Below are positions 1 to 64,000 of a DNA stretch of 64,000 nt, piece after piece (positions within the stretch are counted from its first letter, which is position 1; each line of letters begins with the position of its first letter). Origin of the DNA: Chloroherpetonaceae bacterium (GTDB lineage Bacteria; Bacteroidota; Chlorobiia; Chlorobiales; Chloroherpetonaceae); NCBI GenBank assembly GCA_028277445.1, contig JANQGG010000023.1, forward strand, positions 1 through 64,000. Reading direction: 5' to 3'. The position numbers were made by a program, and so were the translations under genes. The notes below the pieces were generated by a model. It saw nothing but the letters and a program-made list of their open reading frames with translations, ran no database searches and was not told the DNA's origin.

Positions 1-177
1 GTCAGAGTTAAGTCTTTGCTATTATCACGCATGGGACAACTTTCTTTTCTTTTTATCTTTAGATTATGAAATTTGTCCCTGAATTACCTGACTTATACAA
101 GAATGACCTATGAAGTGAGGGTGTCAGTTCAAATCAGGGGTATCGTCCAAATGCGTTATACCTTTACCTCAATACTT

Positions 178-345
178 TCAATAGCAGTTATTTAATACGA
201 TCATCCAAGCATCCGGATTTCTGTGAAAATTAGCTACCGCAAGAACCAGTATTTCATAATCTGTATGCTCATAGATCAAACCATAGGGAAAACGGCGCAA
301 AAGCCTAGCTTAAAAACAGGATAACCAATCGCATTGGCAGGCAAA
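178..345 (-). pseudogene. Degraded RelE/ParE-type toxin remnant
   Basis: Read on the minus strand from about 309 down to a TGA at 178-180, the translation contains RRFPYGLIYE followed by EILVLAVANFHRNPDAW. This is the conserved C-terminal half of RelE/ParE toxins (core strand 'RRFPY.i.Y', then 'lAvaH..R.p..W'). An in-frame TAA at 310-312 breaks the frame, and matching residues (ANAIGYPVF) continue upstream in another frame. Homology then ends where a dispersed repeat starts near 362. No antitoxin gene is visible. It looks like a dead toxin gene truncated by a repeat; no function is expected. Confidence 0.6.
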
Positions 346-361
346 TGGTGCACTGCAGACC

Positions 362-442
362 GTCATCGCGAATGCCTGAAAGGCATGTGGCGATCCAGAA
401 AATGCTTCTGGATTGCTTCTTCGTTCCACTCATCGCAATGAC
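362..442. repeat. Dispersed imperfect-palindrome repeat, family A, copy 1
   Basis: The element runs from GTCATCGCG to CAATGAC, with an inner inverted pair GCGATCCAGA / TCTGGATTGC. A second copy lies at 18357-18431 and a partial one at 862-899. The element is REP/MITE-like, has no coding capacity, and sits between two broken genes. Confidence 0.7.
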
Positions 443-541
443 ATGAATAAAGTATATTCACAATTTAAATTCATCAATTATTTTACTAAATGGAGCCAGA
501 TACATCCGGTAAAATCACCCCTAATTACTAAAAGTCATATC

Positions 542-834
542 ATGCCCCAATCGTATTATGTGTATCTTTTAGCAAGTAAAAAGAATGGCACGTTATATGT
601 TGGTATAACCAGGAACCTCATAAAACGGATGTATAACATAAAACAGGATGTGTAGAGGGATTTACAAAAAAGTATTCGGTTAAAATGCTGGTTTACTACG
701 AAGTCTTTCAAGATTCTTATCATGCTATAGAAAGAGAAAAACAGATTAAATCAGGATCAAGGAAAAAGAAAATAGCCTTAATTGAACATATGAATCCAAA
801 GTGGGATGATTTATATGATCGGTTGCTAATGTAA
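542..834 (+). pseudogene. GIY-YIG endonuclease-domain protein, frameshifted
   Basis: Frame 1 starts with ATG at 542 and gives YYVYLLAS..NGTLYVGITRNLIKR, the N-terminal core of the short bacterial GIY-YIG family (about 95 residues; the motif reads YVY/YVG here). It stops at 653-655. The family continues immediately in the -1 frame from 652 with VEGFTKKYSVKMLVYYE, AIEREKQIKSG and NPKWDDLYD up to a TAA at 832-834. A single lost base near 651 explains the break, so the gene is most likely inactive. A programmed frameshift is unlikely because no slippery heptamer is apparent. Dispersed repeats lie on both sides. Confidence 0.75.
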
Positions 835-861
835 GTGATGTGTTAATATGCCAGAGTTTTA

Positions 862-899
862 TCTGGATCGCCGCGCTCCCTTCGCTCGCTCGCGATGAC
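862..899. repeat. Dispersed repeat family A, partial copy
   Basis: TCTGGATCGCC followed by CGCTCGCTCGCGATGAC matches one arm of the family A palindrome at 362-442. The rest of 835-1150 holds only this fragment and the small hairpin at 1049-1066; I see no gene. Confidence 0.5.
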
Positions 900-1048
900 T
901 TGAAAAAAATGTTATGCTTTTCTCGTAGTTCAGTGAGTTTTCTTATTAGAATGCCAAAACACTGATTGTACTAAACTCATTACAAAATCATGTCTGGAAA
1001 AGATGTGCTTAAAAATGTGGTGTCCGTTGGTATTGGCCAAACTCAAGT

Positions 1049-1066
1049 CTCCTGCGAAAGCAGGAG
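1049..1066. repeat. Short palindrome CTCCTGC-GAAA-GCAGGAG, family B
   Basis: A perfect 7-bp stem with a GAAA loop. The same stem occurs at 18255-18272 inside a larger repeat cluster. No U-run follows, so it is not a terminator for era. It appears to be part of a dispersed repeat family. Confidence 0.45.
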
Positions 1067-1150
1067 CGATGCTTGACGCGGGAGTGGCTTGCGAACCAAG
1101 TGTGGCAAAGTTAGCAGTTGTTCGTGAAATTAGTTGTGACCATTCAATCC

Positions 1151-2098
1151 CTATTTATACCCAAACGATTTTAACGCATTGGTTTTATCGCGCCAGTTTT
1201 CCCGAACCTTCACAAAGAGTTCCAGAAAAATCTTACGGCCCAAAAAAGCTTCAATATCGCGCCTCGCCGATTGTCCCACGCGTTTGATGGCGCGGCCTTC
1301 TTTGCCAATCAGGATTTTTTTCTGGCTTTCGGTTTCAACAATGATTGCGCAGCGAATCAAATCTTTTCGCGACGGGTCTTCAAGGTGATTTTCCTTAAAT
1401 TCTTCAACAATAACTTCGGAGGAATAAGGAATTTCCTGGCTGAAAAAATTAAAGACTTTTTCACGAACCAGTTCGCTGACAAAAAAACGCTCAGGGGCAG
1501 TACTGAGAATATCGGGCGAATAAAAGTATGTGTTTCCGGGTAGGTAAGCGCGCAAGGCTTTCAAGAGTTCCGAGGTGTTGAACCCTGAAATGGCCGAAAG
1601 CGGAACAATTTCAGCAAAATTGTAAATCGTTTTTAATCGATCAATAAGCGCCAGAACATCTTCTTTTTTGATCAGGTCAATTTTGTTGAGCGCCAGAATT
1701 AAAGGGGTTTGCAAGTCTTTTACCAGCTTAAACGCCAGGTTTTGTTCCAACGATTCGGTTTTATGATAGAGCTTTTCGCTATCCATCATAAGTACAATTG
1801 CATCGGTTTCCGATGTTGATAACCTGATGCTTTCTATCATCGATTCATGGAGCTTATAGCGGGGTTTGATCATACCCGGGGTATCCAAAAATACAATCTG
1901 AGTCTCCTCTGTCGTGTGTATCCCTAGAATGCGTTTTCTGGTTGTTTGCGGTTTTGGGGTAACGATTGAAAGCCGCTCACCCAGAATGCTATTCAGCAAG
2001 GTCGATTTACCGGCGTTGGGCTCGCCAATGATGGATACAAAACCGGATTTAAAGTTTTGTGGATTTACGGGCAGTTGATCGGTTATTTCTTCTTCCAT
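1151..2098 (-). CDS. era: GTPase Era
   Basis: Era binds 16S rRNA near its 3' end during 30S subunit assembly. The 315-residue protein has all GTPase motifs: G1 GEPNAGKST (about residues 26-34), G2 region PQTTRKRI, G3 DTPGM and G4 NKID, followed by 'SAISG' (G5). A C-terminal KH domain carries the signature LIGKEGRAIKRVGQ..RRDIEAFLG and ends in the usual Era tail VRENWRDK. Length is typical. The ATG at 2098 directly precedes the family's start region. It is transcribed divergently from rodA across a 112-bp gap that must hold both promoters. Confidence 0.97.
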   Translation of the reverse strand: MEEEITDQLPVNPQNFKSGFVSIIGEPNAGKSTLLNSILGERLSIVTPKPQTTRKRILGIHTTEETQIVFLDTPGMIKPRYKLHESMIESIRLSTSETDAIVLMMDSEKLYHKTESLEQNLAFKLVKDLQTPLILALNKIDLIKKEDVLALIDRLKTIYNFAEIVPLSAISGFNTSELLKALRAYLPGNTYFYSPDILSTAPERFFVSELVREKVFNFFSQEIPYSSEVIVEEFKENHLEDPSRKDLIRCAIIVETESQKKILIGKEGRAIKRVGQSARRDIEAFLGRKIFLELFVKVRENWRDKTNALKSFGYK

Positions 2099-2210
2099 TC
2101 AGCTCAGATGATTTAGTTTTCGCTCGCCATAGCGTATATTCCCTAAAGCAAGCAATATAAGGGATTTTAATCAGAGTATCCTCAGCGTAACCATTTACCA
2201 GACGCAATAA

Positions 2211-3449
2211 ATGAAAAGTGCCGGCATATTTGGCCAGGTAGATCTGCCGATTGTATTAAGCATGTTGTTTTTGATCAGCTTTGGTCTGATGGCCATTTAC
2301 AGCGCCTGCCACGGTATCGGCTCAATGGCCAATTTTTATAAACAATTGCTTTGGTTTGGGGTTAGCGCCTTTATTATGCTTGTTATCTTTTTGCAACCGC
2401 CCCGAATATTTCAGGACTGGGCATATTGGGCGTATGGCATTTCCATATTCCTGCTGGTGGTGGTATTGCTCCTGGGGCGCAAAGTCGGCGGCGCGGTAAG
2501 CTGGATTGATTTGGGATTCGTAAGACTTCAGCCTTCGGAGATCACAAAGTTTACCACCATATTGGCCTTGGCGCGGTATCTTTCGGATCGCACAACCAAC
2601 ATTAAAACACTGCGGAATTTTTCAACGGCCATCGGCATTGTGGTTCTTCCTGTCATTCTAATTTTACTGCAACCCGATACCGGCACGGCTCTGGTCTATT
2701 TGACCTTCATTATTCCTATGATCGTGATTGCCGGATTTGATTTCTACATCATCGTTATTATTTCACTGCCATTCATTTTTGTGCTGATTGGTTTTATCAA
2801 TTTATATGGCCTTTTAATAATCGGTGTTCTGTTTTTGGGGATTTTGTTTTTAATGCGCCGTGAATCATTCCTGCTTTCCCTGGGCTCGCTTTCGCTGGCC
2901 GGGATGTTTGGCATTTTCTCCAGTTTTTATGGCAAGCAATTTCTAAAACCGCATCAGTTAAAACGAATCGAAACGTTTCTTGACCCGATGTCCGATCCGA
3001 AAGGCGCCGGATACAATGCCCTTCAGGCAAAAGTTGCCATTGGTTCGGGCGGACTTTTTGGTAAGGGATTTCTTCAGGGCACGCAAACCCAGCTGAGGTA
3101 TATTCCCGCTCAATGGACCGATTTTATTTTCTGTGTGATTGCCGAGGAATTTGGTTTTATTGGCGCCGGACTTGTTATTGTAGCGTTTGCTATTTTTGCA
3201 CTTCGGATGGTATTTATTATTCAATTGATGAAAAACCAATTTGCAGCCTTGGTAATTGCGGGGATTGTATCCGTTTTTCTGGGGCATATTTTAGTGAATA
3301 TCGGCATGACGGTTGGCATGATGCCCATTATTGGCGTACCATTGCCGTTTCTCTCCTATGGCGGTTCTTCACTTCTGGCAAACATGATTGCCGTTGCTAT
3401 TGTGCTTAATTTGTATCGTAACCGCAGAAATCTCGCCTTTTCGTTTTAA
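2211..3449 (+). CDS. rodA: Rod-shape peptidoglycan polymerase RodA (SEDS family)
   Basis: RodA is an integral-membrane glycosyltransferase that polymerises lipid II for side-wall growth. The 412-residue protein is almost wholly hydrophobic, with about ten transmembrane helices. It keeps the SEDS signatures: [21 protein letters not shown], the [17 protein letters not shown] loop, [16 protein letters not shown], and the C-terminal [23 protein letters not shown]. The QLRYIPAQ and TDFIF spacing fits RodA better than FtsW. The next gene begins 5 bp after its stop, so the two are probably co-transcribed. No penicillin-binding protein partner lies here. Confidence 0.93.
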
Positions 3450-3454
3450 GCTTT

Positions 3455-4339
3455 ATGTCGAAGTTGCAGTGGTCGTATATCGCCATGATCGGGCAAACCA
3501 TCCTGGCAGGTTTAAGTTTTTCGTTTGCCAGAAATGCATCTGTTGAGTTTGATCCCTATGTATTGCTGTTGCTCAGAACTTCCGGTGCGGCAAGCTTTTT
3601 TGTGATCTTGCTTATGGTGAACCGGTCAAAAAACGCAATCGTATGGCCAATAGGCAGCGAATGGTTAAAGCTGTTGGCACTGGCCTTTGTTGGCGTTGCA
3701 TTTAACCAGTTTATGTTTCTTTTGGGATTAAAATATACCACACCCGCCAATAGCGCAGTATTGTATACCCTGACCCCACTCGTGGTTTTGTTGATGTCGG
3801 TTTTCATCCTGAGGGATGATAATTTGAGCATTCAAAAAGTGGTTGGCGTGATGATTGCCATTGTAGGTGTCTTGATCGTCTTGTTTGCACAAGGCTACAC
3901 CTTTGATTCAACATTAATGAAGGGTAACATCATTACGCTTTGGGCTGTATTGAGCTGGTCGGTGTATCTGGCTTTTGGTAGGCTGGTGTTGCCGAAATAC
4001 GATTCGGTTCAGATTACATCATTAATTATGATCTTAGGCGCGCTGATGTATGCGCCAATCGGTTTGTGGCATCTGCCGGATTTCAACTGGCAGGTTATTT
4101 CCATGCAGGCTTGGATCGGGTTTATTTACATCACGTTTTTTGCCTCGGCGCTGGCGTATCTTTTGCTGACAGTAGCCTTAAAACAATTGAATTCCTCACA
4201 AGCCTCCGTATTTATGAACGTTCAGCCCATTGTGGCAGCGCTCTTTAGCTGGCTGGTTTATGGTGAACAATTAACCCTGAGTCTTGTTCTTGGGGGATTG
4301 ATTACCATCGCCGGTATTTTAATGCTGCAACGCGCTTAA
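3455..4339 (+). CDS. EamA-family (DMT superfamily) transporter
   Basis: A 294-residue membrane protein with ten predicted helices arranged as two EamA repeats (about residues 5-140 and 155-292). The hallmarks are 'LLLRTSGAASFFVILL' in helix 2, LKYTTPANSAVLYTLTPLVVLL at the repeat-1 end, and its counterpart SSQASVFMNVQPIVAALFSWLVYGE in repeat 2. Family members export metabolites or amino acids. The substrate cannot be read from sequence. It starts 5 bp downstream of rodA, a spacing that suggests one transcript, but no functional link is obvious. Confidence 0.9.
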   Translation: MSKLQWSYIAMIGQTILAGLSFSFARNASVEFDPYVLLLLRTSGAASFFVILLMVNRSKNAIVWPIGSEWLKLLALAFVGVAFNQFMFLLGLKYTTPANSAVLYTLTPLVVLLMSVFILRDDNLSIQKVVGVMIAIVGVLIVLFAQGYTFDSTLMKGNIITLWAVLSWSVYLAFGRLVLPKYDSVQITSLIMILGALMYAPIGLWHLPDFNWQVISMQAWIGFIYITFFASALAYLLLTVALKQLNSSQASVFMNVQPIVAALFSWLVYGEQLTLSLVLGGLITIAGILMLQRA

Positions 4340-4347
4340 TTTAAGCG

Positions 4348-5418
4348 TTAGAGTTTTACAGTTAAAGCCAGAGAATTGATCCCGGCGTTGGAGTGATTTT
4401 CAAAGATATAGGCATAATCAAAGCTGAAATCCAGATTTTGAAATGGCGCCATGAATGAAAATCCCAAAGCAGGCTTGGCGATTTCAGTGAATGCCCAACC
4501 ACTTAGGCCAAGCTGATCCACACCCAATTGCATGGAAAAGTATGAAACGGGTTGTAAAAGCAAGCCCATGCGCAGGAAGGTTTGCGATTGCTCCAAATCA
4601 ACGGTTTCAATAGATGTTACCGGAAATCCATCGATAATTCTGGTAATGGATCTGCGCCCTTCAACCGTTGCGGTTTGGTGGCTCAATTCACCGACAACCT
4701 GAAGCGCGTTGAGCGATAAGATATTGTTATGGAAATACGAGACGCCGAAATTATAACTCACCGGAAGCTTATCGGTTGAAGTGCTTCCCTCTTCATTGTA
4801 GATCGGGGTGGTATCCCATTCGTACTTTGATCGGATGTCCTTGATGATAATTGCAAAAGAGAGGCGACGCTCTTCTTCTAACGTGAATGTTTTTAACACG
4901 CCCAGATCAAATCCAACGCTGAACGAGGAGGAAATCTCCTTAAACAAACCGGCATGATAGGCCCGTAACGAAAGGCCGGCGGCAAATGATTCCCCAAACG
5001 TTTTGGCAAACGACACAAGAAATAAATTTTCCGAAGTTGAATACATTTCGGTGGAATTGCCATCGGAATCGCGCCCATCAATGTTATCTACGCCGGCATG
5101 AATCCAGGAAAAGCCAAGACCAGCATCCGGGCCAATCGGGCCTTGCATAAAAAGGGTGTTGTAGGAGCGATCCAAAGACAGGGATGAAAAGGAAATTCCG
5201 CCTTGATATGAATCGCTGAACGCTAATAGCGCCGGATTATGATAAGCATGAAGGGTATGGCGGTGAATGCTGGCGCTGGTTGCATTTCCCATAGCGATGC
5301 TTTTTGGGGATACGCCTAACCTGGAATAAGCGCCGGGCAATCCTGAAATTTGCCCGAAGAGAGCGTTGGTTTTAAAAATGATGATTAAAAAGAAAACCGA
5401 AAAACACGTTTTTTTCAC
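4348..5418 (-). CDS. PorV/PorQ-family outer-membrane beta-barrel protein
   Basis: The GTG at 5418 gives a clean signal peptide, MKKTCFSVFFLIIIFKTNALFGQ, so I prefer it to a TTG 30 bases upstream (no ATG is available). The mature protein (about 335 residues) opens with LPGAYSRLGVSPKSIAMGNA and HAYHNPALLAF. This is the 'GA..RMG....MGNA...YYNPA.L' signature of PorV/PorQ (UPF0164-type) barrels of Bacteroidota and Chlorobiota. Alternating beta-strands with aromatic girdles follow, ending in a strand that finishes LALTVKL. PorV shuttles type IX cargo; whether this paralogue does so is inference, although a T9SS-tagged protein is encoded at 22831-24834. Confidence 0.8.
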   Translation of the reverse strand: MKKTCFSVFFLIIIFKTNALFGQISGLPGAYSRLGVSPKSIAMGNATSASIHRHTLHAYHNPALLAFSDSYQGGISFSSLSLDRSYNTLFMQGPIGPDAGLGFSWIHAGVDNIDGRDSDGNSTEMYSTSENLFLVSFAKTFGESFAAGLSLRAYHAGLFKEISSSFSVGFDLGVLKTFTLEEERRLSFAIIIKDIRSKYEWDTTPIYNEEGSTSTDKLPVSYNFGVSYFHNNILSLNALQVVGELSHQTATVEGRRSITRIIDGFPVTSIETVDLEQSQTFLRMGLLLQPVSYFSMQLGVDQLGLSGWAFTEIAKPALGFSFMAPFQNLDFSFDYAYIFENHSNAGINSLALTVKL

Positions 5419-5465
5419 TACGAATATGGGTTTAGTATTGGATGTCAAAACTGTTTAAGACGATA

Positions 5466-6653
5466 TCAATCAACGGTTGCGCCCTTTTGGCCGTCATAAA
5501 ATCCAAGTTTCAAACGGTCGCCGCCCGAAAGTTCCTGTGATGATTTTACCAAAGTACCATCTTTATGCACAATGGCAAATCCCCGTTTTAAGACATTGTT
5601 ATAATTTAACAGTTCAAGCTTTTGAACTGCGGCTTTAAAATCATTCTTTGCACGAGTCCATTTCTTTTCGATCTCATAATCCATCGAATGGGTTAGGGAA
5701 TCGAGTTGTGTAAGCATGTTTTCAATACGCTTTAAAGGATAATTAAAGCTATAGCTGTTCAGAATGGATTCAACCTGGCGCGAGGCGCCATCGAGCCTTG
5801 CCTGAAGCGTTTGTTCTAAAAATGTGATTGATCCCTCAACCGATGCAATAATTTCATTGGCCTCAGGGGCAGCTATCTCCGCAGCCATGGAAGGCGTGGA
5901 CGCACGTTTATCGGCAACCATATCGGCGATGGTGATATCGGTTTCGTGCCCAACGGCGCTTATAATAGGGATGTGAGAATTGAAGATAGCCCGTGCAACA
6001 CGCTCTTCGTTAAATGCCCACATATCTTCAAGCGAACCGCCGCCCCGCCCAACAATCAACACATCAGGTTTTTTTGATGTTAATGTGTTGAAATACTCAA
6101 TAGCGGTTGCAATCTCTTCCGAAGCGCCGGCGCCTTGCACTTTAACCGGGTACAACGCTAATCGCCCGGTCGGAAAACGACGCGATAGCACGGTTTTGAT
6201 ATCTTCTATCACTGCGCCTGTTTTTGAGGTTACAATACCGATTCGGTTAGGCAGTCTGGGTATTGGTTTTTTGTGGCTTTCATCAAAAAGCGTTTCTTCG
6301 GCTAATTTTTGCATCAATGCCGCAAATTGTTGCTGAAGCAATCCTTCGCCTTTAACGGCTAAATTTTGGCAGATCACCTGATAACGCCCTGATGGCGGAT
6401 AGACTTCCAGGCGACCCTCAACGATTAATTCCAAACCATCTTCAATTTCGAACGACAATTTTGTGGCCAGGCTCCGCCAAACAATAGCCGGGATTTGGGC
6501 CTGTTCATCTTTCAACGTAAAATAGATATGCCCGGATGAGTGATACTTGCAATTGGAAACTTCACCGATAAGCTGAAAATAAGGAAATGTAAGCTCAAGA
6601 TTTTCTTTGATGAGTTCGGTAAGTTCGGAAACAGAATAAATTGAATCACGCAT
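5466..6653 (-). CDS. xseA: Exodeoxyribonuclease VII large subunit
   Basis: XseA is the catalytic subunit of ExoVII, which degrades single-stranded DNA. From the ATG at 6653 the 395-residue protein begins with the usual SVSELTELIKENLE. It has the OB-fold domain (LIGEVSNCKYHSSGHIYFTLKDE, about residues 20-100) and the catalytic core with GIVTSKTGAVIEDI, RRFPTGRLALYPVKVQG, DVLIVGRGGGSLEDMWAFNEE and SAVGHETDITIADMVADKRASTPSMAAE. A coiled coil and a short C-terminal domain (LKRGFAIVHKDG) follow. An upstream extension of 53 codons reads open but does not resemble the family. xseB is not adjacent. Confidence 0.95.
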   Translation of the reverse strand: MRDSIYSVSELTELIKENLELTFPYFQLIGEVSNCKYHSSGHIYFTLKDEQAQIPAIVWRSLATKLSFEIEDGLELIVEGRLEVYPPSGRYQVICQNLAVKGEGLLQQQFAALMQKLAEETLFDESHKKPIPRLPNRIGIVTSKTGAVIEDIKTVLSRRFPTGRLALYPVKVQGAGASEEIATAIEYFNTLTSKKPDVLIVGRGGGSLEDMWAFNEERVARAIFNSHIPIISAVGHETDITIADMVADKRASTPSMAAEIAAPEANEIIASVEGSITFLEQTLQARLDGASRQVESILNSYSFNYPLKRIENMLTQLDSLTHSMDYEIEKKWTRAKNDFKAAVQKLELLNYNNVLKRGFAIVHKDGTLVKSSQELSGGDRLKLGFYDGQKGATVD

Positions 6654-6812
6654 TGATGCAATCCGGATAAAATTGTTTATGCTAAAACGCGATAATTGTT
6701 GTAAAGACTTAGGTTTATATGCGTATTTTGCAGATATTTTTGTTTTATTTACCTTTTTACAAATAAACGATTTCAAGCTCGTTTTAAAAATTAATCCGAC
6801 ATAAAGCCTCAT

Positions 6813-8111
6813 ATGAGCTTAGATATTTTTGCGAAAGCATTAGCCCCCGTGCTAGGTTATGAAAAGTCAAAAGTTGATCAATACATTCATAAACTTCTTG
6901 AACTTGCAATTGAAGCCCTGCTTATACAAGGCGAAGTAAAGTTTGCCGGCATTGGTTTATTAAAGCGTAAGTATCACCCTGCCGAGCCTCGCGAAAAAGA
7001 GCCGGGGCAGCTTTACTTATATCCGCCTTCACAAACCGTAGAGCTTAGTGTAGACAAACAGTTTGATTCGGGAGATTTTGTTTATGAAACGGCCATTAGC
7101 CAGTTTCAAATGAGCGAAGAAAATGCATTAAGATTTTCCAAGGGATTTGCGGTATCCATTGAAAAAAGCATTGCGGTTCGTGGCAAGTTGGATTTGGGCG
7201 TTTTGGGCACGTTTGAAAAACAAGATGAAGCCATAATATTTAAGGCCTCGCCTCAGTTGGAAGATTTGCTTAAAAAGCCTTATGACCATCTTGAGCCGAC
7301 CAAATTGAATCAAAGTATGGTTTCGGAAGAAAAATCCGAACCTACCGAGCAACCCGAATTACAGCAGCCGACGATAACAGAGAGTGAGCCGCAGACTCCG
7401 CAGCCAGATGTGGAAAAACCTTCGGAAACCACGCAAACACAAGCCACACCGCCTCCAATTGAAACGCCACCTTCAGAGCCTGTTTCATCAAAAGAAGAAG
7501 ATGAGCCGGACTTAAGTTGGTTGTACGAGGATGATTCACAAAAAAATAAAACCTTGTACTACATCATCGGAGGCGTGGCTTTAGTGATTGTGCTTCTTGG
7601 TGGCGGGTATTTGTTTTTAGCAAGTGGGGATAGCGAGAAAAAAACGGTTGCGGAAAAGGTTGAGAAATCCAAGGTTGATTCCGATACAACATCAAAAATA
7701 GATCAGGCTAAAGAAGTCATCGAGGAAAATATACCGGATAAACCTACACCTAAACCTGCCAGATCAAAACCATCTCCTAAAAAAGCGCCAACTAAGGCAA
7801 GAGTATCATCAAAACCTCCTGAAGGCGCGCCATGGTTTGTACCGCCATCATTAACCAAAAAGCTTGATTTATCAAAACGCGGGTATGCAATTTCGGTAGC
7901 TTCATTTCCTGAACGTGTGAAAGCTGAAAACCTGGCTAGTTCGTATTCCCAAAAAGGATTTGCCGTAACCGTGTGGGAAGTTGAAATTAAAGGCAACATG
8001 TATTTCCGCGTGTTAATTGGCAGTTTTAATTCGCGTTCCAAAGCGTTAAAAGCCAAAAAAGATGCCGGAAACGCTCTTCCAAAAGATGCATTTATTGTAA
8101 AAGTTAATTAA
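6813..8111 (+). CDS. HU-like domain / transmembrane / SPOR protein
   Basis: The 432-residue protein has four parts. Residues 1-155 form two tandem HU/IHF-like modules (the CCDC81-type HU domains of Bacteroidota: FAGIGLLKRKYHPAE, then GKLDLGVLGTFEKQ). Residues 160-240 are a Pro/Glu-rich linker. One transmembrane helix lies at about 249-271 (LYYIIGGVALVIVLLGGGYLFL). After a Lys/Pro linker comes a C-terminal SPOR domain (about 355-432, GYAISVASFPERVKAENLASSYSQKG.AVTVWEVEIKGNMYFRVLIGSF). SPOR domains bind denuded glycans at the division septum. The N-terminus should face the cytoplasm, so it may link nucleoid or other cytoplasmic partners to the septum; this is inference. Whether the HU-like modules bind DNA is unknown. 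Confidence 0.82.
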   Translation: MSLDIFAKALAPVLGYEKSKVDQYIHKLLELAIEALLIQGEVKFAGIGLLKRKYHPAEPREKEPGQLYLYPPSQTVELSVDKQFDSGDFVYETAISQFQMSEENALRFSKGFAVSIEKSIAVRGKLDLGVLGTFEKQDEAIIFKASPQLEDLLKKPYDHLEPTKLNQSMVSEEKSEPTEQPELQQPTITESEPQTPQPDVEKPSETTQTQATPPPIETPPSEPVSSKEEDEPDLSWLYEDDSQKNKTLYYIIGGVALVIVLLGGGYLFLASGDSEKKTVAEKVEKSKVDSDTTSKIDQAKEVIEENIPDKPTPKPARSKPSPKKAPTKARVSSKPPEGAPWFVPPSLTKKLDLSKRGYAISVASFPERVKAENLASSYSQKGFAVTVWEVEIKGNMYFRVLIGSFNSRSKALKAKKDAGNALPKDAFIVKVN

Positions 8112-8164
8112 GGGACAACGTCGGTTTAAGTATGACGTTATCATTTAAATCAGTTTAGTATCCG

Positions 8165-9427
8165 ATGGGTATGCAAGTTTCAGGTCAGCAGGAAAGTCAA
8201 AAAAAATTACACCCTCAAACAATGTGCCCTGGTTTTGGGGCTATGCGCATTTTAACGCGAATGGAAGATACAAGAGTGTGCATGGTTACGGATAAAGGGT
8301 GCATGTATGGTTTAACCTTCGTTTCACAATTTTACGCGGCCAAAAAATCGGTGGTATCGCCCGAATTAATGAATAAGCAACTTACCGCAGGTTCATTAAT
8401 TGAAAATGTCAGAGAAACACTTGAGGTGATTTCACAAGAGAAGAACGTAAAATTAATTGCCGTATTAAGTTTGTGCATATCCGAAACCATTGGCATTTCA
8501 GAGGATATGTTGCCAAAAAAAGTCGGCAATGCCAATGTGGTTTTAATTCGCCTGCCATCGTATGCCATTGGTTCACATCCCGAAGCTAAAGATCAGGTTT
8601 TAGCTGCGCTTTTAAAACGGTTTTCTTCCTCCGTAGATAAAAAACCAAAAACACTGGCTGTGGTTGGAGAGCTTTTTCCACTTGATGCTATGGCTATTGG
8701 TGAGGTTTTGCAAAAGCTTGGCGTTGAATCCGTCATGTTTTTGCCCTCTCAACAATTTGAAGATATTGTAGAGGCCGGTTCTGTTTCAGCATGTGCCGTG
8801 CTTTATCCCTATTATAAGCAAACCGCAAAATGGTTTGAGCAAAAAAGCATACCGGTTATAACCGGTGCGCCGGTAGGCGCAAATGCAACTTACGAGTGGA
8901 TAAAAAAAATCGGGGGAGCGCTTAATTTGGATTCGGAGCATGTTGAATCTGAAGCTCAGGATCAAAAACTTCAGGTAAAAGCCGTCATTGAAAAGTTTCC
9001 GCTTCAGGGAAAAGTGATTATTGCAGGCTATGAAGGCAACGAATTGCCTATTGTTAAATTGTTGTTGGAAGCCGGGGCTGATGTGCCATATGCTTCAACA
9101 TCCATAGAGCCTTCGGCATTAACAAAGGATGATGAAACACTTTTTGAAATGCTTGGAACCAGCCTGCAATTCAGAAAGCATTTGGAAGACGATCAACGGG
9201 CTATAAGGAAATACATGCCAGATTTGGTTATAGGTACTACCTCCCTAAGCGATTTTGTGAAATCACTTGCTATACCATCTGTGTATTATACAAACATCAT
9301 TTCAACGCGTCCATTATTTTTTTCAAGAGGCGCCCAAATGATGCTGATGATGATTCAAAGCTTGAGTCAAAAAAAAGAAGTCTACAAAAGATTATCCGAT
9401 TTTTTTGATTTTGATAAAAAAATATAG
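8165..9427 (+). CDS. bchY: Chlorophyllide a reductase subunit Y
   Basis: BchY and BchZ form the catalytic component of the nitrogenase-like chlorophyllide a reductase, which reduces ring B on the way to bacteriochlorophyll a with electrons from BchX. The 420-residue protein carries GCMYGLTFVSQFYAAKKSV, close to BchY GCAYGLTF.SHFYGARRSV. The presumed iron-sulfur ligands are Cys21 (CPGFGAMR), Cys46 (GCMYG) and Cys104 (SLCISE). BchN is less likely because of this block. bchX and bchZ are not in the window; in this group the pathway genes are often scattered. The start lies 53 bp after the upstream stop. Confidence 0.88.
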   Translation: MGMQVSGQQESQKKLHPQTMCPGFGAMRILTRMEDTRVCMVTDKGCMYGLTFVSQFYAAKKSVVSPELMNKQLTAGSLIENVRETLEVISQEKNVKLIAVLSLCISETIGISEDMLPKKVGNANVVLIRLPSYAIGSHPEAKDQVLAALLKRFSSSVDKKPKTLAVVGELFPLDAMAIGEVLQKLGVESVMFLPSQQFEDIVEAGSVSACAVLYPYYKQTAKWFEQKSIPVITGAPVGANATYEWIKKIGGALNLDSEHVESEAQDQKLQVKAVIEKFPLQGKVIIAGYEGNELPIVKLLLEAGADVPYASTSIEPSALTKDDETLFEMLGTSLQFRKHLEDDQRAIRKYMPDLVIGTTSLSDFVKSLAIPSVYYTNIISTRPLFFSRGAQMMLMMIQSLSQKKEVYKRLSDFFDFDKKI

Positions 9428-9570
9428 AAGAAATTTGATTTTAATAACTTAAATGCTCTCAAATACTTGGTTTTGTCATAGAAACCATGCATATTTGGTA
9501 AATTTGTATTTAGGTACACCTAAAAGTGCCCTAGCAAAATACCATCAAATTTAAATTATACTATTGAACC

Positions 9571-10161
9571 ATGAGAATCATTTTAATGTTTTTAGTGGGT
9601 TTTTTCACATTACATTCTTTAGCGACTTCAGAGAGTATTGCCAAAGAAACTCAACGAAAAATTTCAAAAAAACAAGCTAAGGCGGCGGCTGAGAAACTTC
9701 AGAATATTGAACCAAGAAAGCTTATTTCGGGCGATAGTACGAAAGCTTTAACGAAATGGCTTGAAATGGAGAAGGAATATAAAAAAATTAAAGCCGAGGT
9801 TGATAAGCAAACAGTACGGTTAGAGTTTTTTAAAGAACGATTAGATAAAGCAAAAAAAGTAGCTGAGCTTTATAAAGCTCCGGGTAAAGATCCTGATTAC
9901 TTAAGAGATCAAAAAGAAGCTCAGGATAACGAAGCTCAGGCAAGTAAAAACTTTGATATTGAATCTAAAAAATTAGAAGGGTTAAAGTCGGAGTTAGCCG
10001 TATCGGAAAAACGATACAACATTGCTGAAAAAGCTTATAAAATTTACAATCCATCGCTTTCAGGATTTGCCGGAAAAGGCGTTAAGCCAAAACAAACAGA
10101 AGCTCCAAAAGCTACCAGCGCTCCATCAAAAGAAGTGCCTAAAGAAGCAGAAGGCAAATAA
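9571..10161 (+). CDS. Secreted lysine-rich coiled-coil protein, function unknown
   Basis: I do not recognise this 196-residue protein. It opens with a signal peptide (MRIILMFLVGFFTLHSLATS). A highly charged helical region of roughly 130 residues follows (Lys, Glu and Ala rich: KKQAKAAAEKLQ, WLEMEKEYKKIKAEVDKQ, LKSELAVSEKRYNIAEKAY) with heptad-like spacing of hydrophobics. The tail is Pro/Ala/Lys-rich and low-complexity. It is probably periplasmic. It lies 143 bp after bchY on the same strand and is followed by a strong terminator. A link to pigment synthesis is unsupported. Confidence 0.7.
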   Translation: MRIILMFLVGFFTLHSLATSESIAKETQRKISKKQAKAAAEKLQNIEPRKLISGDSTKALTKWLEMEKEYKKIKAEVDKQTVRLEFFKERLDKAKKVAELYKAPGKDPDYLRDQKEAQDNEAQASKNFDIESKKLEGLKSELAVSEKRYNIAEKAYKIYNPSLSGFAGKGVKPKQTEAPKATSAPSKEVPKEAEGK

Positions 10162-10190
10162 TTAGTTAAAAGTTTTATAGTATCAAGCAC

Positions 10191-10227
10191 AAAAAAAGGT
10201 TGTCATGAACATGACAACCTTTTTTTT
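10191..10227. terminator. Bidirectional rho-independent terminator
   Basis: A perfect 16-bp inverted repeat (GGTTGTCAT / ATGACAACC flanked by A7 and T7) around a GAAC loop, with an extra T. It separates the convergent coiled-coil gene and frr and can end both transcripts. Confidence 0.93.
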
Positions 10228-10255
10228 ACGTCTATTGAGTATGGAATAGCATAAG

Positions 10256-10816
10256 TTATACTTCCATAATTTCTTTCTCTTTATTATGTAGCATTTCATC
10301 AAGCGTTTTTTCATACTTGTGCGTTAAATTATCTGACTCCTTTTTAGAACGCACTCTTTCATCTTCAGTAATTTCTTTGGCTTTTTCAAGCTTTTCAATA
10401 GCATGATTCAGATCGCGGCGAATATTTCGAATGGCAACTTTACCATCTTCGGAGAGCTTTTTAGAAAGTTTAACATATTCGCGGCGTCGTTCTTCAGTTA
10501 ATGGGGGTACGACAACGCGGATATTTTGTCCGTCGGTTGCAGGGTTGAGCCCCAGGTTTGAGTCTCGAATAGATTTTTCAACCGGCGCCAGCATGTTTTT
10601 ATCCCATACCTGAACCATTAAGGTTTTTGAATCTTGAACCCCAACATTGCCCACTTGCTTAATCGGCATCAGTTGGCCGTAAGCTTCAACTTTAATGCCA
10701 TCAAGAAGGGTTGGCGACGCTTTTCCGGTGCGCAATGAGCCTAATTCGTGACGCACGCTTTCAACGGATTTTTTCATTCGGGTTTCAGCGTCTTTAAATG
10801 ATTCTTTAACAGACAT
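10256..10816 (-). CDS. frr: Ribosome recycling factor
   Basis: RRF works with EF-G to split post-termination ribosomes. The 186-residue product has the standard length and landmarks: an N-terminal helix ending in LRTGKASPTLLDGIKVEAYG, domain II with MPIKQVGNVGVQDSKTLMVQVWDK, then GLNPATDGQNIRVVVPPLTEERRREYVKLSKKL and the long C-terminal helices. The ATG at 10816 matches the family start. In many bacteria frr follows pyrH or tsf, but here it stands alone between a terminator and the divergent region before rpmE2. Confidence 0.97.
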   Translation of the reverse strand: MSVKESFKDAETRMKKSVESVRHELGSLRTGKASPTLLDGIKVEAYGQLMPIKQVGNVGVQDSKTLMVQVWDKNMLAPVEKSIRDSNLGLNPATDGQNIRVVVPPLTEERRREYVKLSKKLSEDGKVAIRNIRRDLNHAIEKLEKAKEITEDERVRSKKESDNLTHKYEKTLDEMLHNKEKEIMEV

Positions 10817-10934
10817 ACGTGTATTCGTTTAAGTGTTTAAGTTCTCTTTATAAATAAAATGCCCAAACATATACGACATAACAGGGCGTACATCTTTGAG
10901 CATTAAAAACATGATCGCGAGCGGTGCGTTGAAT

Positions 10935-11204
10935 CTACTTTTTGGAATCAGCAGATTTTTTTTGACCAAAACGCTTATTAAATCTTTCAACTCTACCGGC
11001 AGTATCTAAAATAATGTTTTGTCCGGTGAAAAACGGGTGCGAAGTACTGCTGATTTCAACTTTACATAGCGGATACTCATTTCCATCTTCCCATTTAATG
11101 GTTTCTTTGGTTTGAACGCACGATCTTGTTACAAACATTTCACCATTTGATAAATCCTGAAAAACGACAGGTCTATAATTTTTAGGATGGATTCCTTTCT
11201 TCAT
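10935..11204 (-). CDS. rpmE2: 50S ribosomal protein L31, type B
   Basis: The 89-residue protein begins [21 protein letters not shown] and contains [12 protein letters not shown] and the terminal [14 protein letters not shown]. These are the hallmarks of the longer type B L31 that lacks the zinc-binding CxxC set. Type B paralogues often replace the zinc form when zinc is limiting. I see no Zur-like site in the short upstream region (11205-11299), which is shared with divergent recG. A Lys/Ser-rich tail closes the protein. Confidence 0.95.
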
Positions 11205-11299
11205 GATCGTAATTGTCTATATTTGATATGTACTTTTCTGTTCTATAAACTTTTAATATAAAAAGAATTATCCCTTAAAAAAAGTCTTGTTTAGCCTTT

Positions 11300-13429
11300 A
11301 TGATAAAACAACGCACGATTCGTCAGCAAGAGATTCAGTATTTAAAAGGAGTTGGGCCAAAAAAATCGTTGGCTTTTAAATCGGTGGGGATAAACACTTT
11401 TGAAGACCTGCTGTTTTATTTCCCTAGAACGTACCTGGATCGCACCGGGCTGAAAAGTATTGGTTCATTGATAGAAGGCGACATGACAACCGTGGTTGGC
11501 ATTATTCATCAAGTTAGTCTTGAAGGACATGTTCCAAGAAGAAAGCGTTTGAAAGTTGCATTGCGCGATAAAACCGGGTTTATGGAACTGGTTTGGTTTC
11601 AAGGGGCAGGGTTTCTGGAAAAGAAGTTTAAACGGGGCGATGCGTTGGCGGTGTTTGGAAAAGTTGGATTTTTTAACCGTACCCCGCAAATGACCCACCC
11701 TGAATTTGACCATTTATCCGATACAGATGAAAATGGCAATCAGCTTCAAAATGATTACGAGTTGTTTAATACCGGACAAATTGTGGCGTTGTACCCTTTA
11801 ACGGAAGCGTTAAAGAAACAAGGCATTACTTCCAGGATTCTTCGTCAGAAAATCAAACAGGTTTATGAAACATTAAATGGCCACATTCAAGAAAATCTTT
11901 CTATAGATTTGATCCGAAACTATCAATTGATGCCGCTCTGCCAGGCATTAAAGGAAACGCATTTTCCAACCTCAAAAGAGCGCTTAAACCAGGCATTGTA
12001 CCGATTGAAATGGTCGGAGTTGTTTTTTTTACAAGTGTTGTTTGCCTTGCGACAAAAAACGCAGCAAAAACGCCATGCAAAAGTTTTTGAACATGTTGGC
12101 GAGTTTACACAACGGTTATATGCCAAGTTGCCATTTGAAATGACAGACGCCCAAAAGAATGTCATTCGTGAAATCCGAAAAGATTTAAAAAGCGGCATTC
12201 AGATGAATCGTTTGGTTCAGGGCGATGTTGGCAGCGGTAAAACGCTCGTCGGATTGTTTGCGATGATGGTGGCCTTGGATAATGGTATTCAATGTGCATT
12301 TATGGCGCCAACCGAAATTTTAGCCACCCAGCATTATTTAACCATGAAAAAAATGGTAGAACCGTTAGGAATTGAAGTGGCTTTGCTGGTGGGCAAACAA
12401 CGAAAAAAAGAGCGTGAAAATGTTTTAAGCGGTTTGAGCGATGGCCGGATCAACATATGCATTGGCACACATGCTTTAATTGAAGAAGGTGTGGCGTTTC
12501 ATGAGTTAGGCCTGGTGATTATTGATGAACAGCATCGATTTGGGGTTATGCAACGAAAGAAAATGCATGAAAAATCACTAAATCCTCATATGCTTTTAAT
12601 GACGGCAACGCCGATACCACGAACTTTAACCATGACGGTCTATGGCGATTTAAATGTGTCGGTCATCAATGAGATGCCGAAAAACCGCAAACCTATCATT
12701 ACCCGTTTAAGGTATGAATCCGAAGAAGGGACGGCGTTTAATCATGTCGCTGAAGAAATTCAAAACGGCAGACAGGCTTATGTGGTGTTTCCATTGGTGG
12801 AGGAATCTGAAAAGATGGATTTGGCGGCTGCAAAAGAAAGTTACGAGCGGATAAAAGCGGATTTCAAAGACATTTGTGATGTGGCATTGATTCACGGGCA
12901 GATGAAGTCGCAGGAAAAAGATGAGGTCATGGAGCGTTTTGGCAGCGGCAAAACCAAAATACTGGTGGGAACAACCGTCATTGAAGTCGGCGTAGATGTG
13001 CCTAACGCCAGTATTATCCTGATTGAGCATGCCGAACGGTTTGGCCTTTCACAGCTCCATCAATTAAGAGGACGTGTGGGCAGAGGCGAGCATCAGTCGT
13101 ATTGTTATTTGATGTACTCAAAATTAAGTCAGGAGGCCAGGGTGCGATTGAAAGCCATGGAAGAAAGCTCGGATGGATTTAAAATCTCGGAAATTGATGC
13201 GCGTTTAAGAGGCGCAGGGAATATTATGGGAACGGAGCAATCGGGAATTGTAAATGATTTAAAAATTGCCAATTTAAATGAAGATTTAGATATTTTGATC
13301 TCGTCGCGCAATGCAGCATTTCAGCTCATTGAACATGATCCGGAACTTAAAAAAGATGGCCATGAAATGATCAAATCATACTTTTCTAAACATTACCACA
13401 ACAAATCTATTTTAGCTGATATTGGATAA
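11300..13429 (+). CDS. recG: ATP-dependent DNA helicase RecG
   Basis: RecG remodels stalled forks and Holliday junctions. The 709-residue protein has the N-terminal wedge/OB domain (YLKGVGPKKSLAFKSVGI, then TVVGIIHQVSLEG and VALRDKTGFMELVWFQG, about residues 10-160). Its superfamily-2 helicase core has Walker A GDVGSGKT, the box IIDEQHRFGVMQR, MTATPIPRTL, TTVIEVGVDVPNAS and QLRGRVGRG, and it ends with the TRG-type region DGFKISEIDARLRGAGNIMGTEQSG. Length is normal. The stop overlaps the rsgA start, so the two are probably translationally coupled. Confidence 0.97.
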   Translation: MIKQRTIRQQEIQYLKGVGPKKSLAFKSVGINTFEDLLFYFPRTYLDRTGLKSIGSLIEGDMTTVVGIIHQVSLEGHVPRRKRLKVALRDKTGFMELVWFQGAGFLEKKFKRGDALAVFGKVGFFNRTPQMTHPEFDHLSDTDENGNQLQNDYELFNTGQIVALYPLTEALKKQGITSRILRQKIKQVYETLNGHIQENLSIDLIRNYQLMPLCQALKETHFPTSKERLNQALYRLKWSELFFLQVLFALRQKTQQKRHAKVFEHVGEFTQRLYAKLPFEMTDAQKNVIREIRKDLKSGIQMNRLVQGDVGSGKTLVGLFAMMVALDNGIQCAFMAPTEILATQHYLTMKKMVEPLGIEVALLVGKQRKKERENVLSGLSDGRINICIGTHALIEEGVAFHELGLVIIDEQHRFGVMQRKKMHEKSLNPHMLLMTATPIPRTLTMTVYGDLNVSVINEMPKNRKPIITRLRYESEEGTAFNHVAEEIQNGRQAYVVFPLVEESEKMDLAAAKESYERIKADFKDICDVALIHGQMKSQEKDEVMERFGSGKTKILVGTTVIEVGVDVPNASIILIEHAERFGLSQLHQLRGRVGRGEHQSYCYLMYSKLSQEARVRLKAMEESSDGFKISEIDARLRGAGNIMGTEQSGIVNDLKIANLNEDLDILISSRNAAFQLIEHDPELKKDGHEMIKSYFSKHYHNKSILADIG

Positions 13430-14420
13430 ACTGTCTTTAAAATCGCTTCAAGTCTCCGAAACCAGTATAAACCATGAAGGTTTGGTCTATGAAGTTTTAG
13501 GTACGCATTATATGGTTAGGACGAGCGCTGGTGAGTTTTTCAAATGCAAAACCATTAAAAGCACACAAACCGAAAATCCCGATTCAACGCTTGTGGTTGT
13601 AGGGGATTGGGTTCAGTTTAAATCCATTCAGCCCAATTCGGATATAGATATCCCCGAAGGGATTATTCTAAAGGTGTTGGCGCGCAAAATGCGTTTGGCC
13701 AGAAAACGCAATCGAAAAACCAATCGTAGCGGTGAAGTTGAGCATGTTTTAGCCAGCAATATTGATCAGCTTGTGATTGTAGCTTCGGGCACGATGCCGC
13801 CGCTCCGCAAAGGCTTGATTGATCGTTATTTGGCATTTGCTGAAGCCGAAGGCCTTAAGGTGTTGATCGTCATTAATAAGCTGGATTTAAGCTCTGCTGA
13901 AGAGCTTGACCAGCAAATGAAAGTTTATTCCGATTTAGGCTATGATGTATTGCTGGTAAGCGCTAAAACCAAATCCCATATCGAAAAACTAAGAGATTGT
14001 TTGGTTGGAAAAATTTCGGTGTTAAGCGGGCATTCCGGAGTGGGCAAATCATCGTTGATAAACACATTGGTTGGCAGTATGGATTTAAAAACCGGCGATT
14101 TAAGTCAAAAGTCCATGAAAGGCGCTCATGTTACTTCAGGAGCAACAATGTTGGTTATTTCCGGGAACAATCAAACCGACTCGGGACTTGTCATAGATAC
14201 GCCAGGCATTCGTGAATTTGCGCTAATAGATATTGATAAGCAAAACCTGCGTCATTATTTTATTGAATTTTCAGAATTTGCAGAGGATTGCAAGTACAGT
14301 TCGTGTTTGCATCTGAACGAGCCGGGTTGTGCAGTCATTCGTGCGGTTGAAGATGGAGACATCGATCAGGAGCGCTATAAGAATTATGTCTCAATTTTTG
14401 ATACGTTGGACAATAATTAA
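13422..14420 (+). CDS. rsgA: Ribosome biogenesis GTPase RsgA
   Basis: RsgA is a circularly permuted GTPase acting late in 30S maturation. The 332-residue protein has an N-terminal OB fold (GLVYEVLGTHYMVRTSAG). The motifs come in permuted order: G4 VINKLDL, G1 LSGHSGVGKSSLINTL, G2 region GAHVTSGATM, and G3 DTPGIREF. A C-terminal zinc site CKYSSCLHLNEPGCAV supplies Cys-Cys-His-Cys. The start is TTG at 13422, lying inside the end of recG and overlapping it by 8 nt; no in-frame ATG occurs nearby, so coupling to recG is likely. Confidence 0.95.
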   Translation: MDKLSLKSLQVSETSINHEGLVYEVLGTHYMVRTSAGEFFKCKTIKSTQTENPDSTLVVVGDWVQFKSIQPNSDIDIPEGIILKVLARKMRLARKRNRKTNRSGEVEHVLASNIDQLVIVASGTMPPLRKGLIDRYLAFAEAEGLKVLIVINKLDLSSAEELDQQMKVYSDLGYDVLLVSAKTKSHIEKLRDCLVGKISVLSGHSGVGKSSLINTLVGSMDLKTGDLSQKSMKGAHVTSGATMLVISGNNQTDSGLVIDTPGIREFALIDIDKQNLRHYFIEFSEFAEDCKYSSCLHLNEPGCAVIRAVEDGDIDQERYKNYVSIFDTLDNN

Positions 14421-14511
14421 TTCAGCCTTGAAATAATTTCCTTTTAACCTACCGGTTCTATTTATTATTTTAGCTACACAAAAAAAACACATAGATAAAA
14501 ACGATTTGCAT

Positions 14512-15888
14512 ATGTCAATAACTTCAATTAATCCGGCAACTGAAGAGGTGATTGCCACGTATGATTCAATGTCAAAGGATGAACTGATCTCAATTGTCCG
14601 TTCATCCCAAATGGATTTTATGGATTGGAAACAGCTTTCAATGAATGAGCGATCACGATTTTTACACAACCTGGCCAATTGTCTTCGTGAAGAAAAAAAG
14701 GAATTAGCCTGCCTTGTCACGTCTGAAATGGGCAAGCCAATTCGCGAGGCTGAAGCCGAAGTTGAAAAATGTGCCTGGGTATGTGAATTTTATGCTGATA
14801 AATCCGATGAGTTTTTAGCCCCTGAATTTGTTGAAACCGACGCCACGCAAAGCTGGATTGCTTTTCAACCGATCGGTTTGGTGTTGAGCATTATGCCGTG
14901 GAATTTTCCATTATGGCAAGTCATGCGATTTGCTGCGCCTGCTGTGATGGCCGGCAATGGCTGCATAGTCAAACATGCGCCTAATGTTACGGGTTGTGCG
15001 CTGGCTATTGAGAAACTGTTTAGAAAAGCGGGATTTCCCGATCATCTTTACCGGACATTGTTAATTTCGATAGATGAGGTTAATGACCGGGTTGGAGAGT
15101 TAATCAATCACCCCGATATCCGTGCCGTAACCTTAACGGGGAGCACGGGCGCCGGACGTAAAATTGCTGAAAAAGCTGGAACGGCCCTTAAAAAAACCGT
15201 TCTGGAACTAGGTGGAAGCGATCCGTACATCATCCTAGAAGACGCCGATCTGGACGAAGCGATCAATTCATGTGTCTTTTCGCGCCTTCAGAATGCCGGA
15301 CAAAGTTGCGTGGCGGCAAAACGCTATTTGGTTTCGGAAAGCCTCAAAGAGGAGTTTGAAGAAAAAATGGTCGAAAACTTCTCGCAAAAAGTGATGGGCG
15401 ATCCAATGGATCCAAACACCAACATTGGTCCAATGGCTCGCGTTGATCTTCGGGATGAGTTGCATGATCAGGTTGAACGAAGCGTGGCTAGCGGCGCTAA
15501 ATTGCTTGTAGGCGGTCAAAAGCCTGCTCAAAAAGGATACTTCTATCCCCCAACGCTTTTAACGAATATTCAGCCTAATATGCCGGTTTATTATGAAGAA
15601 ACTTTTGGGCCGGTTGCATCAATTATTACATTTAAAAATGATAATGAAGCGCTGCAAATTGCCAACGATTCACCTTTTGGCTTAGGCTCGGCTGTGTTTT
15701 CCAAAAATATTGAGCGGGCTCAGGAGTTGGCTTCGCAAATTGAAGCCGGCAATTGTTTTATTAATTCGATGGTGAAATCCGATCCGCGATTACCTTTTGG
15801 AGGGCTTAAAGATTCGGGTTATGGCCGCGAGCTTTCTCATTTTGGGATTCGTGAATTTGTAAATATCAAAACAGTTTATATTAAATAA
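14512..15888 (+). CDS. NAD(P)-dependent aldehyde dehydrogenase, succinate-semialdehyde type
   Basis: The 458-residue protein begins at ATG 14512 (a TTG two codons upstream is less likely) with [13 protein letters not shown]. Key sites are [30 protein letters not shown] (cofactor/oxyanion region), [15 protein letters not shown], the general base in [11 protein letters not shown], and the catalytic cysteine in [14 protein letters not shown]. The end is [15 protein letters not shown]. The size and the short N-terminus match the 455-residue semialdehyde dehydrogenases (GabD/Sad-like). The exact substrate is inferred. It stands alone; the next gene starts 41 bp later with its own ribosome site. 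Confidence 0.85.
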
Positions 15889-15929
15889 AATCAACATCAA
15901 TCATTTATCATCACTGAAAGGCGTGAATT

Positions 15930-16430
15930 ATGGAAAAAAAGACAGTAAAGATTTTATTTGTATGTTTTGGAAATATTTGCCGATCTCCTACAGCGGCTGC
16001 CGTATTTAAAAAGCTTGTTGCGGAAGAAGGATTTCATGAACAGATTGAAGTTGATAGCGCCGGAACTTCGGGGTATCATATTGGCGATGCTGCCGATCCA
16101 AGATCTATTGATGCGGCTTCAAAAAGAAATGTGGATTTGAGCGATCACAGAGGAAGGCGGGTGGAAGAAGCTGACTTTGAAAAGTACCATTACGTGATTG
16201 CAATGGATAACGAAAATTATAGCAACCTGGCAACCCTTTGCACAGCCGGCAACTGGGGTAAATTAAAGATGTTTTTGGATTACTCCAATGAATTTGAAGG
16301 TCGTGAAGTCCCTGATCCTTATTATGGCGGTGAAAGGGGTTTTGAAGTTGTGTTGGATATGGCTGAGTCGGCTTCCAAGGGATTGCTTAAAGAAATTAAA
16401 GAAACCTATTTTGTTTCTACAGACGCTTAA
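15930..16430 (+). CDS. Low-molecular-weight protein tyrosine phosphatase family
   Basis: The 166-residue protein has the phosphate-binding loop CFGNICRSPTAAAVF near its N-terminus (CxxxxxRS) and the general-acid aspartate in VPDPYYGGERGF. DSAGTSGYHIGDAADPRS is the family's second signature. Because the next gene, 24 bp downstream, is a fructosamine-kinase homologue, its substrate may be a sugar-phosphate adduct on protein. LMW-PTPs are known to dephosphorylate protein-bound ribulosamine 5-phosphate, giving the substrate for a ketosamine 3-kinase. A role in tyrosine dephosphorylation remains possible. The ATG follows GAAAGG. Confidence 0.92.
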   Translation: MEKKTVKILFVCFGNICRSPTAAAVFKKLVAEEGFHEQIEVDSAGTSGYHIGDAADPRSIDAASKRNVDLSDHRGRRVEEADFEKYHYVIAMDNENYSNLATLCTAGNWGKLKMFLDYSNEFEGREVPDPYYGGERGFEVVLDMAESASKGLLKEIKETYFVSTDA

Positions 16431-16454
16431 TCATTTTAATGAAGTTGTCTGGAA

Positions 16455-17321
16455 ATGACCATGATGAATCAGAACCTATATAATGATATTGAAAAGGCCG
16501 TTGGAAAGCGGCCTTTTAACATTAAACCCCTCAGCGGTGGGTGTGTGGGTGAAGTGATCAGGATTGACTTTCAAGACAATGAAACATTGGTGGGTAAAAT
16601 CGGCAACGGATCAAATTCCAGCCTATCCATAGAAGGCAATATGCTGGACTATTTAAACCGGCATACCAAGCTGCCCGTGCCCCGCGTGGTTCATAACTCA
16701 GATCAATTGCTCATCATGACATTCATCGAGGGCAACGATCCCATTGATTATCATGCCGCACAAGATGCCGCAAAACTTCTGGCCGATCTTCACCGGATAA
16801 ATGCATCTCAGTTTGGTTTTGATTATCCCACATTAATTGGCGGCTTGCATCAACCCAATGCCAAGAACGACTCCTGGATAGATTTCTTCGCACAAGAGCG
16901 CCTGCTTTATATGGCAAAGGATGCGTTAAATGCTTCGCGTATTTCTAGCAAGCTCATGTCGCGTATTGAGGCTTTTGCTGGAGATTTACATCAGTTTATC
17001 GCCGAACCTGCTAAGCCATCGTTATTGCACGGCGATATTTGGGGTGGAAATGTAATTGTACAAGACGGCAAAATTTCAGGATTTATTGATCCGGCGATTT
17101 ATTTCGGACATCCCGAAATTGAACTGGCGTTTATTACCTTGTTTAGCACATTTGGATCGGAATTTTTCAATGCCTATGACGAGGATTATGGCATTGAACC
17201 CAGATTTTTTACTGAGCGTCGCGATATCTACAACCTTTATCCGCTCCTGGTTCATTCACGGCTTTTTGGCGGGCATTATCCCTTCCAGGTAGAAAGCACG
17301 CTTAAACGCTTTGGCTATTAA
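16455..17321 (+). CDS. Fructosamine/ketosamine 3-kinase family protein
   Basis: A 288-residue kinase of the FN3K/aminoglycoside-phosphotransferase fold. Visible motifs are LSGGCVGEVIRI (nucleotide loop), LVGKIG (lysine), the family block EGNMLDYLNRH, LADLHRI, the catalytic loop LLHGDIWGGNVIV and the metal aspartate in GFIDPAIYFGHPEIELAF; it ends FGGHYPFQVESTLKRFGY. These kinases phosphorylate C3 of Amadori sugars on proteins so that the adduct falls off. The gene follows the phosphatase by 24 bp, presumably in one operon. ATGs at 16455, 16461 and 16464 are all possible starts. The exact sugar (ribulosamine or erythrulosamine more likely than fructosamine in bacteria) is inferred. Confidence 0.9.
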   Translation: MTMMNQNLYNDIEKAVGKRPFNIKPLSGGCVGEVIRIDFQDNETLVGKIGNGSNSSLSIEGNMLDYLNRHTKLPVPRVVHNSDQLLIMTFIEGNDPIDYHAAQDAAKLLADLHRINASQFGFDYPTLIGGLHQPNAKNDSWIDFFAQERLLYMAKDALNASRISSKLMSRIEAFAGDLHQFIAEPAKPSLLHGDIWGGNVIVQDGKISGFIDPAIYFGHPEIELAFITLFSTFGSEFFNAYDEDYGIEPRFFTERRDIYNLYPLLVHSRLFGGHYPFQVESTLKRFGY

Positions 17322-17346
17322 CGCACAACCCAGATTTTAAGTACAT

Positions 17347-18078
17347 ATGTCTCAATCCATTTATGGCCGTAATGCGGTTTTGGAACTTTTGCGAACAAAA
17401 CCCGATGATGTTGAAAAGATTTATTTTCAGTTTAATACCGACCATTACAAGCTCAAAGAAATTTTAATTACGGCGAAACGCCACAAGATCTCCATCGGCA
17501 AAGCTCGGAATCAAACGTTAATTGAACTGGCCAAAACCGATAAGCATCAAGGCGTATGTGCGCTAGTCAGCCCAACCCGCTATTATGAGCTGGATGATAT
17601 AATAACCCAAAAACGAGGCAAGCATCGTTTGTTTGTATTGCTGGATGGCCTGGAAGACCCGCACAATGTTGGCGCAATTATCAGAACGGCTGAAGCTTGC
17701 GGCGCAGATGCTGTGGTTGTGGTTCGCAATCAGGGCGCGCCGATTAATGCGGCTGTGAGTAAGGCATCGGCAGGTGCGTTGGCAACCATGAAAATTTGCA
17801 AAGTGGCTAATTTAAGCCAAACCATCGATACCCTGAAAAAGCACAACATTTGGGTGTATGGATTGGATATGCACGGCGATAAACCGTTCTATGATGTTGA
17901 TTTTAACGATGATGTGGCCATTGTTATCGGTTCGGAAGGAAAAGGCCTGCGCGATTTGGTTAGAAAACGCTGCGATGATATTCTCAGTATTCCAATCCTT
18001 GGCAATGTGGAATCACTGAACGCAAGCGTTTCAGCTGCCGTAGCGCTTTATGAAATTGTGCGCCAGCGCCTGGCATAA
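17347..18078 (+). CDS. rlmB: 23S rRNA (guanosine-2'-O)-methyltransferase RlmB / TrmH group 3
   Basis: This 243-residue SPOUT methyltransferase has an N-terminal L30e-like substrate-binding domain (SIYGRNAVLELLRTKPDDVEKIYF, ending near residue 70 with HQGVCALVSP). The knotted catalytic domain shows LLDGLEDPHNVGAIIRTAEACGADAV, IGSEGKGLRDLVRKRCD and IPILGNVESLNASVSAAVALYE, which are motifs 1 to 3. RlmB modifies G2251 of 23S rRNA in E. coli. It starts 25 bp after the kinase, so it may share that operon. Confidence 0.93.
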   Translation: MSQSIYGRNAVLELLRTKPDDVEKIYFQFNTDHYKLKEILITAKRHKISIGKARNQTLIELAKTDKHQGVCALVSPTRYYELDDIITQKRGKHRLFVLLDGLEDPHNVGAIIRTAEACGADAVVVVRNQGAPINAAVSKASAGALATMKICKVANLSQTIDTLKKHNIWVYGLDMHGDKPFYDVDFNDDVAIVIGSEGKGLRDLVRKRCDDILSIPILGNVESLNASVSAAVALYEIVRQRLA

Positions 18079-18224
18079 AGCGCTATTAAAAAAAATTAAT
18101 GTTGGATTTCAATTACAGTCTCATCTTGAGAGTGGATTTAGAGTACAAATTTTTGGCGTGGGATTGCCAAAAAGACAAATAAGTAATGACGAATTCATTA
18201 ATTTAAAGCTCATTATCCAACCAA

Positions 18225-18275
18225 GTCATGCCTGCGCAGGCAGGCATCTATAGGCTCCTGCTTTCGCAGGAGCGA
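18225..18275. repeat. Dispersed repeat families B and C-like palindromes
   Basis: GTCATGCCTGCGCAGG.. (palindrome at 18228-18247) is followed by CTCCTGC-TTTC-GCAGGAG (18255-18272), the same stem as at 1049-1066. The whole 18079-18712 gap carries no gene. It holds this cluster, the family A copy, the 24-bp palindrome, and several short 'AATGACGAATT' or 'ATTCGTCATT' boxes near 18184, 18333 and 18465. Confidence 0.55.
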
Positions 18276-18356
18276 CAAAAACAAAACCTCGTCATTAGTA
18301 GTCCGCATTTTGAAGAACAAAACACAAATATATTAATGACGAATTATTTTTAACAG

Positions 18357-18431
18357 GTCATCGCGAACGCCTGTAAGGCGTGCAGCGATCCAGAAAATGC
18401 GTCTGGATTGCTTCACTTCGTTCGCAATGAC
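18357..18431. repeat. Dispersed imperfect-palindrome repeat, family A, copy 2
   Basis: The element begins GTCATCGCGAACGCC and ends TTCGCAATGAC, with the inner arms GCGATCCAGA and TCTGGATTGC. It aligns over nearly its full length with the copy at 362-442; the differences lie mostly in the outer loop. Confidence 0.75.
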
Positions 18432-18538
18432 TTCATAGACATATGCTCAATTATAAATTCGTCATTGGAAGTTTAAATTTTTGGGATAGATGGCCAAATG
18501 CTAGAAAGGAAATGGCATGGTTCAAATGATTGTATTTT

Positions 18539-18562
18539 AACAAGGGGTTGCAACCCCTTGTT
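18539..18562. repeat. 24-bp perfect palindrome, copy 1
   Basis: A perfect palindrome with half-site AACAAGGGGTTG. The identical 24 bp recur at 55815-55838. It lies upstream of the pentapeptide-repeat gene and is a mobile or REP-like short palindrome rather than a terminator (no following U-run). Confidence 0.75.
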
Positions 18563-18712
18563 ACCTAAACTTTGCATTGGTTGCTGTAGGAGTAATTCAT
18601 GAAATGCCCCAGTGAATTTCCAACGCTCAATTAAGACATAAAAAGCACATTTGTTTAAACTTCCTCCAATCCCTAATTTCTTGATAGTTCTCTCAACATT
18701 ACCATTACACAT

Positions 18713-20311
18713 ATGCGTTTGCAAAAGTTTTCCTTTATAGTCATACAAAGAAATTTCTATCAGTTTTATTACCAAAAAGTTCATTGGCAGTTCACAAGAT
18801 TGCCTATCCAATTGCACCGGGCATGGCGGAATTTCAGTTTAGAAAAATGGTTTGAAAAGTTGCGGTGGTTATGGGTTTTACTTACTGGAGTTGGAATAGT
18901 TTGGTGGTTATTTGATTTTCCTTCATTTGAAGAATTTAAAAATATATTTCAATCCTTTATAGAAAGGGATAATCCACCATGGACACTCATTACACTTTTT
19001 CTTGGAACTCCTACTGCATATGTGATTTGGTTTTTTCGAGACAAGAACAACCGAATGCAAATTGAAAACCAACGCAAAGATATTAACCTTAAAGAATTTC
19101 AAAGGCTTTCAGAGTGGGTTTCTGGTCAGCATTTGCCTGAAAATACAGGTTTTGAATCCGGTGAAAAAAAAATACCAGTTGAAACAAATGAAGCTTTTAA
19201 AAGCCAGAAAAGCATTCTAAAAAGCAACCTGACAAAATATGATGGCGCGGCGGCTTTACAAATTGCAGCGATTTACCAGCTTGAAGCCTTTTTAAAAGGC
19301 GATTATGGAAACTCGTTCCGCCGCCCGGCCTTTCAATTGCTTAAAAGCCTTTGGCTTTCACTAATGTACTCTAATGTTCAAGCATGGAATGAGGTTGAGA
19401 ATAAATTAAAAGAAATCATTGATAATTCTATAAATAAACAGAAATGGGATGATTGGACTGAAAATAATTTTAAGCTATGGCAAGAAAGCTTTAAAGCAAC
19501 CTATAGCACAGTTGGTCAAGCTCTGGTAACGGTTTTAGGTGCTAAATCAGGTAGTATTCTTAGAAATCATTCAAAAGATTTGCAATTCACAATTTTAGCT
19601 GGATTTAATCATGGATTACCAAGTTTAGAACGCTTTGAACTAGATGGTTTAAATTTAGAAGGAATTGGGTTTCATAATGCTGAATTAAATAAATCCAATT
19701 TTCAAGGATCTAAACTTAGTATCTCAAATTTTCAAGGGGCGTATTTAGAAAATGCAAAAATTCAAGGCGCAAAGCTTTTATTTGCTAATCTTCAAATGGC
19801 AAAACTAAATGAAGCTAATTTAAATGGTATTGATTTTTCTAATGCGAAGTTAAATGCGGCTAATCTATATGAAGCACGCCTTGAATATGCGTCACTAATT
19901 AGAGCAAATCTTATTTTTGCTGGACTTAATAATGCAAAATGTAATAAAGCAAATTTTATGATGGCTAATTTATTTGGTGCTTCTCTTATTGAATCAAGTT
20001 TACAAGAAGTTAATCTTAAATATGCATGGTTATATCTCTCAAATCTAGGTAAGGCAAATTTACAATTTGCAGATCTTAGTAGTGCAAACCTTAAAGTCTC
20101 TAATTTAGAAAAGGTAAATCTTAAGGGAGCAAATCTTAGAAATATTGAAATCGATGAGAAAACATTTTTCGAAGGTGCAACAGCAGATCAACATACAATC
20201 ATTGAAGTTGGTGAATATGATTCAAAGTTAGAGTTTGTTCGTGATGAAGTAAAAAGCAACGCTTTGCGCGAGCAGATGGAGAGGCAGGGGTTGGAATTTG
20301 TGGATGATTAA
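18713..20311 (+). CDS. Membrane-anchored pentapeptide-repeat protein
   Basis: The 532-residue protein has two hydrophobic segments (about 51-68, LRWLWVLLTGVGIVWWLF, and 90-108, LITLFLGTPTAYVIWFF). A soluble helical region with KYDGAAALQIAAIYQLEAFLKGDYGNSFRRPAFQLL follows. From about 306 to 475 there are over thirty A(N/D)LxX-type pentapeptides (ANLNGI, ANLYEA, ANLIFA, ADLSSA, ANLKVS), which fold as a right-handed beta-helix. A short acidic C-terminus closes it. Function unknown; related proteins may sense or bind something at the inner membrane. Base composition is more AT-rich than its neighbours and repeats flank it, which suggests acquisition. The start is uncertain because no good ribosome site precedes the ATG. 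Confidence 0.85.
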   Translation: MRLQKFSFIVIQRNFYQFYYQKVHWQFTRLPIQLHRAWRNFSLEKWFEKLRWLWVLLTGVGIVWWLFDFPSFEEFKNIFQSFIERDNPPWTLITLFLGTPTAYVIWFFRDKNNRMQIENQRKDINLKEFQRLSEWVSGQHLPENTGFESGEKKIPVETNEAFKSQKSILKSNLTKYDGAAALQIAAIYQLEAFLKGDYGNSFRRPAFQLLKSLWLSLMYSNVQAWNEVENKLKEIIDNSINKQKWDDWTENNFKLWQESFKATYSTVGQALVTVLGAKSGSILRNHSKDLQFTILAGFNHGLPSLERFELDGLNLEGIGFHNAELNKSNFQGSKLSISNFQGAYLENAKIQGAKLLFANLQMAKLNEANLNGIDFSNAKLNAANLYEARLEYASLIRANLIFAGLNNAKCNKANFMMANLFGASLIESSLQEVNLKYAWLYLSNLGKANLQFADLSSANLKVSNLEKVNLKGANLRNIEIDEKTFFEGATADQHTIIEVGEYDSKLEFVRDEVKSNALREQMERQGLEFVDD

Positions 20312-20399
20312 GCTAAAGAACATTTGTTGAACATGCGCTTATCGGAAATGTTGCTTTGGAAAAATGCATAGGCTTCTTCACCCTGAAAAACATGTAACA

Positions 20400-20465
20400 C
20401 ATCCCCGGCTCTCTCAAGAGGAGAGAAATCTCTAAGTCCCGTCTTCAGAAGGGATTTAGCGGCGC
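20400..20465. repeat. Small inverted-repeat fragments upstream of gcvH
   Basis: CTCTCTCAAGAGGAGAG and a weak pair around AAGTCCCGTCTTCAGAAGGGA look like pieces of a short dispersed repeat. The rest of 20312-20602 (291 bp) shows no gene, and I see no recognisable glycine-riboswitch core before gcvH. Confidence 0.35.
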
Positions 20466-20602
20466 GTTGATTTTATAACGCCAACACAATTTCCTCGCAA
20501 AAACCTTTCGATTTCAAGCGTTTCCATTTTACCATCCCTGAAAAAATGTTACATTAGGAGCTGTTAGAAATCTTATCTGATAACCAAAAAACTCGACTCA
20601 AG

Positions 20603-20983
20603 ATGAACTTTCCTGATGATCTCAAATACACCAAAGAACATGAATGGGTTAAAGTGGATGGAAATACGGCCATTGTTGGAATTACCGACTTTGCGCAATC
20701 CGAACTCGGCGATGTGGTATTTGTAGAACTTAAAGATGTGGGGACTAAGCTTCAGCAGCATGATGTATTTGGCACGGTTGAAGCAGTGAAAACCGTATCG
20801 GATTTATTTGCTCCGGTTGCCGGGGAGATTGTGGAAGTAAATATTGATTTGGAAACTGAGGCTGAAAAAGTCAATCAAAGCCCTTATGAAGAGGGTTGGA
20901 TGGTAAAGATCACCATGGAGGATCAGTCGCAATTGGAAGGTTTAATGAGCGCTGAAGATTATAAAACGCACATTGGAGAATAA
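20603..20983 (+). CDS. gcvH: Glycine cleavage system H protein
   Basis: GcvH is the lipoyl shuttle of glycine cleavage. The 126-residue protein begins YTKEHEWVKVDGNTAIVGITDFAQSELGDVVFVELKDVG. The lipoylated lysine sits in GTVEAVKTVSDLFAPVAGEIVEVN, and the C-terminal SPYEEGWMVKI is typical. The ATG at 20603 matches the family start. gcvPA begins 27 bp downstream on the same strand. Confidence 0.97.
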   Translation: MNFPDDLKYTKEHEWVKVDGNTAIVGITDFAQSELGDVVFVELKDVGTKLQQHDVFGTVEAVKTVSDLFAPVAGEIVEVNIDLETEAEKVNQSPYEEGWMVKITMEDQSQLEGLMSAEDYKTHIGE

Positions 20984-21010
20984 CATCAAATACAAATTGT
21001 AGAGAACCAC

Positions 21011-22345
21011 ATGCCATTTATACCCAATACCGATGCGGACCGTCAAGAGATGTTAGCAAAAATTGGCGTCAAACGCTTTGAAGAGTTGATTGAAAACATC
21101 CCTGAAAAAATTCGACTAAACGAGCCGTTGAATTTACCGGAAGCCTTATCAGAAATGGAGGCTTTGGAAGAGCTAAAATCAATGGCTTCTCAGAATACAA
21201 GTACCGACGAGGCCATTAGTTTTTTAGGTGGCGGCGCTTATGATCATTTCATCCCGTCTGCAGTTGGCGCTATAACCTCACGAAGTGAATTCTATACAGC
21301 ATACACACCATATCAGGCTGAAGTCAGCCAGGGTACGTTGCAGGTGATTTATGAATTTCAAAGCATGATCTGCAATCTTACCGGAATGGATGTGGCCAAC
21401 GCTTCCATGTACGATGGCGCAACGGCGCTTGCCGAAGCTATGCTTTTATGCGTTGCTCAGAAAAACCGGTATGAGGTTGTTATTGCCGGTAAGATCAATC
21501 CCAATACGGTTGAGGTCATGAACACCTATGCGGTGGGTCAAGATATTGAAATTAAACAATCGGCATTAACTAATGGCGGCGCGGATTTGGATAGCGTTGC
21601 TGGTTTGATGTCTGAAAACACGGCTGCTTTGATCGTTCAGCAGCCAAATTTTTATGGTTGTTTAGAAGAAGTCCATCAATTGCAGGAATTGGCTGCTCAG
21701 CATGGCGCATTGTTTGTGGTTTCTGTTGATCCTATATCGCTTGGGTTATTAGAAGCCCCCGGCAATTATGGCGCTGATATTGTAGTTGGGGAAGGCCAGG
21801 TTTTTGGAAATACGCTCAGCTATGGCGGTCCTTACCTTGGGTTGTTTGCGGTTAAAAAACCATTGATCCGAAAAATACCCGGAAGGCTTTCTGGCATCAC
21901 CATCGATAAAGAAGGCAAGCAAGGCTTTATTTTAACGCTTCAAACCCGAGAGCAGCACATTCGTCGCGAAAAAGCCACATCGAACATCTGCACCAACCAG
22001 GCATTGAATGCGCTCTGTGCAAGCGTATACCTTGCGTTGATGGGTAAATCGGGGTTGAAGGAAGTTGCCGAACTTTCACTTCATAAAGCGCATTATCTGG
22101 CTGATGAAATCCAAAAGATAGAAGGATTCAAAGTAAAACACACGCGGTCATTTTTTAAGGAATTTGTTGTGGAAACACCAGTTCAAGCTTCAAAAATCAT
22201 CACTGACTTAATGGCTAAACAGATTCACGCTGGCATTAATATCAATCCAAACGCTGATAACGAGCTCTTGATTGCCGTTACGGAAAAACGTACCAAACGT
22301 GAAATGGATACGTTTGTTGAAGCATTGCAATCGTTTGCGGTCTGA
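21011..22345 (+). CDS. gcvPA: Glycine dehydrogenase (decarboxylating) subunit 1
   Basis: GcvPA is the first half of the split, pyridoxal-phosphate-dependent P protein, which decarboxylates glycine and passes the aminomethyl group to GcvH. The 444-residue protein has FLGGGAYDHFIPSAVGAITSRSEFYTAYTPYQAEVSQGTLQ, YEFQSMICNLTGMDVANASMYDGATALAEA and REQHIRREKATSNICTNQALNAL, all GcvPA signatures. The lysine that binds the cofactor lies in GcvPB, which is not in this window. gcvT is also absent here. A strong terminator follows. Confidence 0.97.
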   Translation: MPFIPNTDADRQEMLAKIGVKRFEELIENIPEKIRLNEPLNLPEALSEMEALEELKSMASQNTSTDEAISFLGGGAYDHFIPSAVGAITSRSEFYTAYTPYQAEVSQGTLQVIYEFQSMICNLTGMDVANASMYDGATALAEAMLLCVAQKNRYEVVIAGKINPNTVEVMNTYAVGQDIEIKQSALTNGGADLDSVAGLMSENTAALIVQQPNFYGCLEEVHQLQELAAQHGALFVVSVDPISLGLLEAPGNYGADIVVGEGQVFGNTLSYGGPYLGLFAVKKPLIRKIPGRLSGITIDKEGKQGFILTLQTREQHIRREKATSNICTNQALNALCASVYLALMGKSGLKEVAELSLHKAHYLADEIQKIEGFKVKHTRSFFKEFVVETPVQASKIITDLMAKQIHAGININPNADNELLIAVTEKRTKREMDTFVEALQSFAV

Positions 22346-22389
22346 TATTCTTTAGAGCAACACCTAAAAACGAAGTTTTCCAATATTAG

Positions 22390-22445
22390 AACGACTCAAA
22401 CAAAACCTTAGGATGTATCCATTTGTTTGAGTCGTTTCTTTTTAA
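22390..22445 (+). terminator. Rho-independent terminator of gcvH-gcvPA
   Basis: A perfect 15-bp stem (arms 22390-22404 and 22422-22436, AACGACTCAAACAAA and its complement) with a 17-nt loop, followed by a T-rich tract TTCTTTTT. Confidence 0.88.
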
Positions 22446-22511
22446 ACACTCATAACAAAAAAAGGCCGACATCTCTGCCTGCCTCTTGTAAAGACGCATG
22501 AGTACCAGCTT

Positions 22512-22699
22512 AACAAGAGGCTGTCTCAAAAGGGTAATTTAGTCGGGAAAGGGGTACTAAAAACGAGCCCCTTTTTCTTTACTCAAATCAATATAAATTA
22601 TTATAAAATAAACACTTAAAAAGAAATAACTAAAAGTTGATCCTACTCCGAAATTATTGAAAATTACATTTATTTTGACTTATGAGACAGCCTCTTGTT
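22512..22699. mobile_element. 188-bp MITE-like element with IS-type termini
   Basis: A perfect 17-bp terminal inverted repeat AACAAGAGGCTGTCTCA lies at 22512-22528 and, inverted, at 22683-22699. 'GAGGCTGTCTCA' resembles the ends of several IS families. The interior is AT-rich and non-coding, with one small hairpin (AAAGGGG..CCCCTTT). It has no transposase, so it would need one in trans. A possible short TT target duplication flanks it. The 22346-22830 gap otherwise holds the gcv terminator and short repeats. Confidence 0.65.
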
Positions 22700-22779
22700 T
22701 TTGAAGCTACATTCGTCAGCACAGGAAAAATTCGTCATGATTCATTTGTTTTTTGGCTATCTACGCTAAAAATTTGCAC

Positions 22780-22808
22780 TTGTAAAGACGCAATGCATTG
22801 CGTTTTTA
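22780..22808. repeat. Short palindromic repeat around AAGACGCAATGCATTGCGTT
   Basis: TGTAAAGACGCAATG and its inverted partner CATTGCGTTTTTAC form a near-perfect palindrome just downstream of the GLUG gene. A partial copy (TTGTAAAGACGCATGAG) lies at about 22486-22502 before the MITE. On the minus strand it could form a weak hairpin after the GLUG gene, but no strong U-run follows. Confidence 0.5.
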
Positions 22809-22830
22809 CCAATAATATGTTCATATGAGA

Positions 22831-24834
22831 CTATTTCACCAGCATCATTTTTTTAGTTTGAACCTCATTGCCGGCTACCAATTGATAAAAATACACGCCG
22901 CTGGAGACCTGGGAACCGTTGAACTGAACCGAGTTTAGTCCTTGCTCAGCCTGAAGTGTTTCATTGTAGATAACTTGCCCGGTGATGTTAAAGATTCTTA
23001 ATGTTGCTTTACCGGCTGATTTCATGTTGAACTGAATGGTTGTTTCGGGGTTAAACGGATTCGGGTAATTTTGATTCAACGCGAACGACGTTTCGCCCTC
23101 CACGTTTAGTGTAACGGTTTGTTCATACGAATGTACAAGCCCGCTATTATCCACGCTTTTTAACTGGTAAGTGTATGTTCTATCGGTTTGGATCAAGTCA
23201 TCGGTAAAAGTGTAGTGATTACTATTCAAAGCCGTTCCGTGGCCTTTTAAAGCTGAGTTATATACATAACTGCCAATTTCTACGCTATCCCTGTAAAGGA
23301 TAAATCCTAAATTATCCGTTTCGGAATGTGTTGTCCAGTTCAGTGTTGCACCGGTTTTAGATGGCGCGACGGAGAAACCGGCCAGTTCTACCGGTAACGG
23401 ATTATCGCTTCCACCGCCAATGGTAAATTGGCGATTGAGAGGCACATGATGTGTACTCAAGACAAATACCCGAATTGTATCAGGAGCCAGACTAAAATCT
23501 AAAGTTCCGCCTAGATCTTGAATATTTTGCCATGCGGAGTTGGAATCGGAGCGAGTCAGAACCGTTAAGGTTTCATAATCAGTAATTCCTGAAAGACCTG
23601 AAATATCAAAGGCGAGGCTGTAAGAAAAGAACGGGAAAGGGTTGCAACTACATGCGGTTTGCGTAGTCCAATAGCGGGGCGCCACATGATATATTCCGTT
23701 AGGCAATGAGCCGTGTATATTTGGCTTGCTTTGGGTTTTAAGGTGGAACAACGTGACGTCGCAGAGATTAAGGGATAGAATTTGTAAGGTTGTCCCTGCA
23801 TTTAGAAAATGTTGCGGCTTATTGTTGCACATACAAATTGTAATGGTATTGCTGTTTTCCCATGTAAGAAATGGAAACCCGGAGTTTGTGGAATCATCAA
23901 TATGCCAGTAGTCTTCGGTTTGATTATCATGATATGGGTTTGTGATAAAATCCCAAGCATTCGTAAGACCAGTTACAAATAAATGTGTAAAGGTTGCCAC
24001 ATCTTTCATTTCCGAAGAGGTTTTACCATGAACCCTCGATTCGAGAATGGTTTGATTGCCTACGCCATCATCCGGGTTTGGTAAGCCGGATGTTTCGGTG
24101 TTCCAAAAAGAATTAATAATTAATCCTGAAGAAGAGTTATATCCAACAACCCCGCCAACATTGGTTGCCCCGGTTATTTGTCCGGTAGCAAAATTATTTT
24201 CAACAGTGTGGGAATGATTATAACCAACAATGCCGCCAACATTTGATGTCCCGTTAACAGTGGCTGTTGAGTAGTTGTTCTTAAGAATGCCATCAATGTT
24301 GTAACCGACAATGCCACCAATGTTGGATGAGCCATTCACGCTTCCCATCGTAAAGCATTCCGAAATTGTTGAGTTGCCATTATAGCCCACAAGCGCGCCG
24401 ACAAAACTATTGCCGGTTATTTCAGCGTTGGTAAGCCCCAAACGTTTAATGGTTGCAAATGGCGATGTATAACCAAATAAACCGATATAGACTAATGAAG
24501 AGCGATTGATCGCGAGACCATCAATTCTGTGCCCATCACCATCATAGGATCCTGAAAAAGGATTTGCAAAATCGCCAATGGGTAAAAAGCCTTCGTAAGC
24601 GCCGCCATCGCCATCATCCCAGTTTTGGGTATCGGTTGCATCGATATCGGCAGTTTGTTTAAAATATTTATTCCATTCACTGATGTTGAGCGATAGCCAA
24701 TACAGGTTTTCAACAGAAGTAATTAAGTAAGGGGTTTCTTGAGAACCATTACCATCAGGTGGAATAGCGGTTTGCGCATATAAATGTTGGGTTAATGAAA
24801 AAATGAATAAAAACAGCGTAAATCGTTTCATCAT
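22831..24834 (-). CDS. Secreted GLUG-motif protein with type IX secretion sorting domain
   Basis: The 667-residue protein starts with signal peptide MMKRFTLFLFIFSLTQHLYAQ. Residues ~25-130 resemble the region before GLUG repeats (GSQETPYLITSVENLYWLSLNI). Several GLUG units follow (FVGALVGYNGNSTISECFTMGSV, NIGGIVGYN, NVGGIVGYN, NVGGVVGYN, to ~260). A middle beta-rich part includes a fibronectin-like stretch (LNWTTHSETDNLGFILYRD). The C-terminus (~587-667) is a T9SS type A sorting domain: NQNYPNPFNPETTIQF, LRIFNITGQVIY, GVYFYQLVAG, KKMMLVK. It is probably a surface or released adhesin-like protein. Its presence implies a type IX secretion system elsewhere in the genome. Confidence 0.88.
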   Translation of the reverse strand: MMKRFTLFLFIFSLTQHLYAQTAIPPDGNGSQETPYLITSVENLYWLSLNISEWNKYFKQTADIDATDTQNWDDGDGGAYEGFLPIGDFANPFSGSYDGDGHRIDGLAINRSSLVYIGLFGYTSPFATIKRLGLTNAEITGNSFVGALVGYNGNSTISECFTMGSVNGSSNIGGIVGYNIDGILKNNYSTATVNGTSNVGGIVGYNHSHTVENNFATGQITGATNVGGVVGYNSSSGLIINSFWNTETSGLPNPDDGVGNQTILESRVHGKTSSEMKDVATFTHLFVTGLTNAWDFITNPYHDNQTEDYWHIDDSTNSGFPFLTWENSNTITICMCNNKPQHFLNAGTTLQILSLNLCDVTLFHLKTQSKPNIHGSLPNGIYHVAPRYWTTQTACSCNPFPFFSYSLAFDISGLSGITDYETLTVLTRSDSNSAWQNIQDLGGTLDFSLAPDTIRVFVLSTHHVPLNRQFTIGGGSDNPLPVELAGFSVAPSKTGATLNWTTHSETDNLGFILYRDSVEIGSYVYNSALKGHGTALNSNHYTFTDDLIQTDRTYTYQLKSVDNSGLVHSYEQTVTLNVEGETSFALNQNYPNPFNPETTIQFNMKSAGKATLRIFNITGQVIYNETLQAEQGLNSVQFNGSQVSSGVYFYQLVAGNEVQTKKMMLVK

Positions 24835-24959
24835 GAATTGGGGTTTAAAGATTGAAGTACTCTATTGCTCAGGATCAAAAACTTATAGCACCATTTCATC
24901 GTGCGTAATTCAAATATTCCAAAAAAACGCGAAATGAATCAGCAGCTCAGTTGTTATGC

Positions 24960-25100
24960 TGTCTTAGGGTTTCAATACCCTGCAGCTTGCTCTGGAATCG
25001 TCACTCCTGCGCATGCCACGGAGAATCGGGTTGAATGGCCAAAGAGTTATGCTTCTGGATGCCGGATCGAGTTCGGCATAACGTCTAATAGCCAATGGTT
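24960..25100. repeat. Composite of dispersed repeat fragments
   Basis: TTTCAATACCCTGCAGCTTGC, a 'GTCACTCCTGCGCATGCC' box related to the GTCATGCCTGCGCAGG copy at 18225, and 'GCTTCTGGATGCCGGATC..TTCGGCATAACGTC' look like stacked pieces of intergenic repeat families. An 86-codon open frame (24901-25161) crosses them but resembles no protein. The rest of 24835-25245 is AT-rich and without a gene. Confidence 0.5.
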
Positions 25101-25245
25101 GCCGCGGGGTAGCTTATTTTTGAAACTAGAAATCAGGGAAAATCCTTTATGTTTGATATAAGATATGCCAGGGGACAATTCTCTCGGCAAGTATAGTAAA
25201 ATATTATATAATAAAAAAATAAGTCATTTAGAAAACACACTCACC

Positions 25246-25923
25246 ATGAACAATTCTTTTCCTGCGGCAACCGAGAAATTCTTCATTGATCTTAAAGAGA
25301 ACAACACCAAAGAATGGTTTGAAGATAACCGTGAGCGTTATAACAATGAAGTTTTGTTTCCGGCACAAGCATTTGTTGAGTTATTAGGCGCTGAGGCCAA
25401 AACCTTACGACCAGCCATTCAGGCTATCCCAAAAATTGATAAATCCATTTTCCGTTTGCACCGGGATGTACGGTTCAGCCCGAATAAATCGCCTTATAAA
25501 ACACATTTGGGCATTTTTCTTTGGGAAGGAGAGCGAAAAAAAATGGAATGCCCCGGATTGTATTTCCATATTGAACCCGGCCAATATTTTGTTGGCGTTG
25601 GACTGTATATGTTTCCGCCTGATTTGCTCAAAGTGTATCGCAAAGCCGTCTCTCAGCCTGATAATGCCTTGGCATTGCACACGATTATGGAACCTTTAAA
25701 AAAAGACAATCATATTGAATTGTGTAATAAGCACTTTAAAAAAACACCACGAGGGTTTCAGGCCGATTTTCCTCATAGCGAGTATCTGCTTTATAATGGG
25801 TTATTTGGGATGATATCTGGGTCAGATTTTAGCGCCATTGAAGGAGAAAAAGCGCCGATGTTTTGCATGGATGGATTTCGGAAAATGCTGGATTTGCATA
25901 TTTGGCTGGTTGAAAATTTATGA
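25246..25923 (+). CDS. DUF2461 / TIGR02453 family protein
   Basis: The ATG at 25246 is the natural start (MNNSFPAATEKFFIDLKENNTKEWFEDNRERY); an open extension of 27 codons upstream is not family-like. The 225-residue protein has the family blocks NTKEWF..NR..Y, 'SIFRLHRDVRFSPNKSPYKTHLGIFLWEG', YFHIEPGQYFVGVGLYMFPPDLLKVYRKAV and the C-terminal 'F..GF'. The widespread domain has no established reaction. It stands alone and ends 3 bp before a terminator hairpin. Confidence 0.9.
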   Translation: MNNSFPAATEKFFIDLKENNTKEWFEDNRERYNNEVLFPAQAFVELLGAEAKTLRPAIQAIPKIDKSIFRLHRDVRFSPNKSPYKTHLGIFLWEGERKKMECPGLYFHIEPGQYFVGVGLYMFPPDLLKVYRKAVSQPDNALALHTIMEPLKKDNHIELCNKHFKKTPRGFQADFPHSEYLLYNGLFGMISGSDFSAIEGEKAPMFCMDGFRKMLDLHIWLVENL

Positions 25924-25928
25924 TGAAA

Positions 25929-25959
25929 AAAGCCCTTGGTTAATGATACCAAGGGCTTT
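25929..25959. terminator. Bidirectional terminator between convergent genes
   Basis: Stem AAAGCCCTTGGT / ACCAAGGGCTTT (12 bp) around the loop TAATGAT, with A- and T-rich flanks. It serves the DUF2461 gene on the plus strand and the VIT-VWA gene on the minus strand. Confidence 0.85.
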
Positions 25960-25976
25960 AAACTGCAATTGCTTAA

Positions 25977-28445
25977 CTAGAGAATATTAAGTTTAACCAT
26001 CACCTGGCTTGGCGCATTCGATGCGGATGATTGTGGAAAACGCAGACGTTTTAGTTTTGAACGCAAGCAGTTAAGCGCTTTTTTTTCAGTGATTAAAGCG
26101 TTCAGTATTTTAACGGATCTAACGTTACCATTTGCATTAATGTAGATTTTTAAATGGATCGTCCCTTGAAGTTTTGATGTGTTATTTGAGCGCTTCAAGC
26201 ACGATCTTAAATAGCCCAGTTTTTTCTGCAACACTTTTTTAAACGTTTCCGGCGACTCTGAGCCTGCCAAAACAATCACAGAGTCTATCTTCAGAGCCGG
26301 CAAATTTTTATCGGCTTTTGAAATGCGTTTTTCATCATAGGCTTCTTTTGGCGCAGCTCCAATGCCTTGCAATCCGCCTGAGCCTTTTCCATAGCCTGAA
26401 ATCGATCCACCGTTCATGGTTTTATAACGCACGCCACTGCTGCCAAGCACGGAAGCGGCTGGGTGGCCAACGGCATAATTTGAAACGCCTTCCGGTAATG
26501 GCAATGGTTGCTTCACAGTGACCGATGTATCGGAGGTGCGGCGAACTTCTGAATCGATAGCAACAAAAGAGGTGTAGTTCGTGAGAAGATTGTATCTCAG
26601 TCCCAGTTTGGTAATTTCATCTGTATGCTCTTCAGTATGGAGTACTTTGTTGAAATCGCTCAGCATGGCAATTTTATGGCGCGCCCACAAATAGCGCAAC
26701 GCAGCATTTTTTTTCTCAGGTTTAAAATTGCTGACCTTAAGCCTTTTTCGGAAAGTTTCTTCTCCGGTAATGCCTGAAAGCCGCAGCTCGCCCTTGGGTT
26801 TTCCTTTCCACTTTCCGAAGAGCAGGATCGGTCGGTTGGCAAATACATCGGGTGGCGAAAGGGGTTCAACATCATAAACCTCAAAATTTTTATACTCGGT
26901 TTTGATTTGTGTGAGAACCGGAAACTCAATGAGTTCTCTGAATTTTTCGGCTTTTTGAGGGATGTTTTTCTTTTCTCGCAATGTAATAATTAAAGGCTCG
27001 CCTGAACCGGCTCTGGCCATACCTTCTATCAAATAGCGATTAACGCTTGAGCCTATACCAACGGAAAACAGGTTGGCTTCATTTAAATTTTTGCGAATGG
27101 TTTCAAAGGTTTCTTTTTCAAAGCTCACATAACCGTCGGTGATGACCACAATACTTCGGGAGCCTTTTTCAGCTTTCGGGAGTGCCATAGCTCGCTTAAG
27201 CGCTTTTACAAGTTGCGTGCCCCCGCCGCCTCTGGCGCTGGTTACAAAATCCAAGCCTTTTTGAATGTTTTCTTTTGTGGCGGCCATTGGTTTTGGTGAA
27301 AAGACTTTTGAGCCGCCTGAAAACATCAGGATGTTAAAGGTTTCGGTTGGTTTTAACCGGGTAAGCAGGGATTCCATCATTGATTTGGAGACATTTAAGG
27401 GCTCGCCATGCATCGAACCGGAAATATCGATCACATACAAGTACTCACGATTTGGAATCATTGAAGATGTAATCCGATTCGGGGGCTGGATCATCGCTAA
27501 AAAGAAATTCTCATCCTCGCCTTCATAAAGCATCAATCCCGATTCAATTTGATTCCCCGCTAATCGGTAACGCACAATAAAATCTCGGTTGCCGCCATAC
27601 TTTTCGGAGTTATCCAGTGAAATGGTCGCGTCTTTTTTGCCATCGTAGTTTATGGATGTTTTATGTGAAAGACAGGCGATTTCCTGGATGGGCACACCGC
27701 TTGAAATATCGAGGTTAATATTAAACGTCGTCTGCGATTGCTCGCCTTCTTTCAAATATGGATTTTCAACCCATTTATCGGGACTTTTGTCGGATTTTTT
27801 TTGATTGGAATACCTTGGCCCAACCACAGTGGGATATACAAATTCATAAATAGCTTCGTTTGGCACTAAGAGTTCGGTGTATTTCATTTCTACCACAATG
27901 CTATCGCCCGGCAGAATATTAGCCACGTTCATTTGAAAGACATTCGGGCGTTCCTGCTCAAGTAAGGAGGCGGTTTTACCTTCCGATTTGGCTTGTTCAT
28001 AAGCCTTTCGCGCGGCCTGCCGTTCTTTGATTTTTGCTTCAATCGTGCGCGTACCGATAGTCATTTTCATAGCATACACTGCGGCGCGTGTAGATGCCGG
28101 AAACACATAGAGCGCTTCAATGGCCGATCTTCCGGAATTTTTATACACCTGGTAAACGGTAACATCAGCGATGACACCGGCTATGGTAACTTCGGCCGAG
28201 GTGGAAAGAAGCGGCATTTGATCCACGGATGGGTCGTCACTTTTTACAAAAAAATACGGGGAAAGCGTTTGATCCAGGGGATTCTCGGAGCGAACGGTTG
28301 TATCGGTTAATGACGGAAACGTTTTTACGGGCGTATCATTTAATGATGATGATTCGGGTGCCGGTTTTTCGGCATAGCTTGCCTTGAGGATTGAAAAAAC
28401 AAAAAAGAGGCAAAAGACAAAATAAGGCCACTGGAGTCGTCTCAT
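25977..28445 (-). CDS. VIT - VWA - AgmX/PglI C-terminal domain protein
   Basis: The 822-residue exported protein has a signal peptide (MRRLQWPYFVFCLFFVFSILKASYA). A VIT domain follows (about 75-195: VTVYQVYKNSGRSAIEALYVFPASTRAAVYAMKMTIG, ending NVFQMNVANILPGDSIVVEMKYTE). The VWA domain has an intact metal site DISGS (D340, S342, S344) and VVITDGYV. After a Gly/Ser-rich linker, the last ~105 residues (about 715-822) match the AgmX/PglI C-terminal domain known from myxobacteria, with paired cysteines in YLRSCLKRSN and LNCLRSKLKRLRFP. VIT-VWA proteins bind partners outside the inner membrane. No sorting signal is seen. The role is unknown. Confidence 0.85.
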   Translation of the reverse strand: MRRLQWPYFVFCLFFVFSILKASYAEKPAPESSSLNDTPVKTFPSLTDTTVRSENPLDQTLSPYFFVKSDDPSVDQMPLLSTSAEVTIAGVIADVTVYQVYKNSGRSAIEALYVFPASTRAAVYAMKMTIGTRTIEAKIKERQAARKAYEQAKSEGKTASLLEQERPNVFQMNVANILPGDSIVVEMKYTELLVPNEAIYEFVYPTVVGPRYSNQKKSDKSPDKWVENPYLKEGEQSQTTFNINLDISSGVPIQEIACLSHKTSINYDGKKDATISLDNSEKYGGNRDFIVRYRLAGNQIESGLMLYEGEDENFFLAMIQPPNRITSSMIPNREYLYVIDISGSMHGEPLNVSKSMMESLLTRLKPTETFNILMFSGGSKVFSPKPMAATKENIQKGLDFVTSARGGGGTQLVKALKRAMALPKAEKGSRSIVVITDGYVSFEKETFETIRKNLNEANLFSVGIGSSVNRYLIEGMARAGSGEPLIITLREKKNIPQKAEKFRELIEFPVLTQIKTEYKNFEVYDVEPLSPPDVFANRPILLFGKWKGKPKGELRLSGITGEETFRKRLKVSNFKPEKKNAALRYLWARHKIAMLSDFNKVLHTEEHTDEITKLGLRYNLLTNYTSFVAIDSEVRRTSDTSVTVKQPLPLPEGVSNYAVGHPAASVLGSSGVRYKTMNGGSISGYGKGSGGLQGIGAAPKEAYDEKRISKADKNLPALKIDSVIVLAGSESPETFKKVLQKKLGYLRSCLKRSNNTSKLQGTIHLKIYINANGNVRSVKILNALITEKKALNCLRSKLKRLRFPQSSASNAPSQVMVKLNIL

Positions 28446-28667
28446 AAAGGTTTAGGTTTTAATTAGAAAGGGTTAAATCCAGCCGATTTTAGGAAACACG
28501 CCGATTTAATTTTATAATTGTGGAGCTGCTCAAATGAAAACCAATGCTATGGTTATAAGCGAAGATTAATTAAATGTTTCGTTTGGAGATTGATTGAGAA
28601 CCAGAGTTTTCTTGACTTATCATTTGACTCACAAAAAGAGTAACCAACGAATTTAGGGTGTATTGAA

Positions 28668-29702
28668 ATGCCTGAAGAAGATTTATCTACAGAGCCTTTG
28701 CTTTCGGTTCGCCAATTAAAAAAGTGGTTCCCCATTAGAAAAGGTTTTTTTTCAAAAACAGTTGGCCATGTAAAAGCGGTTGATGATGTCACGTTTCAAA
28801 TCCGGAAAGGTGAAACGCTGGGTTTGGTTGGCGAGTCGGGATGCGGGAAAACCACAACAGGTCGGGCTATTTTAAGGTTAATTGAGCCGACCGGCGGTGA
28901 GGTGCTTTTTCGGGGTGAAAACATCCTGGCCTATCGGAAAGAAGAGCTTCGCCAATTGCGAAAGCATTTGCAGATTATTTTTCAGGATCCTTACAGCTCG
29001 CTGAATCCAAGATTAACCGTTGGCCAGATGCTTAGCGAAGTGCTAATGGTTCATAACATCGCTCACGGCGATGAGGCGCAAAAACGAGTCGGCGAGCTTT
29101 TGGATATTGTCGGTTTGCAAAAAGACCATACCAACCGCTACCCTCATGAATTTTCGGGTGGGCAGCGCCAACGCTTGGGTATTGCACGTGCTTTGGCTGT
29201 AAATCCACAATTTATTGTTTGCGATGAACCCGTTTCGGCGCTTGATGTCTCAATTCAGTCGCAAATCATCAATTTGTTGCAAGACCTCCAGGATGAGTTT
29301 GGCATCACGTATCTCTTTATTGCACATGACCTATCGGTGGTTGAGCACATTTCCAACCGGGTTGCCGTGATGTATTTGGGGAAAATCGTTGAGATAGCTT
29401 CGGCAGAAGATCTGTATGAAAATCCAAAACATCCTTATACCAAAGCATTACTTTCGGCGGTGCCGATCCCCGATCCGAATCAAAAATCCAATCGGATCGT
29501 GCTGACGGGGGATGTCCCAAGCCCTGTAAATGTGCCAAGCGGATGTTATTTTCATCCCCGCTGTCCCGAAGCAAAACCCGAATGCAAGACCACCGTTCCA
29601 AAGCTGGCGCGAATAATGGAGAATCCTGCGCATGAGGTCAGTTGCATATTATACCCAACCAGCGAGCCCGATTTCAAAGCCGTTAAAGAAGAAACAACAT
29701 AA
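28668..29702 (+). CDS. Peptide/oligopeptide ABC transporter ATP-binding protein (OppF/DppF type)
   Basis: The 344-residue ATPase has Walker [10 protein letters not shown], the Q-loop ([18 protein letters not shown]), the signature [14 protein letters not shown], Walker B FIVCDEP with [15 protein letters not shown], and the H-loop FIAHDLS. The C-terminal oligopeptide/dipeptide extension is present ([42 protein letters not shown]), the cysteine-rich tail of OppD/OppF-like subunits. The permeases, binding protein and OppD partner are not nearby, so it is probably an orphan subunit working with a distant system. sppA follows after 11 bp. Confidence 0.93.
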
Positions 29703-29713
29703 CATTTATTCTT

Positions 29714-31531
29714 ATGAGTACGACGAAATCAAAGAGCAACTTTTGGAAAATTTTTCTATCCATAGTGGTTTTATTGATGATCATTGTGGGTTTGGGAACA
29801 TACCAAATGTCGCGGCCAAATATTTCCATTGCTGATAACAGCGTTTTGACGCTTAATATTTCAGGCAATCTGCCTGATGCGGTTTTGGATGAAGACTTCT
29901 CAAGCCTTTTTTCCCGAACACCGCTCTCGTTGCAGGGACTTAGAAAAACATTGATTCAAGCCAGAACAGATGAGCGTATTCAAATGGTTCTGATTAATAT
30001 CGGGCCATTAATGACCGGCTTTGCCAAACTGGAAGAACTTAAGTACGAACTGGAAATGCTGAAGCAATCCGGTAAAGAGGTTTGGGCGCATTTAAGCTTT
30101 GCCGGCGATAAAGAATATTACCTGGCAACATCTGCGGATAAAATTTTCCTTGACCCTTATTCGGCATTGTTTCTAGACGGTTTAAAAGTAGAGTTGCTGT
30201 ATTTTAAAACGCCGTTTGAAAAGCTGGGCATTGAGTTCGAAGCCTCTGCACAAGGTAAATACAAAAGTGCGGTAGAAGCCCTTGTAAATAATACGCCCAG
30301 CCAAGCCGACCTGGAGCAACGCAACGCGCTTTTGGATGATTTTTTCGAACACTATATTTCGCAAGTCAGCCAATCAAGAAATTTTTCAGCCGAGAAATAT
30401 CGCAAGATTTTGGATTCGGAACTGCTGATCCAGGATAAAAAAGCGCTGGATATGGGTTTGATTGACGAGATAGCCTACATGAGCGAGATCAAAAATAAGC
30501 TCAATAAAAAGTACCAGGACTTAAATGATGAAAAAACTATTTTTATTTCTGCCAGGTCATATGCAGAAGCAGAAGAAAGCGAATTTGAATTCGGCTCGGA
30601 TCATGAGATTGCCATTATCACGATACAAGGGGATTTGATTGATGCCGATGGCGATTTTGGTAAGAGCAATAGTTTTGGAACCAATCAAATTGTACGTGGC
30701 ATTCAAAAAGCGGCAAAGAACGAATCCGTGAAGGCGATTCTTTTAAGGATTGACAGTCCCGGTGGTTCAGGAATTGCTTCGGATAAAATTTTAAATGCGT
30801 TAGATTCGGCTAAAACCAAGAAACCAGTTGTGGCCTCAATGTCGGGCATTGCGGCGTCTGGAGGGTATTGGGTTGCCATGAACGCCAACCGAATTTATGC
30901 CAACTCAATGACGGTAACCGGATCAATCGGTGTGTTTTCCATAAAACCATACTTGAAAAAATTGCAGGAAAACATAGGCTTGAAACGCGTGGTATTAAAA
31001 CGGGGCAAATTTTCCGATGCATTCAACGCGTTTGATAAATTCCCGGCTGAAGCCTATGAGAAATATGATGCGTATTTGGCCAATTTTTACGATGTCTTTA
31101 TTAATAAAGTCGCGTCGTATCGAAACATGCCCTTGGATTCGGTTAAACAAGTGGCGGAAGGCAGGGTTTGGACGGGCCAGCGCGCCAAAACTAACGGACT
31201 TATTGATGAGATCGGCGGCATGAGTAAAGCGCTTGAAATGGCCAAAAATCTGTCCGATATTCCACCGGATGAATCTTATCGTCTGGTGAACTATCCCAAA
31301 CGAAAAGACTTCTTTGAGAAGTTGTTCGATAAAGAACTGATGAAGGCAAGTTTAAACGCCGAGCTTGATGCCATTAAAACAAAGCTGGCTGAATCCATCG
31401 TTAAGGCATGGTTAGGCATCAACCCGATAAACATTCCAACCACGTATTATCAGCAAGTTCATGGCATTATTATGGAAGGGTTGGGATTAAAACCCCTAAC
31501 CTGGCAGCCTTTTGAAGTTGAAGTAAATTAA
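29714..31531 (+). CDS. sppA: Signal peptide peptidase SppA, 67K type
   Basis: SppA is a membrane-bound serine protease that degrades cleaved signal peptides. The 605-residue protein has an N-terminal helix (FWKIFLSIVVLLMIIVGLGTYQM). Two Clp-like repeats follow, as in the long E. coli form. The catalytic lysine is in the N-terminal half (SAQGKYKSAVEALV). The nucleophilic serine is in the C-terminal half (VASMSGIAASGGYWVAMNANRIYANSMTVTGSIGVF), preceded by LLRIDSPGGSG. It is likely co-transcribed with the upstream ABC ATPase gene. Its stop overlaps the end of convergent pyrD by 4 bp. Confidence 0.95.
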   Translation: MSTTKSKSNFWKIFLSIVVLLMIIVGLGTYQMSRPNISIADNSVLTLNISGNLPDAVLDEDFSSLFSRTPLSLQGLRKTLIQARTDERIQMVLINIGPLMTGFAKLEELKYELEMLKQSGKEVWAHLSFAGDKEYYLATSADKIFLDPYSALFLDGLKVELLYFKTPFEKLGIEFEASAQGKYKSAVEALVNNTPSQADLEQRNALLDDFFEHYISQVSQSRNFSAEKYRKILDSELLIQDKKALDMGLIDEIAYMSEIKNKLNKKYQDLNDEKTIFISARSYAEAEESEFEFGSDHEIAIITIQGDLIDADGDFGKSNSFGTNQIVRGIQKAAKNESVKAILLRIDSPGGSGIASDKILNALDSAKTKKPVVASMSGIAASGGYWVAMNANRIYANSMTVTGSIGVFSIKPYLKKLQENIGLKRVVLKRGKFSDAFNAFDKFPAEAYEKYDAYLANFYDVFINKVASYRNMPLDSVKQVAEGRVWTGQRAKTNGLIDEIGGMSKALEMAKNLSDIPPDESYRLVNYPKRKDFFEKLFDKELMKASLNAELDAIKTKLAESIVKAWLGINPINIPTTYYQQVHGIIMEGLGLKPLTWQPFEVEVN

Positions 31532-32445
31532 ACGATCAGGCTTCCGACATACGATTCGTAATCGGGATTTTCTGCCGATGAAAAATACAAGCTAAGCTTT
31601 TGGGCAACTTCTGAGCCGATAGAGGGTTGAACAAAGTTCATGGTTCCGATTTGCAAGGCTTTTGAGCCAACCACCAAAAACTCCATGGCATCTTCAAAGC
31701 TGGCGATGCCGCCCATACCGACAATCGGAATTTTTACCGATTGGTAACACTCCCAAACTTTTGCCAGAGCAATCGGTTTTATGGCCGGGCCGGAAAGTCC
31801 CCCGGTTACATTTTTTAATACGGGCTTTTGGGTTTTATAATTGACCGCCATACCCACAACCGTATTGATCAGGGAAACCGAATCAGCGCCGCCTTCTTCA
31901 GCGGCTTGGGCAATAGCGCCAATGGATGTGACATTTGGCGTGAGCTTGATCATCAGATGTCTTGAACTGACCTTTCTAAGCGCATGGGTAATTTCAAGCG
32001 TTGCTGTTGGGCTAACCCCGAAAATAATGCATTCGCCCTTCACATTCGGGCATGAAAGATTAATTTCATAGCCGTCTATACCTTCAACATCGTCCAATCG
32101 TTTGACCACTTCAACATAGTCATCAACGGATTTTCCAACAATATTAACAATGATTTTAACACCCATCTTACGCAACGCAGGCATCTTTTCACTAATGAAA
32201 CGCTCAATGCCAACATTGGCAAGGCCGATGGCGTTAAGCACGCCGCTGGAGGTTTCTACCATTCTTGGCGGCAAATTCCCTTCGCGGACTTCAAGAGAAA
32301 TGGCTTTGGTAACAATGCCGCCGATGCCATCAAGCGCATCTAAGGCCTGAAGTTCCTCGCCATAAGAAACCGTGCCGGATGCCAATAATACAGGATTTTG
32401 AAGTGTTAATCCCCGACCTAAAGAAATATTAAAAGTTTCAGACAT
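31528..32445 (-). CDS. pyrD: Dihydroorotate dehydrogenase, catalytic subunit (class 1B)
   Basis: PyrD oxidises dihydroorotate to orotate in pyrimidine synthesis. From ATG 32445 the 305-residue protein begins MSETFNISLGRGLTLQNPVLLASGTVSYGEEL. It has the FMN-binding and active-site blocks GYEINLSCPNVKGECIIFGVSP (catalytic cysteine region of class 1, the loop reading SCPNV), LMIKLTPNVTSIG, SLINTVVGMAVN and GGLSGPAIKPIALAKV, then VGMGGIASFEDAMEFLVVGSKALQIGT. Class 1B enzymes pair with PyrK, which is not in view. An upstream 24-codon extension overlaps the HAS-barrel gene and is not family-like. Confidence 0.95.
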   Translation of the reverse strand: MSETFNISLGRGLTLQNPVLLASGTVSYGEELQALDALDGIGGIVTKAISLEVREGNLPPRMVETSSGVLNAIGLANVGIERFISEKMPALRKMGVKIIVNIVGKSVDDYVEVVKRLDDVEGIDGYEINLSCPNVKGECIIFGVSPTATLEITHALRKVSSRHLMIKLTPNVTSIGAIAQAAEEGGADSVSLINTVVGMAVNYKTQKPVLKNVTGGLSGPAIKPIALAKVWECYQSVKIPIVGMGGIASFEDAMEFLVVGSKALQIGTMNFVQPSIGSEVAQKLSLYFSSAENPDYESYVGSLIV

Positions 32446-32470
32446 AAGACTATACGAATTACAAAAATGG

Positions 32471-33058
32471 CTAGATCCTCTCCAATAAGGACTCCAAACG
32501 CCGGTGATCGTCGCCAAAGAAGTACGACAATTCCTTGCCGATGTTAATGATCGTATCGGATTGTAAAAAAGTTTTATGATACCTCAGAAAAGCCACGATC
32601 AACTCATCGGGTTGTACGGTTTGGTTATTCATGATCAAACGTATAAACACCGGCGAATGCTCAAAAAATGCTTTTTTTTCGTTTTCAGACGTTAAATAAA
32701 CAAAATTGTGAAGATGCGGCGGATGAAGCGGTAAACCCTGGCTTAGCGTTCCATGATCATCATAACCGACATGTATGGCATGAAATACGGTTTGGATCAA
32801 CTCAAAAACCTGCGGCATTTCGCGCTGAAGCTCATCTTGGGTTTTACCCAACGGCACAATCTGGCGGGATGAATCCAACGCGCTATGCTCAATGTAGGAT
32901 GCGATAGCATAGATACTGCCGTGCGAAGGGGTTTGGACTTTCAGCAATTGCCCGAAATGGATCGGCTGCTTACCAGGAAACTCGCCTTTAATGCCGGCTG
33001 CCTGAAATCCCAAAGAATTGGATGAAATAATTTCACCGATGTGATCGTTGTTCTCCAT
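32471..33058 (-). CDS. HAS-barrel domain protein without ATPase domain
   Basis: The 195-residue protein begins IGEIISSNSLGFQAAGIKGE..IHFGQLLKVQT..GSIYAIASYIE, a HAS-barrel like the N-terminal barrel of HerA translocases. The rest (EMPQVFELIQTVFHAIHVGYDD, LPPHPPHLHNFVYL-like block, FIRLIMNNQTVQPDELIVAFLRYHKTFL, IGKELSYFFGDDHRRLESLLERI) resembles a family I recall from cyanobacteria, in which a HAS-barrel is joined to a conserved helical tail but not to an ATPase. It lies 6 bp after the TPR/thioredoxin-like gene in the cluster headed by nurA. That association suggests a DNA-end processing role with NurA and a HerA encoded elsewhere (inference). Confidence 0.72.
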   Translation of the reverse strand: MENNDHIGEIISSNSLGFQAAGIKGEFPGKQPIHFGQLLKVQTPSHGSIYAIASYIEHSALDSSRQIVPLGKTQDELQREMPQVFELIQTVFHAIHVGYDDHGTLSQGLPLHPPHLHNFVYLTSENEKKAFFEHSPVFIRLIMNNQTVQPDELIVAFLRYHKTFLQSDTIINIGKELSYFFGDDHRRLESLLERI

Positions 33059-33064
33059 ACAACG

Positions 33065-35071
33065 TTACCTGCGAATTTGACGAGATGATGGCCTTATTAA
33101 GCTTTGAATGGCTACTTCAATATTTTCAATATAATTGTTCATAAAGCTCTCTTCCCGAAACAGGATCTTCCCGTTTTTTACAATGATCGTCGTTGGCAGG
33201 TAAGAAATATTGTAATCGCGGATCATGGATGAATTGCCTTTGGCAAATGGAAAGCTGTATGCATATTCTCTCGGATGATCCTTGATGGGTTTTAAGTCGT
33301 TTTGCACGGTAACGGCATAAAAATTCACGCCCCGAGCGCGGTATTTGGCATACAAAAGCTGCAATTTATTAAAAAACATTTTGCTCACTTCCGAATCCGG
33401 CGACCAGAAATAATACACATTGATTTTATCACCCGAAGTCATGCTATGTACTTGCTCATCGAGTACTGTTGTTAAGGTCAAAGAAGGCGCTGTTTTACCC
33501 AGTTTTAATTTTAAGTTGTTGATTTTGCTTTCAAGCGTTTGTTTGTTCTTAAGCCTTTTTGAAAGCGACTTTTTAAACGTTGTTTTTATCCAGTTTAATT
33601 TTTCTTGATTGGGTTTTAAAGCCTGCGACTCTATGGCGTATGAAAAGGCTTTATCCCGATCGGATAGTTCATAGCATTTGGCTATGGCAAACAAAATTTC
33701 AGGCTCTTTTGAAATGCATAACCCTTTAGCCTGAAACAAATTATCCAATGCGCTTTGCATATCGCCAATGGTCAGGTATGAATAGCCAATGGCATAGTAA
33801 GCGCGTCCCGTAAGGTCGTCTTTCACGATTTTGAAGGCATCCGAACTTTCAGGAATTTCCCGCTCAACCTGCGAGGCGGCCAGTGAAAAATTACCTAAAT
33901 CCAGGTTTTGAATCAGCTTATTGGCAATATCGATAGCCAGACCGGAATACTCTTGCGAAGCGGCAAATCGTTCGGCAAATCCTGCCAGGGTGATTGCGTC
34001 ATAAACCGCACGATCATAATCGATACGAAGAATATCCTGAACATAAGGCAAGGCTTTTTTTAGGTTGATTTTGGCATAATAATCGAACAAATGCCTTACC
34101 GCGTAGGTATTCACCTTGGATGTTCGCAATGAGGAAAGCCTTTGGTTTAATATGTTTTGTGCAAAAATTGCCGAGCGTTCACGATAAGCATTCGGATTTG
34201 AAATGTACTTCAAGAGCAGCGACAAATTCATTTTTACGGTCAGCTTGCTGGAAGGGAATTTTTCAGTCATGGTCATCAGTGCCATTTCGCGAAGCTCTTC
34301 GTTAGGTTCAACCAGGAATCGGTTATGGAGGTTTAATTTGTGTAGATAAGTATCGGGAATGTCCCTGACAATTTCATAGGCTTTTCTTCGATCGCCAATA
34401 GCATGGATATAAGTTAGAGAAATGGCCTGTAAAAGGTCGGCATTATCGCGTCGGTTTCGGCGGGCAATAGCGATTTGGTTTTCCAATTCAGCCAGCGCTT
34501 CGGGTGTTTTGCCGTTTTTCTCATAAATCAATGTCCAGTATAAAATATAGGCATCGAAGTTGTTGGGATAGAGCTTGAGTTCTTGTTCGATATGATAAAG
34601 CACGGTATCAACGGGTGCATTGTTGCGATGCAAAGCGGTTGCCAACCGGTAATGAGCTGTTGGAACAGGCACTTTTTGATTGTTTAAAACAAGAAAATTT
34701 TTGGATGTTTTCTTCTCCGAATCGGTTCTATTAATGATTGAATACGAAAGTATTTTTGCATCCGAAGGCACAACAATTTTCCCAAGCCAATAGCTGTGTT
34801 GGTAATTCTTTAAGGTGATGGTTTTAAAGTAGGGCTCGCCATTTTCAAAAAACTGGGGCTCCCAGAAATTAAATACAATTTTAGCAATCGGGGGATTATC
34901 AAAGTCCTTAGATGTCATTGGATAAACAACATTGAACGTGTCGTTGATGGCCGTATGATCGGAACGGTATTGAGTAACCTCGCTTTCCTGAACATCCAGT
35001 GCAATACAACCGCTAAAGCAAAAAAGAACAGTGAGAAGTAATAAAACAGGTTTTTGAGTATGATGAAACAT
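33065..35071 (-). CDS. TPR lipoprotein with cysteine-less thioredoxin-like domain
   Basis: The 668-residue protein has a lipoprotein signal (LLLLTVLFCFSGC, lipidated Cys22). A short beta-rich domain follows, then helical repeats of TPR type (PNNFDAYILYWTLIYEKNGKTPEALAELE; GRAYYAIGYSYLTIGDMQSALDNLFQAKGL). The C-terminal thioredoxin/TlpA-like fold covers about residues 525-655 (LGKTAPSLTLTTVLDEQV, INVYYFWSPDSEVSKMFFNKLQLLYAKYRARGVNFYAVTVQ, YNISYLPTTIIVKNGKILFREES). The usual WCxxC is replaced by WSPDSE, so it cannot perform dithiol chemistry; the cis-proline (YLPTT) is kept. It sits between nurA and the HAS-barrel gene, probably in one transcript. Role unknown. Confidence 0.8.
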   Translation of the reverse strand: MFHHTQKPVLLLLTVLFCFSGCIALDVQESEVTQYRSDHTAINDTFNVVYPMTSKDFDNPPIAKIVFNFWEPQFFENGEPYFKTITLKNYQHSYWLGKIVVPSDAKILSYSIINRTDSEKKTSKNFLVLNNQKVPVPTAHYRLATALHRNNAPVDTVLYHIEQELKLYPNNFDAYILYWTLIYEKNGKTPEALAELENQIAIARRNRRDNADLLQAISLTYIHAIGDRRKAYEIVRDIPDTYLHKLNLHNRFLVEPNEELREMALMTMTEKFPSSKLTVKMNLSLLLKYISNPNAYRERSAIFAQNILNQRLSSLRTSKVNTYAVRHLFDYYAKINLKKALPYVQDILRIDYDRAVYDAITLAGFAERFAASQEYSGLAIDIANKLIQNLDLGNFSLAASQVEREIPESSDAFKIVKDDLTGRAYYAIGYSYLTIGDMQSALDNLFQAKGLCISKEPEILFAIAKCYELSDRDKAFSYAIESQALKPNQEKLNWIKTTFKKSLSKRLKNKQTLESKINNLKLKLGKTAPSLTLTTVLDEQVHSMTSGDKINVYYFWSPDSEVSKMFFNKLQLLYAKYRARGVNFYAVTVQNDLKPIKDHPREYAYSFPFAKGNSSMIRDYNISYLPTTIIVKNGKILFREESFMNNYIENIEVAIQSLIRPSSRQIRR

Positions 35072-35094
35072 GGCGATAAAATTTTTATCCCGAT

Positions 35095-36234
35095 TTAAAG
35101 TTTTGGAAATCGCTTAGAAAGCAATTTAGCCGAATATTGAAAATTCAAACCTTGTTGTTGGCAAAGAATCTCAAGAAATTTATAAAAATTGGCTTGATCG
35201 TGTTGAGAAATCACAGCGTTTTCATGGGCTTCGGATAAACACATCGGATATCCTCCGCCTTTTTCAACATCGTCCAATATACAACTGTGAATGTAATCTA
35301 TTGTATGACTTGCATTATAAAAACACCAACCCGGCAATTCAACTCTTGCAATTTCTTTGCCGGTATGTAGATAAAAGAAAAATATCTTATCAGCCTCATC
35401 GTAATTTTCCATAACATCCGAATGGCTGACAAAAACTGACGAGCGTTCTTTTGGCTTTAAAAGTAATGAAAAAATATCACGATCATACAACCAGTTTTGG
35501 AGATTTATAGTTTCGAACCGATCCTTAACTAGTTTATTTAACGACTTTACAATTTCGCGTCCGCTTGGAAAACTGATGTAACTGAATATAGGAAGCGTTT
35601 CCAATCTAAATTTCTTTAATATCTCGGTGTAGGCAGTAAAGAGTCGCTCTTGAATCTGAGGATTTTGAATCTTTTTTAGATGCCAAAAAATCAGTGTGCC
35701 ATCAGATAGCGCTAAAACAGGCCGATTTGCAACCCGGTTGGTTTTAGCCAATGTGTAAAGTTGTTCAAGTTCTTTGAATTGCCGCAACGGACCAACCAGA
35801 TCGGAAAATTGCTCGTCATCAACATTTAAACCGCTTAAGAAAGGAAACATTGAAAGGTCGTCAAGGTCGAACAGGTAAGGTTGCTGCGAAATAACAGGCG
35901 GCTCAACCGTCCCGATTTGAAAACATATTTGACTGATATTGATGAGTGCGAAACTAAGATTAATGTTGCGATCCGGAAAGATTTGAGAGCCATCCGTTGA
36001 GCACAATGTGAACGGGTTTGGGCGAGGTTTAGGTGCAATTGAAGATGATGGATTTTCCAGAGGCAAAGCGCTCAAAGCTTTTTTGTCAAAAATTTTCCAG
36101 CGATCAAAGATATCCGGCGTTTTTTCTATACAAGTTTTTAAATCGTTTAGCAAGTTGGTTTGGGAGATGCGTTTTGAATTTAACCGACGTGCTAAATTTT
36201 TAAGTTCAGGTTCTAATTGAGATAAATGCAACAC
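35095..36234 (-). CDS. nurA: NurA-domain nuclease
   Basis: NurA is a 5'-3' exonuclease that acts with the HerA translocase in end resection. The 379-residue protein has the first metal-binding motif STDGSQIFPDRN (D81 by count), the family's LALSDGTLIFW (second acidic residue), a helical middle, SDVMENYD and the C-terminal conserved LPGWCFYNASHTIDYIHSCILDDVEKGGGYPMCLSEAHENAVIS. The start is GTG at 36234; no ATG lies nearby. It heads a minus-strand cluster with the TPR lipoprotein (23 bp downstream), the HAS-barrel gene and pyrD. herA is not in the window. Confidence 0.85.
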   Translation of the reverse strand: MLHLSQLEPELKNLARRLNSKRISQTNLLNDLKTCIEKTPDIFDRWKIFDKKALSALPLENPSSSIAPKPRPNPFTLCSTDGSQIFPDRNINLSFALINISQICFQIGTVEPPVISQQPYLFDLDDLSMFPFLSGLNVDDEQFSDLVGPLRQFKELEQLYTLAKTNRVANRPVLALSDGTLIFWHLKKIQNPQIQERLFTAYTEILKKFRLETLPIFSYISFPSGREIVKSLNKLVKDRFETINLQNWLYDRDIFSLLLKPKERSSVFVSHSDVMENYDEADKIFFFYLHTGKEIARVELPGWCFYNASHTIDYIHSCILDDVEKGGGYPMCLSEAHENAVISQHDQANFYKFLEILCQQQGLNFQYSAKLLSKRFPKL

Positions 36235-36354
36235 AAAAAAATCTGGTTAATCAGGGTTTGAAAAATGAACTAAAGAAAAAAAGTTTGAGTTTATATGTAT
36301 CTGGTAATTGATAAAATTCTTAGGTGATTAAACTAATATCTTGTTCATTATATT

Positions 36355-36382
36355 TTGAAAACAAATATACAAGATTTATATT
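36355..36382 (+). promoter_or_regulatory. Possible sigma-70-type promoter for the first structured RNA
   Basis: TTGAAA (36355-36360), a 16-bp spacer and TATATT (36377-36382) would start transcription at about 36389, some 20 nt before the first RNA stem. The second RNA copy has a TATAGAT box at about 36521 but a poor -35. Confidence 0.4.
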
Positions 36383-36399
36383 AATGTTAAATTTTGATA

Positions 36400-36488
36400 G
36401 ATAAGGCATCTCACGCCCGTGAGGTGTGACATGCGGTGTGGGGGACGCATGTCACGAAAGGCGACTCAAGTCGCCTTATCGTTTTTTT
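36400..36488 (+). ncRNA. Structured RNA resembling the Chlorobi-1 motif, copy 1
   Basis: Two stem-loops are followed by a terminator. Stem 1 is CAUCUCAC/GUGAGGUG around GCCC (36407-36426). Stem 2 is GUGACAUGCG/CGCAUGUCAC (36426-36455) with loop GUGUGGGGGA. The terminator is AAGGCGAC/GUCGCCUU (36458-36477), then AUCG and U7. This architecture (two hairpins plus a rho-independent terminator, in Chlorobi only) is that of the published Chlorobi-1 RNA motif; I match it from memory, not by a model search. Its function is unknown. It lies on the strand opposite both flanking genes, so it should be an independent transcript. Confidence 0.7.
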
Positions 36489-36535
36489 ACAAGTGGAATA
36501 AACACATTAAGTTTAATAAATATAGATTTTCGTAA

Positions 36536-36620
36536 CAATCATCTCACGCCCTGTGAGGTGTGGCAAGTGGATGGGGGACACTTGTCTGTTACATGAGGCG
36601 ACCTTGGTCGCCTTTTTTTT
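36536..36620 (+). ncRNA. Structured RNA resembling the Chlorobi-1 motif, copy 2
   Basis: It repeats the layout of copy 1. Stem 1 is AUCUCAC/GUGAGGU (36541-36559), nearly identical in sequence. Stem 2 is UGGCAAGUG/CACUUGUCU (36561-36587) with loop GAUGGGGGA. The terminator is AGGCGACC/GGUCGCCU (36596-36613) with U8. Stem 2 differs from copy 1 in several bases, but pairing is kept on both sides, while the loop core UGGGGGA is unchanged. This covariation supports a selected RNA rather than a recent duplication. Confidence 0.7.
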
Positions 36621-36639
36621 GCCCAAAATTATTGTAATC

Positions 36640-36677
36640 AAAAAAGCCATGTCAATAAATTGCGACATGGCTTTTTT
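36640..36677. terminator. Terminator downstream of glycogen phosphorylase
   Basis: Arms AAAAAAGCCATGTC (36640-36653) and GACATGGCTTTTTT (36664-36677) form a 14-bp perfect stem around a 10-nt loop. Reading on the minus strand it ends the phosphorylase transcript 23 bp after its stop; on the plus strand it backs up the second RNA terminator. Confidence 0.9.
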
Positions 36678-36699
36678 AGTTAGTATTTAAATGGGCGTT

Positions 36700-38829
36700 T
36701 TAAGCATCTTTATAATAATTCAAGCAGTAATCCTGAACCATACGATGGGTATTGTATTGATGAAGCAGGCTCATCAAAGAGGCTCTTACTTTTTGAATCC
36801 ATGCTTTTGGAATGTTGTTTTCATCGCGGTTATAATATGTAGGAACAACCTCGTTTTCCAAGGTTTCATATAAATTCAAAGCATCGAGCTTGGTTTGCTG
36901 TTCTTGATCGCTGATATTTTCGTCTTTACCAATTGCCCAACCATTTTCGCCATTATAGCCTTCGCGCCACCATCCGTCAAGAATGCTGAAATTTAAGCCG
37001 CAATTGGCAATGATTTTTTCGCCGGAAGTTCCGCTGGCTTCCAACGGACGAAGTGGATTGTTTAGCCAGACATCAACACCCGATATCAAATGACGGGCGA
37101 TATTGATGTCGTAGTTTTCAAGAAAGATAATTTTACCGAAGAACTGGGGCATTCTGGCAATTGAAATAATTTTTTGAATGAATTTTTTGCCGCCATTATC
37201 CCTGGGATGCGCTTTTCCGGAAAAAATAATTTGAACCGGGCGATCGGCATTGTTGATGATACCTGCAATGCGATCTATATCTGAAAAAATAAGCGGAGCA
37301 CGTTTATAGGTTGCAAAACGTCGCGCAAATCCTATGGTTAGGGCATCCGTTGATAAAATATCGAAATGCGGAATGGAGAGTTCCGAAGCAAACACGGACT
37401 TTTGGTTTTCAAGCTTGTGTCTGACATACTCTATTAAATCGCGCTTTAAGCGATATCGAAGCGACCAAAGTTCGGAATCCGAAATCTTATCGAGAGTCTC
37501 TTTCATTTTTTCAGGGTCGGTAATAAAATCAAGATCGAAATCGGTATAACGCGACCAGAACGTTTCGGTGCGATCGGTTATCCAACTTTTGACATGAATA
37601 CCGTTTGTGACATGCCCGATGGGAACTTCCTGCCCAGGATACAAATGAGTCCACATACCTCTGGCAATTTCACCGTTCAGTTCAGAAACGCCATTGGCTT
37701 TGCGCGACATATGTAGGCACAATACCGTCATGGTAAATAAATCATCGGCGTTGTCTTTATGCTCACGGCCTAAATTCATCAGATATTCAAATTTAAGATT
37801 GATGGATTTGGCATATTTTGCCAGCGAATAGTCCATGAGGTCTTCGGTAAATCGATCATGGCCGGCCGGTACCGGGGTGTGTGTGGTAAATACGCATTGC
37901 GATTTTACCGATTCAATACCTTTCTCCAATGACTTGCCTTGTTTGAGCTCCCTGGCTAGTAATTCCAAGGTTAAGAATGCCGAATGCCCTTCGTTCATGT
38001 GATAGACTTTCGGCACAATACCAAGCTTTTCTATCATTCTCGTTCCGCCAATGCCTAAAATGATTTCCTGGTTGATGCGAGTGGTTGAATCGCCGCCATA
38101 AACATGGCAGGTAATATCGCGATAATGCCCTTCGTTGGAATCTAAATTTGTATCTAATAAAATCAATCGCGCCCGGCCTACAGGAATTTCCCAAGCCACA
38201 ACATCGACCACACTATGACCGATTTCAACCGAAACCGTTACCGGGTTGCCCTGTTCATCTAAAATCGGATGCATCGGCATCTTTTCAGGATCATATAATG
38301 TATATTCTTCTTGTTGCCAGCCTTCATTGGAAATAAGCTGATTAAAATAGCCTTCACGGTAAAAGAGCGTAACGCCAATAAAATTTATACCAAGATCGCT
38401 TGCTGATTTTATATGATCGCCGGCAAGGATTCCCAAACCGCCTGAGTAAATGGGTAAGCATTCATGAAGACCAAATTCAGCGCTGAAATAAACGACCGGA
38501 TTGGGTTTAAATTCTGAGGCATGATTATCGGCCCAAGTGTTTTGATCGGATAAATATGTTTCAAAACCATGGAGAACGTCATTTACTTTGGACGCAAAAA
38601 CATTGTCGGATAATACAGCCGTTAGTTCATCTTTCGAAATGTTGTGCATGACCAGGATTGGATTGTGGTTATAACGCGACCACAACCTGGGCGAAAGTTC
38701 GGCAAAAATATTTTGAGCATGATGATTCCATGACCACCAAAGATTTTTTGATAATTTTTCTAAAAGACTGATCTGTTGGGGAATGGAATAAACAGGTATA
38801 TCAGTTTTTTCAATTGAGGTAATGGACAT
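36700..38829 (-). CDS. glgP: Alpha-glucan (glycogen) phosphorylase
   Basis: The enzyme releases glucose 1-phosphate from glycogen, the storage polymer of these autotrophs. The 709-residue protein belongs to the shorter alpha-glucan phosphorylase family. The N-terminus is 'LSKNLWWSWNHHAQNIFAELSPRLW', then VVYFSAEFGLHECLPIYSGGLGILAGDHIKSASDLGI, VYHMNEGHSAFLTLEL, FTTHTPVPAGHDRF and HVTNGIHVKSW. The pyridoxal-phosphate region is RPLEASGTSGEKIIANCGLNFSILDGWW. The usual GTSGMK is GTSGEK here, keeping the lysine. A single-gene transcript with its own terminator. Confidence 0.93.
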   Translation of the reverse strand: MSITSIEKTDIPVYSIPQQISLLEKLSKNLWWSWNHHAQNIFAELSPRLWSRYNHNPILVMHNISKDELTAVLSDNVFASKVNDVLHGFETYLSDQNTWADNHASEFKPNPVVYFSAEFGLHECLPIYSGGLGILAGDHIKSASDLGINFIGVTLFYREGYFNQLISNEGWQQEEYTLYDPEKMPMHPILDEQGNPVTVSVEIGHSVVDVVAWEIPVGRARLILLDTNLDSNEGHYRDITCHVYGGDSTTRINQEIILGIGGTRMIEKLGIVPKVYHMNEGHSAFLTLELLARELKQGKSLEKGIESVKSQCVFTTHTPVPAGHDRFTEDLMDYSLAKYAKSINLKFEYLMNLGREHKDNADDLFTMTVLCLHMSRKANGVSELNGEIARGMWTHLYPGQEVPIGHVTNGIHVKSWITDRTETFWSRYTDFDLDFITDPEKMKETLDKISDSELWSLRYRLKRDLIEYVRHKLENQKSVFASELSIPHFDILSTDALTIGFARRFATYKRAPLIFSDIDRIAGIINNADRPVQIIFSGKAHPRDNGGKKFIQKIISIARMPQFFGKIIFLENYDINIARHLISGVDVWLNNPLRPLEASGTSGEKIIANCGLNFSILDGWWREGYNGENGWAIGKDENISDQEQQTKLDALNLYETLENEVVPTYYNRDENNIPKAWIQKVRASLMSLLHQYNTHRMVQDYCLNYYKDA

Positions 38830-39030
38830 GATAAAGCGTTTTAAATTATAAATAAAAAGGAAATTGTTTTAACTTTTGCATTAAGAGATACTGACCAACC
38901 GTTTCCACCAGATTCGCTTTCTCAAACTTCGTACGAGTGTAATCACTCAAAATGATGCTTTTTTCGAGATTTCAAAATCTCTATTGTAAAAGTAGCGTTA
39001 ATTAATATCTAAAAGAAATATCAATCTGAT

Positions 39031-39894
39031 ATGAAAATAGCACATATTTCAGACATTCACATCGATAACCCCGTCTTCCCGGATAGAATGACTCAATTTG
39101 AAGAACTGTTGGTCAATATTTTTGATCTCGATTATGATCATGTCATTATTACCGGCGATATCACCGATGCAGCGAGTGAAAAAGATATGGAGCAATTAAA
39201 GGATATGTTTGAACGAAATGGATTTATGGACTGGAAAAAAATGACCATTATTCCCGGTAACCATGATTTGTTCGGTAAGTACGAATTTAATCCTGAGCGT
39301 GTGGTCAATAATGCCGTTAATGCCTCCGGGGTCAATTCTCTTCGAAAACTTAAGATTTTTTGTGAAATATTCAGGGAGTTGATGACGCCCGATAACTATG
39401 CCAATTACTATTTTCCGTTTGTTAAAATTTTTGACGGCCCGAATGAAAACTTAGCGATTGTGGCATTTAACAGTGTTTTTGAGTTTTCATTGGCCAATAA
39501 TCCGATTGGCTCGCGAGGATACATTCGTGAAGAAGAAATGAAAGCCATGCTGGAAAAAGATATCTTGGAACTATTGAACGGCAAATTTGTGATTTCTATT
39601 TCACATCACGGTTATAATGTCCTCAAAGCAAAAACGCCATATGAACAAGCCTATGTTTGGACGATGGAGTTAACTAATCGCGATACATACGTGGATACTT
39701 TAAAAAAGATCAATGCCAAGATTGCCTTACATGGACATGTTCACAAAACAGAAGTATATAAAGTGAATGGTATTGTTTTTATGAATGCGGGCGCGTTCAA
39801 ACGAAGTCGCTCAATCATTAACTCCATTACCATAAACCCCGATCACACCTTTGAGCAAACCTTCATTAAATATCATGAGCGGGTAACGGCATAA
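39031..39894 (+). CDS. Calcineurin-like metallophosphoesterase
   Basis: The 287-residue protein has the five metallophosphoesterase blocks in order: SDIHID (D8, H10), TGDITD (D43), IIPGNHDLF, a histidine in ISISHHGYN and LHGHVHKTEV. The dimetal site is complete. The substrate is unknown; relatives include cyclic-nucleotide phosphodiesterases and DNA nucleases of the CpdA/YfcE type. It is alone on its strand, with 200 bp of non-coding DNA before it and about 100 bp after. Confidence 0.88.
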   Translation: MKIAHISDIHIDNPVFPDRMTQFEELLVNIFDLDYDHVIITGDITDAASEKDMEQLKDMFERNGFMDWKKMTIIPGNHDLFGKYEFNPERVVNNAVNASGVNSLRKLKIFCEIFRELMTPDNYANYYFPFVKIFDGPNENLAIVAFNSVFEFSLANNPIGSRGYIREEEMKAMLEKDILELLNGKFVISISHHGYNVLKAKTPYEQAYVWTMELTNRDTYVDTLKKINAKIALHGHVHKTEVYKVNGIVFMNAGAFKRSRSIINSITINPDHTFEQTFIKYHERVTA

Positions 39895-39995
39895 TTTATT
39901 CTCAAATAATGGATGAGATGAACCGTTTCTGCTATTGGAAAAATCAAAAAAAAGAGTGATATAAAGATCAATTTGCTAACAAAAAACCAACATTG

Positions 39996-40766
39996 ATGAT
40001 GTTAAGAGTTCTGATTTTGTCTTTAATATTGGGAGTGTTTCCCTCATCAGTCATTTTTGCACAAGGTACGGCGGGAAATAATGCCGGCGAAGAACCCAGG
40101 TACATGTATAACATGCCAACAGCCGGCGTATTAAATCGTGGGGCATATGCCATAGAAGGCTGGTTTTATTCCGGCGGTGGAAGTTTTGCTTCAATAAGCG
40201 TTGGCATTTCAGAACAAGTGACATTTGGTGTGGCTTATGGCGCAGGGAATTTAATAGGAAATGGCGATCCGGATTGGAATGAACTACCGGGCGTCATGAT
40301 CCGATATAGAATTATTCAGGAAACGCTATCGACGCCTGCAATAACAATTGGCTTTGAATCTCAAGGCCGTGAGAATTACATTTCCGGCCAGGATCGGTTT
40401 GAGCGAAAATCGCCGGGCTTTTTTGCCGTGGCTACAAAAAACTATGCCTTCTTAGGGTTCATTTCTTTGCACGGCGGAGTAAATTACAGTTTGGAAACCG
40501 ATGATGATAAAGATCCTAACATTTACGTGGGTATTGAAAAAACAATTGGCTCTGAGATTTCAATATACTCACAATACGACTTTGCTATCAACGATAACAA
40601 TAATTCGGCATTGGGTGAAGGGCATGGTTTTCTTGATTTAGGCGTAAGGTGGTCGTTGGGTAAAGGCATGACTGTTGAGTTTAATCTGACTAATTTAACC
40701 GATAATATCAAGACGATCAATTCAGCAAGCAGAAGCGCACGTCTTGAGTTTATCAATCGTTTCTAA
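39996..40766 (+). CDS. Predicted outer-membrane beta-barrel protein, function unknown
   Basis: A signal peptide (MLRVLILSLILGVFPSSVIFAQ) precedes about 230 residues of short amphipathic strands rich in Gly, Tyr, Phe and Asn (ISEQVTFGVAYGAGNLIG, SLHGGVNYSLETD, GFLDLGVRWSLGKGMTVEFNLTNL). The chain ends in an aromatic residue (RLEFINRF), as barrel proteins do. Tandem ATGs at 39996 and 39999 follow a TTG; the second ATG gives the tidiest signal. It is the first of three envelope genes on the plus strand (to 43200). No family recognised. Confidence 0.7.
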   Translation: MMLRVLILSLILGVFPSSVIFAQGTAGNNAGEEPRYMYNMPTAGVLNRGAYAIEGWFYSGGGSFASISVGISEQVTFGVAYGAGNLIGNGDPDWNELPGVMIRYRIIQETLSTPAITIGFESQGRENYISGQDRFERKSPGFFAVATKNYAFLGFISLHGGVNYSLETDDDKDPNIYVGIEKTIGSEISIYSQYDFAINDNNNSALGEGHGFLDLGVRWSLGKGMTVEFNLTNLTDNIKTINSASRSARLEFINRF

Positions 40767-40872
40767 TGCTTTAGAATTAAACCGTTTTTGGTTGCAGGTT
40801 GTTCCAATTAAAACTGGAAACCTAATTGCCATGTTATTAATTAGTATGAAAGCAACGCGCAAAGGATGGGAT

Positions 40873-41658
40873 ATGAAGGTTAAGGTTTTATGGCAATTGA
40901 TGTGCTGCTTTGTTGGATTAACATTGATTACGGGATGCTATACGAAGTTTTCGTCAACAAGGCCATCGGATGCATTTCTTCAGGGCAAAAATATTGATTC
41001 CGAACAGTCGGATGGAATTTCTGAAGAACCATTGTATGAGTTTTCTGACCAAAGCCAGGGCATAATTATCAACCAGTATTTTGGAAGATATAGCCGTTTT
41101 TTCAGACCATACTATAGTTTATCGTATTGGCATGATGCTTGGTACGATCCGTTTTATGATCCTTTATGGCCGCATTACCCTGTCTATGTTAAGGTTTGGG
41201 ATCCCTACTATGCCCATTACGGCTACATTTATTATTACCCCAGTTATTGGCATAAACATCATTGGCGATACAATGATGGCAAGGCTAAGCCTGGAGTCAA
41301 GCAGCATAGCCGAACGTGGGGAAGAGTTAGATCGGCAGCAAATTCCAGGGTAATCGGAAAATCGAAAAGCACATCAGCAAGGACGGTTGATAAGGCCATA
41401 AAATCAAAGGCAAGCTCAAAAAGCGTACGGCGGGCGACTACGGGTAGAAGTAAAACCGCAGTTACAAAACAATCAACAAAATCTTCAAACAACCACGCAA
41501 AAAAATCAAAACGGACTTTTTTGCCAAAATCGCAAAACAACTCCGAGCAAGTTGAACCCATAAAATCTTCACGCCGTGGGTTTAAAGAATCGTCTTCATC
41601 GGAAACTAAACCTCAGAAATCGCAACGATCATCCAGGCCATCTTCGCGATCGCGCTAA
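40873..41658 (+). CDS. Lipoprotein with aromatic-rich core and basic Ser/Lys/Arg tail
   Basis: From ATG 40873, preceded by AAAGGATGG, the 261-residue protein has a lipoprotein signal (MKVKVLWQLMCCFVGLTLITGC, Cys22). Residues roughly 60-135 are extremely rich in Tyr, Trp, His, Pro and Asp (YYSLSYWHDAWYDPFYDPLW, YYAHYGYIYYYPSYWHKHHW). The remaining ~125 are a low-complexity, strongly basic Ser/Lys/Arg tail ending SSRPSSRSR. A longer upstream reading overlaps the previous gene and hides the lipobox. Function unknown; the tail could bind acidic polymers, and the core might be a metal or sugar binder. Co-transcription with its neighbours is likely. Confidence 0.72.
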   Translation: MKVKVLWQLMCCFVGLTLITGCYTKFSSTRPSDAFLQGKNIDSEQSDGISEEPLYEFSDQSQGIIINQYFGRYSRFFRPYYSLSYWHDAWYDPFYDPLWPHYPVYVKVWDPYYAHYGYIYYYPSYWHKHHWRYNDGKAKPGVKQHSRTWGRVRSAANSRVIGKSKSTSARTVDKAIKSKASSKSVRRATTGRSKTAVTKQSTKSSNNHAKKSKRTFLPKSQNNSEQVEPIKSSRRGFKESSSSETKPQKSQRSSRPSSRSR

Positions 41659-41688
41659 CATTTTAATGTTTAAACAGGCACACTAACC

Positions 41689-43200
41689 ATGAGTTACACA
41701 TCGGTTTTTAGGTTTCATTTTAAATGCATGCTTCTTGCATTGATGCTCTATTGCTCTGGAATAGCGCCAAGTTACGCACAAAGCGAAGTCGATGCTGTAA
41801 GATTTGCAAGTAAACATTCAGCGATTGGAGCAAGAGCATTAGGGATGGGATCGGCGTTTATTGCCGTTGCAGATGATTATTCGGCATTGTTTAGCAATCC
41901 ATCAGGGTTGGGGCTTCTTAAAAAACAGGAAGTTCAATTGGGATTTCAAAATCTCTCATTTAACTCGGAGTCCTCGTATTTATCTGACTTAACTGAATCC
42001 GATCTGAGTAAAACATCCATGGATATGCTTGGCATTGCAATACCTTTTCCAACCTTACAGGGCAGTTTTACGCTCGCTTTCGGCTATTCCAGAAGCGCTG
42101 ACTTTGAATCGGTTCAACAAATAAAAGCCTTCAATATCAACGGGAGTATCAACGATTATTTTGTAAGTGCGTTTTCGCCGGTTTTTGATGAAGAGGATCC
42201 CACAAAAGTATTGTTGCTTGATCCCGGGGCATTGGCATTTGATACCTATTTGCAGGATATTTCTAGCGACGGAAAAGAGTATGAAAACCCACAGGTTTCC
42301 AACGGGCAAATTGAGCAACGCTCAGACTTGAAAGAGTCGGGTGGTATTAATATGTATAGCATTGCGGCATCTGTTGAAATTGCCGAACATGTTTTCCTGG
42401 GAGGCGCGTTCAATTATTATTCCGGCGAGTATTCCTATTATAGAGTTTTTGAAGAAGAAGATACAGAGAACATTTACACCACATTTCAATATTTGGCTTT
42501 GGAAGATCGGATCACAACCGATATTGCCGGTTTTAATTTTAAACTGGGATTACTTTACAATATTGATGACGCCTTCACATTTGGCATAACTGTGGATTCA
42601 CCAATCTACTACGACCTTCAGGATACCTATACGACACGTTTGAGCGCCTCTTACGATCAGGCTCCGGATGGTACAACGGATGAAACCGAGTTTCAAAGTC
42701 AGTTAACGGGTGATTTTAATTACGAACTGGTTGCCCCATTTCGTTTTGGAATTGGCTTAAGCTACAGGAACGCATGGCTTAGATTGAGTGGGCAAGCCGA
42801 GTGGGTGGATTGGTCTCAAATGGAATATTCGGATGATGAAAATCAGTTGGATCAAGTCAATCGTATCATAGAAACCGAATTGCAACAGGCGGTGGCTTAT
42901 GCTGCCGGCTTGGAAATAACCTTGCCGGGTTCAAATATTTTTTTTAGAGGCGGATATCGTTATGAACAAAGTCCCTATAAATACACTTTAAGCAATCCTG
43001 ATAAAAGTACCGGGTATGACGAGGCCTATAAAACGTTGTCTTTAGGTTTAGGCCTTGTTTTAAAATCCAGCTTAGCTCTTGATATAACCTACCAACAAAC
43101 CAGCAATCGTTTTGAAAACAGGCTTTATAGTTCCTCGCCTCTTGTTAGCGATGAAATCACGCTTTCTTCCTTATCTCTAACCGGCCGTTTTTGGTTTTAA
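41689..43200 (+). CDS. OmpP1/FadL/TodX-family outer-membrane transport protein
   Basis: The 503-residue protein has a signal peptide ending SGIAPSYAQ. The family N-terminus RFASKHSAIGARALGMGSAFIAVADDYSALFSNPSGLGLLKKQEV resembles the hatch/NPAG-like region. Many amphipathic strands follow and the last ends SLTGRFWF, with a terminal Phe for the BAM complex. FadL-type barrels let hydrophobic compounds cross the outer membrane; the ligand here is unknown. It begins 30 bp after the aromatic-rich lipoprotein gene. Confidence 0.85.
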   Translation: MSYTSVFRFHFKCMLLALMLYCSGIAPSYAQSEVDAVRFASKHSAIGARALGMGSAFIAVADDYSALFSNPSGLGLLKKQEVQLGFQNLSFNSESSYLSDLTESDLSKTSMDMLGIAIPFPTLQGSFTLAFGYSRSADFESVQQIKAFNINGSINDYFVSAFSPVFDEEDPTKVLLLDPGALAFDTYLQDISSDGKEYENPQVSNGQIEQRSDLKESGGINMYSIAASVEIAEHVFLGGAFNYYSGEYSYYRVFEEEDTENIYTTFQYLALEDRITTDIAGFNFKLGLLYNIDDAFTFGITVDSPIYYDLQDTYTTRLSASYDQAPDGTTDETEFQSQLTGDFNYELVAPFRFGIGLSYRNAWLRLSGQAEWVDWSQMEYSDDENQLDQVNRIIETELQQAVAYAAGLEITLPGSNIFFRGGYRYEQSPYKYTLSNPDKSTGYDEAYKTLSLGLGLVLKSSLALDITYQQTSNRFENRLYSSSPLVSDEITLSSLSLTGRFWF

Positions 43201-43279
43201 AGACAATTCCCATCAACGATCATGAATCCGGCATAAGGTTAAGCATAGGGGATTCAGAATATTTTTGAACGGGGCTTTT

Positions 43280-45031
43280 TTATTCCATAGCAGTTAGTTC
43301 GTCTTCAAGCAATTGTTTTTGATACAGCTCTGCATACAGGGAATTAGACGCAAGCAGTTCATCGTGAGTACCTTGTTCGGCAATGCACCCATCAGCCAAA
43401 ACAAGAATTTTATCAAAATTTTTCACGGAGGATATACGATGACTGATTAGAATAACTGTCATTTGATTGGCGAAATCATCCAGATTATTGAGGAATGAGT
43501 TTTCAGTTTTGGTATCCACGGCTGAAAGAGAGTCGTCAAGGATTAAGATTTTAGGTTTGCGAATGAGCGCTCTTGCTATAGAAGTGCGTTGTTTTTGTCC
43601 GCCCGAAAGCGTGATACCGCGCTCGCCAAGCATCGATTCAAATTGATTTGGAAAGCCCAGAATATCCTCATAAATCATGGCTTGTTTTGCAGCCTGCTCA
43701 ACATCGTTTTTAGAGTAATTTGGTAATCCAAAGCCTATGTTTTCTCGAATGGTGTCGGAGAATAAAAAGTAGTCTTGTGGTACAAAGCCAATAGCTTTTC
43801 GTAAAGTTTGCAATGGAATTTGTTTTAAGGAAACGCCATCAATGGTTATGGTTCCTTGAGTGGCATCCAACAAACGGGGTATTAGATTAACCAAGGTTGA
43901 TTTTCCCGAACCGGTTGCGCCAACTATGGCCAGTTTCATCCCTTTTTCAATGCGAAACGAAATGTTTTTCAGAATGAGCTGAGAAGGATTTTTTGGGTAA
44001 GAAAAGCTGACATTTTCAAATGCAATATCGCCTTCAAGCGTTTTAATGGCATGATCCACTTCCGGAGAATCTATGATTTCAGGCTTTGTTTCAAATATTT
44101 CAATCAAACGTTTATTGGCTGCAGCTGCTCGTTGAACCATGTTGGTGATCCATCCGATAGAAACCAGCGGCCATGAGAGCATACCGATGTAGATCAGGAA
44201 TTGTGCAATTTGACCAAGGGTGATCTCGGCATTGATGACTTTAAATCCCCCGGCCCATAAAAGGATGATGATGGAAAGACCCAGCAAACCGGTTGTTGCC
44301 GCATAAAACAGCCCCTGCAGTCTGGCCAGCTTTAAATTTTGTTTATAATACGAATTGTTGGTTTCGGAAAACCGCTCCTGCTCATAAGCTTCGCGGGTAT
44401 AGGACTTAACCAGACGAATCCCGGAGAGATTTTCCTGAACCCTGGTGGTTAAAATGCCATAATATTGCTGAAGAATTTTGGTTTGCGCATGAACCATTTG
44501 GCCAACTTTATAAACGGAGTAGCTTAAAAAAGGCGCCGGTAAAAGTGCAAAAAATGATAATGATGGCGATATCACAACCATTGCACTGAAAATGAAAATC
44601 AAACGAAACAATGTATTGATGGAGTACATTATGGCCGGACCAAAATAATTCCGCACAGCGCTTAAATCGTTACTGGCGCGTGCCATTAAATCGCCCGTGC
44701 TTCTATGCTTAAAAAATGTTAGGGATAACGATTGAAGGTGAGCGTAAAAATCGTTTTTAATATCAAATTCAATTTTTCGGGATGTAATGATTATGCTTCG
44801 GCGTACCAAAAGCATAAAAAAACCGCTTACAAAAGCGCTGCCAACTGCAAGAAGTACATATCTGAATACCATCTTGGAATCCACAGATGACTTCAGAATA
44901 TCAATGGCTTCGCCGATATATTTTGGGGTGAGTATTAAAAACAGATTATTCAGAATGACAAACAAAAAACCATAAAACAAAGGCTTTTTATACTTTAATA
45001 AATATTTATTGAGTTTTAAAAGAGATTTCAT
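43280..45031 (-). CDS. ABC exporter, fused permease and ATPase (MsbA/YheI type)
   Basis: The 583-residue half-transporter has six transmembrane helices in residues 1-310 (GFLFVILNNLFLILTPKYIGEAIDIL, SFFALLPAPFLSYSVYKVG and others). The ATPase has Walker A VGATGSGKSTLVNLIPRL, Q-loop FVPQDYFLFSDTIRENIGFG, signature LSGGQKQRTSIARAL, Walker B ILILDDSLSAVD and the H-loop LISHRISSV. It should act as a homo- or heterodimer exporting a lipid, peptide or drug. No second half-transporter is adjacent. The TPR gene upstream on the same strand ends 28 bp before its start. Confidence 0.93.
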   Translation of the reverse strand: MKSLLKLNKYLLKYKKPLFYGFLFVILNNLFLILTPKYIGEAIDILKSSVDSKMVFRYVLLAVGSAFVSGFFMLLVRRSIIITSRKIEFDIKNDFYAHLQSLSLTFFKHRSTGDLMARASNDLSAVRNYFGPAIMYSINTLFRLIFIFSAMVVISPSLSFFALLPAPFLSYSVYKVGQMVHAQTKILQQYYGILTTRVQENLSGIRLVKSYTREAYEQERFSETNNSYYKQNLKLARLQGLFYAATTGLLGLSIIILLWAGGFKVINAEITLGQIAQFLIYIGMLSWPLVSIGWITNMVQRAAAANKRLIEIFETKPEIIDSPEVDHAIKTLEGDIAFENVSFSYPKNPSQLILKNISFRIEKGMKLAIVGATGSGKSTLVNLIPRLLDATQGTITIDGVSLKQIPLQTLRKAIGFVPQDYFLFSDTIRENIGFGLPNYSKNDVEQAAKQAMIYEDILGFPNQFESMLGERGITLSGGQKQRTSIARALIRKPKILILDDSLSAVDTKTENSFLNNLDDFANQMTVILISHRISSVKNFDKILVLADGCIAEQGTHDELLASNSLYAELYQKQLLEDELTAME

Positions 45032-45059
45032 GGAGTTACTAATGGGTTGGAATCACTAT

Positions 45060-46364
45060 CTAAGATTTTTTCTTCACTGTTTGCCTTAATGCTTCATCAA
45101 CCAGCTTTTTAAATTCGTCCGTTCCAATCTTTTCTTCGATGGTATCCAAGCTGTCTTTAACAAGATGCATCCAATTCAAGTTTAGGTGATTTAAGAGGGT
45201 TTTGGCAGCTATAAAATATTTGATGCTTTCTCTATACATCCCTTTTTCTTCATAAACCCGGCCTGTAAACGAGAGACAAATGGCCATTTTTTTCTGATCG
45301 TGGTTTTGGCGTGCTAGTTCAAATCCCTGGTGATATTTTTCTACCGCTTCTTTATATAAGCCAATTTCATTATAGATAGAACCAAGATTGATGATTGAAT
45401 TAATTTCGATAGATACGGCTTTGGTGTGTTTGCAGAGATCAATACTTTGGTTGAAATAATCGATGGCTTTATCAAATTCGCCCAAGTCCTGATACAAAAT
45501 ACCCAATTGATATTTCGACGTTGAAAGGCCATTTTTATCGTTTATTTCTGAAAAGACTCGCTCGCTATCCTGGTAGTGAAGTCTGGCTTTATCGTAGCAT
45601 CCCCAAATGTGCAAGATGATTCCGATATTTAGCATGATCTTGGCAAAGACCACCGGATTGTTTGATTCACTTTGGTATGCCAGGATTTCATTATAAGCTT
45701 CAAATGATTTTTCGTACTGTTTATCGTGAAAATAAGCTTTGGCCAGTTCCATGAGATGAGGTAAAAGCTCGGTAGGAAGAATATCCGGTTTTTGGCGAAG
45801 CTCTTCGAGCTTTTCTTCAAGGTGTGCTAAACTTTGTTCTTTTTGAAACCCGTTTTCTGAGTCATCAAGAAGTAATTCCACTTCACGAGAAAAGTCTTCC
45901 TGGGGTTTGACATCTATAATTCGGTTTGAAATGGATTTCCAAAAATGGGGCGCCCTGCGGTAGGCGATATCGATAATAAACGCTGGAAGACAAAAGATGA
46001 TGGATATGGGCAAATGGCTGATTTCTCTACCGAATGCATCCAACAGAATGGCAACCTGCTCTTCATTTTTATGATCGTTGACTTCCTGACCAAAGCTATT
46101 GACTACAACAGCATCAAGATTTTTTTCACTTTGTTCTATTTCATTCTCGATTTGATGCAACAAATTGACATGCGTTGAAAAACTGGTTTCGTGGATCTCA
46201 ATTCCTTTTAGCTCAGCCAGTTGACTTAGGTTGCTAATAAATTTTATTCGGCTGACCGGAGAATTAAGCTTTACAATTTGCAACTCATGCTTTTTCTGAC
46301 TCAATTCATTTTTGATATCAGAAATCAGAGCCCCTAAATAAGGTTTGAGTTCATGCTGCAACAA
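45060..46364 (-). CDS. TPR protein with N-terminal NTPase-like domain lacking motifs
   Basis: The 434-residue cytoplasmic protein has two halves. The first ~150 residues include IIFCLPAFIIDIAYRRAPHFWKSISNRIIDV, which resembles the 'LWLPE..L..LAREAPDFWSWRSGVF' block in TPR proteins of cyanobacteria and actinobacteria; there it belongs to a P-loop-like domain, but no Walker motif is visible here. The second half (about 205-400) has at least five TPRs (AYFHDKQYEKSFEAYNEIL, KARLHYQDSERVF, EFDKAIDYFNQSIDLC, YKEAVEKYHQGFELA, MYRESIKYFIAAKTLL). It is a probable scaffold. The start is TTG at 46364 or 46361; no ATG is close. Confidence 0.78.
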   Translation of the reverse strand: MLQHELKPYLGALISDIKNELSQKKHELQIVKLNSPVSRIKFISNLSQLAELKGIEIHETSFSTHVNLLHQIENEIEQSEKNLDAVVVNSFGQEVNDHKNEEQVAILLDAFGREISHLPISIIFCLPAFIIDIAYRRAPHFWKSISNRIIDVKPQEDFSREVELLLDDSENGFQKEQSLAHLEEKLEELRQKPDILPTELLPHLMELAKAYFHDKQYEKSFEAYNEILAYQSESNNPVVFAKIMLNIGIILHIWGCYDKARLHYQDSERVFSEINDKNGLSTSKYQLGILYQDLGEFDKAIDYFNQSIDLCKHTKAVSIEINSIINLGSIYNEIGLYKEAVEKYHQGFELARQNHDQKKMAICLSFTGRVYEEKGMYRESIKYFIAAKTLLNHLNLNWMHLVKDSLDTIEEKIGTDEFKKLVDEALRQTVKKKS

Positions 46365-46497
46365 GGCGTTCTAAATAATTGGTTGATAGAATTGTGAGAT
46401 GTTTTTTACACAAATAAAAAATAATTTACACAAATTCAATCTGATTTTTATCTTTCAATATCAACTATTAGGATAATTTTACCCTATACGACCAATT

Positions 46498-46902
46498 ATG
46501 AAAGGATTCGAAGCAAAAAAACTCTACTATACAATTGGTGAGGTTAGTAAAATTACAAGCCTGCCCGCCTATCTTCTGCGGCAGTGGGAAAGCGTATTTC
46601 CTAATCTTTCTCCTTCCCGAAATCCCAAAGGAAATAGAATTTATACAAATAAAGATATTGCTGTAATTCTAAACATTAAAAATTTAGTCTATGACCAAGG
46701 CTATACGGTAGAGCGTGCAAAATATTTGATGCAAAATGAAAATGAATCGGAAGACCAACATGAAAAGACAAAAGCGTTGTTAAAAGACCATCAGGTTTCT
46801 ATAAAACAACAAATTCAGCATCAAACCAACTCCGATAAAAACAAACGAGCCTTAATTGAAATAAAAGGTTTTTTGGAGGAGCTTTTAGCTAAATTTTCTT
46901 AA
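46498..46902 (+). CDS. MerR-family transcriptional regulator
   Basis: The 134-residue protein has the MerR winged helix-turn-helix: YYTIGEVSKITSLPAYLLRQWESVFPNLSPSRNPKGNRIYTNKDIAVILNIKNLVYDQGYTVERAKYLM (about residues 10-80). The LRxWE and 'R...G.R.Y...D' marks are intact. The remaining ~50 residues are helical and lack a recognisable effector domain. It is divergent from the TPR gene across 133 bp, so it may regulate itself or that gene. Its stop overlaps convergent rmlD by 4 bp. Confidence 0.88.
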   Translation: MKGFEAKKLYYTIGEVSKITSLPAYLLRQWESVFPNLSPSRNPKGNRIYTNKDIAVILNIKNLVYDQGYTVERAKYLMQNENESEDQHEKTKALLKDHQVSIKQQIQHQTNSDKNKRALIEIKGFLEELLAKFS

Positions 46903-47822
46903 TGCATGGTTTGCTGCAAGTATTGAGATTTAAACATGCGAAGGCTTTCTTTTAACGACAAAAAACGATACCCGAGTTCACTTTCAGCTTTAAGCGTAAT
47001 TAAACCGGAGTTAAGAGGACGAGGCGCTAATTGATTTAAATCTCTTGTTTTAATTGGCTTAATTAGAGATGGATCATAATCAAAAGTTTTTGCAAGGGCT
47101 ACAGCAAAATCGTAGCGACTGATAATTTCAGAACCGGCAATGTTGTAAATCCCTTTTTTATTTTTTTTTACCAGCAAATATATACCATTGGCCAAATCAT
47201 CAACTAATGTAGAGTTACCAATTTGATCATCTACAATTGTAACCGGATTTCCCTGACTAAGTTCACCAACGAGCCATGTTGCAAAATTTTTGTTGAGATC
47301 ATAACCTACGCCATAAACAACCATCGTTCGAACAATAGCCCAGTCATTGCTGGAAGATCGCACAACGTTTTCCGAGGCCAACTTACCCCTGCCATAATAG
47401 CTTAGTGGATTTGGCGTGGCGCGCTCATCATACGGGCCATGCTTTCCATCAAAAATGTAATCGGTTGAGATATGGACGATTCGTGATCCGACAAGCCTGG
47501 AGGCATTCACCAGATTTTCAACACCGCTCACGTTAATTTTCCACGAGAGTTCCTTTTCGCGCTCGCATCCATCCACATTGGTATAAGCCCCGGCATTGAT
47601 GATAACATCGGGTTCAAAATTCCAGATGAGCTCTTTTACAGATTTAGTGTCGGTTATATCTAATTTGATATAACCAAAGCTATATGATTTGCATTTGGAG
47701 TAATCTTGACGGGAAGAGGTTAGAAGATCGTAATTAGAGTCTTGAGCAAAATAAGCTGTAAGTTTTTGACCCAGCAATCCATTAGCGCCGGTTATCAGAA
47801 TACGTTTGTAGCTTAGAGCCAT
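46899..47822 (-). CDS. rmlD: dTDP-4-dehydrorhamnose reductase family (RmlD-like SDR)
   Basis: The 307-residue extended SDR protein has the nucleotide-binding motif ITGANGLLGQKL, DVIINAGAYTNVDGCE, the active-site pair STDYIF and YGRGKLASENVV (YxxxK), and VRTMVVYGVG. RmlD reduces dTDP-4-keto-L-rhamnose to dTDP-L-rhamnose for surface polysaccharide. rmlA, rmlB and rmlC are not nearby, so the exact substrate is less certain; some homologues act on other sugars or support methionine adenosyltransferase. The gene lies alone between merR and fmoA. Confidence 0.82.
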   Translation of the reverse strand: MALSYKRILITGANGLLGQKLTAYFAQDSNYDLLTSSRQDYSKCKSYSFGYIKLDITDTKSVKELIWNFEPDVIINAGAYTNVDGCEREKELSWKINVSGVENLVNASRLVGSRIVHISTDYIFDGKHGPYDERATPNPLSYYGRGKLASENVVRSSSNDWAIVRTMVVYGVGYDLNKNFATWLVGELSQGNPVTIVDDQIGNSTLVDDLANGIYLLVKKNKKGIYNIAGSEIISRYDFAVALAKTFDYDPSLIKPIKTRDLNQLAPRPLNSGLITLKAESELGYRFLSLKESLRMFKSQYLQQTMH

Positions 47823-47918
47823 AGTACTTCATTTCATTGTTCAACGATCACAAAAGATAGGGATTTTGCCTAAAACATCACCATGAAAAGTATTTAAGAA
47901 CGCATCGAATCAAAACAA

Positions 47919-47943
47919 AAAAGCCGGCTTTGAGCCGGCTTTT
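47919..47943 (-). terminator. Terminator of fmoA
   Basis: Stem AAAAGCCGGCT / AGCCGGCTTTT (11 bp) with a 3-nt loop (effectively larger), read on the minus strand 21 bp after the fmoA stop and followed by a T-rich run. Confidence 0.88.
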
Positions 47944-47963
47944 AATTGAACAAAAAACTGGGT

Positions 47964-49073
47964 TTATTGTGCGTAAAGCACTTCAAATTGACCTGTTCCA
48001 CCTTTACAAACGTGCTCGGTCCATTTAGCGTAAGTTCCGCCAAACCATTTGTAAGTCTCAGCATTTTGAGATTTGAACTGAGGAGCGGTGTAACGCATTT
48101 TGTATCCTTTTGGCAAGGTAACGGTAAGTTGAGAGTCAACTTTAAAGTCGTTGTATTTACCGACGATACCATGGTGAACCAAAGGAATCAAAGGATGGTT
48201 CAAGACACGACGAAGTCCGCCGCCGGCATCAACAGAAACACCGGGAAGTTCACCGTCAACTTTTACTTCAATACCTTGAGAGTCGGAACGGAACGCGCCT
48301 TCAATGGTAGCTTCACGTTTGAGAAGTTTTTCAACAGGGAAAAGCTCAGCCCAACGAGCTACAGCATCTACAACACCCGAGCCTGCATTAGAGAATCTCC
48401 AATTGGTAACGCCAAGAGGTGTTCCATCATTGCTGCCTTGTGTGCCAATGCTTACAACTTCGATGTTTGAAATACGCTGACCGCCTTCATCCAAAGCGTT
48501 TTTAGCAGGTCCGATAAACCAGAAATCACGAATCCAGTCGGAGAATGTACCGCCATTGTTGCGAATAGCAGAAAGAGTACCTTCCCAGGTTTGGATAAGA
48601 TCATCATTTTCTAAAGGTACTTTCATGAGAATATCATGAAACTGACGACCTTGCATGTAACGTGGATTTGGCACATTACGACGAATGACATCAGATCGGT
48701 AGTAATAAAGATTAACAACCGAACCTTCAAATGAAAATGCATGGGTGAAATCACCCACAGTTACACTACCATCACCAACTGAAACACGGCGTTCTGGTGT
48801 TTCGTTAGCGATGTCAGCTTCTAAGTTTAACTTTTTAACTGTACTATCGACCACAGCATCAATTGAACACGTAAAACGAACAACATCGTTATTGTTGCCA
48901 ATTGGTTTTGCTTTAATTTTAATGTTGCAGTCGGTAGGTAGTAAAGGGATGGCTGGAGTTACATTAACGTTAGCACGCCCTTTAACTTTGCCCCATGTGC
49001 TTGTACCACCCTCTAGGATGATTTCATAATCAGCACGGGCTACTGTTGATTCAGCTGCACCGAAGAGAGCCAT
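47964..49073 (-). CDS. fmoA: Fenna-Matthews-Olson bacteriochlorophyll a protein
   Basis: FmoA forms the trimer that carries excitation from the chlorosome baseplate to the type I reaction centre. The 369-residue protein is close to the 366-residue Chlorobaculum form. MALFG starts it and KGGTGQFEVLYAQ ends it. His111, His146, His293, His300 and His301 correspond to the known ligands of BChl 1, 6, 4, 7 and 3 (numbers shifted by one to three), in FTHAFSFEG, RQFHDILM and NHPLIPLVHHGIVG. The start follows a strong AGGAGA site. It is a monocistronic gene with its own terminator; no other photosystem gene is near. Confidence 0.98.
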   Translation of the reverse strand: MALFGAAESTVARADYEIILEGGTSTWGKVKGRANVNVTPAIPLLPTDCNIKIKAKPIGNNNDVVRFTCSIDAVVDSTVKKLNLEADIANETPERRVSVGDGSVTVGDFTHAFSFEGSVVNLYYYRSDVIRRNVPNPRYMQGRQFHDILMKVPLENDDLIQTWEGTLSAIRNNGGTFSDWIRDFWFIGPAKNALDEGGQRISNIEVVSIGTQGSNDGTPLGVTNWRFSNAGSGVVDAVARWAELFPVEKLLKREATIEGAFRSDSQGIEVKVDGELPGVSVDAGGGLRRVLNHPLIPLVHHGIVGKYNDFKVDSQLTVTLPKGYKMRYTAPQFKSQNAETYKWFGGTYAKWTEHVCKGGTGQFEVLYAQ

Positions 49074-49193
49074 ATTTTATTCTCCTTTTTTCTTAGTGCC
49101 TTTTAAGAAAGATTGATTAAAAAACTCCAATGTGTTTTTTTAAATTACTAATGATGAATAAGTTAATCAAAAATAACAGTGCTTTGCAAATCA

Positions 49194-49222
49194 TATAAAC
49201 ATCGAATCTTGTAGTATTTCAA
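49194..49222 (-). promoter_or_regulatory. Possible fmoA promoter
   Basis: On the minus strand TTGAAA (49222-49217) and TTTATA (49199-49194) are separated by 17 bp, about 120 bp before the start codon. The -10 is weak (an overlapping TATGAT is an alternative). A long AT-rich leader and an AGGAGA ribosome site at about 49079-49084 follow. Confidence 0.3.
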
Positions 49223-49302
49223 TAAAATGTTAAGTTTTTATTAGAAAAACTCTACGCACATTAAACTTAAACAGTTATTGTATACTTTTCCAAAGGTTTT
49301 TT

Positions 49303-49452
49303 ATGATTTTAATTGGGCATAATGGCCGAAAAAGTCGATATGGTCATCAATTTGCTTCATATGTCGATGTGCTAAAAAAAACCGATCACATGCCTACCGC
49401 AAAATTAATAATGATGTATTCTTCAAATGAATTCAAGAGTTTAGCTATTTAA
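49303..49452 (+). CDS. Small ORF (49 aa) coupled to lnt, function unknown
   Basis: An ATG preceded by AAAGG at 49293-49297 opens a 49-codon frame (MILIGHNGRKSRYGHQFASY to FKSLAI). It ends at a TAA whose last base is the A of the lnt ATG (TAATG). This overlap is typical of translational coupling and is the main support. The product is basic (Arg, Lys and His rich) with no transmembrane segment or known motif. It could be a leader peptide that regulates lnt, a small protein, or chance. Confidence 0.4.
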   Translation: MILIGHNGRKSRYGHQFASYVDVLKKTDHMPTAKLIMMYSSNEFKSLAI

Positions 49453-51068
49453 TGATTTTTAAAGAATTTAAACCATCCATTATTTCCGGCTTATTACTAG
49501 GTTTATCGTTTCCTTCATACCCGTTTATTCATTTGGAATTTCTTGCTTGGGTTGCTTTAGTGCCCTTTCTGATTGATACAAAACATGAAACGCAATTTTC
49601 GGTTTTTTTCCGGAAAAGCTACGTCATGATGGTTACACTAGCCGCAGTATCGGTATGGTGGATATCGCTTTCAACCGTTTTAGGCGGTGCGCTCACGCTT
49701 ATTGCCCAGTCGTTTTTTATGACCTTGCCCCTCATGGTGTTTTTTTATCTCAAAAAACATCTCAAATGGCATACGGCTCTTTTTGCGTTGCCATTTGTTT
49801 GGACAGCCTGGGAGTGGATATACCTTGAAATGGACATCTCGTTCGGATGGCTAAGCCTTGCAAATTCACAGTCAAATCTGTTTTTGTTGGTACAATATGT
49901 TGATCTGTTCGGGGCCTGGGCAATTTCGTTTTGGATACTCATATTTAATGTGTTAGCAATTACTCTGGTTGAAAAGCATAAGACACAGTGGCGAACAACC
50001 GGATTTGCAAAAGATTTTTCCAAGCTTCTTTTGGTGATGGTAACGCCGCCGCTTCTTTATAGTGCGTATTGTTTTTTGGTTAAGGATACCCAGGATCATA
50101 AACAAATTAAGGTTGCCATTATCCAGCCAAACATTGATCCGTTTGAAAAATGGGAAACCATGACAAGGCGCGATATTTTGGATCGTCATATGATATTGAC
50201 CGATTCAGTTTTGACAGGCCATCAGCCGGATATGATTTTATGGCCCGAAACAGCAATCCCATATTTTATCCTGTTTGATTCGGCCAAAAGGTACAAGAAT
50301 ATGCTGTTTTCAAAAGTTTTGAAATGGCAAACGCCGTTGCTGACCGGTTTTTCGGATGCGATTTATTACGCCGATAGCACGCAAAAACAAGCCGGGGCCA
50401 AATACGATAAACGCCGAAAGCAATATTACGATACGTTTAACGCGTCAATGCTAATGACGCCCGAACAAATAACGCCTCAGGTGTATCATAAAATGCAGTT
50501 GGTTCCGTTTGCCGAGCGCGTACCCTACATGGAGCATTTTTCATTTCTTTCATTTGCCACGGTTAAAATTGCCGGCATTTCCAGTTGGGGTCGTGGTGAT
50601 GAAATGAAACTCTTTTCGTTTGAATCCAAAGTGCAAGATACGGTTAAGGTGTGCGGATTAATATGCTATGAATCCATTTACCCAGGCTTTATGGCGGAGT
50701 TTGTAAAAAACGGCGCTGATTTTTTAACCATTATTACCAACGACGGATGGTTTTCAAAATCTTACGGTCCTTATCAACATGCGGCATTTGCGCGGTTAAG
50801 ATGTATTGAAACACGCCGCTGGATGGCCCGTTCAGCCAATACAGGGATATCGTTTTTTATAGACAAGTTTGGCAGAACGTACGGCGAAATTCCATGGTGG
50901 ATGCCTCTGACGACCACTGAAAACATTGGCCTTTCTAAGGAATTAACGTTTTATGTGCGCAACATAGATTGGTTTCCAAAACTATGTTTGGCTACAACTA
51001 TAGTTATCATCATTGGCGCAATCAGTTTACATATAAAGAGACGACGCAAAAGTTTTGCCAAAGAATAA
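49452..51068 (+). CDS. lnt: Apolipoprotein N-acyltransferase
   Basis: Lnt adds the third acyl chain to lipoproteins in the inner membrane. The 538-residue protein has about seven transmembrane helices before residue 210. A nitrilase-fold periplasmic domain follows (KVAIIQPNIDPFEKWE), with the catalytic triad in WPETAIPYF (Glu), KMQLVPFAERVPYMEH (Lys) and VCGLICYESIYPGF (Cys). FLTIITNDGWF and ARLRCIETRRWMARSANTGIS are further signatures, and a C-terminal helix closes it. No leaderless alternative is needed: the ATG overlaps the upstream small ORF stop. Confidence 0.96.
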   Translation: MIFKEFKPSIISGLLLGLSFPSYPFIHLEFLAWVALVPFLIDTKHETQFSVFFRKSYVMMVTLAAVSVWWISLSTVLGGALTLIAQSFFMTLPLMVFFYLKKHLKWHTALFALPFVWTAWEWIYLEMDISFGWLSLANSQSNLFLLVQYVDLFGAWAISFWILIFNVLAITLVEKHKTQWRTTGFAKDFSKLLLVMVTPPLLYSAYCFLVKDTQDHKQIKVAIIQPNIDPFEKWETMTRRDILDRHMILTDSVLTGHQPDMILWPETAIPYFILFDSAKRYKNMLFSKVLKWQTPLLTGFSDAIYYADSTQKQAGAKYDKRRKQYYDTFNASMLMTPEQITPQVYHKMQLVPFAERVPYMEHFSFLSFATVKIAGISSWGRGDEMKLFSFESKVQDTVKVCGLICYESIYPGFMAEFVKNGADFLTIITNDGWFSKSYGPYQHAAFARLRCIETRRWMARSANTGISFFIDKFGRTYGEIPWWMPLTTTENIGLSKELTFYVRNIDWFPKLCLATTIVIIIGAISLHIKRRRKSFAKE

Positions 51069-51077
51069 ACTTTGTGG

Positions 51078-52262
51078 TTATTCGATGTGATATGTTTTAA
51101 GCTTACGATACAAGGTACGTTCCGTAATGCCAAGCGTCTTTGCGGTTTTTCGCTTGTTGCCCTCGCATTTTTTTAACGTTTCTTCGATGGCATAACGCTC
51201 AAGTTCTTGTAATGTTGGGGCTTGATCGCTTTTTTTGGCTTCTTCATAAAATGATTTTAGCATATCGCGAAGCGATTCTTCTTTATCCGTTTTCCGGTCT
51301 TCTTTTGAAAGAATACTTTCAGCGCGTTCCGGCAGCAGAAGTTTCGCCGGCTCTTGTTTGGGTTTTTCAAGCAAATGGGAGAGCATGGACTTGATTTGCG
51401 ACATATCTGTTTGTAATTGTATCAGCGCGCGGTAAATCATTTCCTTTTCAAAATCATTTTCTATCGGTTCATTTTTTTTAACAAATGGCTTTTTATCCTC
51501 ACGATACAAATAATTTTCCAGCAATTGTGCAGAGATTTTTTCATCGTTTTCCAGCACAATTAAGGATTCAATTAAATTTCTAAGTTCTCTGATGTTTCCC
51601 GGCCAATCGTAACTTAAGAGCAGTTCAGCAGCCTCGGATGTAAAGCCAATGAACTGTCGGGAATGCTTTTGTTCGAAATCCCGAACAAATTTTTCGGTTA
51701 AAAGAAGAATGTCGTTACCGCGCTCACGCAAGGGAGGAAGATATAGTTCCACCGATTTTAAACGATAATACAAATCTTCCCGAAATCGGTTGTGATAGAC
51801 TTCAATTTGAAGATCGCGGTTTGTTGCGGCAACGATTCGGGTATCGACCTGGGTTGATTCGGAAGAACCCACACGTTGGAACTGGCCGCTTTCCAGAACT
51901 CGTAAGAGCTTTACTTGAGTTTCTAAAGGCAGTTCGCCGATTTCATCTAAAAAAATGGTGCCTTGATTTGCCGACTCAAAGTACCCTTTTCGAGATGAAG
52001 AAGCCCCGGTGAACGATCCTTTGACATGACCAAATAATTCCGATTCTATTAACCCTTGAGGAATAGCGCCGCAATTGACGGCAACAAACGCTTTGTTTGC
52101 TCGGTTGCTATGTTGATGGATATATTCTGCAAAAACTTCTTTACCCGTACCGCTTTCACCGGTAATTAAAACCGTTACACTGGTTGATGCAACCTGGTTG
52201 GCTAAAGATACGAGGCGTTTTATTTCAGTCGATTGACCTATAATAGCATGTGGCATTTGCAT
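51078..52262 (-). CDS. Sigma-54-dependent activator without an N-terminal sensor domain
   Basis: The 394-residue protein starts almost at the AAA+ core (IIGQSTEIKRLVSLANQVASTSVTVLITGESGTGKEVFAEYIH). It has the sigma-54 contact loop as GSFTGA (usual form GAFTGA), Walker B GTIFLDEIGELP, the arginine region RVGSSESTQVDTRIVAATN and FREDLYYRLKSVELYLPPLRER. After a ~100-residue linker a Fis-type helix-turn-helix ends it (RYAIEETLKKCEGNKRKTAKTLGITERTLYRKLK). With no receiver, GAF or PAS domain, its control must come from expression level or a partner in trans. ATG at 52262 or 52256. Confidence 0.93.
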   Translation of the reverse strand: MQMPHAIIGQSTEIKRLVSLANQVASTSVTVLITGESGTGKEVFAEYIHQHSNRANKAFVAVNCGAIPQGLIESELFGHVKGSFTGASSSRKGYFESANQGTIFLDEIGELPLETQVKLLRVLESGQFQRVGSSESTQVDTRIVAATNRDLQIEVYHNRFREDLYYRLKSVELYLPPLRERGNDILLLTEKFVRDFEQKHSRQFIGFTSEAAELLLSYDWPGNIRELRNLIESLIVLENDEKISAQLLENYLYREDKKPFVKKNEPIENDFEKEMIYRALIQLQTDMSQIKSMLSHLLEKPKQEPAKLLLPERAESILSKEDRKTDKEESLRDMLKSFYEEAKKSDQAPTLQELERYAIEETLKKCEGNKRKTAKTLGITERTLYRKLKTYHIE

Positions 52263-52369
52263 ATTAATAACGATACAAAACTGGTTTGGGTTAAGGTTAC
52301 TTGGACCGGGCTTATAAGTTCATATGTGCATTCGAGGTTGTAATACATGAAAATACTCATTTAACCGTA

Positions 52370-52960
52370 TTATTTATACTCTACAACAAAAGAATCAAAC
52401 GGTAATGATTCGGCAAGTTGATCTATTTCGGCACGTGACGTTTTATAGCCTTTCCACCGAACTTTAAAGGTTTTTTGACCATAATCATCAATAAATGGAA
52501 TAATTGCTGTTTTCAAGTTAGAAGGGAATTTTTTTGAAAAACGCAACGCATTTTCTTCACTGATAAAACTGCCAAACTGTAATGTATATCTTACTTCCGG
52601 TACAATTTCTGCAGGCTCATGAGAAACCGGACTTGGAACTAAAGTATCCTGGCTTTCATTAACGGCCGAGTGATACTCCATTAAACGGGATCGGCTTAGC
52701 GACGTTAATTTTGAATTCGGGTACAGATCCAAAAAGCGTTTATAAATGGCTCGTGCAACTTTACCATCTTTTTCCAGCAAGGCATTCAGCATCATGGCTT
52801 CATCTTTTTTTAAGGACAATGATTTTAAATCTTCTAACGATGCAAAATTTCCGGTGGTGGCGTACTTAAGTATGATATCTGAAATGTTTTGTTTTTCCTG
52901 AGCCTGAATGGAAGAACTCATAAAACCCAGCAGTAATATGAACGCCAATAGTTTTTGCAT
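52370..52960 (-). CDS. Exported SPOR-domain protein
   Basis: The 196-residue protein has a signal peptide (MQKLLAFILLLGFMSSSIQAQ). A short helical region follows (KYATTGNFASLEDLKSLSLKKDEAMMLNALLEKDGKVARAIYKRFLDLYPNSKLTSLSRSRL), like half-TPR repeats. The C-terminal SPOR domain is about 120-196 (RYTLQFGSFISEENALRFSKKF..TAIIPFIDDYGQKTFKVRWKGYKTSRAEIDQL). It should bind septal peptidoglycan in the periplasm. With the HU-like/SPOR protein at 6813-8111 it is the second SPOR protein in the window. It is separated from the sigma-54 activator by 107 bp. Confidence 0.85.
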   Translation of the reverse strand: MQKLLAFILLLGFMSSSIQAQEKQNISDIILKYATTGNFASLEDLKSLSLKKDEAMMLNALLEKDGKVARAIYKRFLDLYPNSKLTSLSRSRLMEYHSAVNESQDTLVPSPVSHEPAEIVPEVRYTLQFGSFISEENALRFSKKFPSNLKTAIIPFIDDYGQKTFKVRWKGYKTSRAEIDQLAESLPFDSFVVEYK

Positions 52961-53132
52961 AACAGGTAGAGATTCAAACTTTCGGTAAAGAAGTTCTATG
53001 AAATCATTGAATTTAAAATATCAATTCAATTGAGCTATAATATCCGACAAGTTTCGGATTGTTTCGTTAATTTTGTCAAAATCAAAAAGAAAACCTTATT
53101 TTCATAGCCTAATTTTAATCAATTATTTTGAT

Positions 53133-54002
53133 ATGTCTCATGTTGTAAAGGCTTATGCTAAAATCAATTTAGCGTTGTTTATTACGGGCAAGTTACCTAA
53201 TGGTTACCATACTTTGGAAACTATTTTTGCCCCGATCAATTGGTACGATAAGCTGTCTTTTGAACCATCCGATAGCATATCGCTTACCTGTTCAATTCCC
53301 GAACTGCCTACCGATGATACCAACCTTTGTCTAAAAGCAGCAAAACGTCTTCAGGCAATTTCAGGCTCAGAACGGGGGATAAAAATGCATTTGGAAAAAA
53401 ATGTACCTTTTGGCGCTGGATTAGGCGGTGGAAGCAGTGATGCAGCAGCGGTTTTAACGACATTAAACAGTCTTTGGGAAACCAACATCGATAAAGAAAC
53501 TTTGCACAAACTTGCAACCGAACTAGGTGCCGATGTTCCTTATTTCCTTGATATTCCGGGTTTAGCGCTTGGGCAAGGCATCGGCGAAAAGCTCACGGAT
53601 TTAGAAGTTGCTTTTCCGTTTTATATTGTAACAGTATTTCCAAAAATTCCGATATCAACCGTATGGGCATATAAAAATTTTAAACCTAATTTTTCCAGGG
53701 ATTTACCGGATTTGGCAATTATTTGTAAAATGGTTTCTCAAACCAAGGATACCAAGCTTTTGACCGTATTTGAAAATGATTTTGAATCGGTGGTCTATAA
53801 AAATTACCCTGAAGTAAAGGCATTGTGTGATGAGTTCAACACGTATGGAAGTATTTTAACTCGTCTTTCGGGAAGTGGTTCAGCTGTATTTGGCGTATTT
53901 TCGGATAAGGAGATTGCTGAGTCTTGTTTTCAGGTGTTTAATGCAAAGTACCCGTCATCTCTAACGCCTTCAGGTTTTTTGATGAAACCTGTTGAAGTCT
54001 AA
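53133..54002 (+). CDS. ispE: 4-diphosphocytidyl-2-C-methyl-D-erythritol kinase
   Basis: IspE is a GHMP kinase of the non-mevalonate isoprenoid pathway. From ATG 53133 the 289-residue protein begins VVKAYAKINLALFITGKLPNGYHTLETIF (catalytic Lys region). It has the ATP loop VPFGAGLGGGSSDAAAVL, the base-region LGADVPYFL and the C-terminal LTRLSGSGSAVFGVF. A 20-codon extension from a TTG upstream is not family-like. The next gene, also acting on isoprenoids, starts 31 bp downstream. Confidence 0.95.
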   Translation: MSHVVKAYAKINLALFITGKLPNGYHTLETIFAPINWYDKLSFEPSDSISLTCSIPELPTDDTNLCLKAAKRLQAISGSERGIKMHLEKNVPFGAGLGGGSSDAAAVLTTLNSLWETNIDKETLHKLATELGADVPYFLDIPGLALGQGIGEKLTDLEVAFPFYIVTVFPKIPISTVWAYKNFKPNFSRDLPDLAIICKMVSQTKDTKLLTVFENDFESVVYKNYPEVKALCDEFNTYGSILTRLSGSGSAVFGVFSDKEIAESCFQVFNAKYPSSLTPSGFLMKPVEV

Positions 54003-54033
54003 CATTTGCTTAAAAAACATAGTTACATTTTTA

Positions 54034-54801
54034 ATGAAACAACATACTGTTTTTACATCATTGCTTGCTGCTACGCTTTCGAAAGGGGCCGGTTTTTTGT
54101 TACTTATTGATCCTGATAAATACGAAGGTAAAGAAGTTGTAATATTAGCTGAACGCGCTGAACAATACAGTGTAGATGCTATTCTGATTGGCGGCAGTTT
54201 AATGCTTTCCAATCGCTTGGATAAGTACATTAAAATGATCAAAGAAGTTACTGATATTCCGGTTATCATATTTCCCGGTAGTATCATGCAGGTTTCGGGT
54301 TATGCGGATGCATTGTTGTATTTATCATTGGTTAGTGGAAGAAACCCGGAGTTTTTAATCGGAAACCATGTTGTGGCAGCGCCTACGTTAAAACATTTGG
54401 ATTTGGAAGTCATTTCAACAGCATATATGTTAATAGAGTCGGGCAGATCAACTTCGGCGAGTTTTATGACCAATACCACGCCGATTCCGCGACACAAACC
54501 TGAAGTTGCCGCGGTTCATGCTTTGGCGGCAGAATATATGGGTATGAAAATCACGTATTTGGAAGCTGGCAGTGGCGCTGAGCTTTCCGTACCTATCGAA
54601 ACCATTCAGGCGGTTGCTCAAACCGTAGATATTCCGATTATTGTTGGCGGTGGTATTCGGACACCTGAAGACGCACGATCAAAAGTTGAAGCCGGCGCAG
54701 ATTTTGTGGTTGTCGGTAATGTGTTTGAACAGAATCGAGACAACCATTTTTTTCGCGATATGATTGATGCCGTTCATACCAATACTCCAAAAACAGTCTG
54801 A
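54034..54801 (+). CDS. Geranylgeranylglyceryl phosphate synthase family (PcrB/GGGPS)
   Basis: These TIM-barrel prenyltransferases join a prenyl diphosphate to sn-glycerol 1-phosphate, the first ether-lipid step in archaea; bacterial group II homologues occur in Bacteroidota. The 255-residue protein has FLLLIDPDKYEGKEV, DAILIGGSLMLSNRLDKYIKMIKEVTDIPVIIFPGS, YADALLYLSLVSGRNPEFLIG, YMLIESGRSTSASF, YLEAGSGAELSVP and IIVGGGIRTPEDARSKVEAGADFVVVGN. These give the phosphate sites and the glycerol-phosphate site. It probably shares a transcript with ispE. The product and its use in this lineage are not established. Confidence 0.92.
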   Translation: MKQHTVFTSLLAATLSKGAGFLLLIDPDKYEGKEVVILAERAEQYSVDAILIGGSLMLSNRLDKYIKMIKEVTDIPVIIFPGSIMQVSGYADALLYLSLVSGRNPEFLIGNHVVAAPTLKHLDLEVISTAYMLIESGRSTSASFMTNTTPIPRHKPEVAAVHALAAEYMGMKITYLEAGSGAELSVPIETIQAVAQTVDIPIIVGGGIRTPEDARSKVEAGADFVVVGNVFEQNRDNHFFRDMIDAVHTNTPKTV

Positions 54802-54979
54802 TGCTAATTTAGTGCCAAAAAAAACGCAACTTATCGAAACGGCAATAAAAAAGAATTTAGGTTGGTTATATTGATCTCAGAATCCCTGTTCATTTCACCT
54901 GATATTCTTGGATCAATACAGTTTTTATGTATGTGAGTAGTGTTAGGAGGCTTTTATTCAAAATTTAAACCCCGGTCAA

Positions 54980-55588
54980 ATGCATCAATCGTTACATCAG
55001 GAAAAGCTTGTTAATCAATGGAAGCAAGATTTCCTCATTTTAACCCAATTAAAATTGCCGGTTATGATTACCGACAATAAAGGCTTGGTAACCTGGATGA
55101 ATTCCGAGTATGAATCTCTGTGCGGCTATACATTATCGGAACTGTCCGGCAAAAAGCCAGGCGATTACCTTCATGGGCCATTTACGAATTTAGATACAAA
55201 AGATCGTATCAGCCAAGCGATTAAAGAACGACGCCCCATTGACGAAGACATTTTGAACTACAATAAACAGCAAAAAAAATATTGGGTATCATTGAATATC
55301 TCGCCAATGTATGATGAAAACGGCACTGTTAATTTTTTTGTATGCGTTGCCAAAGATATCACGGAGCAACGCGAACTTGAAAGAGAAAGCGTTAAAATTC
55401 TTGCAAAAGCCGCTAAAATGATGGTTCCGGAGGGATGGATAAAAAAGTGTGCCTGGAGCGGAAAAGTATTGGATAAAAAAGGCAAATATATTTCAATTGA
55501 AGAATACTTTGCACGATACTCCGAAACACGGTTTTCTCATGGGATTTCACCGGATTCGGCCAAAAAAGTGTTGAACGATAAACCATAA
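54980..55588 (+). CDS. PAS-domain protein with degenerate C-terminal cysteine motif
   Basis: The 202-residue cytoplasmic protein has a PAS/PAC domain (about 20-135: LPVMITDNKGLVTWMNSEYESLCGYTLSELSGKKPGDYLHGP, YWVSLNISPMYDENGTVNFFVCVAKDITEQRE). There is no LOV-type NCRFLQ motif, so no flavin-binding cysteine. The tail (IKKCAWSGKVLDKKGKYISIEEYFARYSETRFSHGISPDSAKK) aligns with a common module written 'ICSWCKKIRDDxGYW.IE.YI..HSxAEFSHGICPDC'. Three of four cysteines are lost, so metal binding is unlikely. No output domain is present. An AGGAGG at about 54946 is too far to be its ribosome site. Confidence 0.85.
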   Translation: MHQSLHQEKLVNQWKQDFLILTQLKLPVMITDNKGLVTWMNSEYESLCGYTLSELSGKKPGDYLHGPFTNLDTKDRISQAIKERRPIDEDILNYNKQQKKYWVSLNISPMYDENGTVNFFVCVAKDITEQRELERESVKILAKAAKMMVPEGWIKKCAWSGKVLDKKGKYISIEEYFARYSETRFSHGISPDSAKKVLNDKP

Positions 55589-55651
55589 AGATATTTACAA
55601 TATTTTGATAAATTCGGATCATATCACGTCTTAAATCATTATCATTAAAAC

Positions 55652-55678
55652 ATGCACGATCATTTTCTGGTCGTGCAT
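55652..55678. terminator. Possible terminator hairpin after the PAS gene
   Basis: Stem ATGCACGA / TCGTGCAT (8 bp, extendable by a G-U pair) with a loop containing ATTTTCT. The following TTGTTATTG is a weak U-tract, so the call is tentative. Confidence 0.4.
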
Positions 55679-55814
55679 TGTTATTGTCAGAAAACAATAT
55701 AAAAGATGATGTTTCCTTCGTTTATATTTCGGTAATGCTTCGGCTACGTTCAACACACGATTTTATTATTGTCATTACCTGTTTGTTTATTGCAAATATG
55801 AAAACTGCTATTAT

Positions 55815-55838
55815 AACAAGGGGTTGCAACCCCTTGTT
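55815..55838. repeat. 24-bp perfect palindrome, copy 2
   Basis: Identical to 18539-18562 (half-site AACAAGGGGTTG). The following ~65 bp (GAAGCTACATCTTCC..CGTCATCATACATTTGTTGATGGC) loosely match 22704-22765, so a longer element may be shared in pieces. Confidence 0.75.
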
Positions 55839-55939
55839 TGCGAAGCTACATCTTCCAGTGGAGGATAAAACACGTCATCATACATTTGTTGATGGCTTGG
55901 CCAAATAATTAACTTCCAATGACGAGTTTACCCTTTTTG

Positions 55940-56014
55940 GTCACCCTGAACTTGTTTCAGGGTCTCAGATAAAGGGGAGCTGTTAGAGATGCTGAAACAA
56001 GTTCAGCATGACTA
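55940..56014. repeat. Dispersed inverted-repeat element (CTGAACTTGTTTCAG family)
   Basis: TCACCCTGAACTTGTTTCAGGGTCTC pairs imperfectly with GAGATGCTGAAACAAGTTCAGCATGA, forming a long imperfect palindrome around AGATAAAGGGGAGCTGTTA. It is widely seen as an intergenic repeat type. The rest of the 55589-56107 gap holds the palindrome above and no gene. Confidence 0.65.
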
Positions 56015-56107
56015 GCCACTTTACTCGTCATTCTATGTTTGTCTTCCATTGCCAAAAATTTGGACTCAGGGAACAATAATTTTTTGCCATCAGGTAAGTA
56101 TTAAATC

Positions 56108-56779
56108 ATGAAAGTACTTTCGCTGCCTTCTCAAATTAAGGGATTGATTTTTGATGTCGATCTCACTTTGTATGAAAATAGAGAATATTATGAATCGATG
56201 GGTCCGTTGATGACAAAACGACTTGCCCAAGAAAAAGGCAAATCGTTTGACCAGATGAAGCGCGAGCTGGATGCACTGCAAAAAGCGTTTCAGGATGAAA
56301 ATGAAGGGCGCAAGCTTTCCATCGGTAATTTGTTTAATCGATTCGGGATCAGTTTTGAAGAAAATGTCAAGTGGCGCGAGGAGTTGTTTCAACCCGAAGC
56401 CTATCTTACTAAAGATGATCAATTGGCTGAAACGCTGGCAAAACTTAGCCAACGTTATAAAATTGCGGCTGTCAGTAACAATGCTACGCGAATTGTTCAA
56501 AGAACTTTAGCTGCATTGGGTGTTGAGGATTTTTTTGAATCGGTTATCGGTTTGGATATGTCGCTGGTTTCCAAGCCAACCATGAAACCATTTCAAATGA
56601 CAGCAAATGTTTTAGGGCTGGCATTTAACGAGTTAGTCAGTATTGGCGATCGGGTGGAAATCGACTTGGAGCTACCCGTGCAAAATGGTATGGGTGGCGT
56701 TTTGATTGAATCAATCCAAGATGTCTATGCGTTGCCGGAAGTATTGAAAAAAGCACAACGTGTTAATAACAACATTTAG
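56108..56779 (+). CDS. HAD-superfamily hydrolase
   Basis: The 223-residue protein has the HAD motifs: I GLIFDVDLTLY (nucleophile D16, acid D18), II AVSNNATR, III a lysine in SKPTMKPF, and IV SIGDRVEIDLELPVQNGMGGVLI. A helical cap (residues ~25-95) puts it in subfamily I. The likely substrate is a small phosphorylated metabolite. The arrangement resembles pyrimidine 5'-nucleotidases and phosphoglycolate phosphatases, but no assignment is justified. Its 3' end overlaps the convergent amidase gene by 17 bp. Confidence 0.88.
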   Translation: MKVLSLPSQIKGLIFDVDLTLYENREYYESMGPLMTKRLAQEKGKSFDQMKRELDALQKAFQDENEGRKLSIGNLFNRFGISFEENVKWREELFQPEAYLTKDDQLAETLAKLSQRYKIAAVSNNATRIVQRTLAALGVEDFFESVIGLDMSLVSKPTMKPFQMTANVLGLAFNELVSIGDRVEIDLELPVQNGMGGVLIESIQDVYALPEVLKKAQRVNNNI

Positions 56780-57617
56780 AGGTGATGCGATTGAGTTCGG
56801 CATTGATCAGGCGCAAATCTTCGTCGAGAAAGTGAGATGAATGCAGCCGTGTTCGGCGAACTTCATTTAAGTCGATCACGCCATCAATGACGGCTTGTTC
56901 AAAGACCGGCCCTTTGGCAATCGTTTGACTATCTGGACCGATAATTTCAGAATTTCCCCAATACGAAAGGCTATCTTCGTTGCCTATTCGGTTTGCGCAA
57001 ACCACATAGACGCTGAATAAATGAGCGTAGGTTCGATTCAGCATTTCCCATGTTTTGGCAATTTTTAACTCGCCGGTGTCCAGTTCAATCCGTAAGGGGC
57101 TCGACATCAATGAAAACAACACTTTGGCTCCTTGAATGGCTAATAAATACGGAACCGACATGTGCCAAAAATCCTCACAGATCGCCACACCAATTTTCCC
57201 TAATTTTTGAGACTCAAAAATATGAATTTCGTGGCCGGCTGAGAAATATCGGAGTTCTTCAAACATCCCATAGGTTGGAAGGTAAATTTTGCGATGGATG
57301 GTTGAGGCTTTGCCGTTCTCGAAAAAGAATGCGGAATTATAAACGCCAAATTCTTCCGAAAGTTCAATACCGCCGCATAATATGGTGATCTTTTCACTAA
57401 GCCGGGTTAATGGTTCAAGACGTTTATCGGCAACGGGCATGGCAATATCCTGAGCGGCGTCCTGAACATTGTATCCGGTAAGGGAAAGCTCCGGGAAAAC
57501 AATAACCTCGATACCGTCTTTTATGGCTTGTTCAACATGCGAAATATGAGTTTGTAGGTTTTCTTCAAAATTAGCAAGAACACAGTCGATTTGGGCAATG
57601 CGAAGTTTTACAGCCAT
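56763..57617 (-). CDS. Carbon-nitrogen hydrolase (nitrilase superfamily)
   Basis: From ATG 57617 the 284-residue protein has the Glu-Lys-Cys triad: VIVFPELSLTGYN (Glu), HRKIYLPTYGMFEE (Lys) and VAICEDFWHMSVP (Cys), with ANRIGNEDSLSYWGNSEIIGP as the fourth block. It resembles the glutaminase domain of NAD synthetase and stand-alone amidases such as beta-ureidopropionase and omega-amidase. The synthetase domain is missing, so it is a free amidase with unknown substrate. A TTG five codons upstream is a less likely start. Confidence 0.9.
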   Translation of the reverse strand: MAVKLRIAQIDCVLANFEENLQTHISHVEQAIKDGIEVIVFPELSLTGYNVQDAAQDIAMPVADKRLEPLTRLSEKITILCGGIELSEEFGVYNSAFFFENGKASTIHRKIYLPTYGMFEELRYFSAGHEIHIFESQKLGKIGVAICEDFWHMSVPYLLAIQGAKVLFSLMSSPLRIELDTGELKIAKTWEMLNRTYAHLFSVYVVCANRIGNEDSLSYWGNSEIIGPDSQTIAKGPVFEQAVIDGVIDLNEVRRTRLHSSHFLDEDLRLINAELNRITSKCCY

Positions 57618-57844
57618 TGATGGTTTTGTCAAGATTAACAGGCTAATATATCAGTAATTATCATTAGCCTTCAAAATAATGGGTACATTTTAAAAATCCC
57701 TGTAATATAAATCAAGATTTTATGGTTTTATTACAATTATAATATTGAGAAATAAACTGCGCTTTTGTAATTTAGCCGAACTGTTAAGTTTACTTAATTT
57801 AGACATAAATCATACCTCTCAATTCAAACAAAACACACCACATT

Positions 57845-58963
57845 ATGAATAAAATTGGTCATGCTATTGCCATTGTTTTAATTGCCGGATTGCTTGGCGC
57901 TGCAGATGGCGGTTGTGGCGGGTCTTCTGGAAAAGCAGAATCGTTTGTAGCAAACAGAGATTATAAATCGGCAATTGCGATTTACGAAAAAGAAATTAAA
58001 AATGATTCCCTAAACGCTGAAGCTTATTTTGGTTTGGGAAAGGTTTACTTTGAAATGAAAGATTTTTTAAAAGCCAAGCAAAACTTTGAAAAAACTCTTG
58101 AGCTTAATCCGGAATCTGAGCGTAAAGAGCAAATTGAAGGTTTGATGTTTACGATGTGGGCAATGGCTTATAACGATGGCATTACATACTATAACAAACT
58201 CATTAAAGCCAAGGATAAGGCTCAACGAAATACACTGGCAGATTCAGCGGCTTACTTTTTTAAACAAGGGATTGAGCTTAGAAAAGATACTGTAGCAACA
58301 TTTAACTTACTTGCTAGTGTATATAATGTTCAGAAGAAAACCAGCGATGCAACTAAGATTTTAGAGGAAGCATTACTAAATGCAATTGCTGATGAGCAGA
58401 CGTATGAAATTTTAAGTAAGATTTATCTTTTCTCAGAACCGGTTCAAACAAAAAAGGCCATCGACGTGCTTAAAGAAGGGGTGAATAAATATCCAGAATC
58501 ACCAGTCATGTACCGTCAGTTGGGCCTGGCATATCTATATGATGGCAATACCGAAGAGGCTAAACCAATCATGAAAAAAGCTGTTGAACTAGCTCCGAAA
58601 GATAAATACATGTGGTTTTACTATGGATTGGTCTTTACTGAAAAGAAAACCAAAGAAGGCTACGAACAAGCAGTAGAGAAGTATAACAAAGCATTGGAGC
58701 TTGATCCGAACTTTTCGGATGCCACATACAACTTAGCTATCGCTTATGTGAGATTGGCAGAGATCGATCGAAAAGAGCACAAAAATGATGCTTCATACAC
58801 CGGTTATCGAGAGCTATACGGTAAAGCAGTTGAAGTGTTAAAACCGGCTGCGGAGCGTGATAACAAAAAAGAACAGTGGCACTTACTCGGTAAGATTTAT
58901 GCCGAAACCAATCAAATTGAGCTTTCTAAAGAAGCCTTGGAAAAAGAAGATGCTGCAAACTAG
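57845..58963 (+). CDS. Exported TPR protein
   Basis: The 372-residue protein has a signal-like N-terminus (MNKIGHAIAIVLIAGLLGAADGGCGGSS; the cysteine lacks an ideal lipobox, so lipidation is uncertain). Seven or so tetratricopeptide repeats follow (RDYKSAIAIYEKEIKNDSLNAEAYFGLGKVYFEM, FLKAKQNFEKTLELNPES, VMYRQLGLAYLYDGNTEEAKPIMKKAVELAPKD, EQAVEKYNKALELDPNFSDATYNLAIAYVRLAE). It is a periplasmic or envelope scaffold of unknown partner. Its original terminator (58986-59018) has a second copy beyond the restriction-modification cassette. Confidence 0.85.
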   Translation: MNKIGHAIAIVLIAGLLGAADGGCGGSSGKAESFVANRDYKSAIAIYEKEIKNDSLNAEAYFGLGKVYFEMKDFLKAKQNFEKTLELNPESERKEQIEGLMFTMWAMAYNDGITYYNKLIKAKDKAQRNTLADSAAYFFKQGIELRKDTVATFNLLASVYNVQKKTSDATKILEEALLNAIADEQTYEILSKIYLFSEPVQTKKAIDVLKEGVNKYPESPVMYRQLGLAYLYDGNTEEAKPIMKKAVELAPKDKYMWFYYGLVFTEKKTKEGYEQAVEKYNKALELDPNFSDATYNLAIAYVRLAEIDRKEHKNDASYTGYRELYGKAVEVLKPAAERDNKKEQWHLLGKIYAETNQIELSKEALEKEDAAN

Positions 58964-58985
58964 ATAGAAACTTACAGATATTATC

Positions 58986-59018
58986 AAAGCCTTGCTTATA
59001 AAAATTGGGCAAGGCTTT
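58986..59018. terminator. Terminator hairpin, left copy of a 33-bp direct repeat
   Basis: Stem AAAGCCTTGC / GCAAGGCTTT with loop TTATAAAAATTGG, then T6. It ends the TPR transcript. Exactly the same 33 bp recur at 60879-60911, with the flanking bases different on both sides. Confidence 0.9.
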
Positions 59019-59132
59019 TTTTATTTCCATAACTCCTGAGGCTTTTTGAGTAGTTCATGCAGTGTCCAATTTTTTTGCAGAATGTTGTATATAACATACA
59101 TAACAAAGTATGGAAAGAATAAAAACGGTTTA

Positions 59133-60107
59133 ATGATTAATATGTTTGAAAAGAACTTGCAAATATCAGAATCTTTTAAAGAAGATGAAAGCATCGTTTT
59201 GTATCATGGAAGTTGTTTGGATTTACTCAGCAAAATACCTGACAGAAGCATTCAATTAATTGTAACCTCACCACCTTACAATATTGGAAAAGAGTATGAA
59301 AAAAAGTTAAAACTTGAAAAATATTTGGAACAACAAAAATATGTTATCCAAGAATGTGAAAGAGTTCTTTCAGAAAATGGCAGTATTTGTTGGCAAGTGG
59401 GTAATTATGTAGATAATGGTTCCATTATCCCATTGGATACAGTTTTATACCCTATTTTTAGTAACCTTGGTCTAGTTTTAAGAAATCGAATAATCTGGCA
59501 TTTTGAACATGGATTACACTGTTCGAAAAGATTTTCCGGACGATACGAGTCTGTTATTTGGTTCACTCGTAAAATTAAAAATTATGTATTCAATCTAGAC
59601 CCCGTTAGAATCCCTCAAAAATACCCAGGAAAAAAATATTTTAAGGGTCCAAAAGCAGGGCAGTATTCTTGCAATCCTCTTGGTAAAAATCCAGGAGATG
59701 TCTGGGATATTCCAAATGTTAAAAGTAACCATATTGAAAAAACTAAACATCCTTGTCAGTTTCCGGTAGGCTTAATTGAAAGATTAATTCTTTCTATGAG
59801 TAATGAAGATGATTGGGTGTTCGATCCTTTTGTGGGTACTGGAACATCAATTGTTGCTGCAATTAGAAATGGAAGGCGAGGAGTAGGTGCAGAAATAGAA
59901 AAGAAATATGTTGATATCTCAAGAAGAAGAATACAAGAAGCAGTTTTAGGTACCCTTAAAGTGCGACCAATGAACAAGCCTAAATATGACCCGAATATTT
60001 CTGGAAATAAGTTGACAGAGGCCCCATGGGAGAAAAAAGCACAAGACCAATCAATACAACCAATGCTATTCGAAAATAGAGGAGAGCATAAGAGTGAAAA
60101 TCGTTGA
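59133..60107 (+). CDS. Type II DNA methyltransferase, beta-class, probably N4-cytosine
   Basis: From ATG 59133 (alternatively 59142) the 324-residue protein has motif IV VTSPPYNIGKEY near residue 50 and motif I VFDPFVGTGTSIVAAIRNGRRGVGAEIE after residue 220, the order that defines the beta class. The SPPY form is typical of N4-cytosine enzymes. A cassette partner encoding a BglII-type nuclease overlaps it by 14 bp, so it should protect the same site. It is AT-rich and flanked by the 33-bp repeats, which suggests acquisition. A longer reading to 59046 (TTG) is unlikely. Confidence 0.92.
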   Translation: MINMFEKNLQISESFKEDESIVLYHGSCLDLLSKIPDRSIQLIVTSPPYNIGKEYEKKLKLEKYLEQQKYVIQECERVLSENGSICWQVGNYVDNGSIIPLDTVLYPIFSNLGLVLRNRIIWHFEHGLHCSKRFSGRYESVIWFTRKIKNYVFNLDPVRIPQKYPGKKYFKGPKAGQYSCNPLGKNPGDVWDIPNVKSNHIEKTKHPCQFPVGLIERLILSMSNEDDWVFDPFVGTGTSIVAAIRNGRRGVGAEIEKKYVDISRRRIQEAVLGTLKVRPMNKPKYDPNISGNKLTEAPWEKKAQDQSIQPMLFENRGEHKSENR

Positions 60108-60705
60108 AACATATTCCCATCTTAATGGGCTTGAATTTTTACTTGTTCACAAGCCCAAATTATGGCGAGAAGTTCAGCAGGTTATTTCTAGTATTGACGG
60201 TGAAATATGTAAGACCAAGGTTTCTAAAGAGAAAACAATGAAGGGAAAATTACTTTATAGTCCAATAGATATGAATAAAGCATTCAAAGAAAAATTAGAA
60301 CATTTGCATTGGAATGAAAGCAGAGTTAGTTATTGGGTTACGAAGGATGAAAGATTAATAAGAAAGACTTTGACGATGCCACCAGAAAAGCAAAAAAAGG
60401 AAATCGAAGATACAGGTGGTATCCCCATTTTTAGTTACAATCAGACCGATTTCATTAAAGACAGGGTTGCTATCGAAGTGCAATTTGGAAAATACTCCTT
60501 TGTTGCATATGATCTTTTTGTAAAGCACCTCGCGTTTTTCATTGGTGATAAAATAGATGTAGGAATTGAGATTTTACCGATGAAATCACTCCAATCACAA
60601 ATGAGTTCAGGTGTTGCCTATTATGAAGGTGAACTTTATAATGTCATTAGACAGGGTCGAGGAGTGCCTGCTGTTCCTCTTGTTATAATTGGGATTGAAT
60701 CATAA
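60094..60705 (+). CDS. BglII/BstYI-family type II restriction endonuclease
   Basis: The 203-residue protein starts at GTG 60094 with AGGAG ten bases upstream. Its N-terminus (ETYSHLNGLEFL.HKPKLWREVQQVISSI) and core (FIKDRVAIEVQFGKYSFVAYDLFVKHLAFFIGDKIDVGIEILPMKSLQSQMSSGVAYYEGELYNV) resemble BglII, where the active site is D..EVQ (D84, E93, Q95). Here the aspartate of KDR and IEVQ match. BglII cuts AGATCT and BstYI RGATCY; a GATC-centred target is a reasonable guess but not shown. It overlaps the methyltransferase, giving ordered expression, methylase first. Confidence 0.82.
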   Translation: MKIVETYSHLNGLEFLLVHKPKLWREVQQVISSIDGEICKTKVSKEKTMKGKLLYSPIDMNKAFKEKLEHLHWNESRVSYWVTKDERLIRKTLTMPPEKQKKEIEDTGGIPIFSYNQTDFIKDRVAIEVQFGKYSFVAYDLFVKHLAFFIGDKIDVGIEILPMKSLQSQMSSGVAYYEGELYNVIRQGRGVPAVPLVIIGIES

Positions 60706-60878
60706 GAGAGCAGAATAGATTGATTGTCAGGATGGTTAAAAGCCATCAATTATTTAAAACGTGTTCAAATAAATTCTTCTTTTTTGAATAAAACAACCTG
60801 TTGAAAAGCCAGAAAGCTATAGAAGAGATGCAATTGTTGTCTATGGATATTAAATGTTAAAAGAACAATAAAAGATTT

Positions 60879-60911
60879 AAAGCCTTGCTTATAAAAATTG
60901 GGCAAGGCTTT
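60879..60911. terminator. Terminator hairpin, right copy of a 33-bp direct repeat
   Basis: Identical to 58986-59018 over 33 bp, 1,893 bp away. On the minus strand it lies 21 bp after the rpsO stop, but its U-run is short there. It may be the host terminator that once served both convergent genes before the cassette entered. The 60706-60878 gap shows no gene. Confidence 0.85.
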
Positions 60912-60932
60912 ATAGGTACATATTGTGACTAC

Positions 60933-61202
60933 TTACTTACGAATACCCAGTTCAGCAATAATTTTTCTGTAACGATCGATATCGATTTTAGTTAAGTATT
61001 TCAATAGGCTTCTGCGTTTTCCAACAAGTTTTAAAAGGCCATAACGACAATGTTTGTCTTTTGGGTTTTCTTTTAAATGCTCCGTAAGCCTTGAAATATG
61101 TTCGGTTAAAATAGCGATTTCAACTTCAGGCAATCCGGTATTCTTAGGCGAGCCACCAAATCGTTGAACTAATTCTGCTTTTTTTTCTTTCGTAATAGCC
61201 AT
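60933..61202 (-). CDS. rpsO: 30S ribosomal protein S15
   Basis: S15 binds 16S rRNA early in 30S assembly. The 89-residue protein begins [44 protein letters not shown] and has the signature [41 protein letters not shown], at the normal length. It is last in the truB-ribF-rpsO cluster, 39 bp after ribF. No recognisable S15 autoregulatory leader is visible in that gap. Confidence 0.98.
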
Positions 61203-61241
61203 GCTAAATTAAGAATTATTTTATAGGTGTAATTAAAAAAT

Positions 61242-62228
61242 TTATGATTTAAAACATGAAAACGGATTCTGAAATGCCTCGGCTTTCAGGCGATCCTTTT
61301 CAAGTTGTGATTTCAAGTCCTCAAGCGAGGAAAACTTTATTTCATTTCGGATCCTTTTTAGTATGGAAAACAGCAATTTTTTTCCGTATAAATTTCCGTT
61401 AAAATTAAGCACATGTGCTTCAACGGTTAAGATATGTTTTTTACTAACCGTCGGTTTAAAACCAATATTCATCATAGAGCGATGGCATTCCGAGTCGATA
61501 AGCACATCGGCAATATAAACGCCGTTTGCCGGAATTAATTTATGCTGATCAATACCTCCGATATTTGCCGTTGGAAACCCTATCGTTTTTCCAATTTTAG
61601 CCCCTTCAACCACATTGCCAATTAAAAGATATGGCGCAGTAAGCAATTGATTAGCCTCTTCAATATCGCCCGAACTGATTAATCGTCGAATTATCGTACT
61701 TGAGATATGATGGCCGTGATTGAGTTGTTCCTCGGTAACTTCCACGGCAAATCCATACAACTTCGATAATTCAATCAACGTATCAATCGTGCCTCGCCGG
61801 TCTTTGCCAAAACCATGATCAAATCCGATAAGAATATCAGCCAACCCCAATTTTTTAACCAGAAATTCTTTTACAAAATCATGTGGCGTTGTGGCCGCTA
61901 CCTGTTTATCGAACTCAACCACCAAAAGAACATCCAAACCCAGATTGCTAAGCAGTTTTTGCTTTTCTTCAAACGTGGTCAGCAAAAATGTAGGATCATT
62001 CTTAGGGTTTTTAAGAACAAGCCTTGGATGAGGTTCAAACGTAATTAAAATACTTCTAAACCCATGCTGTTTGGCACGCTTAACCATCTTGGAAATGATT
62101 TTCCTATGCCCAAGATGAACCCCGTCGTAAGAACCGATTGTAATTGCCGATCGAACGGCATCAAAATTGAGTTGTTGATGAGAATCCCAGGAATAAAAAT
62201 CGTTTTTTGAATAACGAATAATTTGCAT
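61242..62228 (-). CDS. ribF: Bifunctional riboflavin kinase / FAD synthetase
   Basis: RibF makes FMN and then FAD. The 328-residue protein has the N-terminal nucleotidyltransferase domain (AITIGSYDGVHLGHRKIISKM; usually GxFDGVHxGH, and DFVKEFLVKKLGLADILIGFDHGFGKDRRG). The C-terminal kinase domain begins LIGNVVEGAKIGKTIGFPTANI and continues PANGVYIADVLIDSE and GFKPTV. It lies between truB and rpsO on one strand, 22 bp after truB, the arrangement seen in many bacteria. Confidence 0.97.
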   Translation of the reverse strand: MQIIRYSKNDFYSWDSHQQLNFDAVRSAITIGSYDGVHLGHRKIISKMVKRAKQHGFRSILITFEPHPRLVLKNPKNDPTFLLTTFEEKQKLLSNLGLDVLLVVEFDKQVAATTPHDFVKEFLVKKLGLADILIGFDHGFGKDRRGTIDTLIELSKLYGFAVEVTEEQLNHGHHISSTIIRRLISSGDIEEANQLLTAPYLLIGNVVEGAKIGKTIGFPTANIGGIDQHKLIPANGVYIADVLIDSECHRSMMNIGFKPTVSKKHILTVEAHVLNFNGNLYGKKLLFSILKRIRNEIKFSSLEDLKSQLEKDRLKAEAFQNPFSCFKS

Positions 62229-62250
62229 TGGAATAGGATTCTATACGCAT

Positions 62251-62970
62251 TTACTGATTTAAGGACGATGAGAGGCGTAAAACTTCCAAATGTTCCTCCA
62301 CGGATTTAGCGTCATCAACGGAAAACCGCCCTATTTTGGTTCGTCTCAATTTGGTTAAATAACCACCGACATTTAGCTTTTGGCCAAGTTCGTGAGCAAT
62401 ACTTCGGATGTATGTGCCTTTGGAAACCTTAACATGAAATTCTACAAATGGCAATGAAATACCCGTGATTTCAAAACTATAAATTTCGATAGTCTTTGGT
62501 TTTCGATCTTTTGCATCCACACCTTTTCGCGCCAGTTCATACAATCGTTTGCCTTTGTGCCATGTCGCCGAAAACATTGGCGGCAATTGCTCTTGTTTGC
62601 CAATAAACGTGTTTGCTGCAAGATGTATCTCTTGATCGCTTAAATGATCAAAGGCTTTTGGATTGATCTCTTCGGTTTCCGCGTCATAGCTGGGCGTTTC
62701 AACCCCCAATTTTATCTGGCCAACGTACTCTTTTTCAAGAATTTCAATCGTTGAAATTTCTTTGGTTTTTTTCCCAGTTGCTAAAATCAACAGACCGGTT
62801 GCCAAAGGATCCAACGTGCCGCAATGTCCGATTTTATGATGTTTTCCGGCTTTTTTATAACCATTTCTGATTTTAGCCACAACATCAAATGAAGTCCAGC
62901 CGTATGGTTTATCAACGAGTAAAAATTCACCAAGATTTTGACTCACAAATTCCTGTTGAAAGTGATACAA
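62251..62970 (-). CDS. truB: tRNA pseudouridine-55 synthase
   Basis: TruB makes the T-loop pseudouridine. The 239-residue protein has FLLVDKPYGWTSFDVVAKIR, the catalytic aspartate in KIGHCGTLDPLATGLLILATG, the YVGQIKLGVETPSYDAETEE region and the C-terminal GTYIRSIAHELGQKLNVGGYLTKLRRTKIGRF. There is no ATG near the start. TTG 62970 and GTG 62946 compete; the GTG has AGGA four bases upstream, so the protein may be eight residues shorter. It is first of the truB-ribF-rpsO group and divergent from the alpha/beta-hydrolase gene. Confidence 0.96.
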   Translation of the reverse strand: MYHFQQEFVSQNLGEFLLVDKPYGWTSFDVVAKIRNGYKKAGKHHKIGHCGTLDPLATGLLILATGKKTKEISTIEILEKEYVGQIKLGVETPSYDAETEEINPKAFDHLSDQEIHLAANTFIGKQEQLPPMFSATWHKGKRLYELARKGVDAKDRKPKTIEIYSFEITGISLPFVEFHVKVSKGTYIRSIAHELGQKLNVGGYLTKLRRTKIGRFSVDDAKSVEEHLEVLRLSSSLNQ

Positions 62971-63062
62971 ATTGCAAAGCCCTTAATATAAAACAAAAAA
63001 TTTAAAGTCACATCATTTCAAGAAAAATCTCGTCCAAACGATTAACTGGTACCAATTAAGAG

Positions 63063-64000
63063 ATGCAAACATTGAAGCTGGTTATTGAAAATCCCGATGG
63101 CATAAAGCTAGCCACCCGTTTAGAACAACCCCTGCACGAAAAGCCAATTGCATACGCTGTTTTCGCGCACTGTTTTACGTGCTCAAAAAATATTAAAGCG
63201 GCCGTAACAATTTCCAGGGCATTGGCACAAAAAGGAATTGCCACGTTAAGGTTTGATTTTACAGGCCTGGGAGAAAGCCAGGGTGATTTTGCCGATACCA
63301 ATTTTTCGTCCAATGTACAAGATTTGGTATCGGTGGCCAGGTATCTTGAAACGCATTTCCAGGCGCCGCAGCTTTTAATCGGACACTCGTTGGGCGGAGC
63401 AGCGGTTTTGCAGACCAGTCGCCAGCTTCCTTCAATCAAAGCGGTGGTCACGATTGGCGCGCCTTCCGAACCCAGTCATGTTAATAAATTATTGACCGGT
63501 TATAAGGATGAAATTATACAAAAGGGCGAAGCTGAAGTGCTGTTGGCCGGGAGGCCATTTCGTGTAAAAAAACAGTTTTTAGATGATTTATCTCAAACCA
63601 GGATGTCAAAATCAATCCAATCGCTAGGCCGGGCATTGCTGATTATGCATTCTCCGATTGATCAAACGGTTGGCATCAATAATGCTGCCGATATATTCAT
63701 GCAGGCCAAACACCCCAAAAGTTTTATCTCGCTTGATGACGCCGATCATTTGCTGATGAATCCCGATCATTCCGTCTATGCTGCCTCGATAATAGCAGAA
63801 TGGGCCATGAAATACATTCAGGCTGAACAATTGCCCGAAAAAAGCATTCAACCGCATTATGATGATGTTCGTGTAACACTTGGTAAGGATGGACTCACCA
63901 CAGATATCCTGGCTCACGGTTTTTCAATGATTGCCGATGAACCTATCAATTACGGTGGTAACAACCAAGGGCCTTCGCCCTATGATTATTGTTTGTCCGG
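63063..64000 (+). CDS. Bifunctional alpha/beta-hydrolase - OsmC family protein (partial)
   Basis: The frame runs off the window after 312 codons. Residues 1-255 are an alpha/beta hydrolase: AVFAHCFTCSKN, FDFTGLGESQGDF, nucleophile elbow LIGHSLGGAAVL (Ser), and a histidine in DDADHLLMN. From about 275 an OsmC domain begins (VTLGKDGLTTDILAHGFSMIADEPINYGGNNQGPSPYDYCLSG). OsmC/Ohr proteins reduce hydroperoxides through two cysteines; the first would be in the YDYCLS block, and the second lies outside the window. The fusion is a known bacterial architecture; the substrate is unknown. The ATG at 63063 follows AAGAG closely. Confidence 0.88.
   Translation, partial: MQTLKLVIENPDGIKLATRLEQPLHEKPIAYAVFAHCFTCSKNIKAAVTISRALAQKGIATLRFDFTGLGESQGDFADTNFSSNVQDLVSVARYLETHFQAPQLLIGHSLGGAAVLQTSRQLPSIKAVVTIGAPSEPSHVNKLLTGYKDEIIQKGEAEVLLAGRPFRVKKQFLDDLSQTRMSKSIQSLGRALLIMHSPIDQTVGINNAADIFMQAKHPKSFISLDDADHLLMNPDHSVYAASIIAEWAMKYIQAEQLPEKSIQPHYDDVRVTLGKDGLTTDILAHGFSMIADEPINYGGNNQGPSPYDYCLS

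What the first reader, a model, noticed from the sequence alone, without database searches (positions are those of the whole stretch)
36355..36677. Two tandem Chlorobi-1-like RNAs with compensatory changes in the GGGGGA hairpin
Two structured units 136 bp apart share the same plan: hairpin CTCAC/GTGAG, a second hairpin with loop UGGGGGA, and a rho-independent terminator. Stem 2 is GUGACAUGCG/CGCAUGUCAC in copy 1 and UGGCAAGUG/CACUUGUCU in copy 2, so both arms changed together while the loop stayed constant. Each unit has its own terminator, so each is probably a separate small RNA. The layout fits the published Chlorobi-1 motif, whose function is unknown. The exposed G5 loop could bind C-rich targets such as pyrimidine-rich mRNA starts or a CsrA-like protein (speculation).
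Basis: partly seen in the sequence, partly recalled or inferred. Interest (0 to 1): 0.72.

Follow-up and report, generated by a model that had tools for sequence, protein, structure and literature searches.

The report
Divergent twin Chlorobi-1 small RNAs
Two neighbouring small-RNA genes in a relative of green sulfur bacteria are distant members of an RNA family of unknown function, and comparing about 100 copies from relatives gives the family a missing third helix, a switchable promoter and a testable link to cell-surface sugar genes.

Summary
Both units score on Rfam Chlorobi-1 (42.0 and 36.0 bits, E 7e-10 and 7e-8), but below the curated cut-off of 50. Copy 1 is the syntenic counterpart of a copy that passes (52.9 bits), divergent from nurA in both genomes, so these are divergent relatives, not look-alikes. 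Covariation across 85 copies is overwhelming. All 12 sampled genomes of the non-Chlorobiaceae families in the class carry the RNA, mostly as tandem pairs; no sampled genome outside the class does. (2) In Chlorobiaceae, 57 copies lie behind a sigma-54 promoter, with TGAGAC enhancer-like sites upstream. The same layout precedes polysaccharide-export operons, and one orphan NtrC-type activator is present almost exactly where these RNAs are. The window copies lack all of this. (3) The CsrA idea fails: CsrA and Hfq are absent from 18 of 18 genomes. Most likely a trans-acting small RNA acting through its invariant UGGGGGA loop. Targets are unproven; an 8-base target search found no enrichment.

The parts
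36403..36487 (+). RNA copy 1 (class A: two hairpins then terminator; Rfam match 36403-36466)
   Evidence: Chlorobi-1 42.0 bits, E 6.9e-10; fold z -5.9; syntenic with G087 copy at 52.9 bits
36406..36427 (+). copy 1 hairpin 1, 9 pairs, loop GCCC
   Evidence: fold; covariation
36428..36453 (+). copy 1 hairpin 2 with loop GUGUGGGGGA
   Evidence: fold; covariation
36439..36445 (+). copy 1 invariant apical loop core UGGGGGA
   Evidence: four G columns invariant and the flanking T, G, A, C at 90% or more in 85 homologues
36458..36487 (+). copy 1 intrinsic terminator (8-pair stem 36458-36477, then ATCGTTTTTTT)
   Evidence: terminator scan
36532..36620 (+). RNA copy 2 (class B: outer helix P1 + two hairpins + terminator; Rfam match 36536-36603)
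   Evidence: Chlorobi-1 36.0 bits, E 7.4e-8; fold z -4.3
36532..36537 (+). copy 2 outer helix P1, 5' arm GUAACA
   Evidence: fold; P1 test p 0.01; P1 covariation
36540..36560 (+). copy 2 hairpin 1, 8 pairs, loop GCCCU
   Evidence: fold; covariation
36562..36586 (+). copy 2 hairpin 2, 8 pairs, loop GAUGGGGGA (UGGGGGA at 36572-36578)
   Evidence: fold; covariation
36587..36592 (+). copy 2 outer helix P1, 3' arm UGUUAC
36595..36620 (+). copy 2 intrinsic terminator (stem 36595-36614, then T tail)
   Evidence: terminator scan
36355..36382 (+). possible promoter of copy 1 (TTGAAA-16-TATATT); weak, not a sigma-54 site
   Evidence: 10 of 12 consensus matches; not significant against shuffles (p 0.155)
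35095..36234 (-). nurA-like gene divergent from copy 1; conserved neighbour in G087, G095 and G097
   Evidence: Pfam NurA E 7.7e-23; synteny
36700..38829 (-). alpha-glucan phosphorylase gene convergent with copy 2
   Evidence: Pfam DUF3417 and Phosphorylase

Best explanation
The two units are a tandem pair of genes for trans-acting small RNAs: divergent, deep-branching relatives of Chlorobi-1. Each folds into two side-by-side hairpins followed by its own terminator; copy 2 and most deep-branching copies are closed by an outer helix into a three-way junction. The working part is inferred to be the apical loop UGGGGGA, which stays invariant while the stems change freely; most likely it contacts C-rich RNA (mRNA leaders or starts) by loop pairing. 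In Chlorobiaceae the RNA is switched on by RNA polymerase with sigma-54 and, probably, an NtrC-type activator bound at TGAGAC sites, alongside polysaccharide-export genes, so there it probably carries a post-transcriptional part of a cell-surface programme. In the window's organism the same RNA is driven from a non-sigma-54 promoter. Shown computationally: homology, structure, covariation, terminators, sigma-54 sites, enhancer-like sites, co-occurrence with the activator. Inferred: transcription, trans action, loop function, partners, activator binding, the surface programme.
For: Rfam match of both copies. 17 of 18 pairs change on both sides, 230 cells, 0 of 500 shuffles, 92.6% paired versus 33-48% when slid. 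No hits outside the class in 395 phylum genomes, and all 12 non-Chlorobiaceae genomes of the class are positive. Positional conservation next to nurA in f1 and f4. Genes on both sides in the window lie on the opposite strand, so it is not a 5' leader. Loop G's invariant. Sigma-54 score >=10 of 12 in 57 of 97 copies against about 0.25% of shuffles, with the -12 element most often exactly 12 bases before the RNA start. In G025 three of the genome's four perfect sites are these RNA promoters. TGAGAC in 33 of 55 upstream regions against 6 expected, typically 100-180 bases upstream. TGAGAC plus sigma-54 before SLBB polysaccharide-export genes in three genomes. Activator and sigma-54 RNA co-occur: 33 both, 48 neither, 5 discordant.
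Against: No transcript data. Window promoters are weak. The loop complement GTCCCCCA occurs 18 times in the genome, 3 of them the RNAs themselves, against 30 for the reversed control, and only 1 of 15 sits at a gene start in sense: no sign of selected targets. The activator co-occurrence is clustered on the tree: about 3 of 4 supported independent contrasts agree and almost none oppose, but that cannot reach significance. The window's organism lacks the activator and the sigma-54 sites, so the surface link does not carry over directly. No Hfq, which some but not all base-pairing RNAs need.
Confidence: 0.55

Rival explanations
1. Protein-binding RNA: the compact fold presents the UGGGGGA loop to an RNA-binding protein (an RRM-type protein is the obvious candidate), titrating or guiding it, with copy number setting the dose.
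For: RRM proteins in 13 of 13 genomes; up to five copies per genome; some g3 arrays put two modules in one presumptive transcript; invariant loop and junction AA/U rather than a long seed; no target enrichment; B. thetaiotaomicron RbpB binds a paralogous sRNA family (PMC11697453).
Against: RRM proteins are also present where the RNA is absent (G001, G016, G028), so co-occurrence is uninformative; RbpB prefers single-stranded regions (PMC11697453); no binding data.
Confidence: 0.3
2. CsrA sponge through the GGA in the loop.
For: GGA lies in an apical loop in nearly every copy.
Against: CsrA absent from 18 of 18 genomes of the class including this one, while the control genomes known to have it ring.
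Confidence: 0.02
3. Cis-regulatory leader or attenuator rather than a separate small RNA.
For: A terminator directly follows the structured domain.
Against: Nearest genes on both sides in the window lie on the opposite strand; in Chlorobiaceae the next gene (malate dehydrogenase) also lies on the opposite strand; many copies have their own promoter and terminator.
Confidence: 0.05
4. A mobile or repetitive DNA palindrome element (REP or MITE-like) rather than a functional RNA.
For: Tandem copies and several copies per genome.
Against: Fixed strand relative to promoter and terminator, promoter-to-RNA spacing, invariant loop with covarying stems, few copies, conserved synteny across families.
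Confidence: 0.03

Closest known systems
Chlorobi-1 RNA (RF01696; Weinberg et al. 2010, PMC2864571)
   Same: Two hairpins, GCC loop 1, UGGGGGA loop 2, terminator, class restriction; syntenic orthologue of window copy 1 passes the cut-off.
   Different: Both window copies are under the gathering score; copy 2 and most deep-branching copies have an outer P1 helix that the Rfam model lacks; non-sigma-54 promoter.
Qrr small RNAs of Vibrio (works-like comparison only)
   Same: Multiple paralogous copies of one small RNA (PMC8043402) driven by sigma-54 and an NtrC-type activator (sigma-54 point from general knowledge), as proposed for Chlorobiaceae.
   Different: No sequence relation claimed; Qrr RNAs use Hfq (general knowledge), absent here; the window copies have no sigma-54 promoter.
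FopS/GibS small RNAs of Bacteroides thetaiotaomicron (PMC11697453; works-like only)
   Same: Multi-copy small RNA family in the same phylum, associated with an RRM protein, acting on surface-glycan genes.
   Different: Seed in a single-stranded 5' end, not in a hairpin loop; driven by the housekeeping sigma factor; no homology claimed.

Membership tests
Chlorobi-1 (RF01696) | Rfam gathering score of 50 bits | tested here: not met
   42.0 and 36.0 bits; third copy 39.5. A curated score cut-off, not a biological feature; I therefore describe them as divergent sub-threshold relatives.
Chlorobi-1 (RF01696) | significant match over the full 67-position model | tested here: met
   positions 1-67, E 6.9e-10 and 7.4e-8
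Chlorobi-1 (RF01696) | two hairpins with GCC and UGGGGGA loops, supported by covariation | tested here: met
Chlorobi-1 (RF01696) | intrinsic terminator directly downstream | tested here: met
Chlorobi-1 (RF01696) | confined to Chlorobi | tested here: met
   own genome and all hits fall in one class; no hit elsewhere in the sampled phylum
Chlorobi-1 (RF01696) | orthology to an accepted member | tested here: met
   same place divergent from nurA as the G087 copy at 52.9 bits
Chlorobi-1 (RF01696) | expressed as an independent RNA | not testable with these tools
   no expression data available
CsrB/RsmY-type CsrA sponges | CsrA present in the genome | tested here: not met
   0 of 18
Sigma-54-driven small RNAs (as the Chlorobiaceae members) | -24/-12 promoter upstream | tested here: not met
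   window copies score 6 of 12, the shuffle level; Chlorobiaceae copies meet it
PEP-CTERM/PrsR sigma-54 regulon | PrsR equivalog | tested here: not met
   0 of 98 over the cut-off

The most novel reading that the evidence does not exclude
Chlorobi-1 is the small-RNA arm of a sigma-54 enhancer-controlled cell-surface polysaccharide programme in Chlorobiaceae, wired in by a promoter swap from an older housekeeping-promoter RNA that folds as a three-way junction and is still present, as tandem pairs, in the deep-branching families such as the window's.
Probability: 0.4. Interest if true: 0.7.

Novelty: new variant of a known kind. Interest (0 to 1): 0.5.

Why it matters
Chlorobi-1 was listed in 2010 with no function, and in the held library that is the only paper naming it. 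Here it gains a wider membership, a missing third helix, a predicted start and promoter class in Chlorobiaceae, a candidate activator and a candidate regulon, which turns an orphan RNA into a directly testable circuit. It also offers a clear case of one RNA family moving between housekeeping and sigma-54 control. The genome whose size matches Chlorobaculum tepidum TLS (size from memory) has neither RNA nor activator, so work in that strain would miss it.

Tried and rejected
CsrA sponge: no CsrA. Hfq-dependent RNA: no Hfq. PrsR/PEP-CTERM regulon: no PrsR equivalog. Seed-target search GTCCCCCA in the own genome: no enrichment. Genome-wide and viral DNA pattern scans were too loose and returned chance hits across bacteria, useful only for naming two contigs. 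Complement of the loop in the polysaccharide-export loci: no convincing site. Loop-loop pairing of loop 1 CC(C) with loop 2 GGG was considered; it is not kept in one Chlorobiaceae lineage where loop 1 becomes GNAA, so it is left as an idea only. Six weak class hits (E 1e-4 to 1e-7, some inside coding sequence) were left out of the alignment.

Full report
WHAT IS THERE. The + strand between nurA (35095-36234, - strand) and an alpha-glucan phosphorylase gene (36700-38829, - strand) holds two structured units. Each has a hairpin with a GCC loop, a hairpin with a UGGGGGA loop and an intrinsic terminator. Both fold better than every shuffle. cmscan finds Chlorobi-1 (RF01696) over the whole model at 42.0 and 36.0 bits (E 6.9e-10 and 7.4e-8), under the gathering score of 50, which is why a default Rfam scan of the window reports nothing. 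A third copy lies elsewhere in the same genome (C22:33460-33526, 39.5 bits).

MEMBERSHIP. In the class, 45 of 98 genomes match at E <= 0.001, 37 above the cut-off. Two named contigs place family f2 in Chlorobiaceae (contig lengths of L131 and L154 equal those of G038:C56 and G033:C55). The nearest relative, G087 (3,293,456 bp, the size of Chloroherpeton thalassium from memory), has a copy at 52.9 bits in the same place, divergent from nurA and followed by the same thioredoxin-like and further genes; G095 and G097 of family f4 share that order. Window copy 1 is therefore the syntenic counterpart of an accepted member. A model built from 85 copies finds no hit outside the class among 395 phylum genomes, but hits in every one of 12 genomes of families f1, f3 and f4, mostly as close pairs. 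The tandem arrangement is thus probably old. The window copies were among the training sequences of that model, so their scores with it are not independent evidence; the Rfam scores are.

COVARIATION. On a structure-blind alignment of 85 distinct copies, 17 of 18 pairs change on both sides, 230 cells show double changes (shuffled mean 72), and no shuffle of 500 reaches the observed covariation; sliding the partner by one to three bases drops pairing from 92.6% to 33-48%. The loop G's are invariant.

A MISSING HELIX. Folding the deep-branching copies reveals an outer helix that closes both hairpins into a three-way junction. Window copy 2 has GUAACA/UGUUAC, the third own copy GCAGAA/UUCUGC, G087 copy 2 ACAGAGAGUAAC/GUUACUCUCUGU, G089 UGCAGA/UCUGCA, G091-G094 GCAAC/GUUGC and GCAGU/ACUGC, G096-G097 GUGGC/GCCAC. 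Against shuffled flanks, 12 of 22 non-Chlorobiaceae copies reach p <= 0.05 (about one expected), versus 1 of 53 in Chlorobiaceae genus g4. All arm pairs are fully complementary although they come in nine different sequences; dealing arms among copies gives a mean of 32 and at most 61 inner pairs, observed 75 of 75. Four of the five fixed-register P1 pairs change on both sides (some copies are offset by one base, so its 72.6% paired is an underestimate). The arms were chosen by eye and by longest-helix search, so the shuffle test, which repeats that search on shuffled flanks, is the fairer control. Copies in the nurA position (window copy 1, G087 copy 1, G095, G097, and G096:C38) lack the helix, so there are two structural classes.

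PROMOTERS. Upstream of 57 of 97 copies, all in Chlorobiaceae, lies a near-perfect -24/-12 site (TGGCAC..TTGC; score >= 10 of 12 against 0.25% of shuffles), in most g4 copies with the -12 element exactly 12 bases before the RNA start and in g3 about 22. RpoN is present in 93 of 98 genomes. In G025, 3 of the 4 perfect sites of the genome are these promoters. Further upstream, TGAGAC/GTCTCA occurs in 33 of 55 regions against 6 expected. The window copies, G087 and families f3 and f4 have no such site; several show housekeeping-type boxes instead (TANNTTTG or TATAAT), convincing in G087, moderate elsewhere and not significant for the two window copies.

REGULON AND ACTIVATOR. Other sigma-54 sites with TGAGAC upstream precede polysaccharide-export (SLBB) genes in G025, G030 and G053, an acyltransferase-like gene and a glycosyltransferase-like gene; nifH has a sigma-54 site without TGAGAC. 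An orphan response regulator with sigma-54 activation and Fis-type domains occurs with the sigma-54 RNAs: 33 genomes have both, 48 neither, 4 activator only, 1 RNA only (Fisher 3e-18), and the two genomes whose RNA lacks sigma-54 sites (G022, G058) lack it. That probability is inflated by relatedness: on an RpoN tree each trait needs 8 changes, and of 4 supported independent contrasts about 3 agree and almost none oppose, too few for significance. The activator was picked out because it looked over-represented in RNA-bearing genomes, so the test is not fully independent of its choice. Binding of this activator to TGAGAC is a proposal, not a result.

FUNCTION. Neighbouring genes lie on the opposite strand in the window, so a leader role is unlikely. 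CsrA and Hfq are absent from 18 of 18 genomes; RRM proteins are universal. The 8-base loop complement shows no enrichment at gene starts in the own genome. I favour a trans-acting small RNA with the loop as contact site, RNA pairing somewhat more likely than protein binding.

LITERATURE. In the held library only Weinberg et al. 2010 (PMC2864571) names Chlorobi-1, once, as a likely RNA in Chlorobi that is not cis-regulatory. Its supplement could not be read, so I cannot exclude that promoters were noted there.

Noticed in passing
L035:4994-5100 (G000:C22:33460-33526): Third Chlorobi-1-like copy in the same genome, with outer helix GCAGAA/UUCUGC, a TATAAT box 13 bases upstream and its own terminator.
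   Followed up: yes
36400-36407 and 36473-36480: In copy 1 the leader GATAAGGC is perfectly complementary to GCCTTATC in the terminator's 3' arm, a possible anti-terminator; no equivalent was seen by eye in G087 copy 1.
   Followed up: partly
window 36645-36677: Near-perfect hairpin (AAAAAAGCCATGTC...GACATGGCTTTTTT) that would terminate transcription in both directions between copy 2 and the phosphorylase gene.
   Followed up: no
L077, L081, L083 (G010, G014, G017 arrays): In genus g3, some first copies sit inside an outer stem (GGTCTGCA...CTGCAGGCC) and a second copy lies close downstream without a sigma-54 site of its own: possibly two modules per transcript.
   Followed up: partly
L048, L051, L087 (G029:C61, G039:C39, G022:C5): Chlorobiaceae copies with loop GCAA lying directly after a coding gene without a sigma-54 site, possibly 3'-UTR-derived RNAs.
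   Followed up: no
G000 whole genome: The loop complement GTCCCCCA is rarer (18 sites, 3 of them in the RNAs) than its reversed control (30 sites); possible avoidance, not tested further.
   Followed up: partly
L329:3165-5430 (G025): The orphan sigma-54 activator that tracks the RNA sits next to a gene resembling a chlorosome envelope protein (resemblance from memory; Pfam gives only LPD38) and a dUTPase-like gene.
   Followed up: partly
G020 (contig of 2,154,946 bp): A genome of the size of Chlorobaculum tepidum TLS (size from memory) has neither the RNA nor the activator, so model-strain studies would not see this RNA.
   Followed up: no

Follow-up and report, generated by a model that had tools for sequence, protein, structure and literature searches.

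The window (the 64-kb stretch of DNA analyzed here) contains a restriction-modification (RM) cassette, apparently of foreign origin, between a TPR-repeat gene and rpsO. It is probable, at roughly two chances in three, that this cassette was inserted together with a duplication of a host gene end and is one of a recurrent class of such insertions in the host genome. A cassette of the BstYI kind would have entered the intergenic region without an accompanying transposase or integrase, and the same single event would have duplicated the local host terminator, placing the additional copy at the cassette's far side. Small addiction modules would recurrently insert in this manner between duplicated ends (coding end, promoter, or terminator) of a neighboring host gene. 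The neighboring gene or its terminator would thereby be kept whole.

The RM cassette and its origin

The methyltransferase gene (M) lies directly 5' of the endonuclease gene (R) and overlaps it, and the readable related loci share this order. R matched the BstYI structure 1sdo over its full length (E 5.1e-95, aligned residues 1-201) and PADLOC REase_II (E 1.9e-100). M contains the motif SPPY and then DPFVGTGTS, and by motif it is probably an N4-cytosine methyltransferase.

The host genome avoids RGATCY. In 2.12 Mb of it, 694 sites were observed vs 1,197 expected (0.58), and this was the most avoided class of the form R-palindrome-Y, the next being at 0.89. All four forms of the site were depleted (0.49 to 0.62). 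Two relatives lacking the cassette gave ratios of 0.99 and 0.92 (200-kb samples). As those two relatives show no such depletion, the RM system is probably active and has probably been present for a long time; it, or another of the same specificity, has probably long been active in the lineage. GTTAAC, GTATAC, and CCCGGG were also low among palindromic hexamers in the 2.12 Mb and are perhaps traces of other RM systems.

The cassette is BstYI-like and appears to be a type II RM system, with RGATCY as its likely specificity. The sequence-only reading, made before this analysis, had called it a BglII-like RM cassette. The RM assignment stands. The BglII-like specificity does not, given a weak match of R to BglII (E 2.6e-4) and the avoidance of GGATCC and AGATCC too. 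The likeness to the BstYI system (R.BstYI, PDB 1sdo) lies in the full-length similarity of the nuclease, the pairing of M with R, and the avoidance of RGATCY throughout the host genome. The differences are that the host lineage is new and that the system is known here from sequence alone.

Judging from its distribution, the cassette is horizontally acquired and foreign to the host lineage. Any match to the nuclease was found in only 4 of 61 order-level genomes, including the host, and the sole other genome of the host's family (G001) lacked it. Nuclease relatives with 71 to 86% identity are spread over many phyla, and others are on plasmids and Burkholderia phages. The GC content of positions 59019-60878 was 33.5% vs 40.4% for the window, below that of all 1,860-bp window segments sampled, so the cassette is more AT-rich than its surroundings, as had been claimed. 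Complete BstYI-like M-R pairs were present beside ligase and terminase genes in Burkholderia phage BcepIL02 (L153) and beside a recombinase gene on plasmid NZ_CP046255.1 (L152). Each is a possible vehicle.

The duplicated terminator and the host site

The cassette is bracketed by two exact direct copies of a 33-bp sequence, AAAGCCTTGCTTATAAAAATTGGGCAAGGCTTT, 1,893 bp apart (Table 1). Between them are only M and R, and the inserted segment contains no transposase or integrase; the described arrangement of exact terminator-hairpin copies around the two genes was thus confirmed. This is the sole direct repeat of at least 22 bp within 12 kb in a scan of the entire window. The hairpin pattern matched twice genome-wide, also when the loop was left free and up to 2 mismatches were allowed. 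About 4e-11 exact 33-mers would be expected by chance, and chance origin is ruled out by this expectation and the genome-wide uniqueness. A dispersed REP-like repeat is ruled out by the two copies only. An integron attC was rejected because the GTT core is absent (inspected by eye), and an Rfam search for RNA families gave no match.

The 33 bp coincide exactly with one hairpin, which has a 10-bp stem and a 13-nt loop and folds better than 198 of 200 shuffles. Identity between the copies ends at the hairpin edges on both sides. The left copy begins 22 nt past the TPR stop, and the right copy ends 21 nt short of the rpsO stop. The T-rich tail of each copy faces the cassette. The tails differ, the left being CTTTTTTTAT and the right CTTTAT.

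Table 1. Features of the window locus (positions in the window) and repeat-bracketed modules elsewhere in the host genome (contig:position)
Feature	Location	Strand	Evidence
TPR-repeat lipoprotein-like gene, terminator duplicated	57845..58963	+	Pfam TPR families; order orthologues with terminator near stop
Left 33-bp copy, the TPR gene's ancestral intrinsic terminator hairpin, then TTTTATTT	58986..59018	+	
Left cassette spacer, T-rich tail and presumed promoter region	59019..59141	+	
DNA methyltransferase M, N6_N4_Mtase	59142..60107	+	PF01555, E 2.9e-55; PADLOC MTase_II
Restriction endonuclease R, BstYI-like, GTG start overlapping M end	60094..60705	+	PF09195; 1sdo match
Right cassette spacer	60706..60878		
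Right 33-bp hairpin copy, now placed as terminator of convergent rpsO	60879..60911		
rpsO (ribosomal protein S15), convergent with TPR	60933..61202	-	PF00312
BrnT and CopG-type antitoxin	C1:12661		
HigB and HTH partner, at MacB-like 3' end	C15:33927		
ParDE plus Rv0623-type/PIN pair, at ychF 3' end	C20:10867		
Truncated PIN_2 gene, at SDR 5' end	C23:80436		
Phd/PIN, at murI 3' end	C31:12482		
RelE	C36:103223		
Fic, at nadC 3' end	C36:123584		
BrnTA, at leuS promoter and 5' end	C38:31866		
HicAB, at ferredoxin-like 3' end	C40:1775		
Window RM system, one of 14 bracketed modules	C43		
Orphan Unstab_antitox	C43:146861		
VapB/PIN, at hypF-like 3' end	C48:15586		
YoeB/YefM	C48:46137		
Phd, at rny 3' end	C68:121445		
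Fifteenth, with weaker repeats: UPF0175 and DUF3368 protein, at 3' end and terminator of CBS-domain gene	C52:116479		

Position identifies the left copy as ancestral, because TPR orthologues in 11 relatives from the order carry a terminator shortly past the stop, with T-rich tails. One of the order relatives, G003, has TPR and rpsO convergent around one bidirectional terminator and no cassette. This genome is an outgroup from another family and is the sole source of the pre-insertion site; in G001, TPR and rpsO are far apart. The comparison with an empty site that had been proposed is therefore available at the distance of this outgroup. Together with the scarcity of the nuclease in the order, the single-terminator site supports the claim that a foreign cassette was inserted and that the terminator was duplicated in the process.

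Excision of the cassette and one copy had been expected to restore a simple junction. A good TPR terminator is not restored: in the junction rebuilt from the left flank, one hairpin, and the right flank, the TPR hairpin has the tail CTTTATAGG, which is poorer than the T-rich tails of the 11 relatives. Either four T residues disappeared from the right copy afterward or the ancestral TPR terminator was weak. Unless such T residues were lost, the poor tail counts against the preferred explanation.

No similarity of the right spacer to rpsO, the TPR 3' end, or other parts of the genome was detected; a persisting TPR 3' end was considered there, and the similarity was not significant. An open reading frame in this spacer ends 18 nt ahead of the right hairpin, which means little because stops are frequent. 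The age of the insertion is indicated in two ways that conflict. The strong avoidance of RGATCY suggests long residence, and the identity of the copies through the 13-nt loop suggests a recent event or homogenization. The empty TPR/rpsO region of G003 (L004:1300-1520) also contains a long near-perfect palindrome, GTAGGGGCAACC...GGTTGCCCCTAC, beside its single terminator. It is probably a dispersed element.

Bracketed modules in the host genome and in related cassettes

We scanned 2.12 Mb of the host genome under one fixed rule (repeat pairs of 30 to 260 bp, at least 75% identity, 400 to 3,000 bp apart, at most 3 copies). It was satisfied by 33 repeat pairs, which were sorted by hand into insertion-like pairs and paralogue artifacts. 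Insertion-like pairs numbered 23, and about ten were paralogous or repetitive proteins, dispersed repeats, or a second pair at one locus. Addiction or toxin modules were present in 14 of the 23 insertion-like segments: 12 toxin-antitoxin loci, one Fic, and the window RM system (Table 1). Module identities are from Pfam, with some matches under its curated cutoff, and host gene names outside the Pfam tables were judged from sequence appearance. A fifteenth module, at the CBS-domain gene, has an exact 29-bp hairpin within repeats of 70% identity overall. With it counted, the host genome contains at least 14 toxin-antitoxin or Fic modules between two-copy repeats besides the RM system.

Many of the bracketing repeats are ends of neighboring host genes, and several include terminators. 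The closest parallel in form to the window locus is a gltA-like terminator (C48:180526-181338, copies at 180526 and 181307). Its 32-bp hairpin is duplicated with one difference and brackets 0.75 kb containing a 69-amino-acid ORF that matched nothing in Pfam and may be an antitoxin-like gene of an unknown kind. Among 120 small ORFs drawn at random from the host, at least about 9 matched toxin-antitoxin-type families. The host genome is thus rich in such families, and the bracketed segments appear richer; the Fisher comparison is only indicative because the control counts ORFs, not segments. A 200-kb sample of G001 contained one RelE-like/HTH pair, named from sequence appearance, between 108-bp repeats of 84% identity.

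The comparison was extended to BstYI-like cassettes whose flanks could be used, 71 in all with the window locus. Flanking direct repeats above 50 bits were found at 5 of the 71 and at 0 of 587 geometry-matched control pairs. The repeats of L039 and L083 are dispersed palindromic repeats, those of L104 are partly dispersed, and those of L110, which fall below the 50-bit cut of the control comparison, are also dispersed. Dispersed repeats explain these loci (L104 in part), so the 5/71 enrichment is not readable as target duplication. Only L051, from Nitrospirae, is comparable to the window locus among the repeat-flanked relatives. Here the cassette has a full-length ribD on one side and, on the other, a ribD 5' end that is truncated and diverged (4839-4896 and 6765-6822); the two versions are about 79% identical over 58 bp. 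Cassettes without repeats, which the sequence-only reading had said would speak against it, are common in other species. The repeats therefore belong to the window insertion and not to the cassette.

Insertion of RM systems with long target duplication was reportedly described by Nobusato et al. in 2000 and by Furuta et al. in 2010. Such insertions, with duplications of variable length, are reported in the parts used here of PMC3031569 and PMC3874152; the second, the review of Mruk and Kobayashi (2013), gives duplications on the order of 100 bp. This is the closest known process, as had been suggested, and the other bracketed modules of the host genome, at least 14 in number, support it. What the window shares with it is an RM system that has no mobile element linked to it and is flanked by directly repeated stretches of the local host DNA, whose length varies. 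The window differs in that a single terminator hairpin makes up the whole of its 33-bp copy, vs the order of 100 bp in the review, and in that toxin-antitoxin modules share the anatomy in the host genome; in those parts, the review treats RM systems only (PMC3874152). A ParDE-like module located downstream of MaOC1 in Microcystis has a 152-bp direct repeat at each end (PMC7935541). It too is a toxin-antitoxin pair situated just past a host gene, and the repeats on its two sides are identical and include an inverted repeat. It differs in being a single described case, for which the portion of the article used here states no host gene-end origin of the repeat. What is new here is the recurrence of gene-end-bracketed insertion with toxin-antitoxin modules in one genome.

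Routes of insertion and alternative explanations

The insertion with duplication could have followed either of two routes. One would be a staggered break with fill-in (a "long target duplication"). The other would be a one-sided crossover with the donor's homologous gene end and illegitimate joining at the other side. The data at the window locus fit both alike, and the two cannot be told apart there.

The coding repeats at parallel loci carry more information on donor sequence. A possible though doubtful alternative is homologous or homeologous import. Donor DNA with the cassette adjoining a donor gene end would have recombined with the host through a brief run of identity, here the hairpin; one flank would then retain the host copy, and the opposite flank would be a donor/host hybrid. 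Across nine coding repeats, differences between the intact gene and the fragment were 27:13:73 over codon positions, a third-position concentration as between functional alleles; the rough expectation for one decaying copy was 28:27:45. Because of this bias, several of the "duplicates" may be imported donor gene ends and not true target duplications. The two copies at nadC (0:0:15) and at murI (1:0:7) resemble a pair of functional alleles and suggest that a donor gene end was imported with the module. At SDR (6:6:5) and at rny (1:4:5), the pattern is like that of a copy decaying in place, which speaks against import. Both processes may operate. The comparison is inapplicable to the window repeat, which is non-coding.

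At the window and CBS loci the two copies of the hairpin agree throughout loop and stem, at gltA they differ by one change, and the flanks at these loci are diverged or unrelated. This fits import and hints that exchange or copying took place at the hairpin; selection to maintain a working terminator could also explain it. Under import, the inner T tail of the left copy would be the donor's own. Import is opposed by the right spacer, which cannot be aligned with the TPR 3' end, and by the absence of the 33-mer from viral contigs and of plasmid matches to a left-spacer query (58964-59141). The differences are also not clearly on the cassette side: 87 were inner and 63 outer (p 0.06), and the one-sided gradient was not taken to demonstrate a crossover.

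It is very improbable that the cassette integrated site-specifically, by an integrase acting in trans on the terminator as its attachment site. The exact 33-bp core has dyad symmetry, a recombinase gene lies beside the related plasmid cassette, and the host genome has nine tyrosine-recombinase matches. None of the nine is on the window contig, C43. A 13-bp dyad spacing is unsuited to the usual tyrosine-recombinase cores. The repeats at the parallel loci, 32 to 205 bp long, are unrelated in sequence, and a terminator served as flanking repeat at only 1 of the 71 BstYI-like cassettes, the window locus itself. The suggestion that the terminator acts like an attachment site was abandoned on these grounds. 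Eight stretches with other methyltransferase loci of the host genome had no hairpin repeats. An integrase-dependent genomic island or IME was also rejected, since an integrase gene with a conserved attachment core was not found.

An older local duplication could instead have supplied two terminators, between which the cassette landed later. The cassette-side T-rich tails are as expected for separate terminators of convergent genes. This order of events is nonetheless unlikely: loop and stem are identical though the tails differ, the G003 junction has one terminator besides its dispersed-looking palindrome, and the frequent bracketing of addiction modules in the host genome would be left unexplained.

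Insertion with gene-end duplication would account for that bracketing, and the bracketed modules of the host point to a common transposase-free way of insertion for selfish modules. More tentatively, toxin-antitoxin and RM modules may share a dedicated or favored route of this kind that duplicates the neighboring host gene end. Terminator hairpins would be one preferred substrate (window, gltA, and CBS loci), insertion would be harmless to the target gene, and Chloroherpeton-like genomes would contain many such events of different ages. How toxin-antitoxin and RM modules spread without a transposase of their own is a long-standing question. At least a dozen parallel insertions in the host genome, apparently of different ages, have readable junctions, and these together with strain comparison could separate the fill-in duplication, donor gene-end import, and integrase models. 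The modules were shown to be able to land near important genes (leuS, ychF, rny, and gltA) without breaking them.
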